Below are positions 1 through 64,000 of a DNA stretch of 64,000 bases, piece by piece (position 1 is the first letter of the stretch; every line of letters starts with the position of its first letter). The stretch comes from Dugong dugon (Eukaryota; Chordata; Mammalia; Sirenia; Dugongidae). A model generated the notes under the pieces. The model was given only the letters and a program-made list of their open reading frames with translations, was not told where the DNA came from and ran no database searches. The stretch spans positions 52,510,145-52,574,144 of the forward strand of contig CM057468.1 of assembly GCA_030035585.1 (NCBI GenBank), read 5' to 3'. Position numbers and translations under genes: made by a program.

Positions 1-256
1 TTGTTAGGTACGATCAAGTTGGTTCTGACTCATAGTGAGTATCCTCTGTACAACAGAACAAAACACTGCCCAGTACCATGCCATTCTCATGATCACTGTT
101 ATGTTTGAGCCCATTGTTGTAGGCACTGTGTCAATCCATCTCATTGAGGTTCTTCCTCTTTTTCACTGACCCTCTATTTTACCAAGCATGATGTCCTTCT
201 CCAGGGACTGATCCCGCCTGATAACATGTCCAAAGTAAGTGAGTGAGTGCCTTCTG
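1..256 (-). repeat. RTE (BovB-like) LINE 3' fragment
   Basis: Antisense copy of the RTE 3' region. It matches the element seen again at 50018-50770 (caacagaacaaaacactgcc, then the stretch ending in catgatgtccttctccaggg). The left window edge cuts it. No open reading frame remains. Confidence 0.75.
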
Positions 257-560
257 ATCATTTGATACTTTGTCAGTTCATTAATTAGTCAAATGCCTAC
301 ACATTTACACATCTAACGAATACAAAAGTTTTAAAAATTTCAGATTTTTTATATTTTAAAATATTGTTTTCCAATAAATTTTCAGTATCATAACTTTGCA
401 CTTCACCACATTAAAATCTTTGAACCCCACCTATCTCATCATGATGTGGTTTAATTGTACTTAAAAATTTGTTTTCATTTTTTATATTTTCTTTAAAATT
501 TAAATACTTTCCTGCCTTCTTCCTTCTTTATTATTTCCTTTTGTTCTTTTTATCCTTTCA
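257..560. other. Unassigned AT-rich DNA
   Basis: AT-rich single-copy-looking sequence with no recognisable gene or repeat; the short ORF beginning at 469 is T-rich and has no protein-like features. Confidence 0.4.
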
Positions 561-690
561 TTCACTAAACATTTATTATGTCCCAGGCACTGTGCGAGGC
601 ACTGTCCTTAAGGAACTTGTGGTTTCAGCGGGGTGGATGTTGGGGAGAGCATTAGCTAGTTTGTTGGAGTTTGATAGCACAAAGGTCTGT
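561..690 (+). repeat. Ancient mammalian interspersed repeat fragment
   Basis: The segment reading tttattatgtcccaggcact followed by a gcgaggcactg repeat resembles the 5' part of an old mammalian repeat also seen at 62723-63185. The family name cannot be settled by eye. Confidence 0.35.
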
Positions 691-764
691 AGGAGCAAAG
701 AGAAGGTGACCTAACCCCATCTCTTCTTCTCTCCCTGCCTAGAATATATAACACTAACCTTTAT

Positions 765-1145
765 TTTATTTTTTAATTTTATTGCGCTTTTGTGCTTTAG
801 GTGAAAGTTTACAGCACAAATTATTTTCTCATTCAAAAATTTATACAGAAATTGTTTTGTGACATTGGTTACAATCCCCACAATGTGACATCACTCTCCC
901 CCTTTTCACTCTGGGTTCCCTGTGTCCATTTGTCCAGTTTTCCTGTCTCTTCCTGTCTTCTCATCTTGCCTTTGGGCAGGAGTTGCCCACTGGGTCTTGT
1001 ATACTCGACTGAACTAAAAAGCACGTTCCTCACGTGTGTTACCATTTGTTATAGGCCTGTCTAATCTTTGGCTGAAAAGTGGGGCTTCAGTTGTGGCTTC
1101 AATTCTGACTTAGCAGGGTGTCTGGGGAACACTAACTTTTAGATT
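765..1145 (-). repeat. L1 3' UTR fragment
   Basis: The sequence (tttaggtgaaagtttacagc, then a cytosine-rich stretch and a tctaatctttggctgaa segment) matches the 3' UTR of the full-length minus-strand L1 at 24679-25060, so this is a 3' end of the same L1 lineage. The polyA end faces left. Confidence 0.7.
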
Positions 1146-1445
1146 TTCCATTTTCACTCAAAAGTCCCATTTTTCATGAGTACCTTACCCTAAACGAGTT
1201 ACTTGATTTTTCCCCTTTACTATCATTATCAAAAAACTTTCATGAATCACTTGAGTTGTTTGCTATCGTCTCAAGCTGTCATCTGCTCATCTCCTTGATG
1301 AGCACTTACCCAGACTGTTTGAGGTTGTTGATGTCTAGAATTCCTACTCCTGCTGTCTTCTTGGGGTGCCTTAGTGACCATGTAGTGGAGCTTTCTAATC
1401 CTTCATTCTCTTGGGGACTTCCTCAATCCCAATGACCTTCACCTC
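1146..1445. other. Unassigned sequence
   Basis: No ORF, RNA gene or repeat that I can name. It may continue the L1 3' UTR to the left, but the match fades. Confidence 0.3.
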
Positions 1446-1853
1446 TGTCTTAGTTATCTAGTACAGCTATAACAGAAATACCACAAGTGGATGGCTTTAA
1501 CAAACAGCAATTTATTTTCTCACAGTTTATGAGGCTAGAAGTTGGAATGCAGGGTACCAGCTCTAGGGCTTTCTCTCTCTGTCAGCTTTAGGGGAAGGTC
1601 TTTGTCTCTTCAGCTTCTGTTTTCCTGGTTCCTTGGAGATCTCCATGTGGTTTGGCATCTATCTTTCCCCATCTGGGTTTACTTAATCTGTCCATTTTAT
1701 ATCTTGTAAGAGATTGACTCAAGACACACCCCACACTAATCCTGCCTCATTATCATAACACAGACAATCCATTCCCAGATGGGATTATAACCACAGGCAT
1801 AGAGGTTAGGATTTACAATACATATTTCTGGGGGACACAATTCAATCCATAGG
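1446..1853 (-). mobile_element. Solo MaLR-like LTR
   Basis: Antisense LTR beginning tgtcttagttatctag, with the inner motif ataccacaagtggatggctt and closing at gacacaattcaatcca. The plus-strand copy at 23574-24083 shows the complete layout. Six related copies lie in this window. No internal retroviral sequence is attached. Confidence 0.7.
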
Positions 1854-2118
1854 AACTTCCTTTCCATTTTAACCTTTCACACAACCGGCCCCATCTTAGA
1901 CTTTACGATCCAGCAGAGCTGCTTCATCCATGAGGTCTTAAAGGCTAACACTCATCCTGATCACCGCTTCAGATCTCCCTGCCCTGTTACTCCCTTTTTC
2001 ATTACATCAGCTCTTGGATCTCACTGGGCTCCATTCCTTCCACTTCCCTGGTTTTCAAGTGGCTCAGTCCTCTTCCGATTTCAGTTTCATTCCTGGGCAA
2101 TATAGACCCTATCTTGTA

Positions 2119-2119
<1 letters not shown>
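1854..2119. other. Unassigned sequence
   Basis: No gene or repeat recognised. Confidence 0.3.

Positions 2120-2149
<30 letters not shown>
2120..2149. repeat. (TG)n microsatellite
   Basis: Uninterrupted run of TG dinucleotides directly readable in the sequence. Confidence 0.95.
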
Positions 2150-2152
<3 letters not shown>

Positions 2153-2201
2153 AGGAGGAATGTAATATGTATTTTATTTTAGATTACCTATTTTTATTGA
2201 T

Positions 2202-2352
2202 GGAGCCCTGATGGTGCAGTGGTTTGAGCTATGGCTGCTAACCAAAAGGTCAGCAACTCGAATCCACCAGCCACTCCTTGGAAACTCTATGGGGCAGTTC
2301 TACTGTGTCCCATAGGGTCACTATGAGTTGGAATAGACTGGACAGTCACAGG
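2202..2352 (+). mobile_element. AfroSINE, short form
   Basis: tRNA-derived SINE. It starts ggagccctgatggtgcagtg, contains the box-B-like stretch gcaactcgaatccacc, and ends in a cactatgagttggaat segment that resembles the RTE 3' end. Presumably mobilised by RTE machinery (inference). Some decay: agtggtt is followed by tgagct where other copies have aagagct. Confidence 0.9.
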
Positions 2353-2354
2353 TT

Positions 2355-2640
2355 TGATTTTTTATTTTTATTGATATAGAATTTACATATAGTAAAGTGT
2401 ACAAATCTTAGATGTATAGCCTGAAGAATTTTTGCATATGTATCACCTACGTAATCACCAACCGTATCAAGATACAGAACATTTCCATTACCCATAGAGT
2501 TCTATTGGGCTCCTTTCTAACGAATAATCATCCTCCAAAGGTAACCACTATCATGATGTCAAATCACCAGAGATTAGTTTTACCCATTCTTGGAATTCTT
2601 GTGAATGGAAAAACCTCTGCTTTGTAGACATCAAGATTTA
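2355..2640 (-). repeat. Old L1 3' UTR fragment
   Basis: Antisense L1 3' UTR pattern (ttattgatatagaatttaca, then aaccgtatcaagatacagaa and ggtaaccactatcatgatg). Provirus ERV-A lies about 60 bp to its right. Confidence 0.6.
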
Positions 2641-2700
2641 AATGAATTAGCAAGCTATTGGTCACCACATGGTGGGAATTAGGGTTATAGAGTGCCCCAT

Positions 2701-3200
2701 TGTTACCGCGATAACATGGATTGGAGCCGCCTGCTGCAATAGCCAATTCTGAGACAGGGGTGAGGTGAGCAGCAAGATGTTTATTATATATCGATATAGA
2801 GGAGACAGAGGGGAATAGATTCCTCCAAAAAACCCATTTCCTCCACTGGAGATCGGCTGAAGTCTTTTATGGGGCAGGATTATGGATCTTTTGTGGTAGT
2901 TTCCCCTTGAGGTGATGATGTCTTAGATGAGTTAACCTTCTACTAGTCTTCTTAGAGGTTATCGGGTGACATCTTTGGGGATTATCTGGCGACATTCTGC
3001 TTTTTTTGTCGCAAGATGGGTGCTTTGTTTGGTTTTTCATTCTTAGATCATTATCACTTGTTTTCCACCCTCCAGGGAGGAAATCAGTTAATCTTAAACC
3101 TTTTTGTAGAGACTAGAATGGGAGGGAAAAATCATGAGACAATGTGGCGGTTAGCAATGGGGAGTAAATAATAGTGAGCCAGGCCTATGCAGCCTCTCCA
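2701..3200 (-). repeat. ERV-A 3' LTR
   Basis: 500-bp LTR, TGGAGAGG...GGTAACA on the minus strand. A TATA-like CATAAAAGAC (about 2861-2871) and a polyadenylation signal AATAAA (2780-2785, minus) are visible. The paired LTR at 10000-10470 has AATAAG at the same place. Relative to its partner it carries an extra tract near 2957-3005 that looks like a short internal duplication (ttatcgggtgacat / ttatctggcgacat). Confidence 0.9.
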
Positions 3201-3211
3201 ATCCCCCTTTT
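3201..3211 (-). promoter_or_regulatory. ERV-A polypurine tract
   Basis: Minus strand reads AAAAGGGGGAT directly against the LTR start, the position and composition expected for the plus-strand DNA primer site. Confidence 0.85.
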
Positions 3212-3252
3212 ATTGGAAGTTTCTCAATCTTGGGAAACGGCATCGCTTCTTT

Positions 3253-3270
3253 TCTGGCTACTTCCTGCTG
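3253..3270 (-). other. Shared env 3'-end tag
   Basis: These 18 bases are identical to 16820-16837 in ERV-B, where they encode QQEVAR at the end of the env tail. They show that the extreme 3' end of an env gene survives in ERV-A downstream of the Ig-like ORF. Confidence 0.7.
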
Positions 3271-3311
3271 GTTAGGGGCATCTGCTAGGGTGAGAAACCT
3301 CCTGATATCGA

Positions 3312-3725
3312 CTAGGGGCTATAGGCGGGGAGGGTGAGGGGTGAGTTAGAGCTGAAATCAGCTGCATCCCAGTGAATTAGATGATGTGTATCCCCAGAGC
3401 CTGGAAGAGGGGTGTCTCGAGTTACCAGGGTAAAAATTTCTCTCACCTTAAGGGTTTTTGTAGTTCTTCCTGTCAATATTTTCATAAAACAGGGAACACA
3501 AAAACATACTAGAATAACCACTATTCTTAAGGTTCCTCTTTCAGGCTCTTTTATGGCCCACTTAACTGGACCTACTGGAGTTCGGGTTGAGACTACACAC
3601 AGAAGGGTCAGAGTGTCCCCAGCTTGCAGGGTCAATGTCCCCTTTGCCTGTAGGATCACCGGCACATTTTCTGTCTAGGTCTCCTGGAAAATCAGAAAGA
3701 TAGAGGGAAACAAGGTCAAAATCAT
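3312..3725 (-). pseudogene. Ig V-set (SIRP-like) ORF in the env position of ERV-A
   Basis: Seen: an ATG at 3725-3723 overlaps the pol stop TGA (3724-3722) by four bases. About 14 mostly hydrophobic codons follow, resembling a signal peptide, then an in-frame TAG at 3677-3675, then an open frame to a stop just left of 3312. After the TAG the frame encodes AGDTLTLLC, then 12 residues, then the Trp of PVGPVKW. The Cys-to-Trp spacing and the PVGP turn match the first half of SIRP V domains. The second V-set Cys (YxC motif) is not found. A hydrophobic segment with LVCFCVPCF follows and resembles the env membrane anchor of ERV-B (LLCLILPCL), then a basic tail. Known: SIRP proteins are Ig receptors, SIRP-alpha binding CD47. 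Inferred: a membrane-anchored or secreted decoy made in place of env. Alternatives: a chance match, or Ig-like residues from another family. The SIRP resemblance of the B-C strand region seems solid; function is unknown. Confidence 0.6.
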
Positions 3726-4720
3726 TGTGCTGTAGGCTTCTTGAACTTGTATTTCAGGCCCTGAATTGGAGTACAAGAGTACGGTGGCTCTTCGTTTTCT
3801 GCTTCTTTCTCTTCTTCTGGTGGGGCTGCTTTTACTCCGGAGTGATGCACCCACTCAGCTGCTCTTGTTAATTTCAGAGAGAGGGTGGTCAGGAGAATTT
3901 TAAAAGGTCCCTCTCACTGAGGGGCCAGTTGCTCTTCTGGGGGTTGATTCCTCCAGGCCTTCAACAGGACCCGATCTCTGATCTCTGGGTTGGAACCTGT
4001 GGAGGGGAGTGTCAGAAGGAACAACAAACGAGAAGAAGCATACTGATTAACGGTGTTTATGACAGCTCTCAGAGAATGGACCCAGTCTCTTTTCTCTACC
4101 TCGGTCATCACTGAGGTGGGGAAAGTTGACTTTTTCAGGAATGGTCTCTCATGTATTAATTTGTAACGGCTCAATCTGAGCCCACTTTAAGGGGCTACCT
4201 GGATTCTGAGCAGGGCAATGGGGAGAACTTGTATCTAAGTGGAGCTCGTCTCCGGGCAAAGTTTCACCAAGGACTTTTTCAGAGTTCATCTTTTTGGTCT
4301 CTCCAGTTGATTGTGGTCTCTAAGCTGAGTGTACTTTCCAATTTATATCTAAAACCTTGTTGACTTCTTGGGTGACTGTTGTCATAAAAGCTCCCCTGTT
4401 GTCACTCTGTACTGAGACTGGAAGATCAAAACAGGGTATGATTTCTTTGAGTAATACCTTGGTCACTTCTTGGGCTCATTCAGTTCGACAAAAGAAAGCC
4501 GCTACCCACCCTGAGTAGGTGTCCACAAAAATCAGCAGATATTTAAAATTTCCAGGTGTCTGGAGCATTATACCACTGCCACCTAAAGGGGATCATTGAT
4601 TGCCTTCAGGGCTCTAGGATTTCTGGTACATGTTTTATTTCTTTGCTGGCAGATTCAGAAGTCCCCTTTTTCCTACAAGGCACCATATGAGTGAAGGACA
4701 AGATGGGCATATTTATTATC
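3722..4720 (-). pseudogene. ERV-A integrase remnant (3' end of pol)
   Basis: Retroviral integrase joins the viral cDNA to host DNA. The catalytic core is readable: YLLIFVDTYSGWVAAF (first Asp) near 4480-4540, VQSDNRGAF (second Asp) near 4385-4415, and a RPQSTGE...NSE stretch (Glu region) near 4280-4325. The C-terminal part (RDRVLLKAWRN near 3960; EWVHHSGVK near 3845) precedes a stop TGA at 3724-3722. In-frame stops and frame changes break the gene, so no functional enzyme is expected. The four-base overlap of its stop with the next ATG retains the compact pol-env style of junction. Confidence 0.85.
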
Positions 4721-5720
4721 AGTATGTACAGTTATACGTCTTCTTATTCCTAGTCACAGGGCCCGCCTGAGGACTATGAGTTCAGCCTTTTGAGCTGAAG
4801 TGCCAGCAGGAAATGGAGCTGCCTCTAAGACCTCAGTTCGTGTCACCACCGCATATCCTGCCTTGTGGCATCCTTCATATTGAAAGCTACTGCCATCTGT
4901 ACACATTTCTATCTCTGGGTCAGTCAAGGGAACATCTGAGAGATCTGCTCTGCTAGAATAAACTTCTTCAATTATCTCTAGGCAGTCATGTACAGGGGCA
5001 TCTTCTGAAATAGGCAGCAATGTGGTTGGGATTGAGGGAGGAGACAGCCTTCAGAACCACATCTGAGTTGTCTAACAAGATTGTCTGACATTTTCTCAGC
5101 CGTCCTGCCATGAGCCAAAAAGACCCCCCTTTTATTATGTGGTATGTTTACCGTTACCTTTTGTCCAAGGGTGAATTTCTTGGCCTCCTGTAACAAGTCA
5201 TATGTTGCAGCCACCGCTGGAAGACAAGGGGGCCATCTCCAGGCTGTGTTGTCCAGCTGTTTTGAAAAGTAGGCCACTGGTCGCCTGGCTGGTCCCAGGG
5301 TTTGAGTTAGTACCCCCACAGCAATTCCCTGTCTTAATATCAGTCCTTTCACTGGCAAATAGAGGCTGAGACTCAGGGTGTAGAGGAATACAAAAGAAGG
5401 CATCTTCTACGTCTAGTACTGAAAACCAAGCACATTGTCTGGGTATAGTAACCAAGAGAATATATGGGTTTGGCACAATCGGATGAATGTCCTCTACAAT
5501 TTGGTTGATTTTTCTTAGGTCTTGAACAGACCAATATTCTCTTGTCCCTGGTTTCAACACCGGTACGAGACGGGTGTTGTACAGAAACTGGCAAAATTTT
5601 AAAAGTCCGGTTTTTATGTATCGATGCACCAATGGTGTGATCTGTTCTAAAGCTTCCTTGCAGAGGGAATATTGTCTCTGGTTTATAATAGGTGCTCTAG
5701 GTTTTAAAGTAATTTAAACC
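4721..5720 (-). pseudogene. ERV-A reverse transcriptase / RNase H remnant
   Basis: Gammaretrovirus-like RT fingers (VPVLKPGTREYWSVQDLR) and palm motif A (FSVLDVEDAFFCIPLHP) are visible between 5400 and 5632. The reading then passes, near 5330-5375, into the connection region (GVLTQTLGPARRPVAYFSKQ) and RNase H (CTDGSS, near 4900). The stretch that should carry the YxDD motif C is absent, so a deletion removed the polymerase active site. The pieces lie in different frames. The connection sequence resembles ERV-B closely (EEVYSxRxDLSDxPLT in both), which places the two in one lineage. Confidence 0.85.
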
Positions 5721-6560
5721 AGTGCGGCTGACTGGGCTCATCTAGGCCTTTCTTATGCCCAGACTTCTGGATTCACCTTTTGTTGAATATGGAAAGGGAT
5801 GCCAATACGTGCGTGTCACTATTTCTTCTTGCTATAGTCTTGCCTGCAAGGCACATGCATTTTCAGGTGGGATCTGTAGAAAATGGCAAGGGACAACTCT
5901 GCCATCTTATTTGGGTTACTCAGATATGGAGGACTGTGACTGTTTTAATTATACAAGTCGGAGGTAGAGAAAGGAGTATGTACTAACAGTGTTCCTCCTT
6001 CGGCTGGAATTTTTCTCAGAGGAAATTGCCCTGCCCGAGCCCCAGCAGTACCCTCACCCAAAACAGTACCCCGACGGGTGTGTGTAGGTGGTGAAGACCA
6101 TACCTGATGAAGTCGGACTGTTACTTCCCGATTCTCTTCCTTCGTCTGTTTCTCTCAAGCTGGCCGGACTAGAATCAGGCTCAGCCGTTTCTGTGTGGGA
6201 CTCTGCCGCCATTCTTTGACCTGACCTGTCTGCTTCCATCTCACCCTCCCTATGTGGCGGGCGGGGGTGGGGGGAGCCGAAGCAGTTAACGGGGCTATTC
6301 TTTCTAAGAGGGGACCCTCTGGTTAGGATTCAGGAAGCACTTCTGTCTTCAGCTTTTCCTGGAAAAGAACCTGGTTAGAGGGATGTAAAGTTTGATAGAG
6401 AGACATGAACGCTTGAATGTAGGGAACCTTGTCTCAGTTTTCTTACAAAACAAGTCAAGCTGAAAAATCGTGCCTTAACCCAAGACCCATTTTGGAGACA
6501 ATGTTTCTGGTCCCCCAGCTGGTATTGGGGCCATACATTGTTGCATAAGCATATCATTCT
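5721..6560 (-). pseudogene. ERV-A gag remnant (matrix and p12-like region)
   Basis: The minus strand carries a matrix-like motif (NNVWPQYQLGDQ, about 6510-6545; ERV-B has WPQYRLG near 23230) followed by a Ser/Pro/Glu-rich stretch (6054-6239). No major homology region or CCHC zinc knuckle is present between here and RT, so most of capsid, nucleocapsid and protease has been deleted. Stops interrupt the frame. The assignment rests on position and the shared matrix motif. Confidence 0.6.
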
Positions 6561-9500
6561 CTTTCTTTTCCTAGGCTCATAGCTATACCTCCTCCAGTTT
6601 GTTAGAATGCAGCCTAGAGATTTGGCTGGGATAGATGGGCCTCTCCCCCATGATAGGTGTTTGTTTATGCATAAGCAGCATCAGTAACTGCTTTTCATGT
6701 GCCTCAACAGCAACTACATGTTGCAAAACCTCAGACTGAGTATTAATATAAATATAGCAGCATTTATCTATTTAGGCACAAACTGTTTCTTGAGAGACCA
6801 ACAGGAAAGGCTAATACCACTCTGTTTTGTAAAATCATAGCTCAAATTTCAGACACTTCTCTGGTTATGATAGTTACAACTTTGCTAAGTTTACTAAGAG
6901 AACTTCTAATTCAAGAGTTACTGTAGGAGAAAAGAAAATGCTTTCTTATATCCAGAAAACAGGACTTTAAAACATCCTTTCGTTTACTCGGTCTTATGTA
7001 GTTAATTTCTGTTCCACGTGACTCTGCAGCAGTCGCAGTGTGTGTCCCACAAGCGTTCTGGAAATTCTGATGGAGTCTAGTCACAGGCCTTTCAGCAAGT
7101 CCAACATAGTCCATCTTTTTGCTGAGATATTTTGGTCAGTAAACCAGCAAAGTAAAAACTTACCCGCAGATGACAAAACTTAATATGGCCATGGTTAGCT
7201 GATAAAAATAACACTCTTAATAGTGAAAGACCTGATGGAAGTTAATTACAAGTGCAACGTAAAGGCCAAATAAAACCAATTTTAAAAAAAAACTTTAGAT
7301 AAAAATATTTCCAAATATAATCACTAACCATATTCACAGAGCTTCAGATGTAATACATAATAATTTTGAGACAAAATACCATATAATCAGGATATACCAA
7401 AAATATACCAAGATTATCAAATCTCTAAATACCTGAATTGTAATAAAAAAAAATTCATAGGTAAATGATGTGAATTCTCTAATCAAACCATTGGCTTTGA
7501 TGATGTTAGATTCAAAAAGATAAAGCTGCAACCAAGTTAGCAATAAGGGAATGATAATCTTATAGGCCACTGTGAAACAATACTTAAGTTATTTAACCAA
7601 AGATCTTAAAGTAAAAACCTTAGCTTTCTTTTTTAAAAGCCATGTGGCTTAGTATTCAGACTCAGGAATCTTAATTCTAACAAGAGGCTACAACTTCATC
7701 TTCCGGGCAGATTACACAATAAATTAACCCTTTAACTCAGAAATTAAGGAAAACTTTTATTTTAACATCGAGAAACCCAATTCTTTGTTTTATATGTCAC
7801 TTAACATTAAAACTCCTAAAAATCTCATAAATTAAACCAGTAAACTTTAGTCAGATAAAACTTGAAAAAGCAAAAGTATATAAACTTAAATTATGACAAA
7901 TATCTATTAACTTAATAATATCAATAAGTTACCCAAAATGTTGAAATTATTTTAAGCCTATATATCATAAAACGTTTAACTGTTGCTGAAAGGAAAGTCT
8001 ATTAAAAGATTTTGTCCAACTTTTACTACTTCTCATATTTTTCCCAATCTAATTTTAGCCCTTAAAGATTGTATCAGCTGGCCTTGGAAATCACAAAGTC
8101 TCTCTGCTCAGTTGACCAATTCATTGATATGGATATAACCTTAAGTGTCTGGCTACTGCTAGAAACATTTTTCCAGGCCACTTCAGGTGTGTCTCATTGT
8201 GATTTCTATTTTTTTTTTTTTTTTTTTTGACTTCTTAAAGTTCTCCTATAATAGAACTTGTTTAGTTTTAGGAGTAGGATCTACCCAATTTCTGATAACT
8301 ATAGCAAAGCAGCAATTTTTCTTATCTTTTGTCTTAAAAGAGTCTCCACCTAGCTGGAAAGGGTCTTTCAAAAGCTTCCCTGAAGCTACATCACCTTGGA
8401 GACTGGAAGCTGGGGAGGCCTGATTGTGCCCCGCCTTCACTCTCTTGACTCAGGGACATTTACATATGTTTAGGTTGAGGGAGGCATTTTGAAAGGCTAT
8501 CTACCCAGTAAACAGCAAAGCTCTTTAGCAATTTTGTAAATGAATTCAACAATTCTTGGTTAGCAAGACTGGGGCGTCATCCCAGTTCGTTTACATACAT
8601 TTAAATTGACCTAGGAATTTAAGGACAGGAGATAACTAATTTCTTTTTTACTGTTCTGGAACTGCTACTTTTACTTTAAGACAAAACTATCCTTTTTCCT
8701 TAAATAAAACACATTTCATATCTAGCTTAAGATACTTAGAAAGATTTCACTTTTAAGATTGACATAGTATAAAACATAAAGATCTTAGTGTACTTCTCAA
8801 ATAGACCAAATTATATCAAAGTTTCTCCAAGTAGCTTTTTTTAAAAAATCAAAATCATAAGACAGACACAAGATGCAGTTTTTTCTGGATGAAGAAAGAA
8901 CTGAGGTTCTGTGACTAGCCTTACAAAATACAGCAATTCTTAGCCATAGCCACCAATTTAATACATGACAAACTCAGACACAATGCTCTAGACCAGAAGC
9001 AAACTCTTAGAACAAAAGGAGACAGAAAGACCACATAAATATGTTCTAGATAAAACTTACTAACTTGCTGGAGCCTCAGATGGAGGAATATTAGACCTCT
9101 TGACAAAACCTGAGCATCAAACCAAGTTCCCTAAGGAAAAAAACACACTACATAAATGAAAGCTCATTTTCCCAAAGTGGCTACTGAAATTCTAAGTTAC
9201 TTCTAGTATACTCAGTTTATAGTGTTTTTAAATATGAACCCCAAACCAGTGAATCAGTAGTAGGGGGGATATCCAGGCTCATTTATCAAAGATGTTAAGC
9301 GATAAGGTTCAAGCTTTTGGTTTCCTTCTTTCTGAAGCTTTCTCTTAATAGCCGAATCAGGGCGCCCAAGTAGATGGTAGAATACTAGTTACACACAGAC
9401 AATGGACAGGACAGACATTGAACCACAGTAAACAAGTGGACAGGACAGACACAAAACCACAGAGAATGAATAAATCCCGCAAGCTGACAGAGATTTTCTC

Positions 9501-9977
9501 AATCCCCTTCAACCTCTCAGATGGCCCTGCTTGCCAGCAGAGGTTATCTTAGAGAATCTCAACCTCCCAGACACGCTTACGAGCATTCACACACCCAGAA
9601 CCAGAACTCTAGAGTCACCAGGAGTCCCTACTGGCAAGCCTACTCATGGGTATGGTTATCTGGGGCTGCCTGTCACCCCAGAAGCCAAGGGCTCAGGTCC
9701 TGCTCCGGAAACCTCGGGCCTGCCCTATCCACCCTGGCCCTGAGGGCCACAAGGAGAGGAGTCGCGGACTCATCTTGGGATCCCTCCTATACAGGTCTTG
9801 CTTTTCTTTCCCCCACCTCTTTTGGCGCAGTTGGGGACCAGCTGTGCCATGACAGACCCAGGTCTGGCCGATAGTCCCCCCAGAGGCAAATGAAACCTCT
9901 CGCGGCCACTTGTCAGGACAGCTGTAGATCAGTCCCAGGCCCTGCCCCGGGGCCGCTGTGTCTCAAGCGGCTTGAGT
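6561..9977 (-). other. ERV-A long pre-gag leader
   Basis: About 3.4 kb between the primer binding site and the first gag-like codons. 6700-9360 is strongly AT-rich and 9480-9970 is GC-richer. No retroviral ORF was found; the ORFs at 7334-7570, 8921-9106 and 9521-9874 show no family features. A run of T at 8210-8228 (A-run on the viral strand) may mark an old retroposed insert. Long untranslated pre-gag regions are known in some class I ERVs, but a captured or inserted foreign segment cannot be excluded. Confidence 0.5.
9403..9470. repeat. 34-bp tandem duplication in the ERV-A leader
   Basis: Two adjacent copies beginning tggacaggacagaca at 9403 and 9437, slightly diverged. Confidence 0.85.
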
Positions 9978-9995
9978 TCCCCGTAGGGGCCACCA
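9978..9995 (-). promoter_or_regulatory. ERV-A primer binding site
   Basis: Minus strand TGGTGGCCCCTACGGGGA starts 4 bases inside the 5' LTR, the usual place for tRNA priming. By eye it is nearest to a tRNA-Trp type site but with several mismatches. It also contains the palindrome CCCCGTAGGGG. Confidence 0.65.
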
Positions 9996-9999
9996 AATT

Positions 10000-10470
10000 T
10001 GTTACAGCAACAACGCGGATTGGAGCCGCCTGCCGCCAAAGCCTATTCTGAGACGGGGTGAGGTGAGCAGCAAGATGCTTATTATATGTTGATATATAGG
10101 AGACAGAGGGGAATAGATTCCTCCAAAAAACCCATCTCCCCCACTGGAGATGGCTGAAGTCTTTTATCGGGACAGGATTACGGATCTTTTGTGGTAGTTT
10201 CTCCTTGAGATGATGATGTCTTAGATGAGTTAACCTTCTACTGGTATTCTTAGAGGTTATCTGGTGACATCTTCTTGTCACAAGATGGGTGATTTGTTTG
10301 GTTTTTCATTCTTAGATCATTATCACTTGTTTTCCACCCTCCAGGGAGGAACATCGGTTAGTCTTAAACCTTTTTGTAGAGACTAGAGGGGAGGGAAAAA
10401 TCATGAGACAATGTGGCGGTTAGCAATGGGGAGTAAACAATAGTGAACTGGGCCTATGCAGCCTCTTCCA
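10000..10470 (-). repeat. ERV-A 5' LTR
   Basis: 471-bp partner of the LTR at 2701-3200, bounded by TG...CA. TATA-like and polyA regions are at the corresponding places, but the polyA hexamer has decayed to AATAAG. Confidence 0.9.
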
Positions 10471-10489
10471 CCATCAGTCCTGGCTGGGG

Positions 10490-10530
10490 ACACACACAAA
10501 CACACAACACATGCACACACACACACCCAA
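10490..10530. repeat. (CA)n-rich microsatellite
   Basis: Interrupted run of CA dinucleotides just outside the ERV-A 5' LTR. Confidence 0.85.
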
Positions 10531-10639
10531 CTATTACACTAAAGAGAAAAGAAACCCTTTTCTTGATATGCCACTGCGATCTTTGCTCTTTCCTCAGAGT
10601 TGCCTGTCCCTGGAAACTCTCCTCCCTCATTCTTGACAT

Positions 10640-11079
10640 CCTGTGTCATTTAGCTCAATGTCTTGAGCTATAGGGTGTTGGGGTCTCAGCCCCATAGCCA
10701 GGTCCAAAAAGGGAAATAGTCCTTCTGTGTCTTTCTTTGACTGTACCCTTACTCAGAGAAATGCAACTGGGCCCAAGCAAAGACATCTTTGGTTGGGAAC
10801 AAAAGGTGATTTTGGGGAGCCAAGCTCTTATGCAAACAGCACAATATAACTATAGGGGAAGCATGTTATACCTTGAGTTGAGCAGAGAAGGAAGCCCAGT
10901 TTGCTGTAATTTTGACTGTACGCGATCCTTTATACCCTACAATATAAAATATACAAAGTATTATTGGTCTGATTTGTCCACAACCTAAGTTGTGTAAAAG
11001 AGGATAAACAGTGTCCCAATCCAAATGAGTCAACTACATTTATTGTTTATCTCAATCCCTTTGTTGTCTCAAGATGACT
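10640..11079. other. Unassigned sequence
   Basis: No gene or repeat recognised. Confidence 0.3.
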
Positions 11080-12262
11080 TCTTAATGTTTTCCCAGGAAT
11101 CCATCCTAGGCCCTCTTTTCCTCTCCCCCTTAAAATCTCCGTGGGGAATTTCATCATCTGCTGTGGCTTCAGTCATCATCTCTAACTTCCACATGTGTGC
11201 ATCTTAACACAAAGTTGGACTGAGCCTTTGACTCTAGTCTAGCCTTCCTGGATATCACCACTTGCATGTCTCACAGATACCTCAAGTCAACGGTCCCAAA
11301 CTGCACTCAGCTGTCCTGTCCTCCAAACCTGATCAGCCTTCTGTAGTTGCTGTATTGGTGAATGGTACCACACCCAACCCCAGAGTCATTCTGAAGTTTC
11401 CCCTCACCCTCACCTGTGGGTTCTGCCTTATCAAGTTCTCCCTTAACTGTCTCTTCCGCCTAGGTGACTTGCACTGTCACTGCCCTATTTCAGCCCCCTC
11501 AGCCTCCTGCCAGATCTTGACATAGAGCCTTGCTGCTCTGTTCCCCCTCACCTATTCTGCTCTTACTGCCAACCAAAAAAAAACCCATGCCCACTGCCAT
11601 CGAGTCAATTCCAACTCATAGTTGGACTTTACAGAAGCAGACTGCCACATCTTTCTCCCACAGAGCCGCTGGTGGTTTTGAACCACCAACCTTTTGGTTA
11701 GCAGTCAATCACATTAATCACTGAGCCACCAGAGCTCCTGCTTTTACTGCCGGGGGGATCCTTCTAACACAAGATCTCATCATGTCACTTTCTGATTCAA
11801 AATGCCTCACTGGTTCTCCATTACCTGCAAGATAAAAGATTAACTCCTTAATCTGGCATGTAAGACTTTCATGATCTGGCCCCTGTCTACTTGTTCAGAC
11901 TTATCATCTTGCCCTCTCCTTTTAATCTTTGAGCTTCAGTAATGCTGAACTATCGGACATTTCCTAAATATGCTGTGTGCTACGTATGCTTTTATACTAC
12001 TGTTCAGTTTTTCTGAAATACCCTCTTCTTACTCTCCACCTGGAAGGAGTGGAACAGCCTCAGTGCTACCTCTTTTGTGAAGTCTTCCTTAACTTTTTAT
12101 ACCATTATGCATAGCTCCCTGGAGGCAAGTGTCTTCCTGTATTGTAATTGTCTGCATTCTTCATTTCCTACTTGTCTGTAAGTTTCTGGAGGATAGCCTT
12201 TTTTTCATCATTGCACTTAGTATCCATTTGTTAAGTGAATGAATGAATAAATGAATGAATTA
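11080..12262 (+). repeat. LINE-2 (L2) 3' half
   Basis: Old L2 copy in sense orientation. Recognisable pieces are tgcatgtctcacagatacctc (11264), atctcatcatgtcactttct (11773), tttcatgatctggcccctg (11867) and the end gttaagtgaatgaatgaata (12231). It is split by an AfroSINE at 11573-11741. The ORF at 11262-11525 is an L2 ORF2 remnant without a usable domain. Confidence 0.8.
11573..11741 (-). mobile_element. AfroSINE, long form, inserted in L2
   Basis: Antisense copy: A-run and ctgccatcgagtcaattcca (3' tail), then agccgctggtggttttgaac and gagccaccagagctcc (5' end). It interrupts the L2 copy, so it is younger. Confidence 0.85.
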
Positions 12263-12264
12263 AG

Positions 12265-13180
12265 AGTGTAGCATTATGCTGGATACTTTGCAAAGTAAGT
12301 TGGGCCCCATTTCTACCCATTTTAGACTTATCTATGGAAAGAAAAGTAAAAGACCAAGCAGTAAACAGCTGTTCTTTGGGAAATACTTGCCTTTGGCTTG
12401 TGAACAATGGGTTAAGGATCTTTAAATGTATATATTATGGGGAGAGACTTGGGGAAAATACTTTTTGATTCATCTGTGAAGCCTTGACCACAGGTTGAGC
12501 TGGGACTTCAGGAACTGGGTCCTGGATGATATTGAGGAAGCCTGTTCAGACGGTGGGGAAAGGTTTTCCAGGCATTGGGTGTGGCTTTGGAAGAAGCTCC
12601 TATGCGTGAGTAGACCATTGCTAGGAAGGCACTTAGAAAGCAGATTTGCCTAAGCAGTGCCAGGGTCGGCAGGAGAGGAGTGAGATAAGCACTTTAATGG
12701 TGAGATAATTCAGGGCTCATTGACTGAGCATGGAGCCCAGATTGCTTGAGCCAAGTTCCTTTCAAGGGTGCTCAGATATTCCACTCTCGGGGATCACATC
12801 TAATTCAGCGGTCATGTCTTATTGGTAAACTACTGTACTCACCAACTGAGTGCTGTCCTTTCCCCAGGGCTATTGAGGACAGAAATTAAGTCAGGAAAAG
12901 CTTTCCCTGCTGGCTTCCTCCACCTTCTTCCCCTGCACCCACTTATTCACAAACTCCTAGTGTTTCAGTTGAGAAGAAAGGCGAAATCATAACACTTGAG
13001 ACAATTTTGGGAGAGGTCATTTGATGTTGTCTCTAAGGTTGTCATTGTTCTCTTTTAGGGTGGAGGCAGGCTGATGTATAAGTACACACACAAATATTCA
13101 TGCAGATGTGTGTTCAACTTGTATAAAGCAGAATGTTTACAAACTTCCTGATAGCATTATTAGCTTCCTATAATTGAAGA
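12265..13180. other. Unassigned, mostly non-repetitive DNA
   Basis: No exon-like ORF or RNA. Around 12540-12760 are weak hints of an old interspersed repeat (aggcattgggtgtggctttg), not assignable by eye. Confidence 0.35.
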
Positions 13181-13182
13181 AA

Positions 13183-13390
13183 GAAGCCCTGGTGGCACAA
13201 TGGTTAAGCACTCAGCTGCTAACCAGAAGGTCAGCAGTTTGAACCCACCAGCAGCTCTGTGGGAGAAAGACCTGGCAATCTGCTTCTGCAAAGATTACAG
13301 CCTGGGAAACCCTACGAGGCAGTTCTACTCTGTCATGGAGGGTTGCTATGAGTCAGAATTGACTCAACAACACACAACAACAACAACATT
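13183..13390 (+). mobile_element. AfroSINE, long form
   Basis: Starts gaagccctggtggcacaatg, contains agaaagacctggcaatctgc and agattacagcctgggaaacc, and ends in acacaacaacaacaacatt. This is the fullest long-form copy in the window. Confidence 0.92.
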
Positions 13391-13439
13391 ATTAAAGAAG
13401 TAATTGAGGATTAGAGAAGCTAAATGACTTGCCGCTGAT

Positions 13440-13525
13440 CACAGAGTGATTTAGGGCAAGTTATTTAGACTTTCTGAGCCTCAATTTTCTCATCTCTAAA
13501 ATGAGGATGATAATACAGTACTAGA
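13440..13525 (+). repeat. MIR fragment
   Basis: MIR core-like stretch agggcaagttatttagactt followed by tgagcctcaattttctcatc and a taaaatgaggatgataata end. Confidence 0.7.
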
Positions 13526-13879
13526 TGCTGTAGTTATCTCCCCAATATCTATTCTACTGTTCTCCCACTGTCTAGTAGCCACCTTTTTTTTTTTTTTTTT
13601 TTTAAAGGATCAGAGTAGCTCTCAACCTGGGATAGTTATACACTAGAGATGTTTGAAAATCTATGAGATCAGTCTTGATTGTCACATGATTGGAGGGAGA
13701 CACTACTGACATTTAGTGGTTGTTCCCCAACGCATGACCCAGCCAGACTACACTACAGAAAAACCAAGATTGAACAAGCCCCATTTGATAGTTAAAGCCC
13801 AATCAGCTTTTTAATTCCTCACTCCTTAACATAAGCAGACAACCAAGGAATACCAGACCTCCCAGAAAAGCCTCAAATG

Positions 13880-15460
13880 AAAGAGAACAAAACAGTTAAA
13901 TAAGCAACTGGAGAAAGCTAACTTGGAAGGGAAAAAATTACACAAGGAGAAGAAATTCAAAGGAAAAAAAACTTTATTAATATTTTTAGGGATATAAGAG
14001 CAAATATTTTGACCATCAAGTGAGAATAAGATGCTAGAAAAAGGAATTATCAGAACAAAAATATTGTTTTGAAACTAATAATGACAAAAAATGAATATTT
14101 CAATAGAAAGTTTGAAAGATAATGTCAAAGAAACCTCTCAGAAAATTGAATAGAAAGAAAAAGAGATGGAAAACATGGGAGAAAAAGTAAATGAGGTAAA
14201 ATAATTAGAGGACCAGACAAGGGAGTACAGTATCTGAGTAACAAGAGTGTTTGAAAGAGGGAACAGAGCAAACCAAGTGGAGGAAATAATTGACAAAGGA
14301 ATTCAAGCACATTTCTCAGAAGTGGGAGACATGAGTTCTCTGGCTGAAATGCCTACTGAATGCCCAGCACAATGCAAGAAAATAGACGCACACCCAAGGC
14401 ACTACACTGTGAAATTTCAGGACACTTGAGTCAAGAAGATCTTAAAAGCATCAAGAGAGAAAAAGCAGGTCACAAAAAACAGCTATTACAATAACTTTAG
14501 ACTTCTCAACAGTAAAACTAGAATTAGAATGCTATTCTGAATCAAGTGTGAGGTAGAACAAAAGCATATTTAGTCTGAAAAGATTCAGAAATTTTACCGC
14601 CCACACAACCTTTCTCAAGAAGCTACTGTGGGATGAGCGCCACTAAAACAATGGAGAAAACGAAACAAGAGAAAGATAGGAGACACAGGAAAACAAGAGG
14701 AAGGTGAAGGTTATCTCCAGGTGATGGTAAAGGGGAGTTCCCAGATGCAATTCTGCACCGGGGTGGAGGGTAACCAGCCACATTAGAACAACTCAGAAGA
14801 TTCTGAGAGACACTTCTTCAAAGGGATGAAATCACTAGAATACCTCATGTGTCTAAATGTCTTGAGAGGAAATTTAGATATTTGGCAGAAAATTGGGGAT
14901 TTGAATTACTGATAAGTACATAGAAGACAGCAAGTCTTTTTATTCATTCCAGGAGAAACACTAAGCTGTGTAGGGAAAGGAAAAAATAATCATGGTTTAC
15001 CTCATGATTCAGCTCTGAATACTGTTTGGATAGTTATAATAATGTAAACACTAAATACTGATTTAGCCAGAATCACTATGTAAACTACATTGGAATAATA
15101 AGAGGATGGAAAGAGTGTTTTTTGTTGTTGTTATTGTTCTGATAATTCCTTTTTCTAAAGTTTTTGAATCTTTCCAGACTAACTATATTGTGAGTGGAGA
15201 AGGAAAGAGGACAGAATCTTCATCCAACATTGTGAGAAGTTAATGGACAATGTCTAAATACTGAAAAACTAAGAAATAGCAATATAAGCATGTATTTAGA
15301 AATATAGAGGTTAACTTTCTAAAGGAATCACCTTAAAAAAAAAAAATGAAAGTGAATGCCTCCAGGGAACAACTTCTGTTTTTCTTAATGGATTGTAGAA
15401 CTATTCAACTCTTTAAATTGTGTACATGTATAACTTTGATTAAAAAAACATTGTGCCACT
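13880..15460 (+). repeat. HAL1 (half-L1) element, decayed
   Basis: Sense copy of an ancient ORF1-only L1 derivative. The segment atgcccagcacaatgcaaga with caaggcactacactgtgaaa and tttcaggacacttgagtcaa (14355-14440) corresponds to HAL1 ORF1, and acaacctttctcaagaagct (14607) to the region after it. Many stops and indels. The 3' end near 15400-15460 is uncertain. Confidence 0.65.
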
Positions 15461-15880
15461 TCTCATGTTTTCTTATCTCTGAAATGTTTAAGAAGATCTT
15501 TTAGGAGGATGGTATAAAGGTGATCCAAACATCCTACTAGTGATCGGATGAAATGCCTTTAAGGTTGCTCCAAGTCTAGAGTGATAAGCTCATGGTTTTC
15601 AGTAGTGGGACCGTCAGTTTTCCAGAGCAGTTGATTTCCCATTAAACTGTGAAAAGTTCTTCCTTAAACTGAGCTGAAATATAGCTTCAGATAATCTCTA
15701 TTACTAGCTTTCATTTTACTACTTGGAACAAATAGAACAAGCCCAATCCCTCCTCTTCACCAACCCTCTTCAAACGTGATTAGACTGCCATCATCAACTA
15801 AATATCCCTATTTCCCAAACCTACTTTCATGGCTTTTGGTTTCTTCACTTCCTGTTCACTTCCTGTGGTTACTGCCACTT
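15461..15880. other. Unassigned sequence
   Basis: No gene or repeat recognised. Confidence 0.3.
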
Positions 15881-15885
15881 CTGAA

Positions 15886-15920
15886 ATGTGTGTGTGTGTG
15901 CATGTGTGCATGTGTGTGCA
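15886..15920. repeat. (TG)n microsatellite
   Basis: TG-rich run with CATG interruptions. Confidence 0.9.
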
Positions 15921-15994
15921 CCCAAAATGAAACAGAATATTCCACATGTAGCCTGACCAGAACAGGCAGACAGGAAACCTCCTCTTTGGCTATA

Positions 15995-16245
15995 AAGCTT
16001 AGCAGTTAAGTGCAGAGATTTCAGAGCCAGTCAGTCTGGGTTTAGATCCAGCTTTGACACCTACTAAAATGTGTGACTTGGAGTGAGTTATATAACCTCT
16101 CCATTTTCGGTTTCCTCACCTGTAAATTGGGGGTAGTGACAGTATCTTCTTCATGAGGTTTTTGTGAGGATTAATTGAGGGGATACATGCCTGGCACTTA
16201 GAACAGAGCCTGACACATAGTAGTTGTTTAATGAGTGTTAGCTAC
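15995..16245 (+). repeat. MIR element
   Basis: Near-complete MIR: gcagttaagtgcagagattt, then gggtttagatccagctttga, a tgagttatataacctctcca core region and the end gaacagagcctgacacatag. Confidence 0.85.
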
Positions 16246-16309
16246 TAACTTTTTTTGGTAGAATTGTTCTATTAATGTAGCCCAAGACATTCATTAATTT
16301 TATAAAAAA

Positions 16310-16464
16310 TAATATTTTAGTATGTTTTTGGTGAAGGTTTACACAGCAGTTTAAGTTCCCATTTAACAGTTTCTACACAAGTTGTTCAGTAACATTGGAT
16401 ACATCCTTCACAATGTGTGAACATTCTCACTATTTCCGTTCTGGTTGTTCTGTTTCTGTTAATC
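16310..16464 (-). repeat. L1 3' UTR fragment flanking ERV-B
   Basis: Resembles the L1 3' ends at 765 and 24690 (ggtgaaggtttacacagca, acaatgtgtgaacattctc) and stops exactly where the ERV-B LTR begins, so ERV-B probably inserted into it. Confidence 0.6.
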
Positions 16465-16762
16465 TGTTATCGAACCCAGGAAGATGGGTCCTTGTCCAAC
16501 ATGCTCAAACCTGCCAATAATCTGGACACCAGCCTATGAGAAGAAGAAAGTAATTTAGTTTGCAATGCACAGAGCAAGGAGCCGGAGGAAGTTTCTTAGA
16601 TCCGACTCCCCAAATGGTGAGAAGGCAGGGCTTTTATGTGATTAGGTAGTAAGATGGCGGCCATGCAGGCACACTGGAGGGGGCGGGGGGGATTCCCCCA
16701 TGCAGGTGCACTGAGGGAGTTTCCCAGGCAGGCGCACTGGGAGGTTAACGGGCCAGATTACA
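16465..16762 (-). repeat. ERV-B 3' LTR
   Basis: 298-bp LTR, TGTAATCT...CGATAACA on the minus strand, with TATA-like CATAAAAGC near 16630-16640. Its GC-rich part has three imperfect repeats of caggcgcactgg-like units (16666, 16704, 16731). The polyA hexamer seen in the 5' copy is mutated here. Confidence 0.88.
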
Positions 16763-16776
16763 ATCCCCCCTTGAGT
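16763..16776 (-). promoter_or_regulatory. ERV-B polypurine tract
   Basis: Minus strand CTCAAGGGGGGAT abuts the LTR. Confidence 0.85.
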
Positions 16777-16816
16777 TGTAATAATTCCTTAATCATAAAG
16801 GATTAGGGTTGACAAC

Positions 16817-17560
16817 TCATCTGGCTACTTCCTGCTGACGCCGGGCGAAGTTAGGGACTGAGTCTGTGGAATTGCCTGGCATCTTTTGTTTGTTGTTGTT
16901 TAGGATCTGGTGGGAGTAGGAGGGAAAAGATCCCTGCATCTTGAAGCCTTTTTGAAATGACAGACAAGGTAGGATCAGACATAGCAGGAAGCTAAAAATT
17001 AGAGGAGTCACCAGGGGCCAAAGCCAGCTGAAACTGGGGAAGAAGGACATAATCCAATCCCACCAAGAGGTTGTTCCTCTGGATTCTGTTACAGGCCTCA
17101 GTCTGGTCCAGTTGGCCTCTTGGTCAATTGCCTGTAAATTTAGGTTAACCTCATGAGAGGCGTTGACCCACACACAGCAGGAGGTGCAGGCTATTGCACA
17201 AACTCCTCCCTGCTTAGCTAGAATATAGTCTAGAACCAAGCAGTGGTCTAGTACTACTCTGGCCAGAGAGTTTAATGACTGCTGTTGGGCTTTTATGACT
17301 CTCCTAATGGCTCTTGATAGAAGGTGAAAGGTGTCGGAGAGGTTAAGCACAGCATCCCGTAAAGCAGCTAGTTGTGGGATAATGGTTAGGATTCTTAAAA
17401 AGGACCGTCCTATTCCTGTGTCTGTGATGGGGTTATAACGTATTCCCCTTAAATCCCAGCCTTCTTCAGTATCATTGGTGGCTCTTCTTCGTCACCTGTG
17501 TGTACTGGGATGTGGAAGTTTTATAAAGGCGATGAGGTTATCGGAGGTTGCAAGGGTCAT
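16817..17560 (-). pseudogene. ERV-B env, transmembrane subunit
   Basis: The TM subunit drives membrane fusion. Within the frame open at 16817-17350 are a heptad-like stretch (SLNSLARVVLDH), the disulfide motif CAIACTSCC (CX6CC, which bonds SU in gamma-type envelopes), a membrane anchor (LIFSFLLCLILPCL) and a short tail ending QQEVAR. The first part up to the SU junction (17350-17560) has stops, and no clear furin site or fusion peptide was found. Not functional as read. Confidence 0.88.
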
Positions 17561-18300
17561 GAGAAAGTGACAACTATCGTACAAGTGTCAGTGGATTCTT
17601 CTGGGTTTAGGCATGGGTAAGCTAGGCTTCTGTGATACTGGGTGCTAGGGGAGGTAAAATTATCATACAGAAAATAGATTCCTTGGGGCATACAAACAGA
17701 ACCACTCTTTGCCAAGCAGTTACAGAGATGGGTAGTATTGAACCATGCTGAGAAGTTGGTCAGACCAAAGGTGGAAACTTGGTGGTCTCTATTGCAACCT
17801 GGATAGACACCAAGTTCAGTCATTGATGAAAGGTGTCTCCAAGTACTGAGGTTTCCAAGGTAATATGCAAAATCTACGAACTTGGTCCTGTTAAATAAAA
17901 GAGGCAGTTCGGGGACCACTGTACTCCACCATGCCAGGTCAAGTACTTTGAAACATAGTGTGGTTCCTCACAATTCTTTTTTAACAGGGAAGACTCTTAC
18001 TTCTAAGGGGTCAGAGGTACTGCTTCCTCTTTTTGGCCCTGGCATTACAGAGATCCAGGAAGAGTTGGGGATAGGGTTTCCCCAGGGAACTTTCATATCA
18101 GCAGAGGAGGAGGGGAATGGATGGCAGATCCAACAATTACTCAGATTACCTCCCTGGGAAACAGAATTGGAAAACTGGATGAATCGGTTGTCTTCTCACT
18201 TGGCTTGGGTGCAAGTGATAGGTTGAAGCAGGTAGAGCAAAAGCAACAATGTCACAGCAAAGTTCGTATTGGTTAATTTTAGCACCATGGCAAATAGGTG
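17561..18300 (-). pseudogene. ERV-B env, surface subunit
   Basis: Starts with a signal-peptide-like segment (FAVTLLLLLYLLQPITC, near 18215-18265). A CWIC motif lies near 18130-18140, and several N-glycosylation sequons follow (NRT, NLS, NFS, NTT, NFT) in the open stretch 17557-17919. CWIC paired with CX6CC is typical of gammaretroviral SU. Frame changes separate the N-terminal and C-terminal halves. The receptor-binding specificity cannot be inferred. Confidence 0.8.
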
Positions 18301-19337
18301 GTTCCCACAGTGGGGAGAATACAAGAGAATATACGGATAAAGAGGATCAACAGAACACATGCAACAAGGACACCTAAGCATTCTACAGTCTGCAAAGGTG
18401 GAGACATGGAAGAAAAGGATGTTACTTTCTATCTATTTGAAGAGTATTTCAAGTCCTCTAGTGCCTCACACTCCCACTCTGGCTCAGGAGGTTAGTTGTC
18501 TTTGTAATCCCATGAATGGACAGCACTCTGATGACCAGTGCTGGTAGGTGAGGTCTTCAAAGGCTCATCTGGATCAATGGATGCTCGATTCACTCTGGTG
18601 TGGTGAATCCAAGGCTTTATTCCAGCTATCTTCACCAAGGAATGGGTGGCTAGTAGAACCTTGTAGGGGCTGGTCCCCTTGGGCTGGCGCTGACTGGTGG
18701 GGTGGTGGTCGTCTCACCTTTTTACAAGGAAAATGGTCTCCTGGTGCAAAAGGATGAAGAGGGATATCTGTGGGAAAAAACAGAGGACTAGAAAAACACT
18801 GGTTAATAGCCTTTAAGGCTTCACATAGTGACCTAAGATATCTGTAAACATTAAGTTCTTGGATTACCTTAGGATCATCGGAAGCACTTAGCCCCCAACC
18901 TACCTTAAGGCAAGGTCTCTCATATAACATTTCATAAGGGCTCAATTGGAACCTACTTCTAGGGACCACCTAGACTCTCAACAGGGCAATTGGCAGTAGT
19001 TTGATCCAGGGCAAGTTGGTTTCTTGGCAGAGCTTGGCCAATGTCTTTTTTAAAGTGTGATGCATCTCTTTTGTCTTTCCAGTTGACTGGGGTCTCCAGG
19101 AAAAGTGTAGTCTCCACCTAATTCCTAAATGTTCTGAAACTCGTGGGTAATTTTGGATATAAATGCTCCTCCATTATTACTCTAAATTGAATAAAGTAAA
19201 CCAAATCTAGGAATAAGTTCATTAAGAGCGTTGCTTACCTCTGATGCCTTTTCCGTCCAGCAAAGGAAAGCTTCTACCCATCTGGTAAAAGTGTCTACAA
19301 ACACTAAGAAATATTTTAACCCCTCTGTAGCTACTGG

Positions 19338-19488
19338 GGGAGCCCTGGTGGTGCAGTGGTTAAGAGCTCAGCTGCTAACCAAAAGGTCGGCAGTTCAAAT
19401 CCACCAGCTGCTCCTTGGAAACTTTATAGGGCACTTCTACTCTGTCCTATAGAATCGTTATGAATAGGAATTGACTCAATGGCAAGGG
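19338..19488 (+). mobile_element. AfroSINE, short form, in ERV-B integrase
   Basis: Starts ggagccctggtggtgcagtg. An 11-bp target duplication with one mismatch flanks it: gtagctactgg (19327-19337) and gtagctattgg (19489-19499). Confidence 0.95.
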
Positions 19489-19650
19489 GTAGCTATTGGC
19501 ATAACAGTGAAGTCTACTTGCAGTCTTCTCTGGGTTCAGTTCCACAGGCTTGTACCCCAGGCACAGAAGGTGGCTGACCTATTTTCAGATTGTTTTTTGC
19601 ACAGGTGGCACATTGTTGCACTACTTTCTGAATAGTTATTTGCATATTAA

Positions 19651-19804
19651 AACCCTTTGCCATCAAGTCGATTCTGACTCACAGCGACCCTATAGGACAG
19701 TAGAACTGCCCATACGGTTTCCAAGGAGTGCCTGGTGGATTCGAACTGCTGACCTTTTGGTTAGCAGCCATAGCTCTTAACCACTACGCCACCGGGGTTT
19801 CCTC
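19651..19804 (-). mobile_element. AfroSINE, short form, antisense, in ERV-B integrase
   Basis: Antisense copy flanked by a perfect 11-bp duplication tttgcatatta (19640-19650 and 19805-19815). Confidence 0.95.
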
Positions 19805-20110
19805 TTTGCATATTAGGCCCCTTAATCATTTTGGTCAGCCATTGGAACATAGCATCTAGGCCAAAGTGTGTACTCTTGTGAGCTGCTTTTATCACTGGGT
19901 CCATCAGGTGTCCTGGCACTAACCCTGCCTATAAGAATTATAAAGCCATCCATCTTTTGAGAACCACTGGTCATTTACCAGGAAACCCCATTCATCAGCC
20001 CTGTTTGTATCACACTTAGTGTACTGTGGGTTTGTTGGCAGTTGGAGATCAAGAATCAGGGCAAGACAAGTGGCAGGGGTTTTTGCCTTGGCAACTTGTT
20101 TGGCCGCCTG

Positions 20111-20950
20111 ATCTGCAAGGTTTCCTTTAATTATGTGAGACTCTCCTTTCTAGTGCCTGGGGCAGTGCATGACTGCCACTTCTTTTGGTAGGGTGACTGC
20201 TTCTAGGAGAGCTAAGATTTCCTTCACATGTTTTATTTCCTTTTTACCTGAAGTTAGGAGTCCTCTTTCCTTCCAAATGTCTCTGTGGGCATGAACTACT
20301 AAAAAGACATACACAGAACATGTATACATGTTGGCTTGTTGGTTGGAGTGCATTTGGAAGGCCTGGGTTGAGGCAAGAAGTTGTACCTTTTAAGCAGAGA
20401 TTCCAGGGGTCAGTGCCTTAGCTTCTTTGGTTACATGAAGGGTGACTATGGCATAGTCAGCTTTTTGACTCCTTGTTCCACAAAGCTGCTTCATTCTGTG
20501 AACAGCTCTAAATCAGGGTTAGTGAGAGGCTGGTCAGACAAGTCAGGTCTGCAGGAATACACCTCTTCAATTACTTGGTTGCAGTCATGTTTGAAGTTTT
20601 CATCCTCAGATGAGGGTAGCAGGGTTGTGGGGTTGAGGGTAGAGACAGTCTTCAGCATCACAGTGGGATTGTTGAGTAGGATAGCTTGGTACTTGCTGAA
20701 TCTCCCCACCATTAACCACAGACCATCTTTCTTTTCGATCAAGGAAAGCACACAGTGGAGGGTTAGGACCATGGTTGGTTGGCCAAGAGTGAACTTCTCG
20801 GCCTCTGTCAGGCGTTTACATGTAGCTGCAACCGCCTGAAGGCAGATGGGCCAGCCCTGGGCCACAGGGTCTAGTTGTTTGGAGAAGTATGAAGCCTGTC
20901 ATTTCCATAGCCCTAGAGTCTGAGTAAGCACAACCAGGGCAACTCCTTGT
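20111..20950 (-). pseudogene. ERV-B RT connection / RNase H remnant
   Basis: Open 20491-20865 holds the connection region (LQAVAATCKRLTEAEKFTLGQ) and the start of RNase H (LELFTE, with the acidic position changed from Asp). The RNase H end is readable near 20110-20170 (CTAPGTR, then GNLADQAAKQVAKA). Closely similar to ERV-A 4754-5300. Confidence 0.8.
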
Positions 20951-21290
20951 CTCTCATGAGTGTACAGTTATCTGATTCACTGCCCGTAGGTCCTGCACAA
21001 ATCTATACTCCTTAGTAAAGCCTGAATAGGGGTGTTGTAAGCAGAATAGGGGTACAGTAAGCACATTTAAGGGGACAAATAAGCCCATGTGCCGTGAAAG
21101 TTTTGATCAGAGGTATAAGCCTAGTTTAGCCTCTTACTTCAAAGGATACTGCTTGAGATGTGGGACAGTGTGGTTTGGTTTAAGCTTTACCTAGACCAGG
21201 GTCACCAGGGATTCCAGTGGCCCAATCCTGGGGATTGATTTGGTCCTGGAGGTGCTAGAGTAGGAGTAGAGACTTTGTAGGGGCAGCTAG
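20951..21290 (-). pseudogene. ERV-B reverse transcriptase remnant
   Basis: Only about 340 bp separates protease from the connection domain, far too short for RT. A fingers-like start (RLIPLIKTF) is followed directly by connection-type sequence, so the palm with YxDD is deleted. Confidence 0.65.
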
Positions 21291-21640
21291 CTACAAAAAG
21301 GCCACTTGTAGAGCACAGGCCTTATCCGGTTCCACTCCTACTTCGAGATGATCGGCTGAAAAAGTGACTTGAGCGTTTAGCTTGGTTAATACATCTCTCC
21401 ACAAAAGAAGAATGGGACATTCAGGCACGTACAAGAAGCTGTGAGTCAATTCTGTACCTCCGACTTGACAGTCCATAGGTTGAAGGAATGGTTTACTGGC
21501 AGGTTTTCCACATACCCCAGTAATGGTCGTGTTTCTTCTAGAAAGCAGACCTTTTAGGGGGTTTAAAACAGAGTAGGTTATGTCCGTGTCCACCAAAAAT
21601 TCAGTTGTCTGCCCGCAGTCAGTGTAACACAGGGCTCCTC
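21291..21640 (-). pseudogene. ERV-B protease
   Basis: Aspartic protease of retropepsin type. The flap and C-terminal part CPILLLWRDVLTKL (near 21395-21440) match the family, and the catalytic region reads LVDTDITYSVLN, where families have DTGA or DSGA. The Gly to Asp change in the active-site triad would be expected to inactivate it. Open from 21596 to 21291. Confidence 0.8.
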
Positions 21641-21689
21641 AGGGGGGATGGGAATTGGTTGAGTGGACTGTAGAGGAGCCCCTGAGTCC

Positions 21690-23290
21690 CATCAGTCTGA
21701 GTCTTTGGCTGACAGCGGGAGCTGTGTTATAGGTTTTTTCTTAGGTTCCTGCTCATGTTGGGCTGGCTGTGAGGGGCACTCCCGTTTCCAGTGGCCTTCT
21801 TGTTTGCAGTAGGTGCACTGTTGGGGGCCCAGATTTTAGGGGGTTTGGTGTGGCCACCCACCCTTCTGGGGGCCACTGGGACTTACCCTGTGAATTATTC
21901 CACGTGAGGCTTGTCTGAGTGGCGGGTTACATCTGAGAGCTGCTGCCAGGAATGCAGCTTGTTGTTTTATCTTCTGATTTTCCTTTTCCTGTACCTGGTC
22001 TCAATTATTGAAGTCCCTAAAGGAAATCTCAACAAGTTGTAAAGTATTCATTCCCAAACCTCCTTCTAACTTTTGAAGTTTTCTTCTAAAGTCAGGACTG
22101 CTCTGGCTGATGAAAGTCATATTTATTAACCTGAAATTCTCTGGGTCCTCAGGGTTTATATCAGTAAACTGTTAGTAGGTCTTGTACACCATGTTACAAA
22201 ACTGGAGAGATTTTCTTTGGGGCCTTGCTGCACATCCTGGACTTTTCTAAGGCTCTTTTGTTTTGGGGCACCTTGTTGCAAACCTACTATTAGACAGTTT
22301 TGGTAATGTTCTAGCTGCTCTGCCCCTAACTGGTCATTCAGGTTCCAGTTTGGATCAGTGGCAGGTATAGCTTGGGCAGCCGGGAGCCTAACATTGTTCT
22401 GAGGGTTGAGATTGTGTAGCCTGTCAGCCTCTTGGTGTGCCTTTTCTGAGACCATCCTCCGCTCTTCTGGAGTTAAAAGAATATTTAGGAGTGACTGACA
22501 ATCAGCTCAATTAGTGTGATGTGTAGGAAAAATGGACACAAACAGAGCTTCAGTACATTTTGGGTCATCTCTATATGCTGGGAGATTGTTCTTCCAATTG
22601 TACAGGTCGGAGGTGGAGAACAGTGTGTGGACCCAGACAGACCCTCTAGGCTGGCCGTTGTGACCCAGTCCAGGAGGCATTTGTCTCAGTGGAAATCTTG
22701 GTTGGATCTCTGGCCAAATTGCACCCCACTATGGGTGTGTGCTGGGGAGACTATTCCTGGGACAGAACCGGCAGTTTCTAACTCATGAATGACAGGCAAG
22801 AAATTCACTGGAGGGATAGTAGAGGATTCCATCAAAGGGGTAGTGGCTGCTGCTAGTGAGGCAGTGGCAGCTGCTGGTGTTGTGGCTGGCAGGACTGCAG
22901 GGACTGGTACCTGGCTGGGAACCAGTCCTACACCTCCATGTGGATAAGGAGGATGGGGCACAGTCGGAGGCAAAGGGCTGAAAGGATAGGATTGCTCTCT
23001 GAGTCTGAAAGGACCAAGGGTTTCCTACCTCTGCCTTCTTCTCCCCCTGCAGTCTGCACCATCAGCTTACACTGTTTTTGTAGGTTTTTAGTTTGCCAGA
23101 GAGACATAACAGTCTGTACGTAGGGGATTTCATCCCACTTTTCCTCTCTTTTGCAAAACAGATCTAATTGTAAGATGGTATGATAGCTCAGTGACCTGTT
23201 CTCAGGCTACTTTTTGTTGAACCCCAACCGGTATTGTGGCCAGGCAATGTTACAAAAGAAAATCAGTTTCTTCTTCTTCATAGGCTCCAA
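21690..23290 (-). pseudogene. ERV-B gag
   Basis: Matrix motif WPQYRLG near 23230; a Pro/Ala-rich p12-like stretch (22686-22973); a capsid segment with major-homology-like VQDVQQGPKENLSSFV (22185-22240); and one nucleocapsid knuckle CTYCKQEGHWKRECP (C-X2-C-X4-H-X4-C, near 21772-21820). A single knuckle is the gammaretroviral arrangement. Frame changes between 22455 and 22686 and after 22156 break it. Confidence 0.85.
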
Positions 23291-23387
23291 CAAAAAGAAG
23301 ACGAATTTTTAAGTATACAGCCTAATGGGAAACACTCTGGGATACCAAGTTTGTTTCCCATATCTCATTCACACACACTGTCACTCA

Positions 23388-23431
23388 GAACCAGAACAGG
23401 AACCAGAACTAGAACCAGAACCAGGACTTGT
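23388..23431. repeat. GAACCA-type hexanucleotide repeat
   Basis: About seven imperfect units (gaacca, gaacag, gaacca, gaacta, gaacca, gaacca) in the ERV-B leader region upstream of gag. Confidence 0.85.
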
Positions 23432-23573
23432 GGTCAACCAGAAACTAGAGTGCCCATTTTCTAACATCACCTAGGGAGAAAGGCAGCAGGATGAATAACG
23501 AGGATGTCTTAGGGGGCCTCAGTCCCCCTTATGGAGATATCTTAGTCCCACCTTCAATCCTCCAGATACCCTC

Positions 23574-24083
23574 TGTCATGGATTGAATTGTGTCCCCCCA
23601 AAATATGTCTCAACTTGGTTAGGCCATGATTTCCAGTATTGTGTGGTTGTCCTCCATTTGGTGATTGTAATTTTATGTCAAAGAGGATTAGGGTGGGATT
23701 ATAACACCCTAAGGTCACCTCACTGATCCAATGTAAAGGGGGTTTCCCTGGGGTGTGGCCTGCACCACCTTTTATCTTACAAGAGATAAAAGGAAAGGGA
23801 GGTGGGCAGAGAGAGGGGGACCTCATACCACCAAGAAAGAAACACTGGGAGCAGAGCACATCCTTTAGATCTGGGGTTCCTGCATGGAGAAACTCCTAGT
23901 CCAGGGGAAGTTTGATGAGAAGAACCTTCCTCCAGAGCTGACAGAGGGAGAAAGCATTCCCCTGGAGCTGACACCCTGAATTTGGACTTCTAGCCTACTA
24001 GATTATGAGAAAATAAATTTCTCTTTGTTAAAGCCATCCACTTGTAATATTTCTGTTATAGTAGCACTAAATGACTAAGATTA
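23574..24083 (+). mobile_element. Solo MaLR-like LTR inserted in the ERV-B leader
   Basis: Complete copy in sense orientation: TGTCATGGATTGAATTGTGT at the start, polyA-type AATAAA near 24012, end ctaagatta. Flanked by cctc at 23570-23573 and 24084-24087. It is the clearest copy of the family in this window and shows the MLT1/MST-style layout. Confidence 0.85.
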
Positions 24084-24344
24084 CCTCCAACTTCAAATCC
24101 CCAAGAACTTATACTTAAGAAGCGAAATCTCAACTGCATTTACCTAGTGGATGTCTAAACCTGAGCTGGTTTCTAATTCTCAAAGTAAAATTGTCTCGGA
24201 CCAGTAGCTGCCTCGGTCACTGTTAAGAGTCTCACCCGGTCCTCCTGAACAAGAGGTTTGGTGCGTGCTGAGAGTGGGTGGAGGTCCCACTTGCAGTTGA
24301 GGGGGTGATGGGCTCTGGACAGAGGGTTTCCATGATCCTCTAAC

Positions 24345-24362
24345 GTCCCATCTGGGTCGCCA
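24345..24362 (-). promoter_or_regulatory. ERV-B primer binding site
   Basis: Minus strand TGGCGACCCAGATGGGAC, 4 bases inside the LTR. The first eight bases fit a tRNA-Arg type site and later positions differ. Confidence 0.7.
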
Positions 24363-24366
24363 AAAT

Positions 24367-24515
24367 TTTTATCGGACCCGGGAAGGTGGGTCCTTATCTG
24401 GCACACTCAGACCTGCCAATAATCTGGACACCAGTCTTTGAGAAGAAGAAAGTAACTTTATTTGCAATGCGCAGAACAAGGAGCAGGGAGGAAGTTCCTT
24501 AGATCCGAATCTCCA
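24367..24515 (-). repeat. ERV-B 5' LTR, truncated
   Basis: Matches the first half of 16465-16762 in plus orientation (U5/R side) and ends abruptly after ctccaaattg. Retains AATAAA (24457-24462, minus). The U3 promoter part is missing. Confidence 0.85.
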
Positions 24516-24549
24516 AATTGTAAACTTTCACTTAAAACACAGTTAAAAA

Positions 24550-24678
24550 AAAGGAAAGAAAATACTGTGACTTGGGTCAGGTACACCTTAGTCCTGAAAG
24601 TGTCATGTTTGCTTTTTAGCACTTTAAAGAAGTCTTTTGCAGCAGATTTTCCCAGTGCAATGTGTCATCTGATTTCTT
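24550..24678 (-). repeat. RTE fragment, left part (split by L1)
   Basis: Antisense RTE coding-region remnant (gacttgggtcaggtacacct, gcactttaaagaagtctttt). It continues at 37853 across the inserted L1; both sides carry tgtcatctgatttctt. Confidence 0.8.
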
Positions 24679-25640
24679 ATTTATCGTACTTCAGGTGAAA
24701 GTTAACAACTCAAGTTAATATCTCATACAAAAATTTATACACATATTGTTATGTAACCCTAGTTGCAATTCCTATAATGTGACAGCACACTTCCCATTTC
24801 CACCTCAGTTTTTCTGTGTCCTTTCAGCCAATTCCTATACCTTTCTGCTTTCTCATCCACCTCTGGACAGGAGCTGCCCATTTAGTCTCATGTATCTACT
24901 TGAACTAAGAAGCACACTCTTCATGAGTATCATTTTATGTCTTATAGTCCAGTCTAATCCTTGCTGAAGAGCTGGCTTCAGGTACGGTTTTAGTTCTGGG
25001 TTAACAGACAGTCCAGGGGCCATGTCTTCTGGGGTTCCTCTAGTCTCAGGCCATTAGGTCTAGTTGTTTTTTTTTTTTACTAGAATTTGAGTTCTGTACC
25101 CCGCTTTTCTCCTGCTCCGTCAGGGACTGTCTGTTGTGTTCCCTGTCAGGACAGTCATTGGTGGTAGCTGGGTACCATCTAGTTCTTCTGGTCTCAGGCT
25201 GATGGAGTCTCTGGTTTATGTGGTCCTTTCATCTCTTGGGGTAATATTTTCCTGTGTCTTTGGTGTTCTTCATTCTCCTTTGCTCCAAGTGGGTTGTGAC
25301 CAATTGATGCATCTTAGATGGCTGCTTGCAAGCTTTTAAGACCCCAGACACCTCTTACAAGAGTGGGATGCAGAACATTTTCTTAATAAACTTTGTTATG
25401 CCAATTAACCTAGATGTCCCCCCAAAACCATGGTCCCCAGACCCTCATCCCTGCTATTCTGTCCATCGAAGTGTCTGGTTGTGTTCAGGAAACTTCTTAG
25501 CTTTTGGTTTAGTCCAGTTGTGCTGACTTCCCCTGTATTGTATGTTGTCCTTCCCTTCACCTAAATAATTCTTGTCTAAAATCTAGTTAGTGAATTCCCT
25601 CTCATGCCCTCCCCACCCTTGTAACCATCAAAGAATGTTT
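24679..25640 (-). repeat. L1 3' UTR
   Basis: Contains catcttagatggctgcttgc, tttaagaccccagacacctc and atgccaattaacctagatgt, whose sense versions recur in the HAL1-like element at 30440-30580. The polyA tail has decayed to a few A. Confidence 0.8.
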
Positions 25641-26975
25641 TCTTCTGTGCTTATAGCTCTTCTTGAGTTCTTATAATTAGTGGTCTCATACAATATTTAT
25701 CCTTTTGTGACTGACTAATTTCACTCAGCATAATGCCTTCCAGGTTCATCCATGTTGTGAGATGTTTCAGGGATTCACTGTTCTTTATCATGGCATAGTA
25801 TTCCACTGTGTATATACACCATAATTTGTTTATTCATTCATCTGTTGATGGGCACCTAGGTTGTTTCCATCTTTTTGCTACTGTGAACAGTGCTGCAGTG
25901 AACATGGGTGTGCATGTATCTATTCATGTGATGGCTGTTATTTCTCTAGGATATATTCCAAGGAGCAGGATTGTTATGGTACTTCTATTTCTAGCTTTTT
26001 AAGGAAGCGCTAAATGGATTTCCAAAGTGGTTGTACCATTTTACATCCCCACTAGTAGTGTGTGAGTGTTCCAGTCCCTCCACAACCTCTCCCAGCATTT
26101 ATTATTATTATTATTTTTGATTAATGCTAGCCTTTTTGGGGTGAGATGGTATCTCACTATAGTTTTGATTTGCGTTTCTCTAATGTGTAATGATTGTGAG
26201 AATTTCCTAATGTGTCTGGTAGCTGCCTGAATGTCTTCTTTAGTGAAGTGCCTCTTTATATCCTATGTCCATTTTTAAATTGGGTTATTTGTCTTTTTGT
26301 TGTTGAGGTTTTGCAGTATCTTGTAGATTTTTGAGATTAGACCCTGATCGGATTTGTCATAGCCAAAATTTTTCCCATTCTGTAGTATCTTTTTACTCTT
26401 TTAGTGAAGTCTTTTGATGAGCATGTTTGATTTTTAGTAGCTCCCAGTTATCTAGTTTCTCTTCTGGTGTTGGTACATTGTTAGTTACGATTTGTATTCT
26501 GTTTATGCCATGTATTAGGGCTCCTAGTTTTGTCCCTCTTTTTTCTTCAATGACCTTTGTCATTTTCAATTTTATATTAGGTCTTTGATCCATTTTGAGT
26601 TAGTTTTTGTACATGGTGTGAGATATGGGTATTATTTCAGTTTTTTGCAAATCAAGATCCAGTTATGCCAACACAATTTGTTAGAGACTGTCTTTTCCTC
26701 ATTTAATGGACGTTGGGCCTTTGTCAAATATCAGCTGCTCATAAGCGGATAAATTTACATCTGGCTTCTCACTATTCCATTGGTCTATGTATCTGTTGTT
26801 GTACCAGTACCAGGCTGTTCTGACTACCGTGGTGGTATAATAGCTTCTAAAATTAGGTAGTGTGAGGCCTCTAACTTTGTTCTTCTTGAGTAATGCTTTA
26901 CTTACCTGGGGCCTCTTCCCTTTCCATATGAAGTTGGTGATTTGTTTCTCCATCTCTTTAAAAAATGTCATTGGA
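25641..26975 (-). pseudogene. L1 ORF2, C-terminal part
   Basis: Continuation of ORF2 beyond the HAL1-like insertion. Readable pieces are [20 protein letters not shown] and LPNFRSYY (26699-26971) and EKLDNWELLKIKHAHQK (26393-26593), conserved in mammalian L1. Stops abound toward 25700. Confidence 0.85.
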
Positions 26976-27580
26976 GGACTTCCAGCAACATGGCACTATA
27001 GTTAGAAGCACCATACCGTCCCTCCACAGCAAAGATCAGAAAAACTAAGTCAAACAGACTCACACATCAATCCTGAAACCCTAAGCATAAAATGAAGAGA
27101 TAAAGAACTCAGCTAAGCACCGAATGGAATAAGAAACTGACCGAGAACAGAGAGAGAGGAGAGATACATGCAGAGGTCCCCTATTAACTACTGCAGCACA
27201 GATCCGCCATCTTGGACTCCTATCAGAGATCAGCAAACAGGGGGTATGAGAAAGCAGCTCCACAGAGCTTTCAGCAGGAGACAGAACAACCGGTAACCAG
27301 GGATATATGTTTTCCCACCCCCCACCCTTCTTCACCCCCACTCAGCCTCCTCTGCTTCCTACAGCCACAGTCTCTTTGACGGGAAGCACCACGGTGCCGC
27401 TTGGATTCCACCCTTCTGCACTGGCCAGCTCCCTGAGTGCCTTTTGTTGGCTGCTGGTATTGCTTTTTTTCCGCTTCTTTAGATTTCTTCCTTACCTCTC
27501 ACCACCTCCCCCTCCTTTCTGTCAAATACTTGGCTCCATGCGACATCTTTGCTTCTTCCTGAAAGGCTGCGAAACACCGA

Positions 27581-28273
27581 TTGACTGTGAAATTGCTTCT
27601 CGGCCCAGGCCCCCACGCTGGTAGCACCCCCGGGGCTTTTTCATTTGCTTGCTCTGATTTGTTCTCTTTTGATTTGTTTGTTTGTTTTCTTTTTCTTTTC
27701 TTGGCTTGGGAGCCCCTTCTAGCTGGGCAGTACCACGCGACTTGGAAGCTACTCCCTTACTCTGCACAGATGCACAGGGACATCCCTGGGGGCATTTCTT
27801 TTTTCTTTTTTGGTTTTTGGGTATTTTGTTTCTTTGTTTTGTTTTCTTCTCTCTCTTGTTTCCTTTTTGTCTTGCTTCATTTCCAGTTTCTTGATTTATT
27901 CATTTTTTCTTTTACCCTTTTTCTTTTTGTTTTTCCTCATTTCTCAGGCTCTCATCTCTCCACTCCAATAGCAAGCTCCTTTAGCACTCATTTTTGTTTG
28001 TGTGTATGTTTTTGGCTCCTGTTCATCTCTCCTCTCTCTCCTCTTTCCCATACCCATCTTAGCTCCACACATCACAATCTACCCCCTCCTTCTGCCTACC
28101 TGCACCATGTGCTGAACATCACACTCCCAAGAAGAACAGGCATGGCCTACTGGAACCTACTCTGCACTGATTCCTGGTCTGCACTGTCAGCCTTGGTACA
28201 TGCCACAAACAACCCACCTGAGCAACTCCCCTTCAGCTTGACCTGCCCTGCCGTACCATACCTGAGTGACTGA
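27581..28273 (+). other. 230-codon open frame in the 5' UTR of the HAL1-like element
   Basis: Longest ORF in the window. It is rich in Phe, Leu, Ser and Pro, and its middle is encoded by a T-rich low-complexity tract. I recognise no family. Pyrimidine-rich DNA has few stop codons, so chance is the simplest reading; it lies upstream of ORF1 on the same strand. Confidence 0.25.
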
Positions 28274-28431
28274 CCTTGCTCATTGGAGAAGGAGGTGAAA
28301 AGTATTGTGCACTCAGATGAGCAAACAACAAAGAACTCACAGCCCGCCTGCTCAGACATAACCAAATAAAACAAAAAAGCAGGACAAAACAAACAAATCT
28401 ACAATCAATAAACGAGGAAAATAACCACTGA

Positions 28432-29460
28432 ATGCCCCTAATACAGCAGACAATATCAAAACATTTACAAAAACAGGACAGGATGGTTCCATTACCCACC
28501 CAAAATAAAACACCCGATGACCTTCCAGTAGAAAAAAAGGCACTAGGCCTAACTGATAGGGAATTAAAATCCCTAATATTCAGAATTACCAAAGAGTTTA
28601 AACAAAAAGCAGAAAAAATGAGGAAAAATAGACAAATTCATGGAAAATACAGACAAAAAAATGGAAGAATTAAAGAAAATAATACAGGAACAAAATGCCA
28701 AAATAAATTCACAACTAGAAACCATACAAAAACAACAATTAAAAATCCAAAAGATAAACAACAAGATTTCAGAAATGGGCAGTGTCATAGAAGGGCTGAG
28801 GAGCAGGTTTGAAACGTTGGAAGATAGGATCAGCGAAATTGAAGACAAACACTTGGATACAACTCTGAGGAAAAATCAGAAAAAAGAATGAAGAAAAATG
28901 AAGAAACCCTGAGACTTATGTGGGATACAATCAAAAGCAAAAATCTTCGAGTGATTGGAGTTCCAGAACAGGGGAAGAAAACAGAAAACACAGAGAGGAT
29001 CATTGAAGAACTGCTGACAGAAAACTTCCCCAATATCATGAAGGATGAAAAGCTGACCATCCAAGAAGCTCAAGAAACCCCATATTGGATAGATCCCAAA
29101 AGAAAATCACCAAGCCATATCATAATCACACTTGCTAAAACCAAAGACAAACAAAGAATCCTGAGAGCAGCTCGAGAAAAGCAAAAAGTCACATACAGAG
29201 GAGAAACAATAAGACTAAACTCGGGTTATTTGGCAGAAACCAGGCAGGCAAGAAGGCAATGGGAAGACATACATAAAACCTTGAGAGAAAAAAATTGTCA
29301 GCCAAGAATAGTATAGCCTGCAAAGCTCTCATTCAAATATGATGGTGAAATTAGGTCATTTCCAGATAAACAGAAATTAAGGGACTATGTGAAAACAAAC
29401 CAAACCAAACTTACAAGATTTATTAAAGGGAGTCCTTCGATCTGAGAACAAACAACATCA
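28432..29460 (+). pseudogene. ORF1 of the HAL1-like element
   Basis: L1 ORF1 is an RNA-binding chaperone that coats its own transcript. Visible in order: an N-terminal region (28432 on), a coiled coil (LKKIIQEQNAKINSQLETIQ, 28660-28730; then GLRSRFETLEDRISEIED), an RRM-type piece (NLRVIGVPE, about 28939-28965) and the C-terminal domain (QARRQWEDIHKTLREKNC, about 29247-29300). The coiled coil is in a different frame from the parts before and after, so there are two indels (near 28620 and 28885). A TAG at 29314 stops the frame just before the conserved C-terminal end, whose codons continue to about 29440. Confidence 0.85.
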
Positions 29461-29904
29461 GACCACAGGCTGAATCTAGGACACAGGATTGTACTAGCCA
29501 GATATGAATCTAGGAAATGAACTCTTAGGGACTATGCAAAACCAAAAGAATTACAACAGGGACCCAGAGAGGTTAATCTGTAAATGACAACAGCATCAGA
29601 ATAATAGAAGAGGGAGTAAACGGTGTAGGTATAGAACCTTCTAATGGAGAGAAAGGCAAGGAGATACAAAGTAATAATAGACTAGTTCAAATCTGGGAAG
29701 ATAAGGGTAAATTCAAGGTAACCACAAAGAAAGTTAACAAACCTACTCATCAAAATAAAGAAGAAAAACACAAAGTCTCAGTAAAAACAAAACCTACAAA
29801 AACAGAAGAAATGAAAAAAAAAATCCACAAAACAATAGGAACTCAGCACAGGAGAGTAAGAGGAACAAAGAAAATGTCAGCATCACAAAAAAAAAGCACT
29901 ACAA

Positions 29905-31145
29905 AATGCAATCCCACTTCTAGGAATATATCCTAGAGAAATAAGAGCCATCACACGAATAGACATGCACACCCATGTTCATTGCAGCATTTTTCACAGT
30001 AGCAAAAAGATGGAAACAACCTAGATGTCCATCAACAGAAGAATGGATAAACAAACTATAATACACACACACAATAGAGTATTATGCAAAGATAAAGAAC
30101 AATGACGAATCTGTGAAGCATCTCATAACATGGATGAAACTGGAGGACATTATGCTGAGTGAAATAAGTCAATCACAAAAGGACAAATACTGTATGAGAC
30201 CTCTACTGTAAAAACTCATGTAAAAGCTGACACACAAAAAGAAACAATCTTTGCTGCTTACGAGGGATGGAAGGGGTGCGGGGGGAACTAAACAGACAAT
30301 AAATAAGTGGTAACTTTTGTGAAGGGTAAGACAGTACACAGTACTGGGGAAGCCAGCACAACTTGTACAAGGAAAGGTCATGGAAGCTCCGCAGACACTT
30401 CCAAACTCCCTGAGGGACTGAATTGCTGGGCAGAGGGGTGTGGGTACCATGGTCTCGGGAAACATCTAGCTCAATTGGCATAACACAGTTTATAAAGACA
30501 ATGTTCTGCGTTCTACCTTGGTGAGTAGTGTCTGAGATCTTAAAAGCCTGTGAGCAGCCATCTAAGATACTCCACTGGTCTCACCCCTTCAGGAGCAAGG
30601 GAGAATGAAGAGAACAGAATATGAGGAAAAGATTAGTCCAAAGGACTAATGGACCACAGCTACCATGGCCTCCACCAGACTGAGTTCAGTGCAGCTAGAT
30701 GATGCCCAGCTTCCACCACTGACTGCTCTGACTGGGATCACAATAGATGGTCCTGGACAGAGCTGAAAAAGGATGTAGAACAAAATTCTGACTCACAAAA
30801 AAAAGAAGACCAGATTTACTGGCCTGACAGACTGGAGAAACTCTGAGAGTATGGCCCCGGACACCCTTTTATCTCAGTGGTGAAGTCACTCCCAAAGTTC
30901 ACCATTCAGCTGGGGATTGGACAGCCCCATAAAACAAAGCGGGACTAATGAGGCACAGCAGTCCAGAGACAAGGACTAGAAGGCAGGAAGGGACAGGAAA
31001 GCTGGTGTTAGGGAACCCAAGGTTGAGAAGGGACAGTGTTGACATGTCATGGGGTTGTTAACCATTGTTATAAGGTAATATGTATACTAACTGTTTATTG
31101 AGAAATTATTTGTTCTGCAGACCTTCATCTAAGGTACAAAAAAAA
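29905..31145 (+). repeat. L1 3' end of the HAL1-like element
   Basis: Sense counterpart of the minus-strand L1 end at 24700-25960 (atatatcctagagaaataag; gatggaaacaacctagatgt; taaaagcctgtgagcagcca; ggggttgttaaccattg). It ends in an A-rich tail near 31136-31152. Confidence 0.8.
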
Positions 31146-31500
31146 AAGAAAAAAGAATTATCTTTGTGAGATCAAATTGACAACAGCAACTCAAAAAGTT
31201 TGATGGGAAGCCTAGGGGGCAGTGAGTTGAAGATAATAGTGATGGAATAAATTGAAAAAGGATAGTGAGAATAACACCACAACTGGAAGAATGTAATCGA
31301 TATCACTGAATTGTCCATGTAGAAATTTTTGAAATGATGTAACTTTGACTATGTTTATTTTCACCAAAAATTAGGTCCTCCTAGGTTGAGAAGGGAGAGT
31401 GTTGACCTGTCATGGGGTTGTTAACCAATGTCATAAAACAGTATATGTATTGACTGTTCTGTAAACCTTCTCTAAAGTACAATAAAAAAAAATTAAAAGA
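31146..31500 (+). repeat. Second 3' end inside the HAL1-like element
   Basis: Starts after the first A-tail with an unrelated stretch resembling a different L1 3' UTR (tatcactgaattgtccatgt), then repeats the first terminal motif (aggttgagaagggagagtgt; catggggttgttaaccaatg) and ends in another A-rich tail. Confidence 0.7.
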
Positions 31501-31516
31501 AAAAAATGTCATTGGA

Positions 31517-34450
31517 ATTTTGATGGGAATTTCATTGTTTCTGTAGATTTCTTTGGGTAGAATAGACATTTTTACAAAGTTGAGTCTTCCTATTCATGAG
31601 CAAGGTATGTTTTTCCAGTTATGTAGGTCTCTTTTGGTTTCTTGCAGTAGTGTCTTGTAGTTTTCTTTGTATAGGTCTTTTGTGTCTGTGGTTGGATTTA
31701 TTCTAAGTGTTTTATCTTCTTGGGGGCTATTGTAAATGATATTGATTTGATGATTTCCTTTTCAAAGTTCTCTTTGTTGGTGTAGAGGAATCCAGCTGAT
31801 TTTTGTATGTTTATCTTGTATCCTGATACTTTGCTGAAATCTTCTATTAGTTCCAGTAGTTTTCTTGTGGATTCTTTGGGGTTTTCTGTGTACAAGATCA
31901 AATCATCTGCAAAGAGGGATACTTTTACTTCTTCCTTACCAATTTGGATGCCCTTTATTTCTTTTTCTTGCCTTGTTGCTCTGGCTAGGACCTCCAGCAC
32001 AATGTTGAATAAGAGTGGTGATAAAGAGCTTCCTTGTCTGGTTCCCGTTCTCAAGGGGAATGCTTTCAGACTCTCTCCATTTAGGATGATGTTGGCTATT
32101 GGCTTTATATAAATGCCCTTTTATTACACTGAGGAATTTCTCTTCTATTCCTATTTTGCTGAGAGTTTTTTTTTTTTTATATCATGAATGGTGTTGGACT
32201 TTATAAAATGCCTTTTCTGCATCAATTGATAAGACCATGTAGTTCTTTTGTTTTATTTATGTGATGGATTACATTGTTTTTCTGATGTTAAGCCATCCTT
32301 GCATATCTGATATGAATCCCACTTGGTCATAGTGAGTTATTTATTTGATATGTAGGTGAGTTCTGCTGGCTAGAATTTTGTTTAGGATTTTTGCGTCTAT
32401 GTTCATGAGGGATATTGGTCAGTGTCTTAGTTATCTAGTGCTGCCATAACAGAAATACCACATGTGGATGGTTTTAATGAAGAGAAATTTATTTCCTCAC
32501 AGTCAAAGTAGGCTAAAAGTCCAAATTCAGGGCGTCAGCTCCAGGGGAAGTCTTTTTCTCTCTGTCGGCCTTCTCATCAGTGTTCCCCTGGACTAGGAGC
32601 TTCTCAGTGCTGGCACCCCAGTCCAAAGGATGAGCTCTTCTCCTGGCACTGCTTTCTTGATGGTATGAGGTCCCCCTGTCTCACTGCTCACTTCTGTCTT
32701 TCATATCTCAAGAGATTGCCTCAGGACACAATCCAGTCTTGTAGATTCAGTCCTGCCTTACTAACACAACTGCCACCCATCCTCCCTCGTTAACATCATA
32801 GAGGCAGGATTTACAACTTATAGGAAAATCACACAGTACCATGAATGGTGGACCAACCAAACTGATACACACATTTTTTGGGGGACATAATTCAAACCAT
32901 GACAGTCAGTAATTTTCTTTTTTTGGAGTATCTTTACCTAGTTTTCGTATCAGGATTGTGCTGGCTTCATAGAATGAGTTCGAGAGTATTCCATCATTTT
33001 CTGTGCTCTGAAATACCTTTAAGAGCATTGGTGTTAACTCTTCTCTGAAAGTTTGGTAGAATTCTTAAGCAAGGCCATCAGGGCCAGGGCTGTTTTTTTT
33101 TTTTTTTTGTTGGGAGTTTTTTAATTACCTCTTCAGTCTCTTCTTTTGTTACAGGTTTATTTAGTTGTTCACCTCTGTTTGTGTTAGTTTAGGTAAGTAA
33201 CGTGTTCCTAGAAATTTTTCCAGTTCCTCTAGGTTTTCAAATTCGTTGGAGTACAATTTTTCATAGTATTCTGTTATGATTCTTTTAATTTCAGTTGAGT
33301 CTGTTGTGCTATCACCCATCTCATTCTTATTTTGGTTATTGGTTTCGTCTCCTGTTTTTCTTTTGTCAGTTTGGCCAATGGTTTATCAATTTTGTTGATC
33401 TTTTTCAAAGAACCAGCTTTTGGTCGTGTTAATTCTTCCAATTGTTTCTCTATTCTCTATTTCATTTATTTCTGCTCCAATTTTTATTATTTTCTTTCTT
33501 CTGGTGCCCATGGGCTTCTTTTGCTGCTCTGTTTCTCTTTGTTTGAGTTGTAGGGTTAATGTTTTGATTTTGGCCCTTTCTTCTTCTGGATGTGTACATT
33601 TATTGCTATAAATTGTTCTCTAGGCACCGCTTTTGGTGTGTCCTAAAGGTTCTGGTAGGATATGTTTTCATTCTCATTTGATTCTGTGAATTTCTTTATT
33701 CCATCCTTAATGTCTTCTATAACCCAGTAGTTTTTGAGCAAGGTGTTGTTCAGTTTCCATGTATTTCATTCTTTTTCTTGCTTTTTCTGTTATTGATTTC
33801 TACTTTTATGGCTCTATGGTGAGAAAAAGATGCTTTGTAATACTTTGATGTTTTGGATTCTGTTAAGACTTGCTTTGTGGCCTAATATGTGATCTATTCT
33901 GGAGAATGTTCCGTGTGCATTGGAAAAAAAAGCACACTTGGCTGCTGTTGGGTGGAGTGTTCTGTATATGTCTATGAGATCAAGTTGGTTGATTGTGTCA
34001 TTTAGTTCTGTGTTTTTATTGAGCTTCTTTCTGGATATTCTGTCCTTCACCAAAAAGTGGTGTGTTGAAGTCTCCTACTATTATTGTGGAGCTGTCTAGT
34101 TGTCTTTTCAGTGCTGTTAGAGTTTGTTTTATGTATTTTGAAGCCCTGTTGTTGAGTGTGTAAATATTTATTATGGTTATGTTCTCCTGGTGTATTGACC
34201 CTTTAATCATTATATAGTGTCCTTCCTTATCCTTTGTGGTGGATTTTGCTTTAAAGTCTATTTTGTCAGAGATTAATATTGCCACTCCTGCTCTTTTTGG
34301 ATTGTTGTTTCCTTGATATATTTTTTTCCATCCTTTGAGTTTTAGTTTATTTGTGTCTTTGAGTCTAAGGTGTGTCTCTCGTAGGCAACACATAGACGGA
34401 TTGTGTTTTTTTAATCCATTCTGCCCCCTTCTGTCTCTTTATTGGTGCAT
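31517..34450 (-). pseudogene. L1 ORF2, endonuclease and reverse transcriptase
   Basis: ORF2 nicks the target and reverse-transcribes L1 RNA. The endonuclease is readable at 33814-34393: RETHLR near the start, GDFNTPL (34058-34075) and SRIDHILGHK (33874-33903) hold catalytic Asp, Asn and His positions. The RT retains [14 protein letters not shown] (fingers-palm) and [10 protein letters not shown] (FADD, 31902-31913). A MaLR-like LTR (32423-32904) interrupts the RT and stops occur between the open pieces, so it is not functional. Confidence 0.9.
32423..32904 (-). mobile_element. Solo MaLR-like LTR in L1 ORF2
   Basis: Antisense copy, tgtcttagttatctag...caaaccatgaca, with a 5-bp duplication gtcag (32418-32422 and 32905-32909). 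Confidence 0.92.
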
Positions 34451-34964
34451 TTAGTCCATTTACATTCGGCATTATTTATTGATAGGTATGAGTTTAGTGC
34501 TGTAATTTTGATGTTTTTTTTTGTGTGTTGTTGACAGCTTCTTTGTTGCACTTAATTTTCTGTGCTGAGTCGTTTTTCTTTATGTAATTTCTTTTCATCT
34601 TTTTCCTTGTTGTTGATTTTGTATTTGCTGAGTCTTTATGTTTTTCTTTTTTTTTTTAATTATTATTTTGATGTGTAGGAATGTTAGTTTCCTTTGTTGT
34701 TACCCTAATATTTACCCCTATTTTTCTAAGTTTATACCAGTCTTTTATTTCCTGATATCGCCTTGACTGTCTCTCCGTATGAAGGATCTATGGCTACATT
34801 ATCCATCCCTCTTTTTTGTTTTAACGTTTTCATCTTTTACATATTGATGTCTCTGTTTCCCTGTTTTCAGTGTTTTGGCTTTGACTTATTTTTTGACTTC
34901 CCTATCTGGGTTGCTATCTGGTTGTTCTGTCTGTGTTCTGTCTTGGATTGTTATCTAACGTTAT

Positions 34965-35684
34965 TTATTTTCTAACTGTAGAACTCCCTTTAGTATTTCT
35001 CACAATTTTGGTTTGATTTTTTACAAATTCCCTTAACTTCTGTTTATCTGGAAATGCCCTAATTTTGCTATCATATCTGAGAGACAGTTTTGCTGGATAT
35101 ATAATTCTTGACTGGCAATTTTTTTCCTTCAAGGCTCTATATATGTCATCCCATTGCCTTCTTGCCTGCATGGTTTCTGCTGAGTAGTCCGAGCTTAGTC
35201 TTATTGACTCTCCTTTATAGATGACTTTTCATTTATCCCTAGCCAGTCTTAAAAGTTTCTCTTTATCTTTGGTTTTAGCAAGTTTGATTATAATATTTCT
35301 TGGTGACTTTCTTTTGGGATCTACCCTGTGTGGGGTTTGATGAGCTTCTGGGATAGACATCTTCTCATCTTTCACAATATCTGGGAAGTTTTCTGCCAAC
35401 AAATATTCAACAATTCTCTCTGTATTTTCTGTTATCCCCTCCTTCTGGTACTCCAGTCACTTGTAGGTTATTCCTCTTGATGGAATCCCACATAATTCTT
35501 AGGGTTTCTTCATTTTCAAAAAATTCTTTTATCTGATTTTTCTTCAAATAAATTGGTGTCAAGTGCTTTATCTTCGGTCTCACTAATTCTGACTTCCATT
35601 GCCTCATTTCTGCTCCTATGACTTCCATTGAGTTGTCTAATTTTGGAATTTTGTTGTTAATCTTTTGGATTTCTATCTGCTATC
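34965..35684 (-). pseudogene. L1 ORF1, C-terminal part
   Basis: RRM-type piece (LRIMWDSIKRNNLQVTGVPE, in 35407-35628) and C-terminal domain (QARRQWDDIYRALKEKNC and IYPAKLSLRYDSKIRAF, in 34965-35171). Frame changes between them. The intact Tyr in IYPAKLS contrasts with the stop at the same place in the HAL1-like copy. Confidence 0.85.
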
Positions 35685-36176
35685 TATCTTAGTCATCTAC
35701 TGTTACTATAACAGAAATACCACAAGTGGATGGCTTTAACTAAGAGAAATTTATTCTTTCACACTCTAGGAGGCTAGACGTCTGAATTCAGGGTGTCATC
35801 TCCAGGGGAAGGCTTTCTCTCTCTGTTGGCTCTGGAGGAAGTTCCTTGTCATCAATCTTCTGTTGGTCTGGGAGCATCTCAGCACAGGAATCTCAGGTCC
35901 AAAGGACATGCTCTGCTATCTGCACTTCTTTCTTGGTGGTATGAGGTCTCAGTGCTTCTCTCTTTTATATCTCAAAAGAGATTGACTTAAGACACCAATC
36001 TCGTAGATCTCAGCAATATAACTCACTAATGCATCTCATTACATCATAGTGATAGATTTACAACACACTGGGAAATCACGTCAGATGACAAAATGGTAGA
36101 CAATCATACAGTACTGGGAAGCATGACCTAGCTAATTTGAGAGATAATTTTGGGGGACACAGTTCAATCCATGACA
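35685..36176 (-). mobile_element. Solo MaLR-like LTR in L1 ORF1
   Basis: Antisense copy (ataccacaagtggatggctt; gacacagttcaatccatgaca) separating the two halves of ORF1. The target duplication is not clear. Confidence 0.88.
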
Positions 36177-36480
36177 CCGTCTCTGTATGGATTCTTGCAG
36201 CCTGTTAAATTTGTCATTATGCTCTTGTATAACCTTCTTAAGTTCCTCTGTTGCTTTGTGTGTTCCTTGACTTGGTCTGCGTTTTGCCTGTCTCCTTCCT
36301 GATATCTTGAAGAGCTCTGTCTATTAATCTTTTGAATTCTACCTCCAGTAATTCCAAGACCTTCTCTTCCTCTGGGACGTTTCTTGGTTCTTTGTTTTGG
36401 TTGCTTGCTGAAGCCATCATGGTCCACGTCTTTATGTGATTTGATATTGACTGTTGTCTCTGAGCCATCAATAAGTTATT
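36177..36480 (-). pseudogene. L1 ORF1, N-terminal part
   Basis: Two overlapping open frames (36164-36427, 36238-36471) with charged, Gln/Asn-rich content like L1 ORF1 N-termini (KVLELLEVEFKRLIDRALQD). The frame shift between them and the LTR to the left break it. Confidence 0.6.
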
Positions 36481-37852
36481 TATTTATTTTATGTTTGCTT
36501 ACTGTGTCCTAGCTTCTTGTTTTGTTTTGTTTTGATATGCCAAATAGGCTGGTTGTGTCAGGTACTTTGATTATTGGCATCTTTGAAGCTCTCATGTCCT
36601 GTTACCAGGTGGTTAGATCTGTTACGAGGTATGTGAGCCCAGAATTCTGTTTACTTTTTTTGTGTGGATTCAGCTCAGGTGTCTAGGTTGTTGATCACTG
36701 AGTGTGTGGTGCAGGCTCTCACCTACAGTCCTAGATGGGCAGGGCTATGTAGGGGTGATTGGAGTAGGCACAGGTATTTGGCTGCAGTAGGGGGTTACGT
36801 GCTGAGCAAGGTAAGGGGCTAACAGCTGCCCCTGAGTGCGTGGGTGGAAGGCATGTCCCTGTTCCCTAGAGCACGTAGGTGGGCGGGTTTTGCAGCTGGG
36901 CTTTGGGCAGTCAACGCTGTTGGCTATAAAGACTGGGAGGCACGACTTATTCTTGGACTCCTCTCATGGGTGGCTAGGTGGAGTGGGTAGAGCCACCAGT
37001 CCTCAGGCCCCTGATGTAGGTAGGTGAGGACCCTGCTTAATGGGCAGGATGGTGTCAAATGTCATGAATCTGCCACTACCCCTTAGTTGTTGCAGTTGAA
37101 AATAGGCTTCAGGTATATACCCTGTTGTACTATGCTAATGAAGGCTTATGCTGTTGAAATGGGCCCACATGGGTCTAGGCAGGGGTGAAAGCTGTTCAAA
37201 GTCCATGGACCCCTTATGTCTATGCCTAGGCAAAGGGGCTGTGCCTGCCCTGACTTCCTGGCTTAGGGGAGCTGGCAGATTATTTTTTCCTGTTTGTTAA
37301 TTTTTTGCCCTTCCGAAGCCAGGAGAATGGCTCAGGGGGTATAATAGGTCCCACTTCTGACCCAGGGATGGGGCAACTGCTGAAGCCAGAGCAGGACTGC
37401 AGCAGAGTGTGGAGGGGAGAGTGAATGGGAGAGAGGTACTTCTCAGTTGGGCAAGGGTTTTTTTGATCCCACATGGTAGGTTAGATGCTTGCACTTAGCT
37501 TTTGCAGATTCAGTGCTGCTTCTCCCTGGTTCGGGAGGACTGTTGTGCAGACTCCCCACTGCTCATTTTCTCTCAATGTGGAAAACATGTCCCGAGTGCT
37601 ACTGCTTGCCTCATCCCACGTGTGCTGGCCGAGTCAGCTTGCAGGGTAACAGCCAGGTCAGGTCTGGTAAATCCTTGCTGCTTCTGAACTGTCTCTCCCT
37701 CCCCCTGCTGCTCAGTCCGATTCCTCAACTTTGTCTTTGATGTTCAGGGCTCCTAGATTGTCATATATAATCAATTCACTTGTTTTTTTGGGTCTTTGCT
37801 GTAAGAGGGACTGCAGGAATTGTCTGACTACTCCGCCATCTTGGCCCCACCT
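36481..37852 (-). promoter_or_regulatory. L1 5' UTR (promoter region)
   Basis: GC-richer block without usable ORF, ending at 37852 with GGCCAAGATGGCGGAGTAG on the minus strand. GATGGCGG-type sites at L1 5' ends are known YY1-binding start-site elements in primates; their use here is inference. Confidence 0.7.
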
Positions 37853-38170
37853 TGTCATCTGATTTCTTGACTGCTGCTTCCATGGGCAATGATTGTGGAT
37901 TCAAGTAAAATGAAATCCTTGACAGCTTCAATTTTTTCTCCTTTTATCGTAATGTTGCTTATTGGTTCCGTTGTAAGGATTTTTGTTTTCTTTATGTTGA
38001 AGTGTAATCCATACTGAAGGCTATAGTCTTTGATCTTGATCAGCAAGTGCTTCAAGTCCTCTTCGCTTTCAGCAAGCAAGGTTACATCATGTGCATTTTG
38101 CAAGTTGTTAATGAATCTTCCTGCAATCCTGATGCCTTGCTCTTCTTCATATAGTCCTGTTCCTTATCTG
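37853..38170 (-). pseudogene. RTE reverse transcriptase remnant, right part
   Basis: Frame open at 37855-38103: NAHDVTLLAESEEDLKHLL, then LHFNIKKTKIL and VKDFILLEST, as in the BovB/RTE RT palm. The catalytic YADD is degraded to NAHD. It joins 24550-24678 across the inserted L1. Confidence 0.85.
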
Positions 38171-38174
38171 GAGG

Positions 38175-38795
38175 AGTTGAGAGTCTATCACCTATTGACT
38201 CAATTGAGTCAATTAAGAACTAAAGTCCTTTACGCTTGTTCTATTTTTTCATTTTGAAAATATTTTAAATATCAATTATTTTAACAAAAGTGTATATGCA
38301 CATTGTTTGAAAAGTTAAATATTGCTAAAAGGCTTTTAACAGCACTTGATGGCTCCCTGTCACTTTTCCCACTCCCCCAGTTCTGTTTCCCTCATACGCA
38401 ACTATTTTTGATTCTTTTGGTCATTTCTTCTGGCATATACATCTCAGTGCTTCTAAATAAAATGCCTAGTTTATACTGTTTGGAATCATGACTTTTAGAC
38501 ATTTTCTATTAATGATTGTGGTAGAGGAGCATCAGACTCTCTTACACCACCCTCCTTTCTGTTTCTATGCTCCACTCTGCCAAGATAATACAATTTTGCT
38601 TAAATCAACATGAAACCTGTCTATGTAAATACAAATCAAAACTGAGCATTTTGTACTATGGTTGTTTCTTTTCTTCTTGTTTTTCCTGAAATCACTTCTT
38701 TCCTTCCCCCTACCATTTGCTTAATTTTCTTTGTACGTAACTTCTAATAAATATTTCTAGTAGACACACCTTCTAATAGAAATAGACAGATAGCT
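38175..38795. other. Unassigned AT-rich sequence
   Basis: Possibly an old LINE 3' UTR (tgtatatgcacattgtttga; cactgatggctccctgtca-like), but I cannot name it. No ORF with family features. Confidence 0.3.
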
Positions 38796-38799
38796 GCCA

Positions 38800-39232
38800 T
38801 CAAGTGACTCTAACTCTTGACAACCTTATTACGTACAACAGAACAAAACATTGCCCAGTCCTGTGTCATCCTCATGATCACCAGCATGTTTGAGTCCCTT
38901 TTTGTGGCTATTGTGCCAATCTATCTGACTGAGGGTCTCCTGTACCCTCGTAGACCCTTTATTTCACCAGATATGATGTCCTTCTGTTAAGATGTTCAAA
39001 GCAAGTGAATTGGACAGTATTCTGTTGTGATCCATTGGGTTTTAATTGGCTAATTTTTGGAAGTAAGTTGCCAGGCCTTTTTTTCTGCTCTGTCTTAGGC
39101 TGGAAGCTCCACTGAAATCTATCCATCATGGGTGACCCTGCTGGCGTTTGCTATACTGGTGGCATAGCTTTCAGCATCATAGCAACATGCAAGCCACCAC
39201 AGTACAACAAACTGACAGGTGGGTGGTGGACT
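38800..39232 (-). repeat. Composite RTE-tailed repeat
   Basis: Left half is RTE 3' end (acgtacaacagaacaaaaca; tttgagtcccttt). Right half is a distinct segment (ttggaagtaagttgccaggc; gcatcatagcaacatgcaag; acaaactgacaggtgggtgg). The same composite lies at 60245-60715. Confidence 0.75.
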
Positions 39233-39309
39233 CTTTCTAATAGACACCTTTCAATAGACACGGTGTCAATTGGCACTAGGTAATCTATCAGTCCCCTTTT
39301 TTTTTAATT

Positions 39310-39960
39310 GAAGACAGCCCATCCTCCCTTCAATCTGGGTCAATTGCACTCCATACCTGCTGCAGAGCTGTCCTCTTGGGACTTCCCTTCACTGTCAACC
39401 TTGGAATTCCCAATTTTTCTCCTGAGTTAGAGTCCTCATCACTTCCTCTTTCTTGGTGCACTCTTTTGTTTTGGTGGAGAACATCCTCCAGTAGTCAAGT
39501 TAAAAAAGATCTTCCTTTTGTCCCCTGTGGTCTGAAATTTTACAGTGACTCACCTGGCATGGATTTATTTTCATCCATTGTGCTGGGCCCTCAGTGGCCT
39601 TTCAGGAAATCTGGAAACTCATGTCTTTCACTTCTGAGAAATTTGCTTGAGTTATTTTGTTAATGATTTCCTTCCCTTGGTTTTCTGTTCCTTCCTTCTG
39701 AAGCTCTTGTTAATCAGCTATTGGAACTGCTGGATGGGTCTTCTAATTTTCTCATTTTTTCTTTCCTGTTTTTCCCTCTATCTTTTTGCTCTTCGTTCTA
39801 AAGAAGGTATCAACTTTATCTTTCAGTCCTTCTTTTGACGTTTTCATTTCTGTCATCATGTGTATTAATTTTTAATACTTTTTTTTTTTGGTAATCTGAA
39901 TGTTCCATTTTATAACTTCCCATTCTTGTTTCAAGTATGTGATATAGTCTCTTATTTCCC
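39310..39960 (-). repeat. HAL1 fragment
   Basis: Antisense HAL1/L1M ORF1-like sequence (gtggtctgaaattttacagt; catccattgtgctgggccct; aaactcatgtctttcacttc). Decayed. Confidence 0.6.
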
Positions 39961-39964
39961 TGAC

Positions 39965-40125
39965 GGTATTTGTGATAGTTAAGGTAGTATGTCAACTTGC
40001 CTGGGCCATGATTCTCAGTGGTTTGGAAGTTGTATGATGTGATCACTTCCATGATGAGACTTAAAATAATGTGATCACCTCCATGATGAGAGCTGCTGCG
40101 AGTAGCCAATCAATTGAAAGGGAAT
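39965..40125 (-). repeat. Unclassified LTR-like fragment
   Basis: gatagttaaggtagtatgtc, aacttgcctgggccatgatt and two copies of a tgtgatcacttccatgatga unit. LTR-like in style; family not identified. Confidence 0.35.
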
Positions 40126-40498
40126 GGAATTCAATATATAATATCTATAACTTAAAAATCAAACAATAATAGTATGGACACACTATTTAGCAATACAGGC
40201 AAATACAAGAAGAAATGATTAAAATAATTAAAAATATGTACCTCTGGAGAGCAGAGCTCAGAAACTGGTGTGCGTGTGGAGGGAGGTGGGGGTGGTTCTG
40301 TTCTTTCAGTATGTGTAGTTATAATAGTAATTTAAAAACAAAGTTTTACGAGTGTAGGAAGAATTATATGAGAAATGATTTTTGTTTTAAAACAATTCTT
40401 CCTACACTCGTAAAACTAAAATAGTGTGGCCGTACTATTATTTCTTGTTTTTTTTTAAGTTATAGATATTATATATTGAATATTATATGTAGAATTCC
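40126..40498. repeat. Nested inverted repeat
   Basis: Outer arms 40126-40188 and 40418-40498 are near-perfect reverse complements (a ctataactt core and a gtatggacacactattt-like core), apart from about 14 extra bases on the right. Inner arms 40342-40365 and 40394-40417 match over 24 bases (agttttacgagtgtaggaag core), with a 28-base loop. On the right the arms are adjacent; on the left 153 bases separate them. Confidence 0.9.
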
Positions 40499-40636
40499 AC
40501 TTAGAAATGACTATTTAGTCCTCTTACATCTCCCTTTTCTTCCCACTTCTCTGCACATAATACACTTCTTTCTCTCTCCTTCCCATATAATAACATTACT
40601 CTTTTTGGTTAAATCAGTACTTGGTATTTCCATTAT

Positions 40637-40805
40637 AACCAACCCCAACCAAACCCATTGCTGTTGAGTCGATTCCAACTCATGGCGACCCTATAGGACA
40701 GAGTAGAAATGCCCCATAGAGTTTCCAAGGAGCACCTGGAGGATTCGAACTGCCAACCTTTTGGTTAGCAGCCATAGCTCTTAACCACTAGGCCACCAGG
40801 TTTCC
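40637..40805 (-). mobile_element. AfroSINE, short form
   Basis: Antisense copy with an 11-bp duplication atttccattat (40626-40636 and 40806-40816). Confidence 0.94.
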
Positions 40806-40816
40806 ATTTCCATTAT

Positions 40817-41139
40817 GAGTACTGTGCAAATATTATTCACAGCTGAGCTATATTGTATACCAGGATTACATTTCTTCTTTCTTTTTTCCTTCCATTCTTC
40901 TCCCCACTCCTACCCCCCACCTACCATTTCTTTTCCTCCATCCTTCCCTACCTCCCTGCTTCATTTCTCTTGGTGACAGCCCTCTTTTTCCTTCTGCTCC
41001 ATTCTGGACTGGCTGTTGTCTTTATGCTTGCCCTGATGTTGTCCTAGGTCTTTGCCATCATCCTGGAGGTTCCTTCACCTCTGTCTTGTGTTGGATCTCC
41101 TGTGACCTATATCCCATGTCTTTATCTTTCTTATTTTAT
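40817..41139. other. Unassigned pyrimidine-rich sequence
   Basis: CT-rich, no gene recognised. Confidence 0.3.
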
Positions 41140-41920
41140 GCCTTGTTTTGGTGGAGGGCACCTTTCAGCAGCTTCCTGAGAAAAGGAGAAGACAGATTTT
41201 TTTTTGAGTCTTTGTATGTCTGAAAATATAATCTGTATTTTACTCTCCCCTTTAATTAATATTTTTACTGAGGACATCATTTTCCCACATGAATCTGAAG
41301 GCATTTTTCCATTATCTTCTAGTTTCCAGTGTTGCTACTGAGAAGTCTGAACTCACTGCGATCCCTGATCCTTTGTATGTACCACCTGCCCCCAACCCTG
41401 CTGCCCCAACTCTAGAAACATGTAGAATTTTCCTTTTGTGCCCTATGTTTTGAAATTTCATGATGATATGCCTTGGAGTAGGATGGTTTTCATTGATTGT
41501 GCTGGGCACTCAATAAATAGTCCTTTTTACTATGCAAACACCTGTCCTTCCTTAAGTTAAAGATTTTCTCCCCTCTGCTTCCTTTATTCTCTCTTTCTGG
41601 GTATTGGGTCTCTGGGCTAATCTTTTAAAAAAAATCTTTTTCCTCTTTTCAATCTCTGTCTTTTTCTTGTACTTTCTGGGAGATTTATTCAATTTTATCC
41701 CTTAACCTCTCTATTGAGCTTTTCATCTCTACTATCACATTTAGAATACCCAAGACCTCTCTTTTTAAATATGATGCTCTGTTTGATGGATGGGATTTCT
41801 TCTTTTATCTCTCTGATGAGGTTAATTTTAGTTTAAAACATATTTTTTCTTCTCCCTACTTGTTTATTTATTCTGAATTTCTTTTTCTGTTGTCTTGTTT
41901 TGGGTTATGTCTTTCAAGGT
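41140..41920 (-). repeat. HAL1 fragment
   Basis: Antisense HAL1 ORF1-like sequence (tctagtttccagtgttgcta; gatcctttgtatgt; gttttgaaatttcatgatga; tgtgctgggcactca). Longer and clearer than 39310-39960. Confidence 0.65.
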
Positions 41921-42227
41921 TGTGGCTTTTCTCAAATGTCTTGGTGGTTTATTTTTATGGCAGAGGCAATGAAATGCTGAGTGGAAGTTTTGCGTGGGTG
42001 GAATTTATTAGCTGATGGGCTTCTCTGAAGGATAATCTGGCAGAGATCTTATTTTTCCATGGGAAGATTTTCAAATGTCACTACATGCAGGGATGGGGGC
42101 AGGTTTCTCTTAGGCTATTTAGTTTCCACAGAGAGGAATAGTTCAGTCTCTTGCCTAGAGGACATAAACCTGGCTTCCAAGTCCTGGCTGCTGAGGCTTG
42201 AAAAGGCTGGCAATAAGAGCAATATGG

Positions 42228-42290
42228 GTGTGCATGTGTGGGTGTGTGCATGTGTGTGTGTGCAGGTACATGTACACACATGTTTCATTG
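42228..42290. repeat. TG-rich microsatellite
   Basis: Imperfect tgtgtg/cacatg run. Confidence 0.85.
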
Positions 42291-42299
42291 TCCAATGTG

Positions 42300-44380
42300 T
42301 CTTCTTCACTTAAATCTCCCTGTTTTCATTGGCATTTCACTCTACCCTTACCTATGAATGGAATCCTATGTCCAGAGTCTCTTGTCTGTTTATGGTTTGT
42401 TTTCCTTAAAAACAAAAGAGAAGTAAAATTTTTTTTTTATAATTTCATTTTAATGGTCTTGGAGGATATAAACACAAACCTTTAATTCATCAAGTTAAAC
42501 TAGAAACACTACCTGTGTACTTATTCATACCTACTTGGGTCAAGTCATGTCTTCTTGAACCTGCATAATTGTTTACATGCAGCTTCACTCCCCCACATCT
42601 TGTTTAACTTGACAAGGCATAACAGGATTTTGATTCTGTTGTTTAATATAAGTGTGAGTTCTTAAGGACTGAATTTCTGGAAGTTGGGCGAGGCTCCATC
42701 AGGAGTCTATAATGTAGGTCAGTCTACCAAATTCTGTAGGATAGCCATGGGCACGAGAAGAGGCTCATGTAAGGAACAAGCATGTTATTCCTCCAGTGGT
42801 CAAAGCAGTTGCTATTATGTTGGAATGGGAACAGGGTTTTATAAAAAGCTAAAAAACAAACAACCTAAAAAAGCTAAAAGAACAAATGGTTTCCAAGCAT
42901 AAAGTGGACACTTTAGAAGTTAATTCATGGTTACATTGAAAATCTTGCTGATCTAGTCACTAACCAAGGGATACAGACAAAACAGTCCTTTGTTAACTTA
43001 CCCTAAGGTTATACCATGATTTTTTAAAGTAATAAAACTACTTCTAAAAACTGCCTTACAAATCCTATTAAAGCATAAAGGAGTTTTCACTAATTCAGAC
43101 AGATCGTCATTCTTCAAATGACCAGTCCATACATCAAAGTTTTCTTTTGAATAACCCATAGACCCCTTGGTAATGGAGCAGGAAGAACTTGTTTTCTGTT
43201 CTCATCCAGAAACTGGGAAGCTGGTTTGCCATCAGGGCCAGGCTGGGGTGGGGTGGAGGAACCACTCTCCAGTCAAGATTGCCATTGAGTCTTCAGCTCT
43301 TTGTCCTGTCTGCTCTGTGTGTCCCCCCATCACCATCTCCAGGGCCAGAGGAAAAGGGAAAGTCAACTTGCCTTGGCGTTGGTGTATTAAAAAAAAATCT
43401 ATTATCTTAACAAGCCTACCAGTTTGGAGTTGAAAACTTCTTGGGACCCAGAAGTAGTGTAGGTGGATGTGGAATTCTTATGATAGTTCCTGAGAAACCA
43501 GTGTGCTTTCATCTCCATGATTATTTGCAAGCATGATATGAATTGTTATTAACTTTTTAAATTGTTCAGTGGATTTTTTTATTTGTGGCAATGAATGCCA
43601 ATTACAGAATTCATTTTCAGTGTTTGCTTATCTGCACTGTGGTTTAGATGTAATGTAGTTGTAAAACCATTGTATTGCAAAATTTAACTACTGTGACATC
43701 AGCATTTGCTAATTTATGTTTTATAGACTTAAGAATAAAATTTACTCCCAATAGCACTATTACAATTTTTAATGTCCTTAGAACTTTACCTTTTAAATAA
43801 AGGGTAAGACTAATATCAGAATGCTTGTTAATATGCATTTTCTTTCTCAGAAGAAGTAAGCCTTTAAATTCTATCATGGTGACAGCAGATTTCCCTTATA
43901 GAAGTATTAGTGGGGTGTAAGATACAGAAAAGTCAGCCCTGCTTCTAAGCAACCGAGCAGCGTGAGCTGGAATTCAGGGCTGACTCGCACAGCCAGAAGC
44001 TCAGCTTTCAGAGGTTCTAAGCTGTGAAAGTCTTCAGAGGGATGAAGAGGAGGAAGTAAACCAGCAAGAATCCTACAGCATGTGAAATACACTGGTTATT
44101 TTTTAACCAGTTGTTATGGGAAATTTAAAGAATACACAAAAGTAGAGCAATTCATATAATGAACCACTGTGGTAAGAATTTATTTTTAATCTAATGTCTT
44201 CAACCTGGTATCAGAAAAAACAAAGCTGCAACTATAAGAAGTCCTTACAAACAAAGTGGCTTTAATGGTGGAACAAGTGGCTCTAAAAACTACAGGAATG
44301 TCACAATTCCTTGGTTGCCCAGGTCGACTCCTTCTCCAATGAATACCAGGGTAATACAAAATAAATAAGAATGAAACAAT
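42300..44380. other. Unassigned single-copy-looking DNA
   Basis: About 2 kb with no repeat I recognise and no ORF with protein family features. Candidate place for non-coding host sequence such as intron or regulatory DNA; nothing specific can be claimed. Confidence 0.35.
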
Positions 44381-44384
44381 TGCC

Positions 44385-44655
44385 AGTTCAACCATTTTCA
44401 CTTGTATAATTGAGTGACATTGATTACAGTCTTCACGTTGTGCAACAATTATCCCTATCTTTTTTGGATTTACTCCACCACCATTAACAGAGCCTCAATG
44501 CCCCCTAAACAGTAACTCCCCCTTTTCCCTCCCTTCCACTGCTGGTAACCAGGAATAAGTTTTGGTTTCCATATATTTGCCTGTTATATGTAAGTGAGAT
44601 CATACGGTGTTTGTCCTTTCGTGACTGATTTCTTTCACTCAGCATAATGACAATT
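44385..44655 (-). repeat. Old L1 3' UTR fragment
   Basis: Antisense pattern gcaacaattatccctatctt, aacagtaactcccccttttc, ctggtaaccaggaataagtt, gtaagtgagatcatacggtg and ttctttcactcagcataatg. Confidence 0.75.
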
Positions 44656-44659
44656 GCCA

Positions 44660-45735
44660 TTTTTCAACAACAAAAAAACTTTCTAAACTTTTGATAGTGA
44701 CATAGTTCCTTGGAGCCACATTTATTTGATAGAGTTCAGGGTAGGCTTGTGGGAATGGAACCGGGCCTCTGACCGACACTGTCCGCTGTCCTAAGTCAGT
44801 GGTAAATGGAGTTGATAGTAATGGACAGAGAAGAAAGGGTGGGTGCTAAAAAGGAACAGTCGCTAGTTCACAGAGGCCTGGGGAAAGCTATCAAACCAGG
44901 CACATGCTTGATTTATAGGCTTTAAAAATGCCAGTGACTCGCTGTACCCAAGAGCAGTTTGGGGTGCAGCTGGAAACTTTGTGTTCTGGGCTCTCAGAAT
45001 TCCTACTCACCTTTCAGGCTCTTAATTACAACTATTGCAGGTGAGTGCTCCCAAGAACGAAGGCTGTGCATTCCTGTGGGGAGATGGCACCTATTTTTCT
45101 TTTTCAGAGGAATGCCAAGATCCGACATGGAAAGCCCTAAAACCCCCAGGGCCTTTTAAAAATAGATGGAATTAGTCAGTGGTGACATTTACAGGGTTTT
45201 TTTTTCCCCCTCCCCCCTTCTCAGGAATGGCAAAAGTTTTTCTTCTTTCAATACTTAGTAAACTTATCTCCCTTGAGGATTTTCACCTTATGAAAGAAAA
45301 AAAGACATGATTGAATTCTATTCTGCATTTACTGGAGTTTATTGCCAAAAAAAAAAAAAAAAATTGCCTGAGCCAATTTTTGATAATAGAGAGGGCAGAA
45401 ATGGAAGCTATTAATAAAAAAAGAATTGAGGTGAATTAGTGAAAAGCTGAAAGTAGTGACACCTTTGAAGTAGTAAGTCTGAGATTTCTCAGCTCTCCAT
45501 TTGGATAGTGAGTGCTTTCCACATAGTAGAAATGAAAGAAATATTTATAGATAAATACTGCAAAATGCTTTTCTAACCACAGTGGTAGGCGTCCAGGACT
45601 CACACCTGCTTTATAGACTGATTAAGTGTAACCACATGTGTGTGGCAACAGAGATGTGCTAACTGAGAGAGCAATCCAATGAGACAGTGCCTATACCCGA
45701 GAGTAAGGCCAGGCTGCCGTTATTTGGTCCAGTTG
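44660..45735. other. Unassigned sequence with an A-run
   Basis: No gene recognised; a run of A lies at 45347-45362. Confidence 0.35.
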
Positions 45736-45739
45736 TTCA

Positions 45740-45990
45740 TTCGCTCTCATTCATTCATTCATTCCCTCCCATTGCAGGGCCTTTGGCTGGCTTTCTTGAA
45801 TGCTTCCCCCACCCCCCACCCCTCCATCAGGTTACCTCCTACTCTTCCTTCATATCTCAGCCAAGCTTCACTTTCTCAGGGAAGCCTTTCCAGCCCCTTG
45901 CCCTTCATAGGTGGGTCAGGTTCTTACTGAACTACCCTCTGTGGTACATAATAGACACTCAGTAAATATCTGTTGAATGAATGAACAAGT
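45740..45990 (+). repeat. LINE-2 3' end
   Basis: cagccaagcttcactttctc, agggaagcctttccagcccc and the terminal cactcagtaaatatctgttg with aatgaatgaac. Confidence 0.75.
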
Positions 45991-46289
45991 TAATCCGCTC
46001 ATCCACGCATTCTTTTTTTTGTCTCTTCACTAAACAAGAATTTACCAAAAACTGTCATGAAAGGACCTTGACCAGGTGGGCCCCGTGGCTGGCAGGAGAG
46101 CAGTATTTAACACCTGAGACTGAGTCAGGACCCACCTTCTTCAAAAGGGAGCTGAGAGTGAGGTGGATTTCAGCTTGAGCCTAGAGATGGAAGTTTCCAT
46201 AACTAACCAGAAAGGATAGGGAGATAGGAAACAGTGGCAACTAAGTTTACACTTGGGCCAAGCTCATGCGACTCTTAGAATATGAAGTG

Positions 46290-46360
46290 TCGTTTCACTA
46301 GTAAGGAAGCTGAAGCTCAGAGAGATTAAGTGACTTACTTTGAGGTCACAGAACCAGTGT
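46290..46360 (-). repeat. MIR fragment
   Basis: gaagctgaagctcagagaga, ttaagtgacttactttgagg. Confidence 0.65.
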
Positions 46361-46364
46361 AAAT

Positions 46365-47390
46365 GGTTTTCTGAGATTTCTTTGAACTGTTTGAAAAGAG
46401 TTATGGGTTGGATTGCAGAAACCTAGAGTATATTTTGGTGCTTTGGATTTAAAGGGGGGCAAGTTATACTTTCAGAAGTGAAAGGATCCAGAGTGTGGAT
46501 CCCAGAGGAGAGATGTGGAAGAGAAAGGGAACCCCTCAGCGTCTCAGGACTTTTCTGCCCTGGGTCAGTGGTGGTGGAGAGGGTATTGAGGCAGACAACC
46601 TCAGAGCCCAATCCTTCTGAGAGACATCTCCTCTGGTTTATCCTCCTATACCAAGCAGAATAAGCTGCACATTCTTCTGAAATTGTCCTTGACAAGATAA
46701 CCACAGAACAGCCATAGTGGGCCTCATTTGGTTTTAGCAGGTCTTCTACGCCATCTTAACACTTCAAGTGACCTATCCGCTCATTAAGTAAAAAATACAT
46801 ACAGGCACCCCACTTCTGGGTGGAGACTTAACATGCTAATGAAGGAAAATTGACCTCTTCCTCCATCCCAGAGAACTAAACCCTTGTCTGGAGAAAACTC
46901 ATAGTCATCCCTAAGCTCTGAGTGCCTGTGTGAAGGTCAATCCTGAATATTCATGATGAATTTGTATTTCCTTGTTTGCTCTCTGTAAAGGCCCACCGCC
47001 CTAAGCTGCCTGCAAGCAATGTTGGAGGCAGCAGCCCTTGCGCAACAAAACAAAGGCGCCTTTCTTCCCTTCCACCTTGACCTCTTGTTTATTGGCTGTA
47101 ACAAGTCACGCTAAGCAGAATCTGGGGTTTCTACCAGGCAACAGTACCAACAACCCCATGGAGAAAGCATTCTGGGAGAGTGCTATTCCTTTAGCGGTTG
47201 ATTTAACACTGCTGAGTTTTACTAAAAAGCAAAGCAAACTTTTATCATGGCACTGTAGAAATGTCACAGTTCCTGAACACTTACTTTATGTACCTGCATT
47301 GTTCTATTTAATAGGGCATCAGCTGTGGTTTCCTTTCAGTAATAACTGTACCTCAAACTGGTAGGATTTTAGCAGGTACTACCTAACTTG
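46365..47390. other. Unassigned; possible old LTR around 46790-47200
   Basis: The block from 46790 (cacttctgggtggagactta, gctaatgaaggaaaattgac, then ctgtaaaggcccaccgccct) has the feel of a class I solo LTR, but no TG...CA ends, duplication or partner copy can be shown. Confidence 0.25.
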
Positions 47391-47394
47391 GCCC

Positions 47395-47530
47395 CATAAC
47401 ACTTCTGTGAGGAAACTGAGGCCTAAGAGACATTGGTTTGCCCAAGAGTCATGAGGCAGGTTAGTGGAGGAGCAGGGGCTTGAACCTAGGTCCCTGACTC
47501 CAGTGCTATACTCTGTCCTGTGTACCACAG
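47395..47530 (-). repeat. MIR fragment
   Basis: gaggaaactgaggcctaaga, ttggtttgcccaagagtcat, then a tgaacctaggtccctgactc end. Confidence 0.75.
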
Positions 47531-47694
47531 GTGGCTCTGTGAAAGGCAGTGTTTCTCTAGTAGGCTGAAGGCAGACAGCAAAGTGTGACAGGGGTTTTGA
47601 AAGAACTCACATTTCATTTTTAGTACTCAATCCATCTATTTTACTTACCTGGAACTTTTCTCCTTACCCCACGCTGTCGTAAAATTGTAATGGT

Positions 47695-47875
47695 GGTGAG
47701 CAATAACCTTCATAAACATTCATTCAGTTAATCCTTACAATAAATATGTGAGGTAGGTACTATAATTATTCCCATTTACAGATGTGGAAACCAAGGCACA
47801 GAGAGGTAAAGAATCAAGGTCTAGCCACAGGTTTAGTGTCTGAGGTCTGCTTAACCACTACACTCTACTGACTTC
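47695..47875 (-). repeat. MIR fragment
   Basis: ttaatccttacaataaatat, cccatttacagatgtggaaa, ccaaggcacagagaggtaaa. Confidence 0.75.
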
Positions 47876-47989
47876 TTACGTATGAGTTTCTATTAAGCCA
47901 TTTGAGTACAAAGGAAAAGTGTCAATACTGCATCCTAGAAAATATTCTGAAAACTCTGGGGTTCAAAAAAAATTACTGTGTTTCTTAAT

Positions 47990-48364
47990 AGGTGATCCAT
48001 ATACACTGCACAATATTCAAAACTACTAATGAGTGTATAAGAAAGAATCAATTTTCTTTTCACCCCCTCCCCCCTCCCCTCTGTTCCTCTCTTCAGTGGC
48101 ATCTTCTCGTAATAGTTTCTTGCGTTAAAAATACTGTTTGGAGATTTGGTTTCTCATTTTTGCTTAAAGTAGAAAGAAATTACATAGCAGGGGCCCCAGC
48201 TCGAGCCTCAGGGGTGTCCTTTATCAGGACTAAGGTGCATCTGGCTGTCTGGAGAACTGGCTGTCAGCCAGTCAGAGGTCAGACTGCGGGTGAGTCAGGA
48301 TCTATCTGGGGAAGAAGAGGGCCTAAGAGAGAAAGATCTTGGCCCAGCAACAAAGCATTTAGGC
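47990..48364. other. Unassigned sequence
   Basis: Contains a 140-codon ORF (47992-48414) with no recognisable family, running into RTE tail sequence at its end; judged non-coding. Confidence 0.3.
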
Positions 48365-48415
48365 TTAGTAGTTGTTGTGTTGTTGTTAGGTGCCAACCAG
48401 TCGGTTCCCACTAGG
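48365..48415 (-). repeat. RTE or SINE 3' tail fragment
   Basis: gttgttgtgttgttgttagg with tgccaaccagtcggttccc, the RTE 3' end read antisense. Confidence 0.65.
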
Positions 48416-48574
48416 GGAGGGGTTATTCTGAGACAGCTGTGGTGATTTTATCTACTTTCTTGGCAGAGTCCCCCATGGAGCCATTTCTGAGAATTTTAGC
48501 TTGGAGGGAACCCAGTGGACTGAGGTAAGAGACTGTGTCTCTGAATATTCTGGACAGGGCTTCCAACCAGTTAG

Positions 48575-48670
48575 TTCAAGTTCAAACCCTTGCTGAGAAT
48601 TTGCAGCTCTAACAAGTTCCCAGGTGATGCTAATACTGTTGGTTAGGGACCAGTTTTGAGAACCACTAGT
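48575..48670 (+). repeat. MER5-type DNA transposon, right part
   Basis: ctaacaagttcccaggtgat, gaccagttttgagaaccact end; hAT-family non-autonomous element. Confidence 0.75.
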
Positions 48671-48674
48671 AGAG

Positions 48675-48795
48675 CAGTGGTTCTCAAAATTTATCATATG
48701 TAAGAATCACCTGAGGATCTTGTTAAACTGTAGATTCAGATTCAGTATATCTGGGGTGGAAATGCAAATTCTCAGCAAGGCTTCAAACCAGAATG
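48675..48795 (+). repeat. MER5-type DNA transposon, left part
   Basis: cagtggttctcaaaatttat, agaatcacctgaggatcttg, tctggggtggaaatgcaaat. Directly follows the right part of another copy. Confidence 0.75.
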
Positions 48796-48799
48796 AACC

Positions 48800-49190
48800 A
48801 GTTTGAAGCCCTGGTTCTGGAACTGAACACTGCTCAGGAACCCGTGATCACAGTGGGCCATGATAAGGAGAAGAGCTTCCTTCCTCAGCCCACCCCAGAC
48901 CACTGGGTAGGGTTGGCACCTCAATGTTTCCTTGGAATGGTGATGACGGGTCATTGGAGGCAGCAGTGCATGGAGGGAGGGGACTGGACAGTGGGCAGTT
49001 GAGGTAGGGCAAGGCACTTCCTTTGGCTTTATGGGCTCAGGAGCCACTGAAGCCACCTCTCCAGAGGGTTTCAGAGCAAGAGAGGAACAAAATGGCAGCC
49101 CCAATGCCACAAAATGGTAGGTGCAGCACTTGTTCCTAAGCACGTAAAAAACATATGAGGGAAAAATGCTTGCTGGTTCTCTGCACAGGG
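48800..49190. other. Unassigned sequence
   Basis: No gene or repeat recognised. Confidence 0.3.
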
Positions 49191-49194
49191 CATT

Positions 49195-49376
49195 CTCTTG
49201 TTCATCTCTAATCTTTGTTCATGCAGTTCTCTTTGCCTGGATTGGCCTCCTTTCTCCCCTTCTCCTGCCTGATTCCTGCTCATCCTTTAAGACTTAGTTA
49301 GGCAGCCCCTTCTCTAAGTCCCTGCCCCCACTCTCTACCCTTGCCCCCTTTCCCTATATATCTCTGTCATTACCTG
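49195..49376 (+). repeat. LINE-2 3' fragment
   Basis: cagttctctttgcctggatt, tcctttaagacttagttagg, then cut by an LTR. Confidence 0.7.
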
Positions 49377-49868
49377 TGTCTTAGTTATCTAGTGCTGCTA
49401 TAACAGAAATACTACAAGTAGATGGCTTTAACAAAGAGAAATTTATTCTCTCATAGTCTAGGAGGCTAGAAGTCCAAATTCAGAGTGCCAGCTCCAGGAG
49501 AAGGCTTTCTCTCTCTGTCGGTTCTGGGGGAAGGTCTTTGTCATCAATCATCCCCTGGTCTAGGAGCTTCTCAGTGCAGGGACCCAGGTCCAAAGGACTC
49601 GCTATTCTTCTGGCTCTCGTTTCTTGGTGGTATGAGGTCCCCCTGTCTCTCTACTAGCTTCTCTCTTGTACATCTCAAAAGAGATTGATTTAAGACACAG
49701 CATAATCTTGTAGATTGAGTCCTACCTCATTAACACAACTGCCTCTATTCCTGCCTCATTAATATCATAGAGGCAGGATTTACAACACATAGGAAAATCA
49801 CATCAGATGACAAAGTGGTGGACAATCACGCAATACTGGGAATCATGGCCTAGCCAGGTTGACACATA
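49377..49868 (-). mobile_element. Solo MaLR-like LTR
   Basis: Antisense copy beginning tgtcttagttatctagtg; the other end (gttgacacatatg) has lost the typical terminus. Confidence 0.85.
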
Positions 49869-50017
49869 TGTTGAGAAAGGGTAAAGTTCCTGCAGGATGC
49901 TCTGAAATAGACCAGAGGTACCATTCATTCTTGCATATCTGGAACAGATTTGCACTAGAAAATGACCTGCATCAATACATCACCACACCACCTAGATATC
50001 CAACCATCAGTGTTGTT

Positions 50018-50770
50018 CGTTAGGTACCATTGAGTCAATTCTGACTCTTAGCAACCCTATGCACAACAGAACGAAACACTGCCCAGTCCTGCACCATCCT
50101 CACAATCCTTGCTATGTTTGAGCCCATTGTTGCATCCACTGTGTCCAACCATCTTGTTGAGGGTCTTCCTCTTTTTCACCAACCCTCTACTTTAGCAAGC
50201 ATGATGTCCTTCTGCAGGGACTGGTCCCACCTGACAACACGTCCAAATTATGTGAGACGTAGTCTCGCTATCCTTGCTTCTAAGGAGGATTCTGGCTGCA
50301 CGTCTTCCAAGACAAATTTGTTCATTCTTCTGGCACTCCATGGTATATTCATTATTTTTCACCAACACCATTACTTAAAGACAGCATTTCTTCTTTGGTC
50401 TTCCTTATTCATAGTCCAGCTTTCACATGCATATAAGGTGATTGAAAATACCATGGCTTGGGTCAGGCTCACCTTAGTTCTCAAAGTGACATCTTTGCTT
50501 TTTAACACTTTAAAGAGGTCTTGTGCAGCACATTTGTCCAATGTAATATGTTGTCTGATTTCTTGACTGCTGCTTCCATGGGCATGGATTGCAGATCCAA
50601 GTAAAATGAAATCCTTGACAACTTCAGTCTTTTCTCTGTTTATCATAATGTTGTTTATTGGTCCAGTTTTGAGGCCTTTTCTTTATGTTGAGGTGTAATC
50701 CATACTGAAGGCTGTAGTCTGTGATCTTCATCACTAAGTGCTTCAAGTCCTCTTTGCTCAAGCTACTCAA
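50018..50770 (-). pseudogene. RTE (BovB-like) LINE, RT C-terminal and 3' region
   Basis: The longest RTE copy. 3' end ttcgttaggtaccattgagt at the left; coding remnant at 50371-50646 (VKDFILLGSAIHAHGSSSQE; YACESWT) and 50624-50809 (EDLKHLVMKITDYSLQYGLH). Frames shift between the two. Ends near 50770 before the catalytic motif. Same region as 37855-38103 and 24550-24678. Confidence 0.88.
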
Positions 50771-50774
50771 GTTT

Positions 50775-51930
50775 GGGTTATTAAAAAAAAAGAAAGAGAG
50801 AAATCTCATCCTGTTTCTGTGAGAGACATGTGAGAGTATGTTGAAATGGCTGGAAGAAAGATTTCCTATTACTGTTATTCCCCCCCGCCTTGCTGTTTTC
50901 CTTATTGCCAGTGCCTTTCTCCACTCCAGACATGTGCCTTAAATAATTTGACTTGGTGGGAAGATCGGAATATAGAACACAGGCCAGTGTGGAGAGGATC
51001 AGAAAATGCCAACTCTTTGTAAATGGCAGAGGAGAAATAGACTGTAATTGGTAGACTTCAGGTGTGTCACTCTTTCTGTATCTTTAGATGATTGTCAGGG
51101 AAATAGAAAAACAAAAATCTGAATTCTCTGAGTACGTTCTGCTTCGTATATTTCCAATTAAACGAAGTAAACTTATGTTTAAATACTATAAGTCTACGTG
51201 TGTGGCGCAAGCAGATGGTTTTACACTGTGTAAAATGGTAACTTCCCCCTTTGAGGGGCAAAGGGACAAGAATGGGAGGGGTGGGTGGGGGAATCAATGT
51301 GTAGGTCAAACATTTGAATTTTTAAATGCAATCTTCTCAGTCATCACTTTCATTTCTGTCTTCTAGGGAAATCTGACACAGCTAGAAAGCAATGGAAACC
51401 ACTAAGGTTGTATCAAATGTTGAAGAGGAACTGATCATATAGTGAGGATGAAAATGATCTCTTTAAGGAAGGTTAAAAAAAAAAAAGCTGGTTATTAAAG
51501 GTAGTAGTCTTTTGGGAGAGAGCTAACAAGGGTTCCAGAGGCCAACTTGGCCCTTGTTAGCAATGTTGGCCCCATGTTAGAATGGAAGTGTTATGATGCT
51601 GTTCTTCTTCCTCTCACCACAGATTTGCAACAGTGGGCTGTAAATAAATTTTCATTCGTGTTCAGGATGTTTCTCTAGAGGGAAGATTCTAGATTCACTC
51701 TGTGGAACAGGATCAATAATAGATTTAATATGATTATGGTTTTGCTCTAATTCTGTTGAACGAGTGATTTTCTTTTATTATGTCTTAAGTCTGCATTTAA
51801 AATGAGCCTACAGTGTTCCTGGCACTGTACTTGACCCAGAGGGGAGTTAGTAAGGAAGCAAAAGGTGTGGGCTGTGGCCTCAGAGAACTTATTGGGGAGA
51901 AACAATTCTAATAAGTATAACAACCGTTGT
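50775..51930. other. Unassigned sequence
   Basis: No gene recognised. The short ORFs at 51067-51366 overlap on opposite strands and lack features. Confidence 0.3.
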
Positions 51931-51939
51931 ACAACACTT

Positions 51940-52110
51940 CTAAAATTTAAAGGTCACTTCCTATTATTTTACCTAATTATTTCTCTACAAAAGTGTTGGT
52001 AGGCTTTGCTATCCCCACTTTATAAATGAGGACAATGAAGCTTCAAGAAAGTAAGGGATTTCCCCAGGATTACATTTCAGTAAGTAGCAAAGTCTGAGCT
52101 TAGACATAGT
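51940..52110 (-). repeat. MIR fragment
   Basis: ccccactttataaatgagga, caatgaagcttcaagaaagt, aagtctgagcttagacatag. Confidence 0.65.
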
Positions 52111-52114
52111 ATTC

Positions 52115-53585
52115 TGCCTCTAAAATGGTATCAAATTTCATTAATAGCTGGTGATTACAGTAAGGCTGACTAACGATCAGAGTAGAGTGGAGTTCCTCAG
52201 AAATGGTTTCTGGGGGAGCGTGCAGTGTAATGGATTACTGAGGAGAGTGAAAGGGGATTCTGCTGTGGGGAGAAGGATAGAAAATTACACAAAAAGAGAG
52301 TAAGGGCAGGAATGAGCTCAGCATGTGGGTCGGAGAGAAGGAGACAGACCTTCCTAAGCAGAAGGGCCATGGCTGGGAGTAAAGGGAGACAAGCCTAGGA
52401 GGCATTGGGAGATGTAGGTATAAGGAGAAGTAACACTTGGAATTTCCTTTCCATTGCTTCAGGAAGCCCAGAGCTGACGGGCTGTGAGCACACCCAAGAA
52501 TGTGGTTCTACCCTGGGGTCCATGGGTAGAAAAGGGGGTTGCCAAATGAGTTATATATAGAAGTTGTGCAAGGGAAGTTCTTATGCAAAATGACTGAACC
52601 AGGCTCCGTTGCCCTGCCTGGTTACTTATAAATGTTGAGTTTGTGCTAAAACTGATGGCAGTCTAGGCATTATCTAAGTGATTGTTCAGAGAATAAATTG
52701 AGAATAAAGTTGTTACAAAAGATACAGGGCTTCTTGGTTATCTGAAGCAGTTGTTAACAATCTGCTTTTCTGTACACATTTCCATCAAGCATTTCCTGTA
52801 TCTAGAGCTGGCCCCTTGGAACTTGGGGAAGACTGAGTGACACTCTTTTTCTCAAAAGAGAACAAGCAGCTTGGGGGAAGGATGAGACCTGAAGCAGACT
52901 TGGATGACCCCTACAATTATGTAACTATCTAGCCATGAATCATCTGTTAGACCGATGAATTCAGAAGACCAAGGCCACTGTGCCATTTGGGTCAATCCAG
53001 TGATCTTAAGATCTGAGACTCACAGGGCTGGGGTTGACAGCCTCATGTTAGTGAGGCTTCTCTGCACAATGACGCAGGAACAGGAGAGAATCAGAACTTG
53101 ATCATAAACTCATGGGAGACAACCCCTGGGGCCTCACAGCTGTACTGTGGGGAGGTTTACAGAGCCTGGAGAGGGGGCTGGGTTTTAGAAGTTCTGCAGT
53201 CTTGTGATGAGGACCATGCCCTTACAATCCCTTCCCTGCTAAGAATCAAAGTTATTGTAGAAATGGCCCAGCCTCCTGAGACTGACCAAAATAATTTCTA
53301 AGACTTTTCTGGTCTGGTGCAGCTTTCTCCAGAGAACACACAATGGAAAGAAACTTTCTGTGAGTTGGTGCCTAACTGCCTGCACCCAGAGTTCTCACTC
53401 AGGAGAATATTTGCCTAATTCTAGCACAGGGATTAGAATTTCCTGATCCATTTTAGTTAAGAGTATAGGTTCTTTAACTCAATAACAAAAGAATTTTACT
53501 TTATCCAAAGAATTTGGTCTTTGTTTTTGGTTTCTGAGAGATAGCTCTAAATCCTTGGAATTTTCTGAGTAATTGAGATGCCTTT
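52115..53585. other. Mostly unassigned sequence
   Basis: 52200-52420 has the purine-rich look of an old interspersed repeat (gggagaaggatagaaaatta; aagcagaagggccatggct). The rest shows nothing nameable. Confidence 0.3.
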
Positions 53586-53589
53586 GTTT

Positions 53590-54080
53590 ATCTATAGGCC
53601 TCCAGACTACACCTGAATTTATGCTAATGAGGTGACTCAGGTGGGACTGGCCAGGCCAGAAAGACCACCTTGTGACATTGGTCCACCCATGGGTGGGAGG
53701 TCATGATTCAATCATGCCTACCTAATGAGGCTCCAATAAAATCTCTGGACATGGAAGCTCCTTCCATGGGTTTCCTGGTTGGTGATAGATACCAATGCAT
53801 GTTGGAGGGTAGCTCATCCCTTTTAGAGAAGCTTTGTGTTGGGAACCGTTTCAGACCTCACTCTGTGTGTCTCTTCATCGGTATCTTTTTTGCTTCAATC
53901 AAACTGTAATTTTAAGTATAGCATTTTCTGTGAGTTGATTCAGCGAATTATCAAACCTAGGGAATGGTGGGAGCCTGCAGGTCAGAAGCAAGGGTGTTGT
54001 GTGGACTCCCAAGCTTGTGGCTGGCATCTGAATTCTTGGGCCTATTTGGCATTGTGGAGGGTTATGTCTTTTAACCTGTT
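53590..54080 (+). repeat. ERVL-type LTR
   Basis: aatgaggctccaataaaatc (polyA signal), tccttccatgggtttcctgg, ttctgtgagttgattcagcg and gtggctggcatctgaattct follow the order of ERVL-class LTRs. The exact family is not certain. Confidence 0.55.
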
Positions 54081-54224
54081 GCTCTGATCTCACTCTGAGA
54101 GGTTAGGGTCAGAGAAAGAAGTGCTGCATGAGTTGCTGGTGTCACAACAGAGTGAAAAGTGGGGATTTTGATTTATGATTATCCTTATAGTTAGTGTCAG
54201 AAAAGGTGGGATTTGAGATTTATC

Positions 54225-55070
54225 CACACAAAACCCAATCAAAAAATGGGCAAAGGACAAAAAAAAAAAAAGATATAAAAATGGGAAATAAGCACAGGAA
54301 AAGATACTCAACATCATTAGTCATTAGGGAAATGCAAATCAAAACCACAATGAGATACCACATCATAACACTAGGGTGGCTGTTATCAGAAAAACAGAAA
54401 ATAACAAGTGTTGGTGAGGATGTGGAGAAATTGGAACCCTTATGCCTTGCTCACGAGATTGTAAAATGGTGCAGGTGCTGTCGAAAACAGTTTGGCAGTT
54501 TCTCAAAAAGTTAAACATATCTCCTAGCAATTCCGCTCCTAGACCCAAAAGAGTTGAAAACAGGGACTCAAGCAGATACTTACACAACGATGTTCACTGA
54601 AGCATTAGTCACAATAGCCAAAAGGAGAAACAACCCAAGTGTCCCTCAAAGATGAATGAATTTAAAAAATGTAGTATATACATACAATGAAATATTGTTT
54701 AGACATAAAGAGAGATGAAGTTCTGATACATGCTATGACATGCATGAAACTTGAAGCCATGCTGAGTGAAATAAGTCAGACACAGAAGGGCAACTATTGT
54801 GTGATCCCACTTTCTGAGATACCTGGAATAGACAAATGCATGAACACCAAATTTTATTAGCGGTGACCAGGGGCTGGTGAGAGGGGGAGATGAGGAGGTA
54901 CTGCTTAAGGGGTACTGAGTTTCTGTTAGCTGTGATGAAAAAATTGGGAAACAAATAATGGTGATGGTTATACGACATGGTGAATATAACTAATGTCATT
55001 AAATTGTACACGTAAAAATAGTTGAAATGACAAATGTTTTGTTTTATATTATATATGTATATATATATTC
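54225..55070 (+). repeat. L1 ORF2 end and 3' UTR
   Basis: Sense copy: aaatgggcaaaggacaaaaa, acaatgagataccacatcat, ggtgaggatgtggagaaatt, gtgaaataagtcagacacag and the end attaaattgtacacgtaaaa. Old subfamily, no open frame. Confidence 0.85.
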
Positions 55071-55074
55071 CCCT

Positions 55075-55845
55075 CCCCCAAAAATGTATAGGCTCTTGAA
55101 TCAGGGTGTGTGCAACTTTACTAAAGTTCTTAGGGCTTGAGCTTCCTCTGTAACTTCAAGATGATAGTAATAAAATTGTGGTGAGAATCAAATGATATAA
55201 TGCATATGTTGCAGGTTGGGTTTCCAGGGACACAGATTATGAGATGGAAATTTGCATGCAGGAAGGTTATTGGGGAGAGCTCTTGGGATCAATACCTTTG
55301 GGAAAGTGAAGATGGCAGGATTGAGCAGAGGGAGAAGGTGAACTGGGATGCGGTTGCAAGAAAAGCCTCACTAACCCCAGGGAGGCTACAGAACTACAGT
55401 AGTCCTTCAGAGTTATCCTGAATTGCGACAAGGGGATTGGTCCTTATATCCTGACATTCACCAGTCATTGGATGTGAGCAGTTCCCAGGATGGGGATGTA
55501 ATCTTGGGCAAGGAAATGCTCTTCTGCAGAGGGCAATTCTTGGAGAGGGACTCAGTGGATAGCAGTCAATCACCAACACTCCCAGCAGGTGGGGGGTGTG
55601 AGTGCTTCAGCCCTGAAGTAAGTGACAGATCTAGGTGTGCACTGTAGATCTACTAAGATTCACTTGCGTCTCAGATACACTTGCTTCATATAATATGTTC
55701 TGCGAGTAGCTTTTCCAGGATGCTAGTGGGCTTCTTTTCCTGGGGAAACTTACAAGAGGAGGTGAGTGGAATGAGTTAGAGCCCGCACTGCAGTAGCTGC
55801 TCTTGAGATTGCAACTGATACTCATTGTCTTCTCCCTTTACTACC
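55075..55845. other. Unassigned; perhaps ERVL internal DNA
   Basis: May continue the ERVL sequence to its right, but no protein match is readable. Confidence 0.3.
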
Positions 55846-55849
55846 CATT

Positions 55850-56960
55850 CTAAGTTCCTCTTCCCCTGTCTAGCATCTTTACTGGTTCAAGTGACTTATT
55901 TGTTGGGTGCAAACCAGGCTGTGACTTCTCCACTTATTCTCTTCTCATCAAAATTTGGCAGAGGACTATCAAGAGACACACTGCTCCCAATCTATAATAG
56001 CAGCCATACTTCCTCTTGATCGGGGTCAATTACTCTTGCCAGGATGGTGATTCCTTTCCTTGTCTGCTGTTCTCTTGGTATGAGGAATCTGAACTAACTG
56101 AGTGGCAGCCACACCTTATTGTTTAATGGGAAACTTAATGTGTCCCTTGGTGGAAGTGGGCCACCAATGATGATGTGAACCACTGAATCTTTGTAGGTTT
56201 TATCTCCCACCATCTATAGGGCATATATCTTACAAGGTGTCCAGCATATGCTACTTCTTGCTCCTTGGGTCCAAATAACAATGTCATCAATATAGTGGAC
56301 CAATGCAGTGTTCTGCAGATTGTTCAGGGGCCCAGGTTTCTTTGGAACTGTATTTTGACAGAGAATGTGGAGTTAACATAGCCCTGGGCAAGACAATAAA
56401 TATCTACTGCTGTTTTTCCCGGTGAAAGAACTGTTTCTGATCCTGCTTTTTGATAGAGATGGAAAAGAGTACATTTGTCAGATCCATGGCTGCAAACCAT
56501 GTACCTGAAATGATGTTAATCTGCTTTAGCCAAGATATCACATTTGGCATCACAGCTGCAATTGGGGCTATTGTGTAGTTGAGTTTGCACAGTGCACAGT
56601 CTTCCTCCAGGATTTGTCTGGGTTTTGTACAGGCCAAACTGGTGAATTAAATAGCAATGTGATGAGGATCATCACCCCTGCATCCTTTAGATCTGCCATT
56701 CTGCCCAGGGGACATGATATTGGTTTTGATTTACTGTCTTGGCTGGGGTAAGGGAAGGGAAGCTTCAAAGGCCTCCACCTTGGCTTTTCCACAATGATTT
56801 ATGGGAGTTCTGCCAATAACCTAGTATGTTCATTCCAATTACATATTCAGGGACAGGGAAATGACTACTGGGTGGGTCCGGGAACAAAATGTACCCGCTC
56901 TGAGCCAGATATAATTTATTACCTGTAATCAGCATATAATTTTCATAAAATTGTTGGGTT
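55850..56960 (-). pseudogene. ERVL pol fragment (RT)
   Basis: Class III (ERVL) RT pieces: LGRMADLKDAGVMI and FNSPVWPV (56568-56792), IAPIAAVMPN and GTWFAAMDLTNVLFSISI (56404-56637, motif A), and VHYIDDIV with the YIDD catalytic motif at 56283-56294. The pieces lie in different frames. No LTR in matching orientation is seen next to it. Confidence 0.82.
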
Positions 56961-56964
56961 TATT

Positions 56965-57446
56965 GTATGATTTTTTTATTGTGGCAAATATATAAGTAAC
57001 AAAACATTTGCCACCTGAACATTCTTCACATGTACAGTTCAGTGACAACTTATAGTCATCATGGTGTTCAACCACCACCCTATCCATTCCCAAATTTTCC
57101 CATCACCCTTGACAAATCTCATTGTCCCCTAAGTGTTGAGTCCTCCTTTCTCCTTCCTTCCTGCCTCTGGTCATCACCACTAAACTTTAGTCTCCATACT
57201 TTTGCCTATTCTAGATATTTCATGTAAGTGAGATCATACAATATTGTCCTTTTGTAACCGACTTGTTTCGCTCAGCATAATGTTTTCAAGGTTCATCCAT
57301 GTTGTGGCATGCACCAGGACTTCGTTTCTCTTTATGGGTGAGTAATATACCGTTGTAAGTATATACCACATTTGGTTTATCCATTTGTCTGTTGATGGAT
57401 GTTTAGGCTGTTCCCACCATTTGGCTATTGTGAATACTGCTCAATG
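56965..57446 (-). repeat. L1 3' UTR inserted in ERVL
   Basis: tattgtggcaaatatataag, gttcatccatgttgtggcat, tttatccatttgtctgttga. The flanks ttgtatgat and ttatatgat may be a target duplication. Confidence 0.8.
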
Positions 57447-57449
57447 TAT

Positions 57450-59340
57450 TATATGATTTTTTTTTTTTTTACCAAAACATCAGAATTGGTCCAGAGCATG
57501 TCCCATATTTACTTTAGGCCTTACTTGCCTTGAGCCACAGTGAAACTTGCATTTTAATGTTCAATCCTTACTTAAATAACCGCATGTTTGTTCATTCTTT
57601 AAAAAATAAACTTCAGGAAGGGATTGGAATGAGGAAATAGAAGGCTGACCAGAGGCTAAACAGCTTCTTCTTTCTGACACTGGCCTGGATGTACTCGTAT
57701 AGGAGACGGGTACCTGCCCTAGAGCAAAGTAAGTTTCAGGAGAAGAAGGTACTTCTTACACCAGACACAGAATATCAAATAAACAAGAGAGAGGAAGAAG
57801 GTGAATTTGAAAGGACTCCAGTGTTTTAGTCTTGGGTATCTGTTCCCCACTGACTTTTTACGAAAAGCTGCTGCTCTGCCTGTGGTCAGCTCTAACAGTG
57901 AGGTTCCATCCAAGCACTGGCTCAGACAGATACTCCTGGACCTGGTGCTGCTGCTGTTGGTGGGTACTCTTTGTGTTTGTTCCTGCATCTCTCTACCTCA
58001 CAGGTGAACACCTTTTAGGGTATCTGCCCAGCTTACAAGCCAACAAATTCCCTTTTCTAGGAATTGATCCCTCCCCTATATGGTCCCCAGGAATGGGTAC
58101 CTAGCAGTCAGGTATTGCTGACAGATCCTGGCCAAAGCTGACTGGTGCAGGGATAGACACATGACCAATCATTTTCTCTCTTGGAAATTTGGAGTTGTGA
58201 TTATGAGAGACAACAGTTCTCTATACTTCCATCTCTAATGTGTAATTTAGGAGCCATGGAGTAGCCATCTTCTTCCCATCATGAAAGTCACCAAGCAAAA
58301 GACCAGACTGCAGAGAGAGAAGGACAGTTCTGCCCTTGCTTCCAGTCCAGGTCTGTCCTCTGAACATCTGTTATGCATATCCTCTTTGCTCCTCAATGGT
58401 TACTCCATCACATCTTGGCTTGCACTGATATTACTCTTTTGTATGTGTATTGCTTTTCTCTCCAACTGTATTTACTCCAAAGGTTTTCATTTCCATGAGT
58501 TAGGATCTTACTTACATTCATCAGTCAATTCGAATCATCACCTAGAATGTTACAAGTTAGGATCTTACTTATATTCATCAGTCAATTCGAATCATCACCT
58601 AGAATGTTACAAGTGCTGTGGTTTGAGTGCATACAAAGATGGCACCGGAACAGAGAACAGAGGAGCTGTGATGCCTGGGATTTGATCACCAACCTCTCCT
58701 TGTGCCAACAGCCCCATTGTTCTCACATTCACAGGTTTTACGTTTTGCTGTGTATATGTTTATCCTCTCTGCCTTTGTTCTGTTACAGTCTTTGTATATG
58801 CCCTTGCTCTTGTACTTCCTCTGGAAGCTCTGTTGCCAGGAAACAAAGAAAGGCCAAAGCTCTTGACGTGAAACTCAGTGTTAATAAGAAAAGAGAGAAG
58901 GAAAGTTGGCAGACAGCAGGTGTGCTTTGGGGCTGCTTAAATTAACACCAGAAATGAATTTTTGACAACACCAAGATAAAGAAAATTGTGAAGGATTCAA
59001 CAATTACTAGGGTAATAAAGTTATTCTGTGCCAGAAATTTCCCAATAAAGAGAATGGAATTGGTGCTTAGTGCGTGGCTTGAACACAAAGTCAGCTTGCT
59101 TTGTGGTTTTAACTCAAGCAGAACGCTTTTGATAACTAAGGAAGAACAGTTTAAGAACACTGGAAATTGACCCATATACCTGACACCAGAAATTTTATTT
59201 CTAAATTTTTTTTAACGATTAAAACAAGTTCTATTTATATTTTTTCCTGGTGGTATAACCTTCTCACTGCCTATCATTCTGCTATATACAGTGTGTATTA
59301 AATAAATACTACATGTATGCATTAATGAATACCTAAATAG
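57450..59340. other. Unassigned sequence
   Basis: No gene recognised. Short ORFs with hydrophobic stretches (57801-58007) have no start context or homology I can name. A 57-bp tandem duplication lies at 58499-58612. Confidence 0.3.
58499..58612. repeat. 57-bp tandem duplication
   Basis: Two adjacent units beginning gttaggatcttactta, differing at one base (ttacattca / ttatattca). Confidence 0.95.
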
Positions 59341-59344
59341 TGAC

Positions 59345-59520
59345 TTAGAACAGTGCTTCTGAAATTTTAATGTGTGCCAGAATCACCTGAGGATCTTGTT
59401 AAAATGCAGATTCTGATTCATTCAGTAGGTCTAGGTGGGGCCTGAGATTCTGCGTTCTTAACAGCATCCCAGGTGATACCTACACTGCTGGCCCATGGAC
59501 TGCACTTTGAATAGCAAGGA
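59345..59520 (+). repeat. MER5A-type DNA transposon
   Basis: cagtgcttctgaaattttaa, agaatcacctgaggatcttg, ctaggtggggcctgagattc, cccaggtgatacctacactg. Confidence 0.85.
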
Positions 59521-59599
59521 TTTAGAAGAGTGGAAAGAAAAGACTTTCGTATTTTTTCTCCTATGTCTAAGTCAGTGGTAAGATGGATTGAGAACTGTA

Positions 59600-59735
59600 T
59601 GCAGTTGGAGGTCTACAGACCTGGGTTCTAATCCTGACCCTGGCACTAATTAGCCCCAAAACTTTGGACACATCAGTTACCCTCTTTGGACCTCAATTTT
59701 CAGTCATGTAAAATGAGGGGGTAGGGCTAGAACAT
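59600..59735 (+). repeat. MIR fragment
   Basis: gacctgggttctaatcctga, ctctttggacctcaattttc. Confidence 0.75.
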
Positions 59736-60084
59736 ATTTCAGTCTGTCCTGAGGCGTCTTATAGCTCTGCAGATGTGCTTCAGGGACCCCGAACGGAAGT
59801 GTGACGGGGAAGAGGAGCAGTGGAGGCAACTGAGAAGGTGCCATTATTTAGAAAGCTAGGAGAATAAGCAAGACTGTGTTTTGTCACTCAGAAGGGGGCT
59901 TTAAGAAGGACGTGGTAGTCAATGTTGTCAACACTTTCACTAAATTGTCATTCAACACAATATATAAGATGGCATGGTTCCCACTTCTGGGATTTTAATG
60001 CATGGTTTATTCTGAAGAAGTCTGAAAATTATTCTATACCTAGCTCTTTATTAGGTGGTACAAACATAACAGTGACTGAGAGTG

Positions 60085-60172
60085 GCACAGGACTGGGCAG
60101 TTTTTCGTTCTGTTGCGCGTATAGGGTTGCTATGAGTTGGAGCCAACTTGATGGCATCTAACAAAAACAACA
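60085..60172 (+). repeat. RTE 3' end fragment
   Basis: cacaggactgggcagttttt, ttgctatgagttggagccaa, ctaacaaaaacaaca; sense orientation. Confidence 0.8.
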
Positions 60173-60244
60173 GAATACTTAAGATCATTCTTCATCTGTC
60201 TTTATCCCTCAGGTGTATTAGTTCACTTGTTGTTTGATGTCTCT

Positions 60245-60715
60245 GTTGTTGTTAGCTGCCATCAAGTAGATTCCGATTTATAGATGCCTTATGTACAACA
60301 AAACAAAATGTCACCTGGTCCTGCATCATCCTCACAATCGTCAGCATGTTTGAGTCCATTATTGCTGCTCTTGTGCCATCCATCTCACTGAGGGTCTCCC
60401 ATGCCCTCACTGGCCCTGTACTTCACCAAGCATGATGTCCTCCTCCAGCAATTGCTCCCTCCTAATGACTTGTCCAAAGCAAGCTGGTCAGACAATGTTC
60501 CATTGTGATCAGAAAGGTTTTTATTGGCTAATTTTCAGAAGTAGATCCCCAGGCCTTTCTTCCTAGTCTATCTTAGTCTGGAAGCTCCTCCAAAACCTAT
60601 TCACCATGGGTAATCCTGCTGGTATTTGAAATACTGGCAGCATAGCTTCCAGCATCATAGCAACATGTAAGCCACCACAATACGACAAACTGACAGATGA
60701 GTGGTGGCTGATGTT
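60245..60715 (-). repeat. Composite RTE-tailed repeat
   Basis: Second copy of the composite at 38800-39232, better preserved: cttgttgtttgatg flank, ttgttgttagctgccatcaa, aagcatgatgtcctcctcca, gaagtagatccccaggcctt, acgacaaactgacagatgag. Confidence 0.78.
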
Positions 60716-60719
60716 TCTA

Positions 60720-61230
60720 AGAGGTTGTAAATAGTGAGGGGATAGTATTGGGAGCAGAAAATGCATGTGACCTCAATGGATCACTTCATTTCTCTGCAGT
60801 GTCTGCCATTACCACAAATGAGCTTCTTGGATGAGATCATGACTTAGGCCCCTCACAGCTCTTATGTCCAAAAATTTTAATCTGCTGGGGGGAAGGAAGG
60901 AAGAAAGGGAAGTACCAGCTGAAAGAGTCAGAAGCCGCAGCAGAAGCTGTCTTGCTGTGTCTGTGGTCCGATCCACTCTCCTTCCTTCCCTCTGGTTCCC
61001 AGTGGGCCTTTTCTGCACACTTCCTTGGAAATGGGTAAGTGACTGACTCATTCACTGCCACTCTTGAGCCAAGTTCCAAGAGGAGCTGATGGTCAAAGCC
61101 TCATCGTGTGTGAGGCATACATGTGGAGATCACTTTTATGTCCTCTCTTTATTTCCAGGAAAGAGACAGGAGGTGGGGGAAAGGTAAAATTTCCGGCAAT
61201 ATATGTTTTTAGTTAGAAAACATTTTTTTT
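60720..61230. other. Unassigned sequence
   Basis: Overlapping ORFs on both strands (60809-61079) without family features. Confidence 0.3.
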
Positions 61231-61231
61231 T

Positions 61232-61615
61232 CTCATCCATGGCTGCACATTAGAATCACCTACAGTACTTTAAAAACCACTGAAGTCCAAGCCCTGCCCC
61301 TGCTGTTGTGTGCCCTCGAGTTGATTCCAACTGACAGTGACCCTATAGGACAGAGGAGAACTGCTGCCTAGGGTTTCCTAGGCTGTAAATATTTACAGAG
61401 CAGATCGCCAGGTCTTTTACCCCCACGGAGCTGCTGGTGGGTTCAAACCTACCTTTCAGTTAACAGGTGAACGCTTAACCGTTGCGGCACCCAGTGCTCC
61501 TGGAGGTTCTGTTTTAATTGGTGTGGGGTGGGGCTCAGGCAGATATGTTTTTATTTTGATTTTTTTGAAGGTCCCCAGGTGATCCTAATGGGTAATCAGG
61601 GATGAGAACTGGCTT
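61232..61615 (+). repeat. MER5-type DNA transposon split by AfroSINE
   Basis: ctgcacattagaatcaccta, aaccactgaagtccaagccc before the SINE; gtggggctcaggcagatatg and ggtccccaggtgatcctaat after it. Confidence 0.75.
61300..61502 (-). mobile_element. AfroSINE, long form
   Basis: Antisense copy: tgtgtgccctcgagttgatt, gatcgccaggtcttttaccc, cttaaccgttgcggcaccca. Confidence 0.88.
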
Positions 61616-61619
61616 AACA

Positions 61620-62570
61620 CTTAGACTTAGTGCTTCTCTTCTTCTTTCAGCATAACTATGGGCAGGCAATTTGCCCTGAGTCCTCAACTGCTCAATAAGA
61701 AGCCTGTGATGAATGAGGGCAGACATTATTTAAAGGCCATGTTGATCTGGACAGAACTGTTAAGTTAACCTTCTGCTAAAAGTGATGTGTCCGCAGGCTC
61801 CCGCCATATTTTAGCTTCTGCAGTGTCAGGCGATCGATGGCTCTGGTGGGTGACTCCAAACCAGGCCAGAGGTTCTCAGGTAGCAGGGACTTCGAGCTGG
61901 TGTTCCAGGGACCGAGCAGTGCTTCCCCTAACCTCAGCATACGTGATTGGAGGGATGCTTTAGCTCAGCATAAGCTCCCTGGATAGCAGGGCCTGTCTCT
62001 GTCTCAATTTGCCAGACAATGGACAAATGTGGTGGAAACGTGCTCATGTACTTCTTGCTTGGGAGTGAAATTCAGAGCCCAATGTCATGGGCCCTAAGAC
62101 TAGGTTCCACAGTGGGGAGTGGTGTTGTCTCTCTGCTCCTTCATTTCTCCTTGTGGTTTCAACCAGGACCTGCTGACAGCTCCCACATCTGCAGGTCTCT
62201 ACCAATTTTTGACTATTTACCTGTTGAAAGCATCCACCTGTGTATCTCGTGGGCTCCCCCAAAATCCAACATTGAAAAAGCTCCTGAAACAGAAATTGGC
62301 AGCTAGCTGTTGAGCAGAGGTGGGAGAAGGAGAAAAAAGGCAGCCCATGCATCCCTTTCTCAATCAGCTGAGCACTGAGGAAAGACTTTGAATTGAATGT
62401 GAGCTGAAAAGTTCTGACTTTGATCACAATGAATATTTTAATATCTAAAATTGAGACTTTCTAATATCTCCATATTAGAAGAAACAATGTTTTGGCAAAA
62501 ATAATTTTACATGATTACCCCCTTTTAAGTTCAGCTCATTTAATAAACCATGCAAAAGCAATTAATTGTA
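61620..62570. other. Unassigned sequence
   Basis: Opposed ORFs at 62019-62427 (95 and 127 codons) overlap and show no protein family; no repeat named. Confidence 0.3.
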
Positions 62571-62574
62571 TTGT

Positions 62575-62596
62575 AAAAAAAAAAAAAAAAAAAAAC
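62575..62596. repeat. Poly(A) run
   Basis: 22 consecutive A; no retroposed gene is recognisable before it. Confidence 0.9.
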
Positions 62597-62722
62597 TCCT
62601 GTAAATGTTCTCCTTTTATTATCATTCCAATCTTGGTGAACAGCAGCTCCACACACAACACTTGGGCCAAACATACCGGTCTCTACTTAGTCTCTTCCCT
62701 CTTCCTCACGAGCAATTAATGG

Positions 62723-63185
62723 AATGAACACTTACTGAGCATCTACTATGTTCTACCCACTGTTCTGGCCCAGTGGTGAGTAAGCCCGACAAGGCCTGCT
62801 CTCATGGAGCTTATAGTCAAATGGGGAGGCGGGTAGGAAACAAGCAATAAAGGCATAATTCAATTTCAGAGAGTGAGCAGAGCTATGAAGAAAATAAATC
62901 AGTGGGAAAGAGAATGATGGGGAAAACTGCTTTAGAAAATGTGGTCAGAGGGAACACTTGGACAATGAGAGCCATGGAAATATCAAGGGATGATTGTTAG
63001 AGATACAGAAAACAGCAAGTGCCTGGCCCTGAGGCAGGAACCAACTTGTGTTTAAAAATGAGAGAGACTGGTATGTCTGGAGAGTAGTGGGCCAAGGGGT
63101 GATGAAGGGGGCCTGATCACACTGGACCATATAGGACACAATAAAGATGTTGGATTTCATTGAGTTTTATTTTACTCCTGTAGTA
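62723..63185 (+). repeat. Ancient mammalian interspersed repeat
   Basis: tgagcatctactatgttcta, tgctctcatggagcttatag, aagtgcctggccctgaggca, gttggatttcattgagtttt. Family name not certain; the same type as 561-690. Confidence 0.55.
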
Positions 63186-63189
63186 TCAG

Positions 63190-63615
63190 TTCACACGGTA
63201 TCCCTTTTATCTAGCCCTTTCTTTCCACTCTCTTAGTCACATCTTCGTCAAGACCCTGTTGCCTTTTAGGTAGACTGTTGTAACATCTTTCAACCCTTCC
63301 CGACCTTTTCTAACTCCTCTTCCTCCTCAGGCTCCTTTGCTGGCTCCTCTTTCCTCTCCTCACCCCTTAACTCTCAGCAGGCTCCAGGCTTCTCTCCTAC
63401 TGCTTTCAGGGGTGCCGCCCTAGGCCAGCACACCCCAGCTTCTGTTTTGGACCAAGGAGCAGTGTCTGGTTAATCATCTTTCTCAGCTTGTGGCACATTA
63501 TTGTAATTAAAACTGGCAAGTTCCTTACTTGACAGAAGGATTGATATCTCTTTTTATCTCACTCTCTTTCCTTCTCCCTGTCCCCATTTTAATGTGCATA
63601 TTTTTATTTGGAGTT
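63190..63615. other. Unassigned sequence
   Basis: CT-rich, no gene recognised. Confidence 0.3.
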
Positions 63616-63616
63616 G

Positions 63617-64000
63617 TATTAGTGTCTTAAGGCTGCCTTAACAAAGTACCACAAACTGAGTGACTTAAAACAACAGAAACATTATTTTCATACAGATCAG
63701 GAGTCTAGAAGTCTGAACTCAGTGTCAGCAGGGTCATGTTCTCTCTGAAGCTCTAGGGGAGAAGGCTTCCTTGTCTTTTCTAGTTTCTAGTAGCCCCCAG
63801 CAATCCTTGGTTTGTGTCAGCATATCTCCCATCTCTGCCTTTTCGCTCTGTGCCTCTCTGACTCTGTATTCTTCTTCTCCTTTTACATGGACACCAGTCA
63901 TATTGGATTAGGACCCACCCTATACCAGTATGACCTCATATTAATTTTACTAATTATACATCTTTAAAGATGCTGCTTCCACGTAAGGTCACATTCACAG
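63617..64000 (-). repeat. MLT1-type MaLR LTR, cut by window edge
   Basis: Antisense: tattagtgtcttaaggctgc, aagtaccacaaactgagtga, gaagtctgaactcagtgtca, aggtcacattcac. Older than the six tgtcttag-type copies. Confidence 0.8.

What the first reader, a model, noticed from the sequence alone, without database searches (positions are those of the whole stretch)
3312..3725. SIRP-like immunoglobulin V-set segment in the env position of an endogenous retrovirus
The minus-strand ORF between integrase and the 3' LTR is not env-like. It has a signal-peptide-like start, then AGDTLTLLC, 12 residues and PVGPVKW. The Cys-Trp spacing and PVGP turn are characteristic of SIRP V domains. A viral or ERV-borne piece of SIRP would be a striking host-gene capture, since SIRP-alpha/CD47 signalling controls phagocytosis. 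Against it, the second V-set Cys is missing and there is an amber codon at 3677-3675. The capture and any function are inference.
Basis: partly seen in the sequence, partly recalled or inferred. Interest (0 to 1): 0.9.

Follow-up and report, generated by a model that had tools for sequence, protein, structure and literature searches.

The report
SIRP domain fused to retroviral envelope
An old retrovirus family in this mammal's genome carries the outer domain of the host immune receptor SIRP at the front of its envelope protein; the copy in this window is a cut-down relic that keeps half of that domain.

Summary
The window ORF (3674-3312, minus) is a relic: the first half of a SIRP-like V domain joined in frame to the envelope (Env) membrane anchor and tail. 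All 45 deletion copies examined (the window's included) share the junction. The parent form survives: at G000:C24 one natural 591-codon frame reads leader, complete V domain, gamma-type SU, TM and tail. That V matches SIRP structures at 2e-20, the best other immunoglobulin at 7e-8. SU follows V within 70 nt in 28 of 30 fetched loci. With a host SIRP V exon as query, all 96 genome matches lie in the SIRP cluster or at proviral-type V copies. V was under purifying selection together with SU and TM (w 0.32; shifted frames 0.88-0.96); the window-type ORF as a whole shows no such signal. A V-less relative in the window has CWIC about 20 residues after its leader, so V looks like an N-terminal addition. 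Most likely V was an extra docking domain, perhaps for CD47; that step is inferred. Literature searches listed no report; crocodilian nectin3 capture is the nearest precedent.

The parts
2701..3200 (-). 3' LTR of the provirus (ends approximate, read by eye)
   Evidence: direct repeats with 9999-10466; LTR pair K2P 0.073 over 464 sites, 24 transitions and 8 transversions
3312..3533 (-). Env membrane anchor and cytoplasmic tail part of the ORF, with stop codon
   Evidence: 71% identical to residues 522-591 of the full-length Env; hydrophobic stretch LRIVVILVCFCVPCFMKIL
3534..3674 (-). first half of the SIRP-like V domain (to EPERG), ending at the in-frame deletion junction 3534/3533
   Evidence: PDB SIRP matches within residues 6-40; 54.8% to full-length V-Env residues 1-73, leader included; junction
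3675..3725 (-). leader-peptide stretch with ATG at 3725, followed by TAG at 3677-3675; T-rich tract ending in TTTTCCAG|GA
3722..4453 (-). integrase remnant (interrupted)
   Evidence: MLVIN_C E 0.006; 54.5% to the integrase frame of L049 over 3833-4453
4754..5713 (-). reverse transcriptase / RNase H remnants
   Evidence: RVT_1 1.3e-4, RT_RNaseH 5e-7, RNase_H 1.6e-4
9999..10466 (-). 5' LTR (ends approximate); followed near 9995-9978 by a stretch that looks like a tRNA-Ile primer site (recalled, not computed)
16961..18346 (-). Env of a second, V-less provirus in the same window, in pieces: leader, an in-frame stop, about 20 residues, CWIC at 18135, furin-like RRR, TM. Used as the comparison Env
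   Evidence: TM 41.8% and SU start 29.5% (E 3e-5) to the V-Env, integrase 39-48%; TLV_coat 4.6e-10; CWIC piece and TM piece alignments 0 of 500 shuffles as good, middle SU piece not alignable, 69 of 500

Best explanation
A class I (gamma-type Env) retrovirus acquired one V-set exon of a SIRP gene and fused it in frame between the leader and the N-terminal CXXC of its surface subunit. The chimeric Env was kept by selection while the virus spread. One provirus then lost 452 codons in frame, from mid-V to the membrane anchor, and this defective form was copied many times; the window copy is one of these. Shown: V descent, fusion, in-frame selection, shared deletion junction. Inferred: on the virion the V domain acted as an additional docking domain, most likely binding CD47 on target cells, with the ordinary SU/TM machinery doing fusion (my probability for the CD47 docking step: about 0.4).
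For: One natural 591-codon frame holds V-set (9e-9) and TLV_coat (8e-17). V matches SIRP-beta1/gamma/alpha structures at 1.9e-20 to 2.8e-17; the best other immunoglobulin chain is at 7.4e-8 (60 of 2164 rows shown). SU follows V within 70 nt in 28 of 30 loci and TM is present in 26 of 30 (L057 and L058 duplicate L056, which leaves 28 distinct loci). Reciprocal search with the host SIRP V exon: 96 matches among 150 scored of 291 candidates; by eye, every row lies in the C2 SIRP cluster or at a place that or 25 list as a proviral-type copy; best proviral 1.6e-19. Tree: the 16 proviral V rows form one group, 100/100. Frame-0 w for V 0.318, SU 0.245, TM 0.329 against 0.83-1.21 in shifted frames. 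Cys1 28 of 30, Trp 30 of 31, Cys2 27 of 30. The V-less Env in the window has leader, about 20 residues, CWIC. All 45 deletion copies share the junction.
Against: V is 32-41% identical to the five host SIRP V exons compared (up to 47%), and the source SIRP is not resolved (72/66 support). SIRP-beta does not bind CD47 with high affinity despite close homology (PMC12975943 passages), so similarity does not show binding; the DE-loop region differs. Addition rests on one V-less relative: CXXC to furin is 188 residues in the V-Env and about 215 there, and the middle of SU does not align (69 of 500 shuffles as good), so loss of part of SU is not excluded. The genome-wide search for closer V-less relatives never ran. 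Loci were found by protein similarity, which favours kept frames. No protein, expression or binding data.
Confidence: 0.85

Rival explanations
1. The V domain on Env served immune modulation: Env on virions or infected cells ligated or masked CD47 (or another SIRP ligand) to alter phagocyte or T-cell responses, rather than helping attachment.
For: SIRP V is the CD47-binding domain and D1-only SIRP forms are reported to regulate the interaction (PMC12975943 passages); V kept under selection.
Against: Blocking CD47 on virions did not change infection in PMC8211255, and MLV was insensitive to SIRPA there (passages, abstract among them; a different setting). Position in front of SU fits attachment at least as well. 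No direct test.
Confidence: 0.25
2. The V domain was a structural passenger or a shield that no longer bound a SIRP ligand.
For: Only 32-41% identity to the five host SIRP V exons compared, long stem of 1.11 changes per column; DE-loop residues changed.
Against: Selection about as strong as on TM (w 0.32 and 0.33); by eye the BC-loop (SSLTPVGPVKW-like) and FG-loop (VKYKKGSP-like) regions stay close to host SIRP in most copies.
Confidence: 0.3
3. The resemblance is convergent: an ordinary gammaretroviral receptor-binding domain that happens to look like an Ig V domain.
For: The window half domain alone is borderline, with an antibody fragment as best hit.
Against: Full domain 2e-20 to SIRP against 7e-8 to the best other immunoglobulin; reciprocal search; no V match in the second Env of the window at E up to 1.
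Confidence: 0.01
4. The window-type short ORF (half V plus anchor and tail) still encodes a selected small membrane protein.
For: The deletion is in frame and stops are few: 10 in 5095 codons (copies were picked by protein similarity and partly by frame length, so biased). The V half alone has w 0.543 in frame against 0.690 and 0.879.
Against: Whole ORF 0.685 in frame against 0.560 and 0.819; anchor and tail 0.728 against 0.502 and 0.715. The window copy has TAG after the leader.
Confidence: 0.04

Closest known systems
CrocERV31 nectin3 capture and CrocERV29 KIT-ligand capture (PMC4299795; passages seen)
   Same: An ERV lineage captured a host coding sequence, including an immunoglobulin-superfamily protein, at or next to env, with open frames and signs of purifying selection.
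   Different: There a whole mRNA was taken as a separate gene (at the expense of env, or between pol and env). Here a single V domain is fused in frame onto Env.
Syncytin-2 / HERV-FRD Env (PDB 7oix; PMC9967133 passages)
   Same: Gamma-type Env with CXXC near the SU N-terminus; sequence match from residue 327 on, 9e-16.
   Different: No sequence match in PDB before residue 327 of SU. That Syncytin-2 has no Ig domain before its CXXC at 43-46 follows from its position.
Cellular SIRP family (SIRPA, SIRPB1, SIRPG)
   Same: V-set domain with Cys-Trp-Cys pattern and SIRP-like BC and FG loop regions.
   Different: Cellular SIRPs carry two C1-set domains after V (host exons); the provirus has SU/TM instead.

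Membership tests
SIRP V-set (D1) domain | best sequence match is SIRP rather than other V-set domains | tested here: met
   2e-20 SIRP against 7e-8 best other immunoglobulin; reciprocal genome search. Inconclusive for the window half domain alone
SIRP V-set (D1) domain | Cys, Trp, Cys of the V fold | tested here: met
   28/30, 30/31, 27/30 proviral copies. Not met in the window ORF, which lacks the second half
SIRP receptor (whole protein) | V followed by two C1-set domains | tested here: not met
   V is followed by SU; the host gene has C1-set exons. It is a captured domain, not a SIRP gene
SIRP V-set (D1) domain | binds CD47 | not testable with these tools
   needs a binding assay
gamma-type retroviral Env | CXXC in SU, furin site, ISD with CX6CC, membrane anchor | tested here: met
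   CWVC 174, RKRR 362, CAIINKTCC 462, anchor near 520; TLV_coat 8e-17
gamma-type retroviral Env | leader followed by SU without a host domain (usual layout, recalled) | tested here: not met
   a complete V domain lies between leader and CXXC
endogenous retrovirus with host-gene capture | LTR-flanked copies carrying host-derived coding sequence at several loci | tested here: met
   window copy LTR pair; SU after V in 28 of 30 loci. LTRs of the other copies were not examined

The most novel reading that the evidence does not exclude
A retrovirus captured a single host immune-receptor exon and wore it as an outer domain of its Env, so that CD47, the host 'don't-eat-me' signal, became its docking site. 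Its leader peptide may even be the translated end of the SIRP intron: a T-rich tract ending in CAG|GA lies 27 nt before the first SIRP-homologous codon, against 26 nt in the host gene (my count; the left flanks align no better than shuffles).
Probability: 0.4. Interest if true: 0.93.

Novelty: new variant of a known kind. Interest (0 to 1): 0.86.

Why it matters
Retroviruses are known to pick up host genes, but a host immune-receptor domain built into Env itself would show how receptor use can change in one step, and would tie a viral lineage to the CD47-SIRP axis. The direct question, whether the captured V domain binds CD47, can be asked with a soluble protein. The host genome keeps its SIRP genes for comparison, so source, timing and selection can be traced.

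Tried and rejected
So relatives in other species could not be sought. Viral contigs: 1 stretch matched a pattern, none a relative. Rfam and tRNA scans of the window: nothing.

Exaptation of the C3/C147 tandem array as a host gene family: considered and set aside. The V frames are mostly open, but Cys2 is present in only 4 of 11 copies, the leader ATG is gone in the 11 copies listed, Env is decayed in the three looked at, and the frame signal is inconclusive (0.573 against 1.314 and 0.661).

Capture from unspliced sequence: the position of the acceptor-like CAG|GA fits, but the left flank aligns no better than shuffles (691 of 2000 as good); the right flank, which contains exon sequence, is at 24 of 2000. 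The donor-like GTGAGT is in 2 of the 21 copies whose V end was printed, L050 and L051. Left as a suggestion.

Limits of the counts. The deletion copies were chosen partly for long open frames, and all loci were found by protein similarity, so stop counts and w values lean towards kept frames. One search pooled several frame pieces per locus and gave median w 0.48 (V), 0.49 (SU), 0.46 (TM), 0.68 (anchor and tail); the argument uses (best piece only; V found in 31, SU in 29, TM in 25 of 31 loci). The SU part of these counts (residues 150-395) runs past the furin site at 362. L057 and L058 were dropped as duplicates of L056. The tree used 12 of 31 proviral V copies (stop-free, about 96 codons or more), 4 of 5 array copies and 5 host V exons that I picked. 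A notebook line gives 211 residues from CXXC to furin in the V-Env; one search shows 188, and the report uses 188.

Full report
What is in the window. On the minus strand an LTR pair (about 10466-9999 and 3200-2701; K2P 0.073 over 464 sites, 0.052 over 438 with CpG masked) flanks remnants of a class I provirus: RT 5713-5198, RNase H 5406-4754, integrase 4453-3722. At a recalled mammalian rate of about 2.2e-9 per site and year the LTR divergence means roughly 17 million years; the rate is an assumption. Between integrase and the 3' LTR lies the reported ORF, 3674-3312. A leader starts with ATG at 3725 and is followed by TAG at 3677-3675.

The ORF alone. Pfam gives V-set E 0.12 for residues 11-45. 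PDB gives SIRP V domains from 0.0067 to 0.069 within residues 6-40, with antibody fragments among them, the best at 0.0025. Alone this would be a hint only.

It is a repeat family. The ORF has 150 matches scored of 509 candidates in the window's own 3.16-Gb genome. I took 48 of these loci (L001-L048); 45, the window's own copy included, are deletion copies and 3 (L041-L043) carry Env upstream of the same tail. L041, extended as L049, holds a natural open frame of 591 codons: a hydrophobic leader, a complete V domain (Cys48, Cys115, IKYKKGSP), CWVC at 174, RKRR at 362, a CX6CC motif at 462, an anchor and the same tail. Pfam: TLV_coat 8.2e-17 and V-set 9e-9. PDB: SIRP-beta1 1.9e-20, the other SIRP rows down to 2.8e-17, Syncytin-2 9.4e-16, best other immunoglobulin 7.4e-8.

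The fusion is the family's ground plan. With V as query, 150 of 373 candidates were scored and 30 loci fetched. In 28 of 30, SU follows V (0-3 nt apart in 24 of these; the others -7, 29, 56 and 70 nt); TM is present in 26 of 30. The exceptions are L061 and L066 (V only), and L074 and L078 (no TM).

It is SIRP. The host's own SIRP cluster lies at C2:34.40-35.22 Mb; the stretch at 35.215 Mb has a V exon and two C1-set exons. Searching the genome with that V exon gave 96 matches at E up to 0.001 among 150 scored of 291 candidates. Compared by eye, every row lies in the SIRP cluster or at a proviral-type V copy; the best proviral row is 1.6e-19 at 47%. In a tree of 24 rows the 16 proviral V domains form one group (100/100) on a long stem (1.11); which SIRP gave rise to it is unresolved (72/66). 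So one old acquisition fits best.

It mattered to the virus. Pairwise NG86 ratios in frame and in the two shifted frames: V 0.318 / 0.878 / 0.956, SU 0.245 / 0.986 / 1.209, TM 0.329 / 0.831 / 0.875 (31, 29 and 25 of 31 loci). V was kept as a protein about as strictly as TM. The loci were found by protein similarity to V, which favours V; SU and TM were not used in that search. The window-type deletion copies give 0.685 / 0.560 / 0.819 as a whole, 0.728 / 0.502 / 0.715 for anchor and tail, and 0.543 / 0.690 / 0.879 for the V half: no clear protein-level selection, at most a weak trace in the V half. All 45 have the EPERG|TLRIV-type junction, which joins residue 69 to residue 522 of the parent frame. 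By score the window copy is nearest to L064 and L071 among the 36 loci compared (152 of 192 nt).

Addition or replacement. A second provirus in the same window (integrase 19140-18582, Env 18346-16961) shows no V: leader, an in-frame stop, about 20 residues, CWIC, then SU, RRR and TM. The CWIC piece and the TM piece align with the V-Env better than any of 500 shuffles; the middle of SU does not (69 of 500). CXXC to furin is 188 residues in the V-Env and about 215 in the V-less one. A review notes that CXXC lies N-terminal to the receptor-binding domain in Syncytin-2 and expects novel folds at the SU N-terminus (PMC9967133 passages). V therefore looks inserted between leader and CXXC; whether some of the SU's own binding region went at the same time cannot be told. 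This rests on one relative with integrase 39-48% identical; the search for nearer ones stayed busy (12 tries).

How it may have worked. A SIRP V domain in front of SU would most simply bind CD47 on cells. The regions of the BC and FG loops, which I recall as CD47 contacts, stay SIRP-like in most copies by eye, while the DE-loop region differs. Against this, SIRP-beta binds CD47 poorly despite high similarity (PMC12975943 passages). I put docking to CD47 at about 0.4, immune modulation at 0.25, and a role without SIRP ligands at 0.3.

Literature. Ten searches of the held library were made: eight on capture or Ig domains in retroviral Envs, one on SIRP-CD47 structure, one on CD47 and SIRP in viruses. 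No listed title or abstract start reports a SIRP domain in a retroviral Env; several searches listed only the top rows. The nearest precedent is crocodilian ERVs with captured nectin3 and KIT-ligand (PMC4299795 passages). The library lacks most subscription journals, and no repeat database was at hand, so an earlier record may exist.

Noticed in passing
G000:C3:190868559-191894229 and C147 (loci L080, L082-L084, L090-L097): Tandem array (about 61.5-kb period, read from the coordinates) of proviral SIRP-like V frames, mostly open, next to decayed Env; Cys2 present in 4 of 11 copies. Probably a segmental duplication with passengers, but a host use is not excluded.
   Followed up: partly
G000:C2:34454241-34455880: A V-Env provirus copy (rows) lies inside the host SIRP gene cluster, the family its V domain comes from; chance or not is unknown.
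   Followed up: no
window 16961-20898 (minus): Second class I provirus with a V-less Env (CWIC near the SU N-terminus) and an in-frame stop just after the leader.
   Followed up: partly
G000:C2:34750452-35215552: Three further host SIRP V exons 94-95% identical to the query exon: a recently expanded SIRP cluster.
   Followed up: no
window 58498-58614: 57-bp unit repeated 2.1 times, 98% matches.
   Followed up: no
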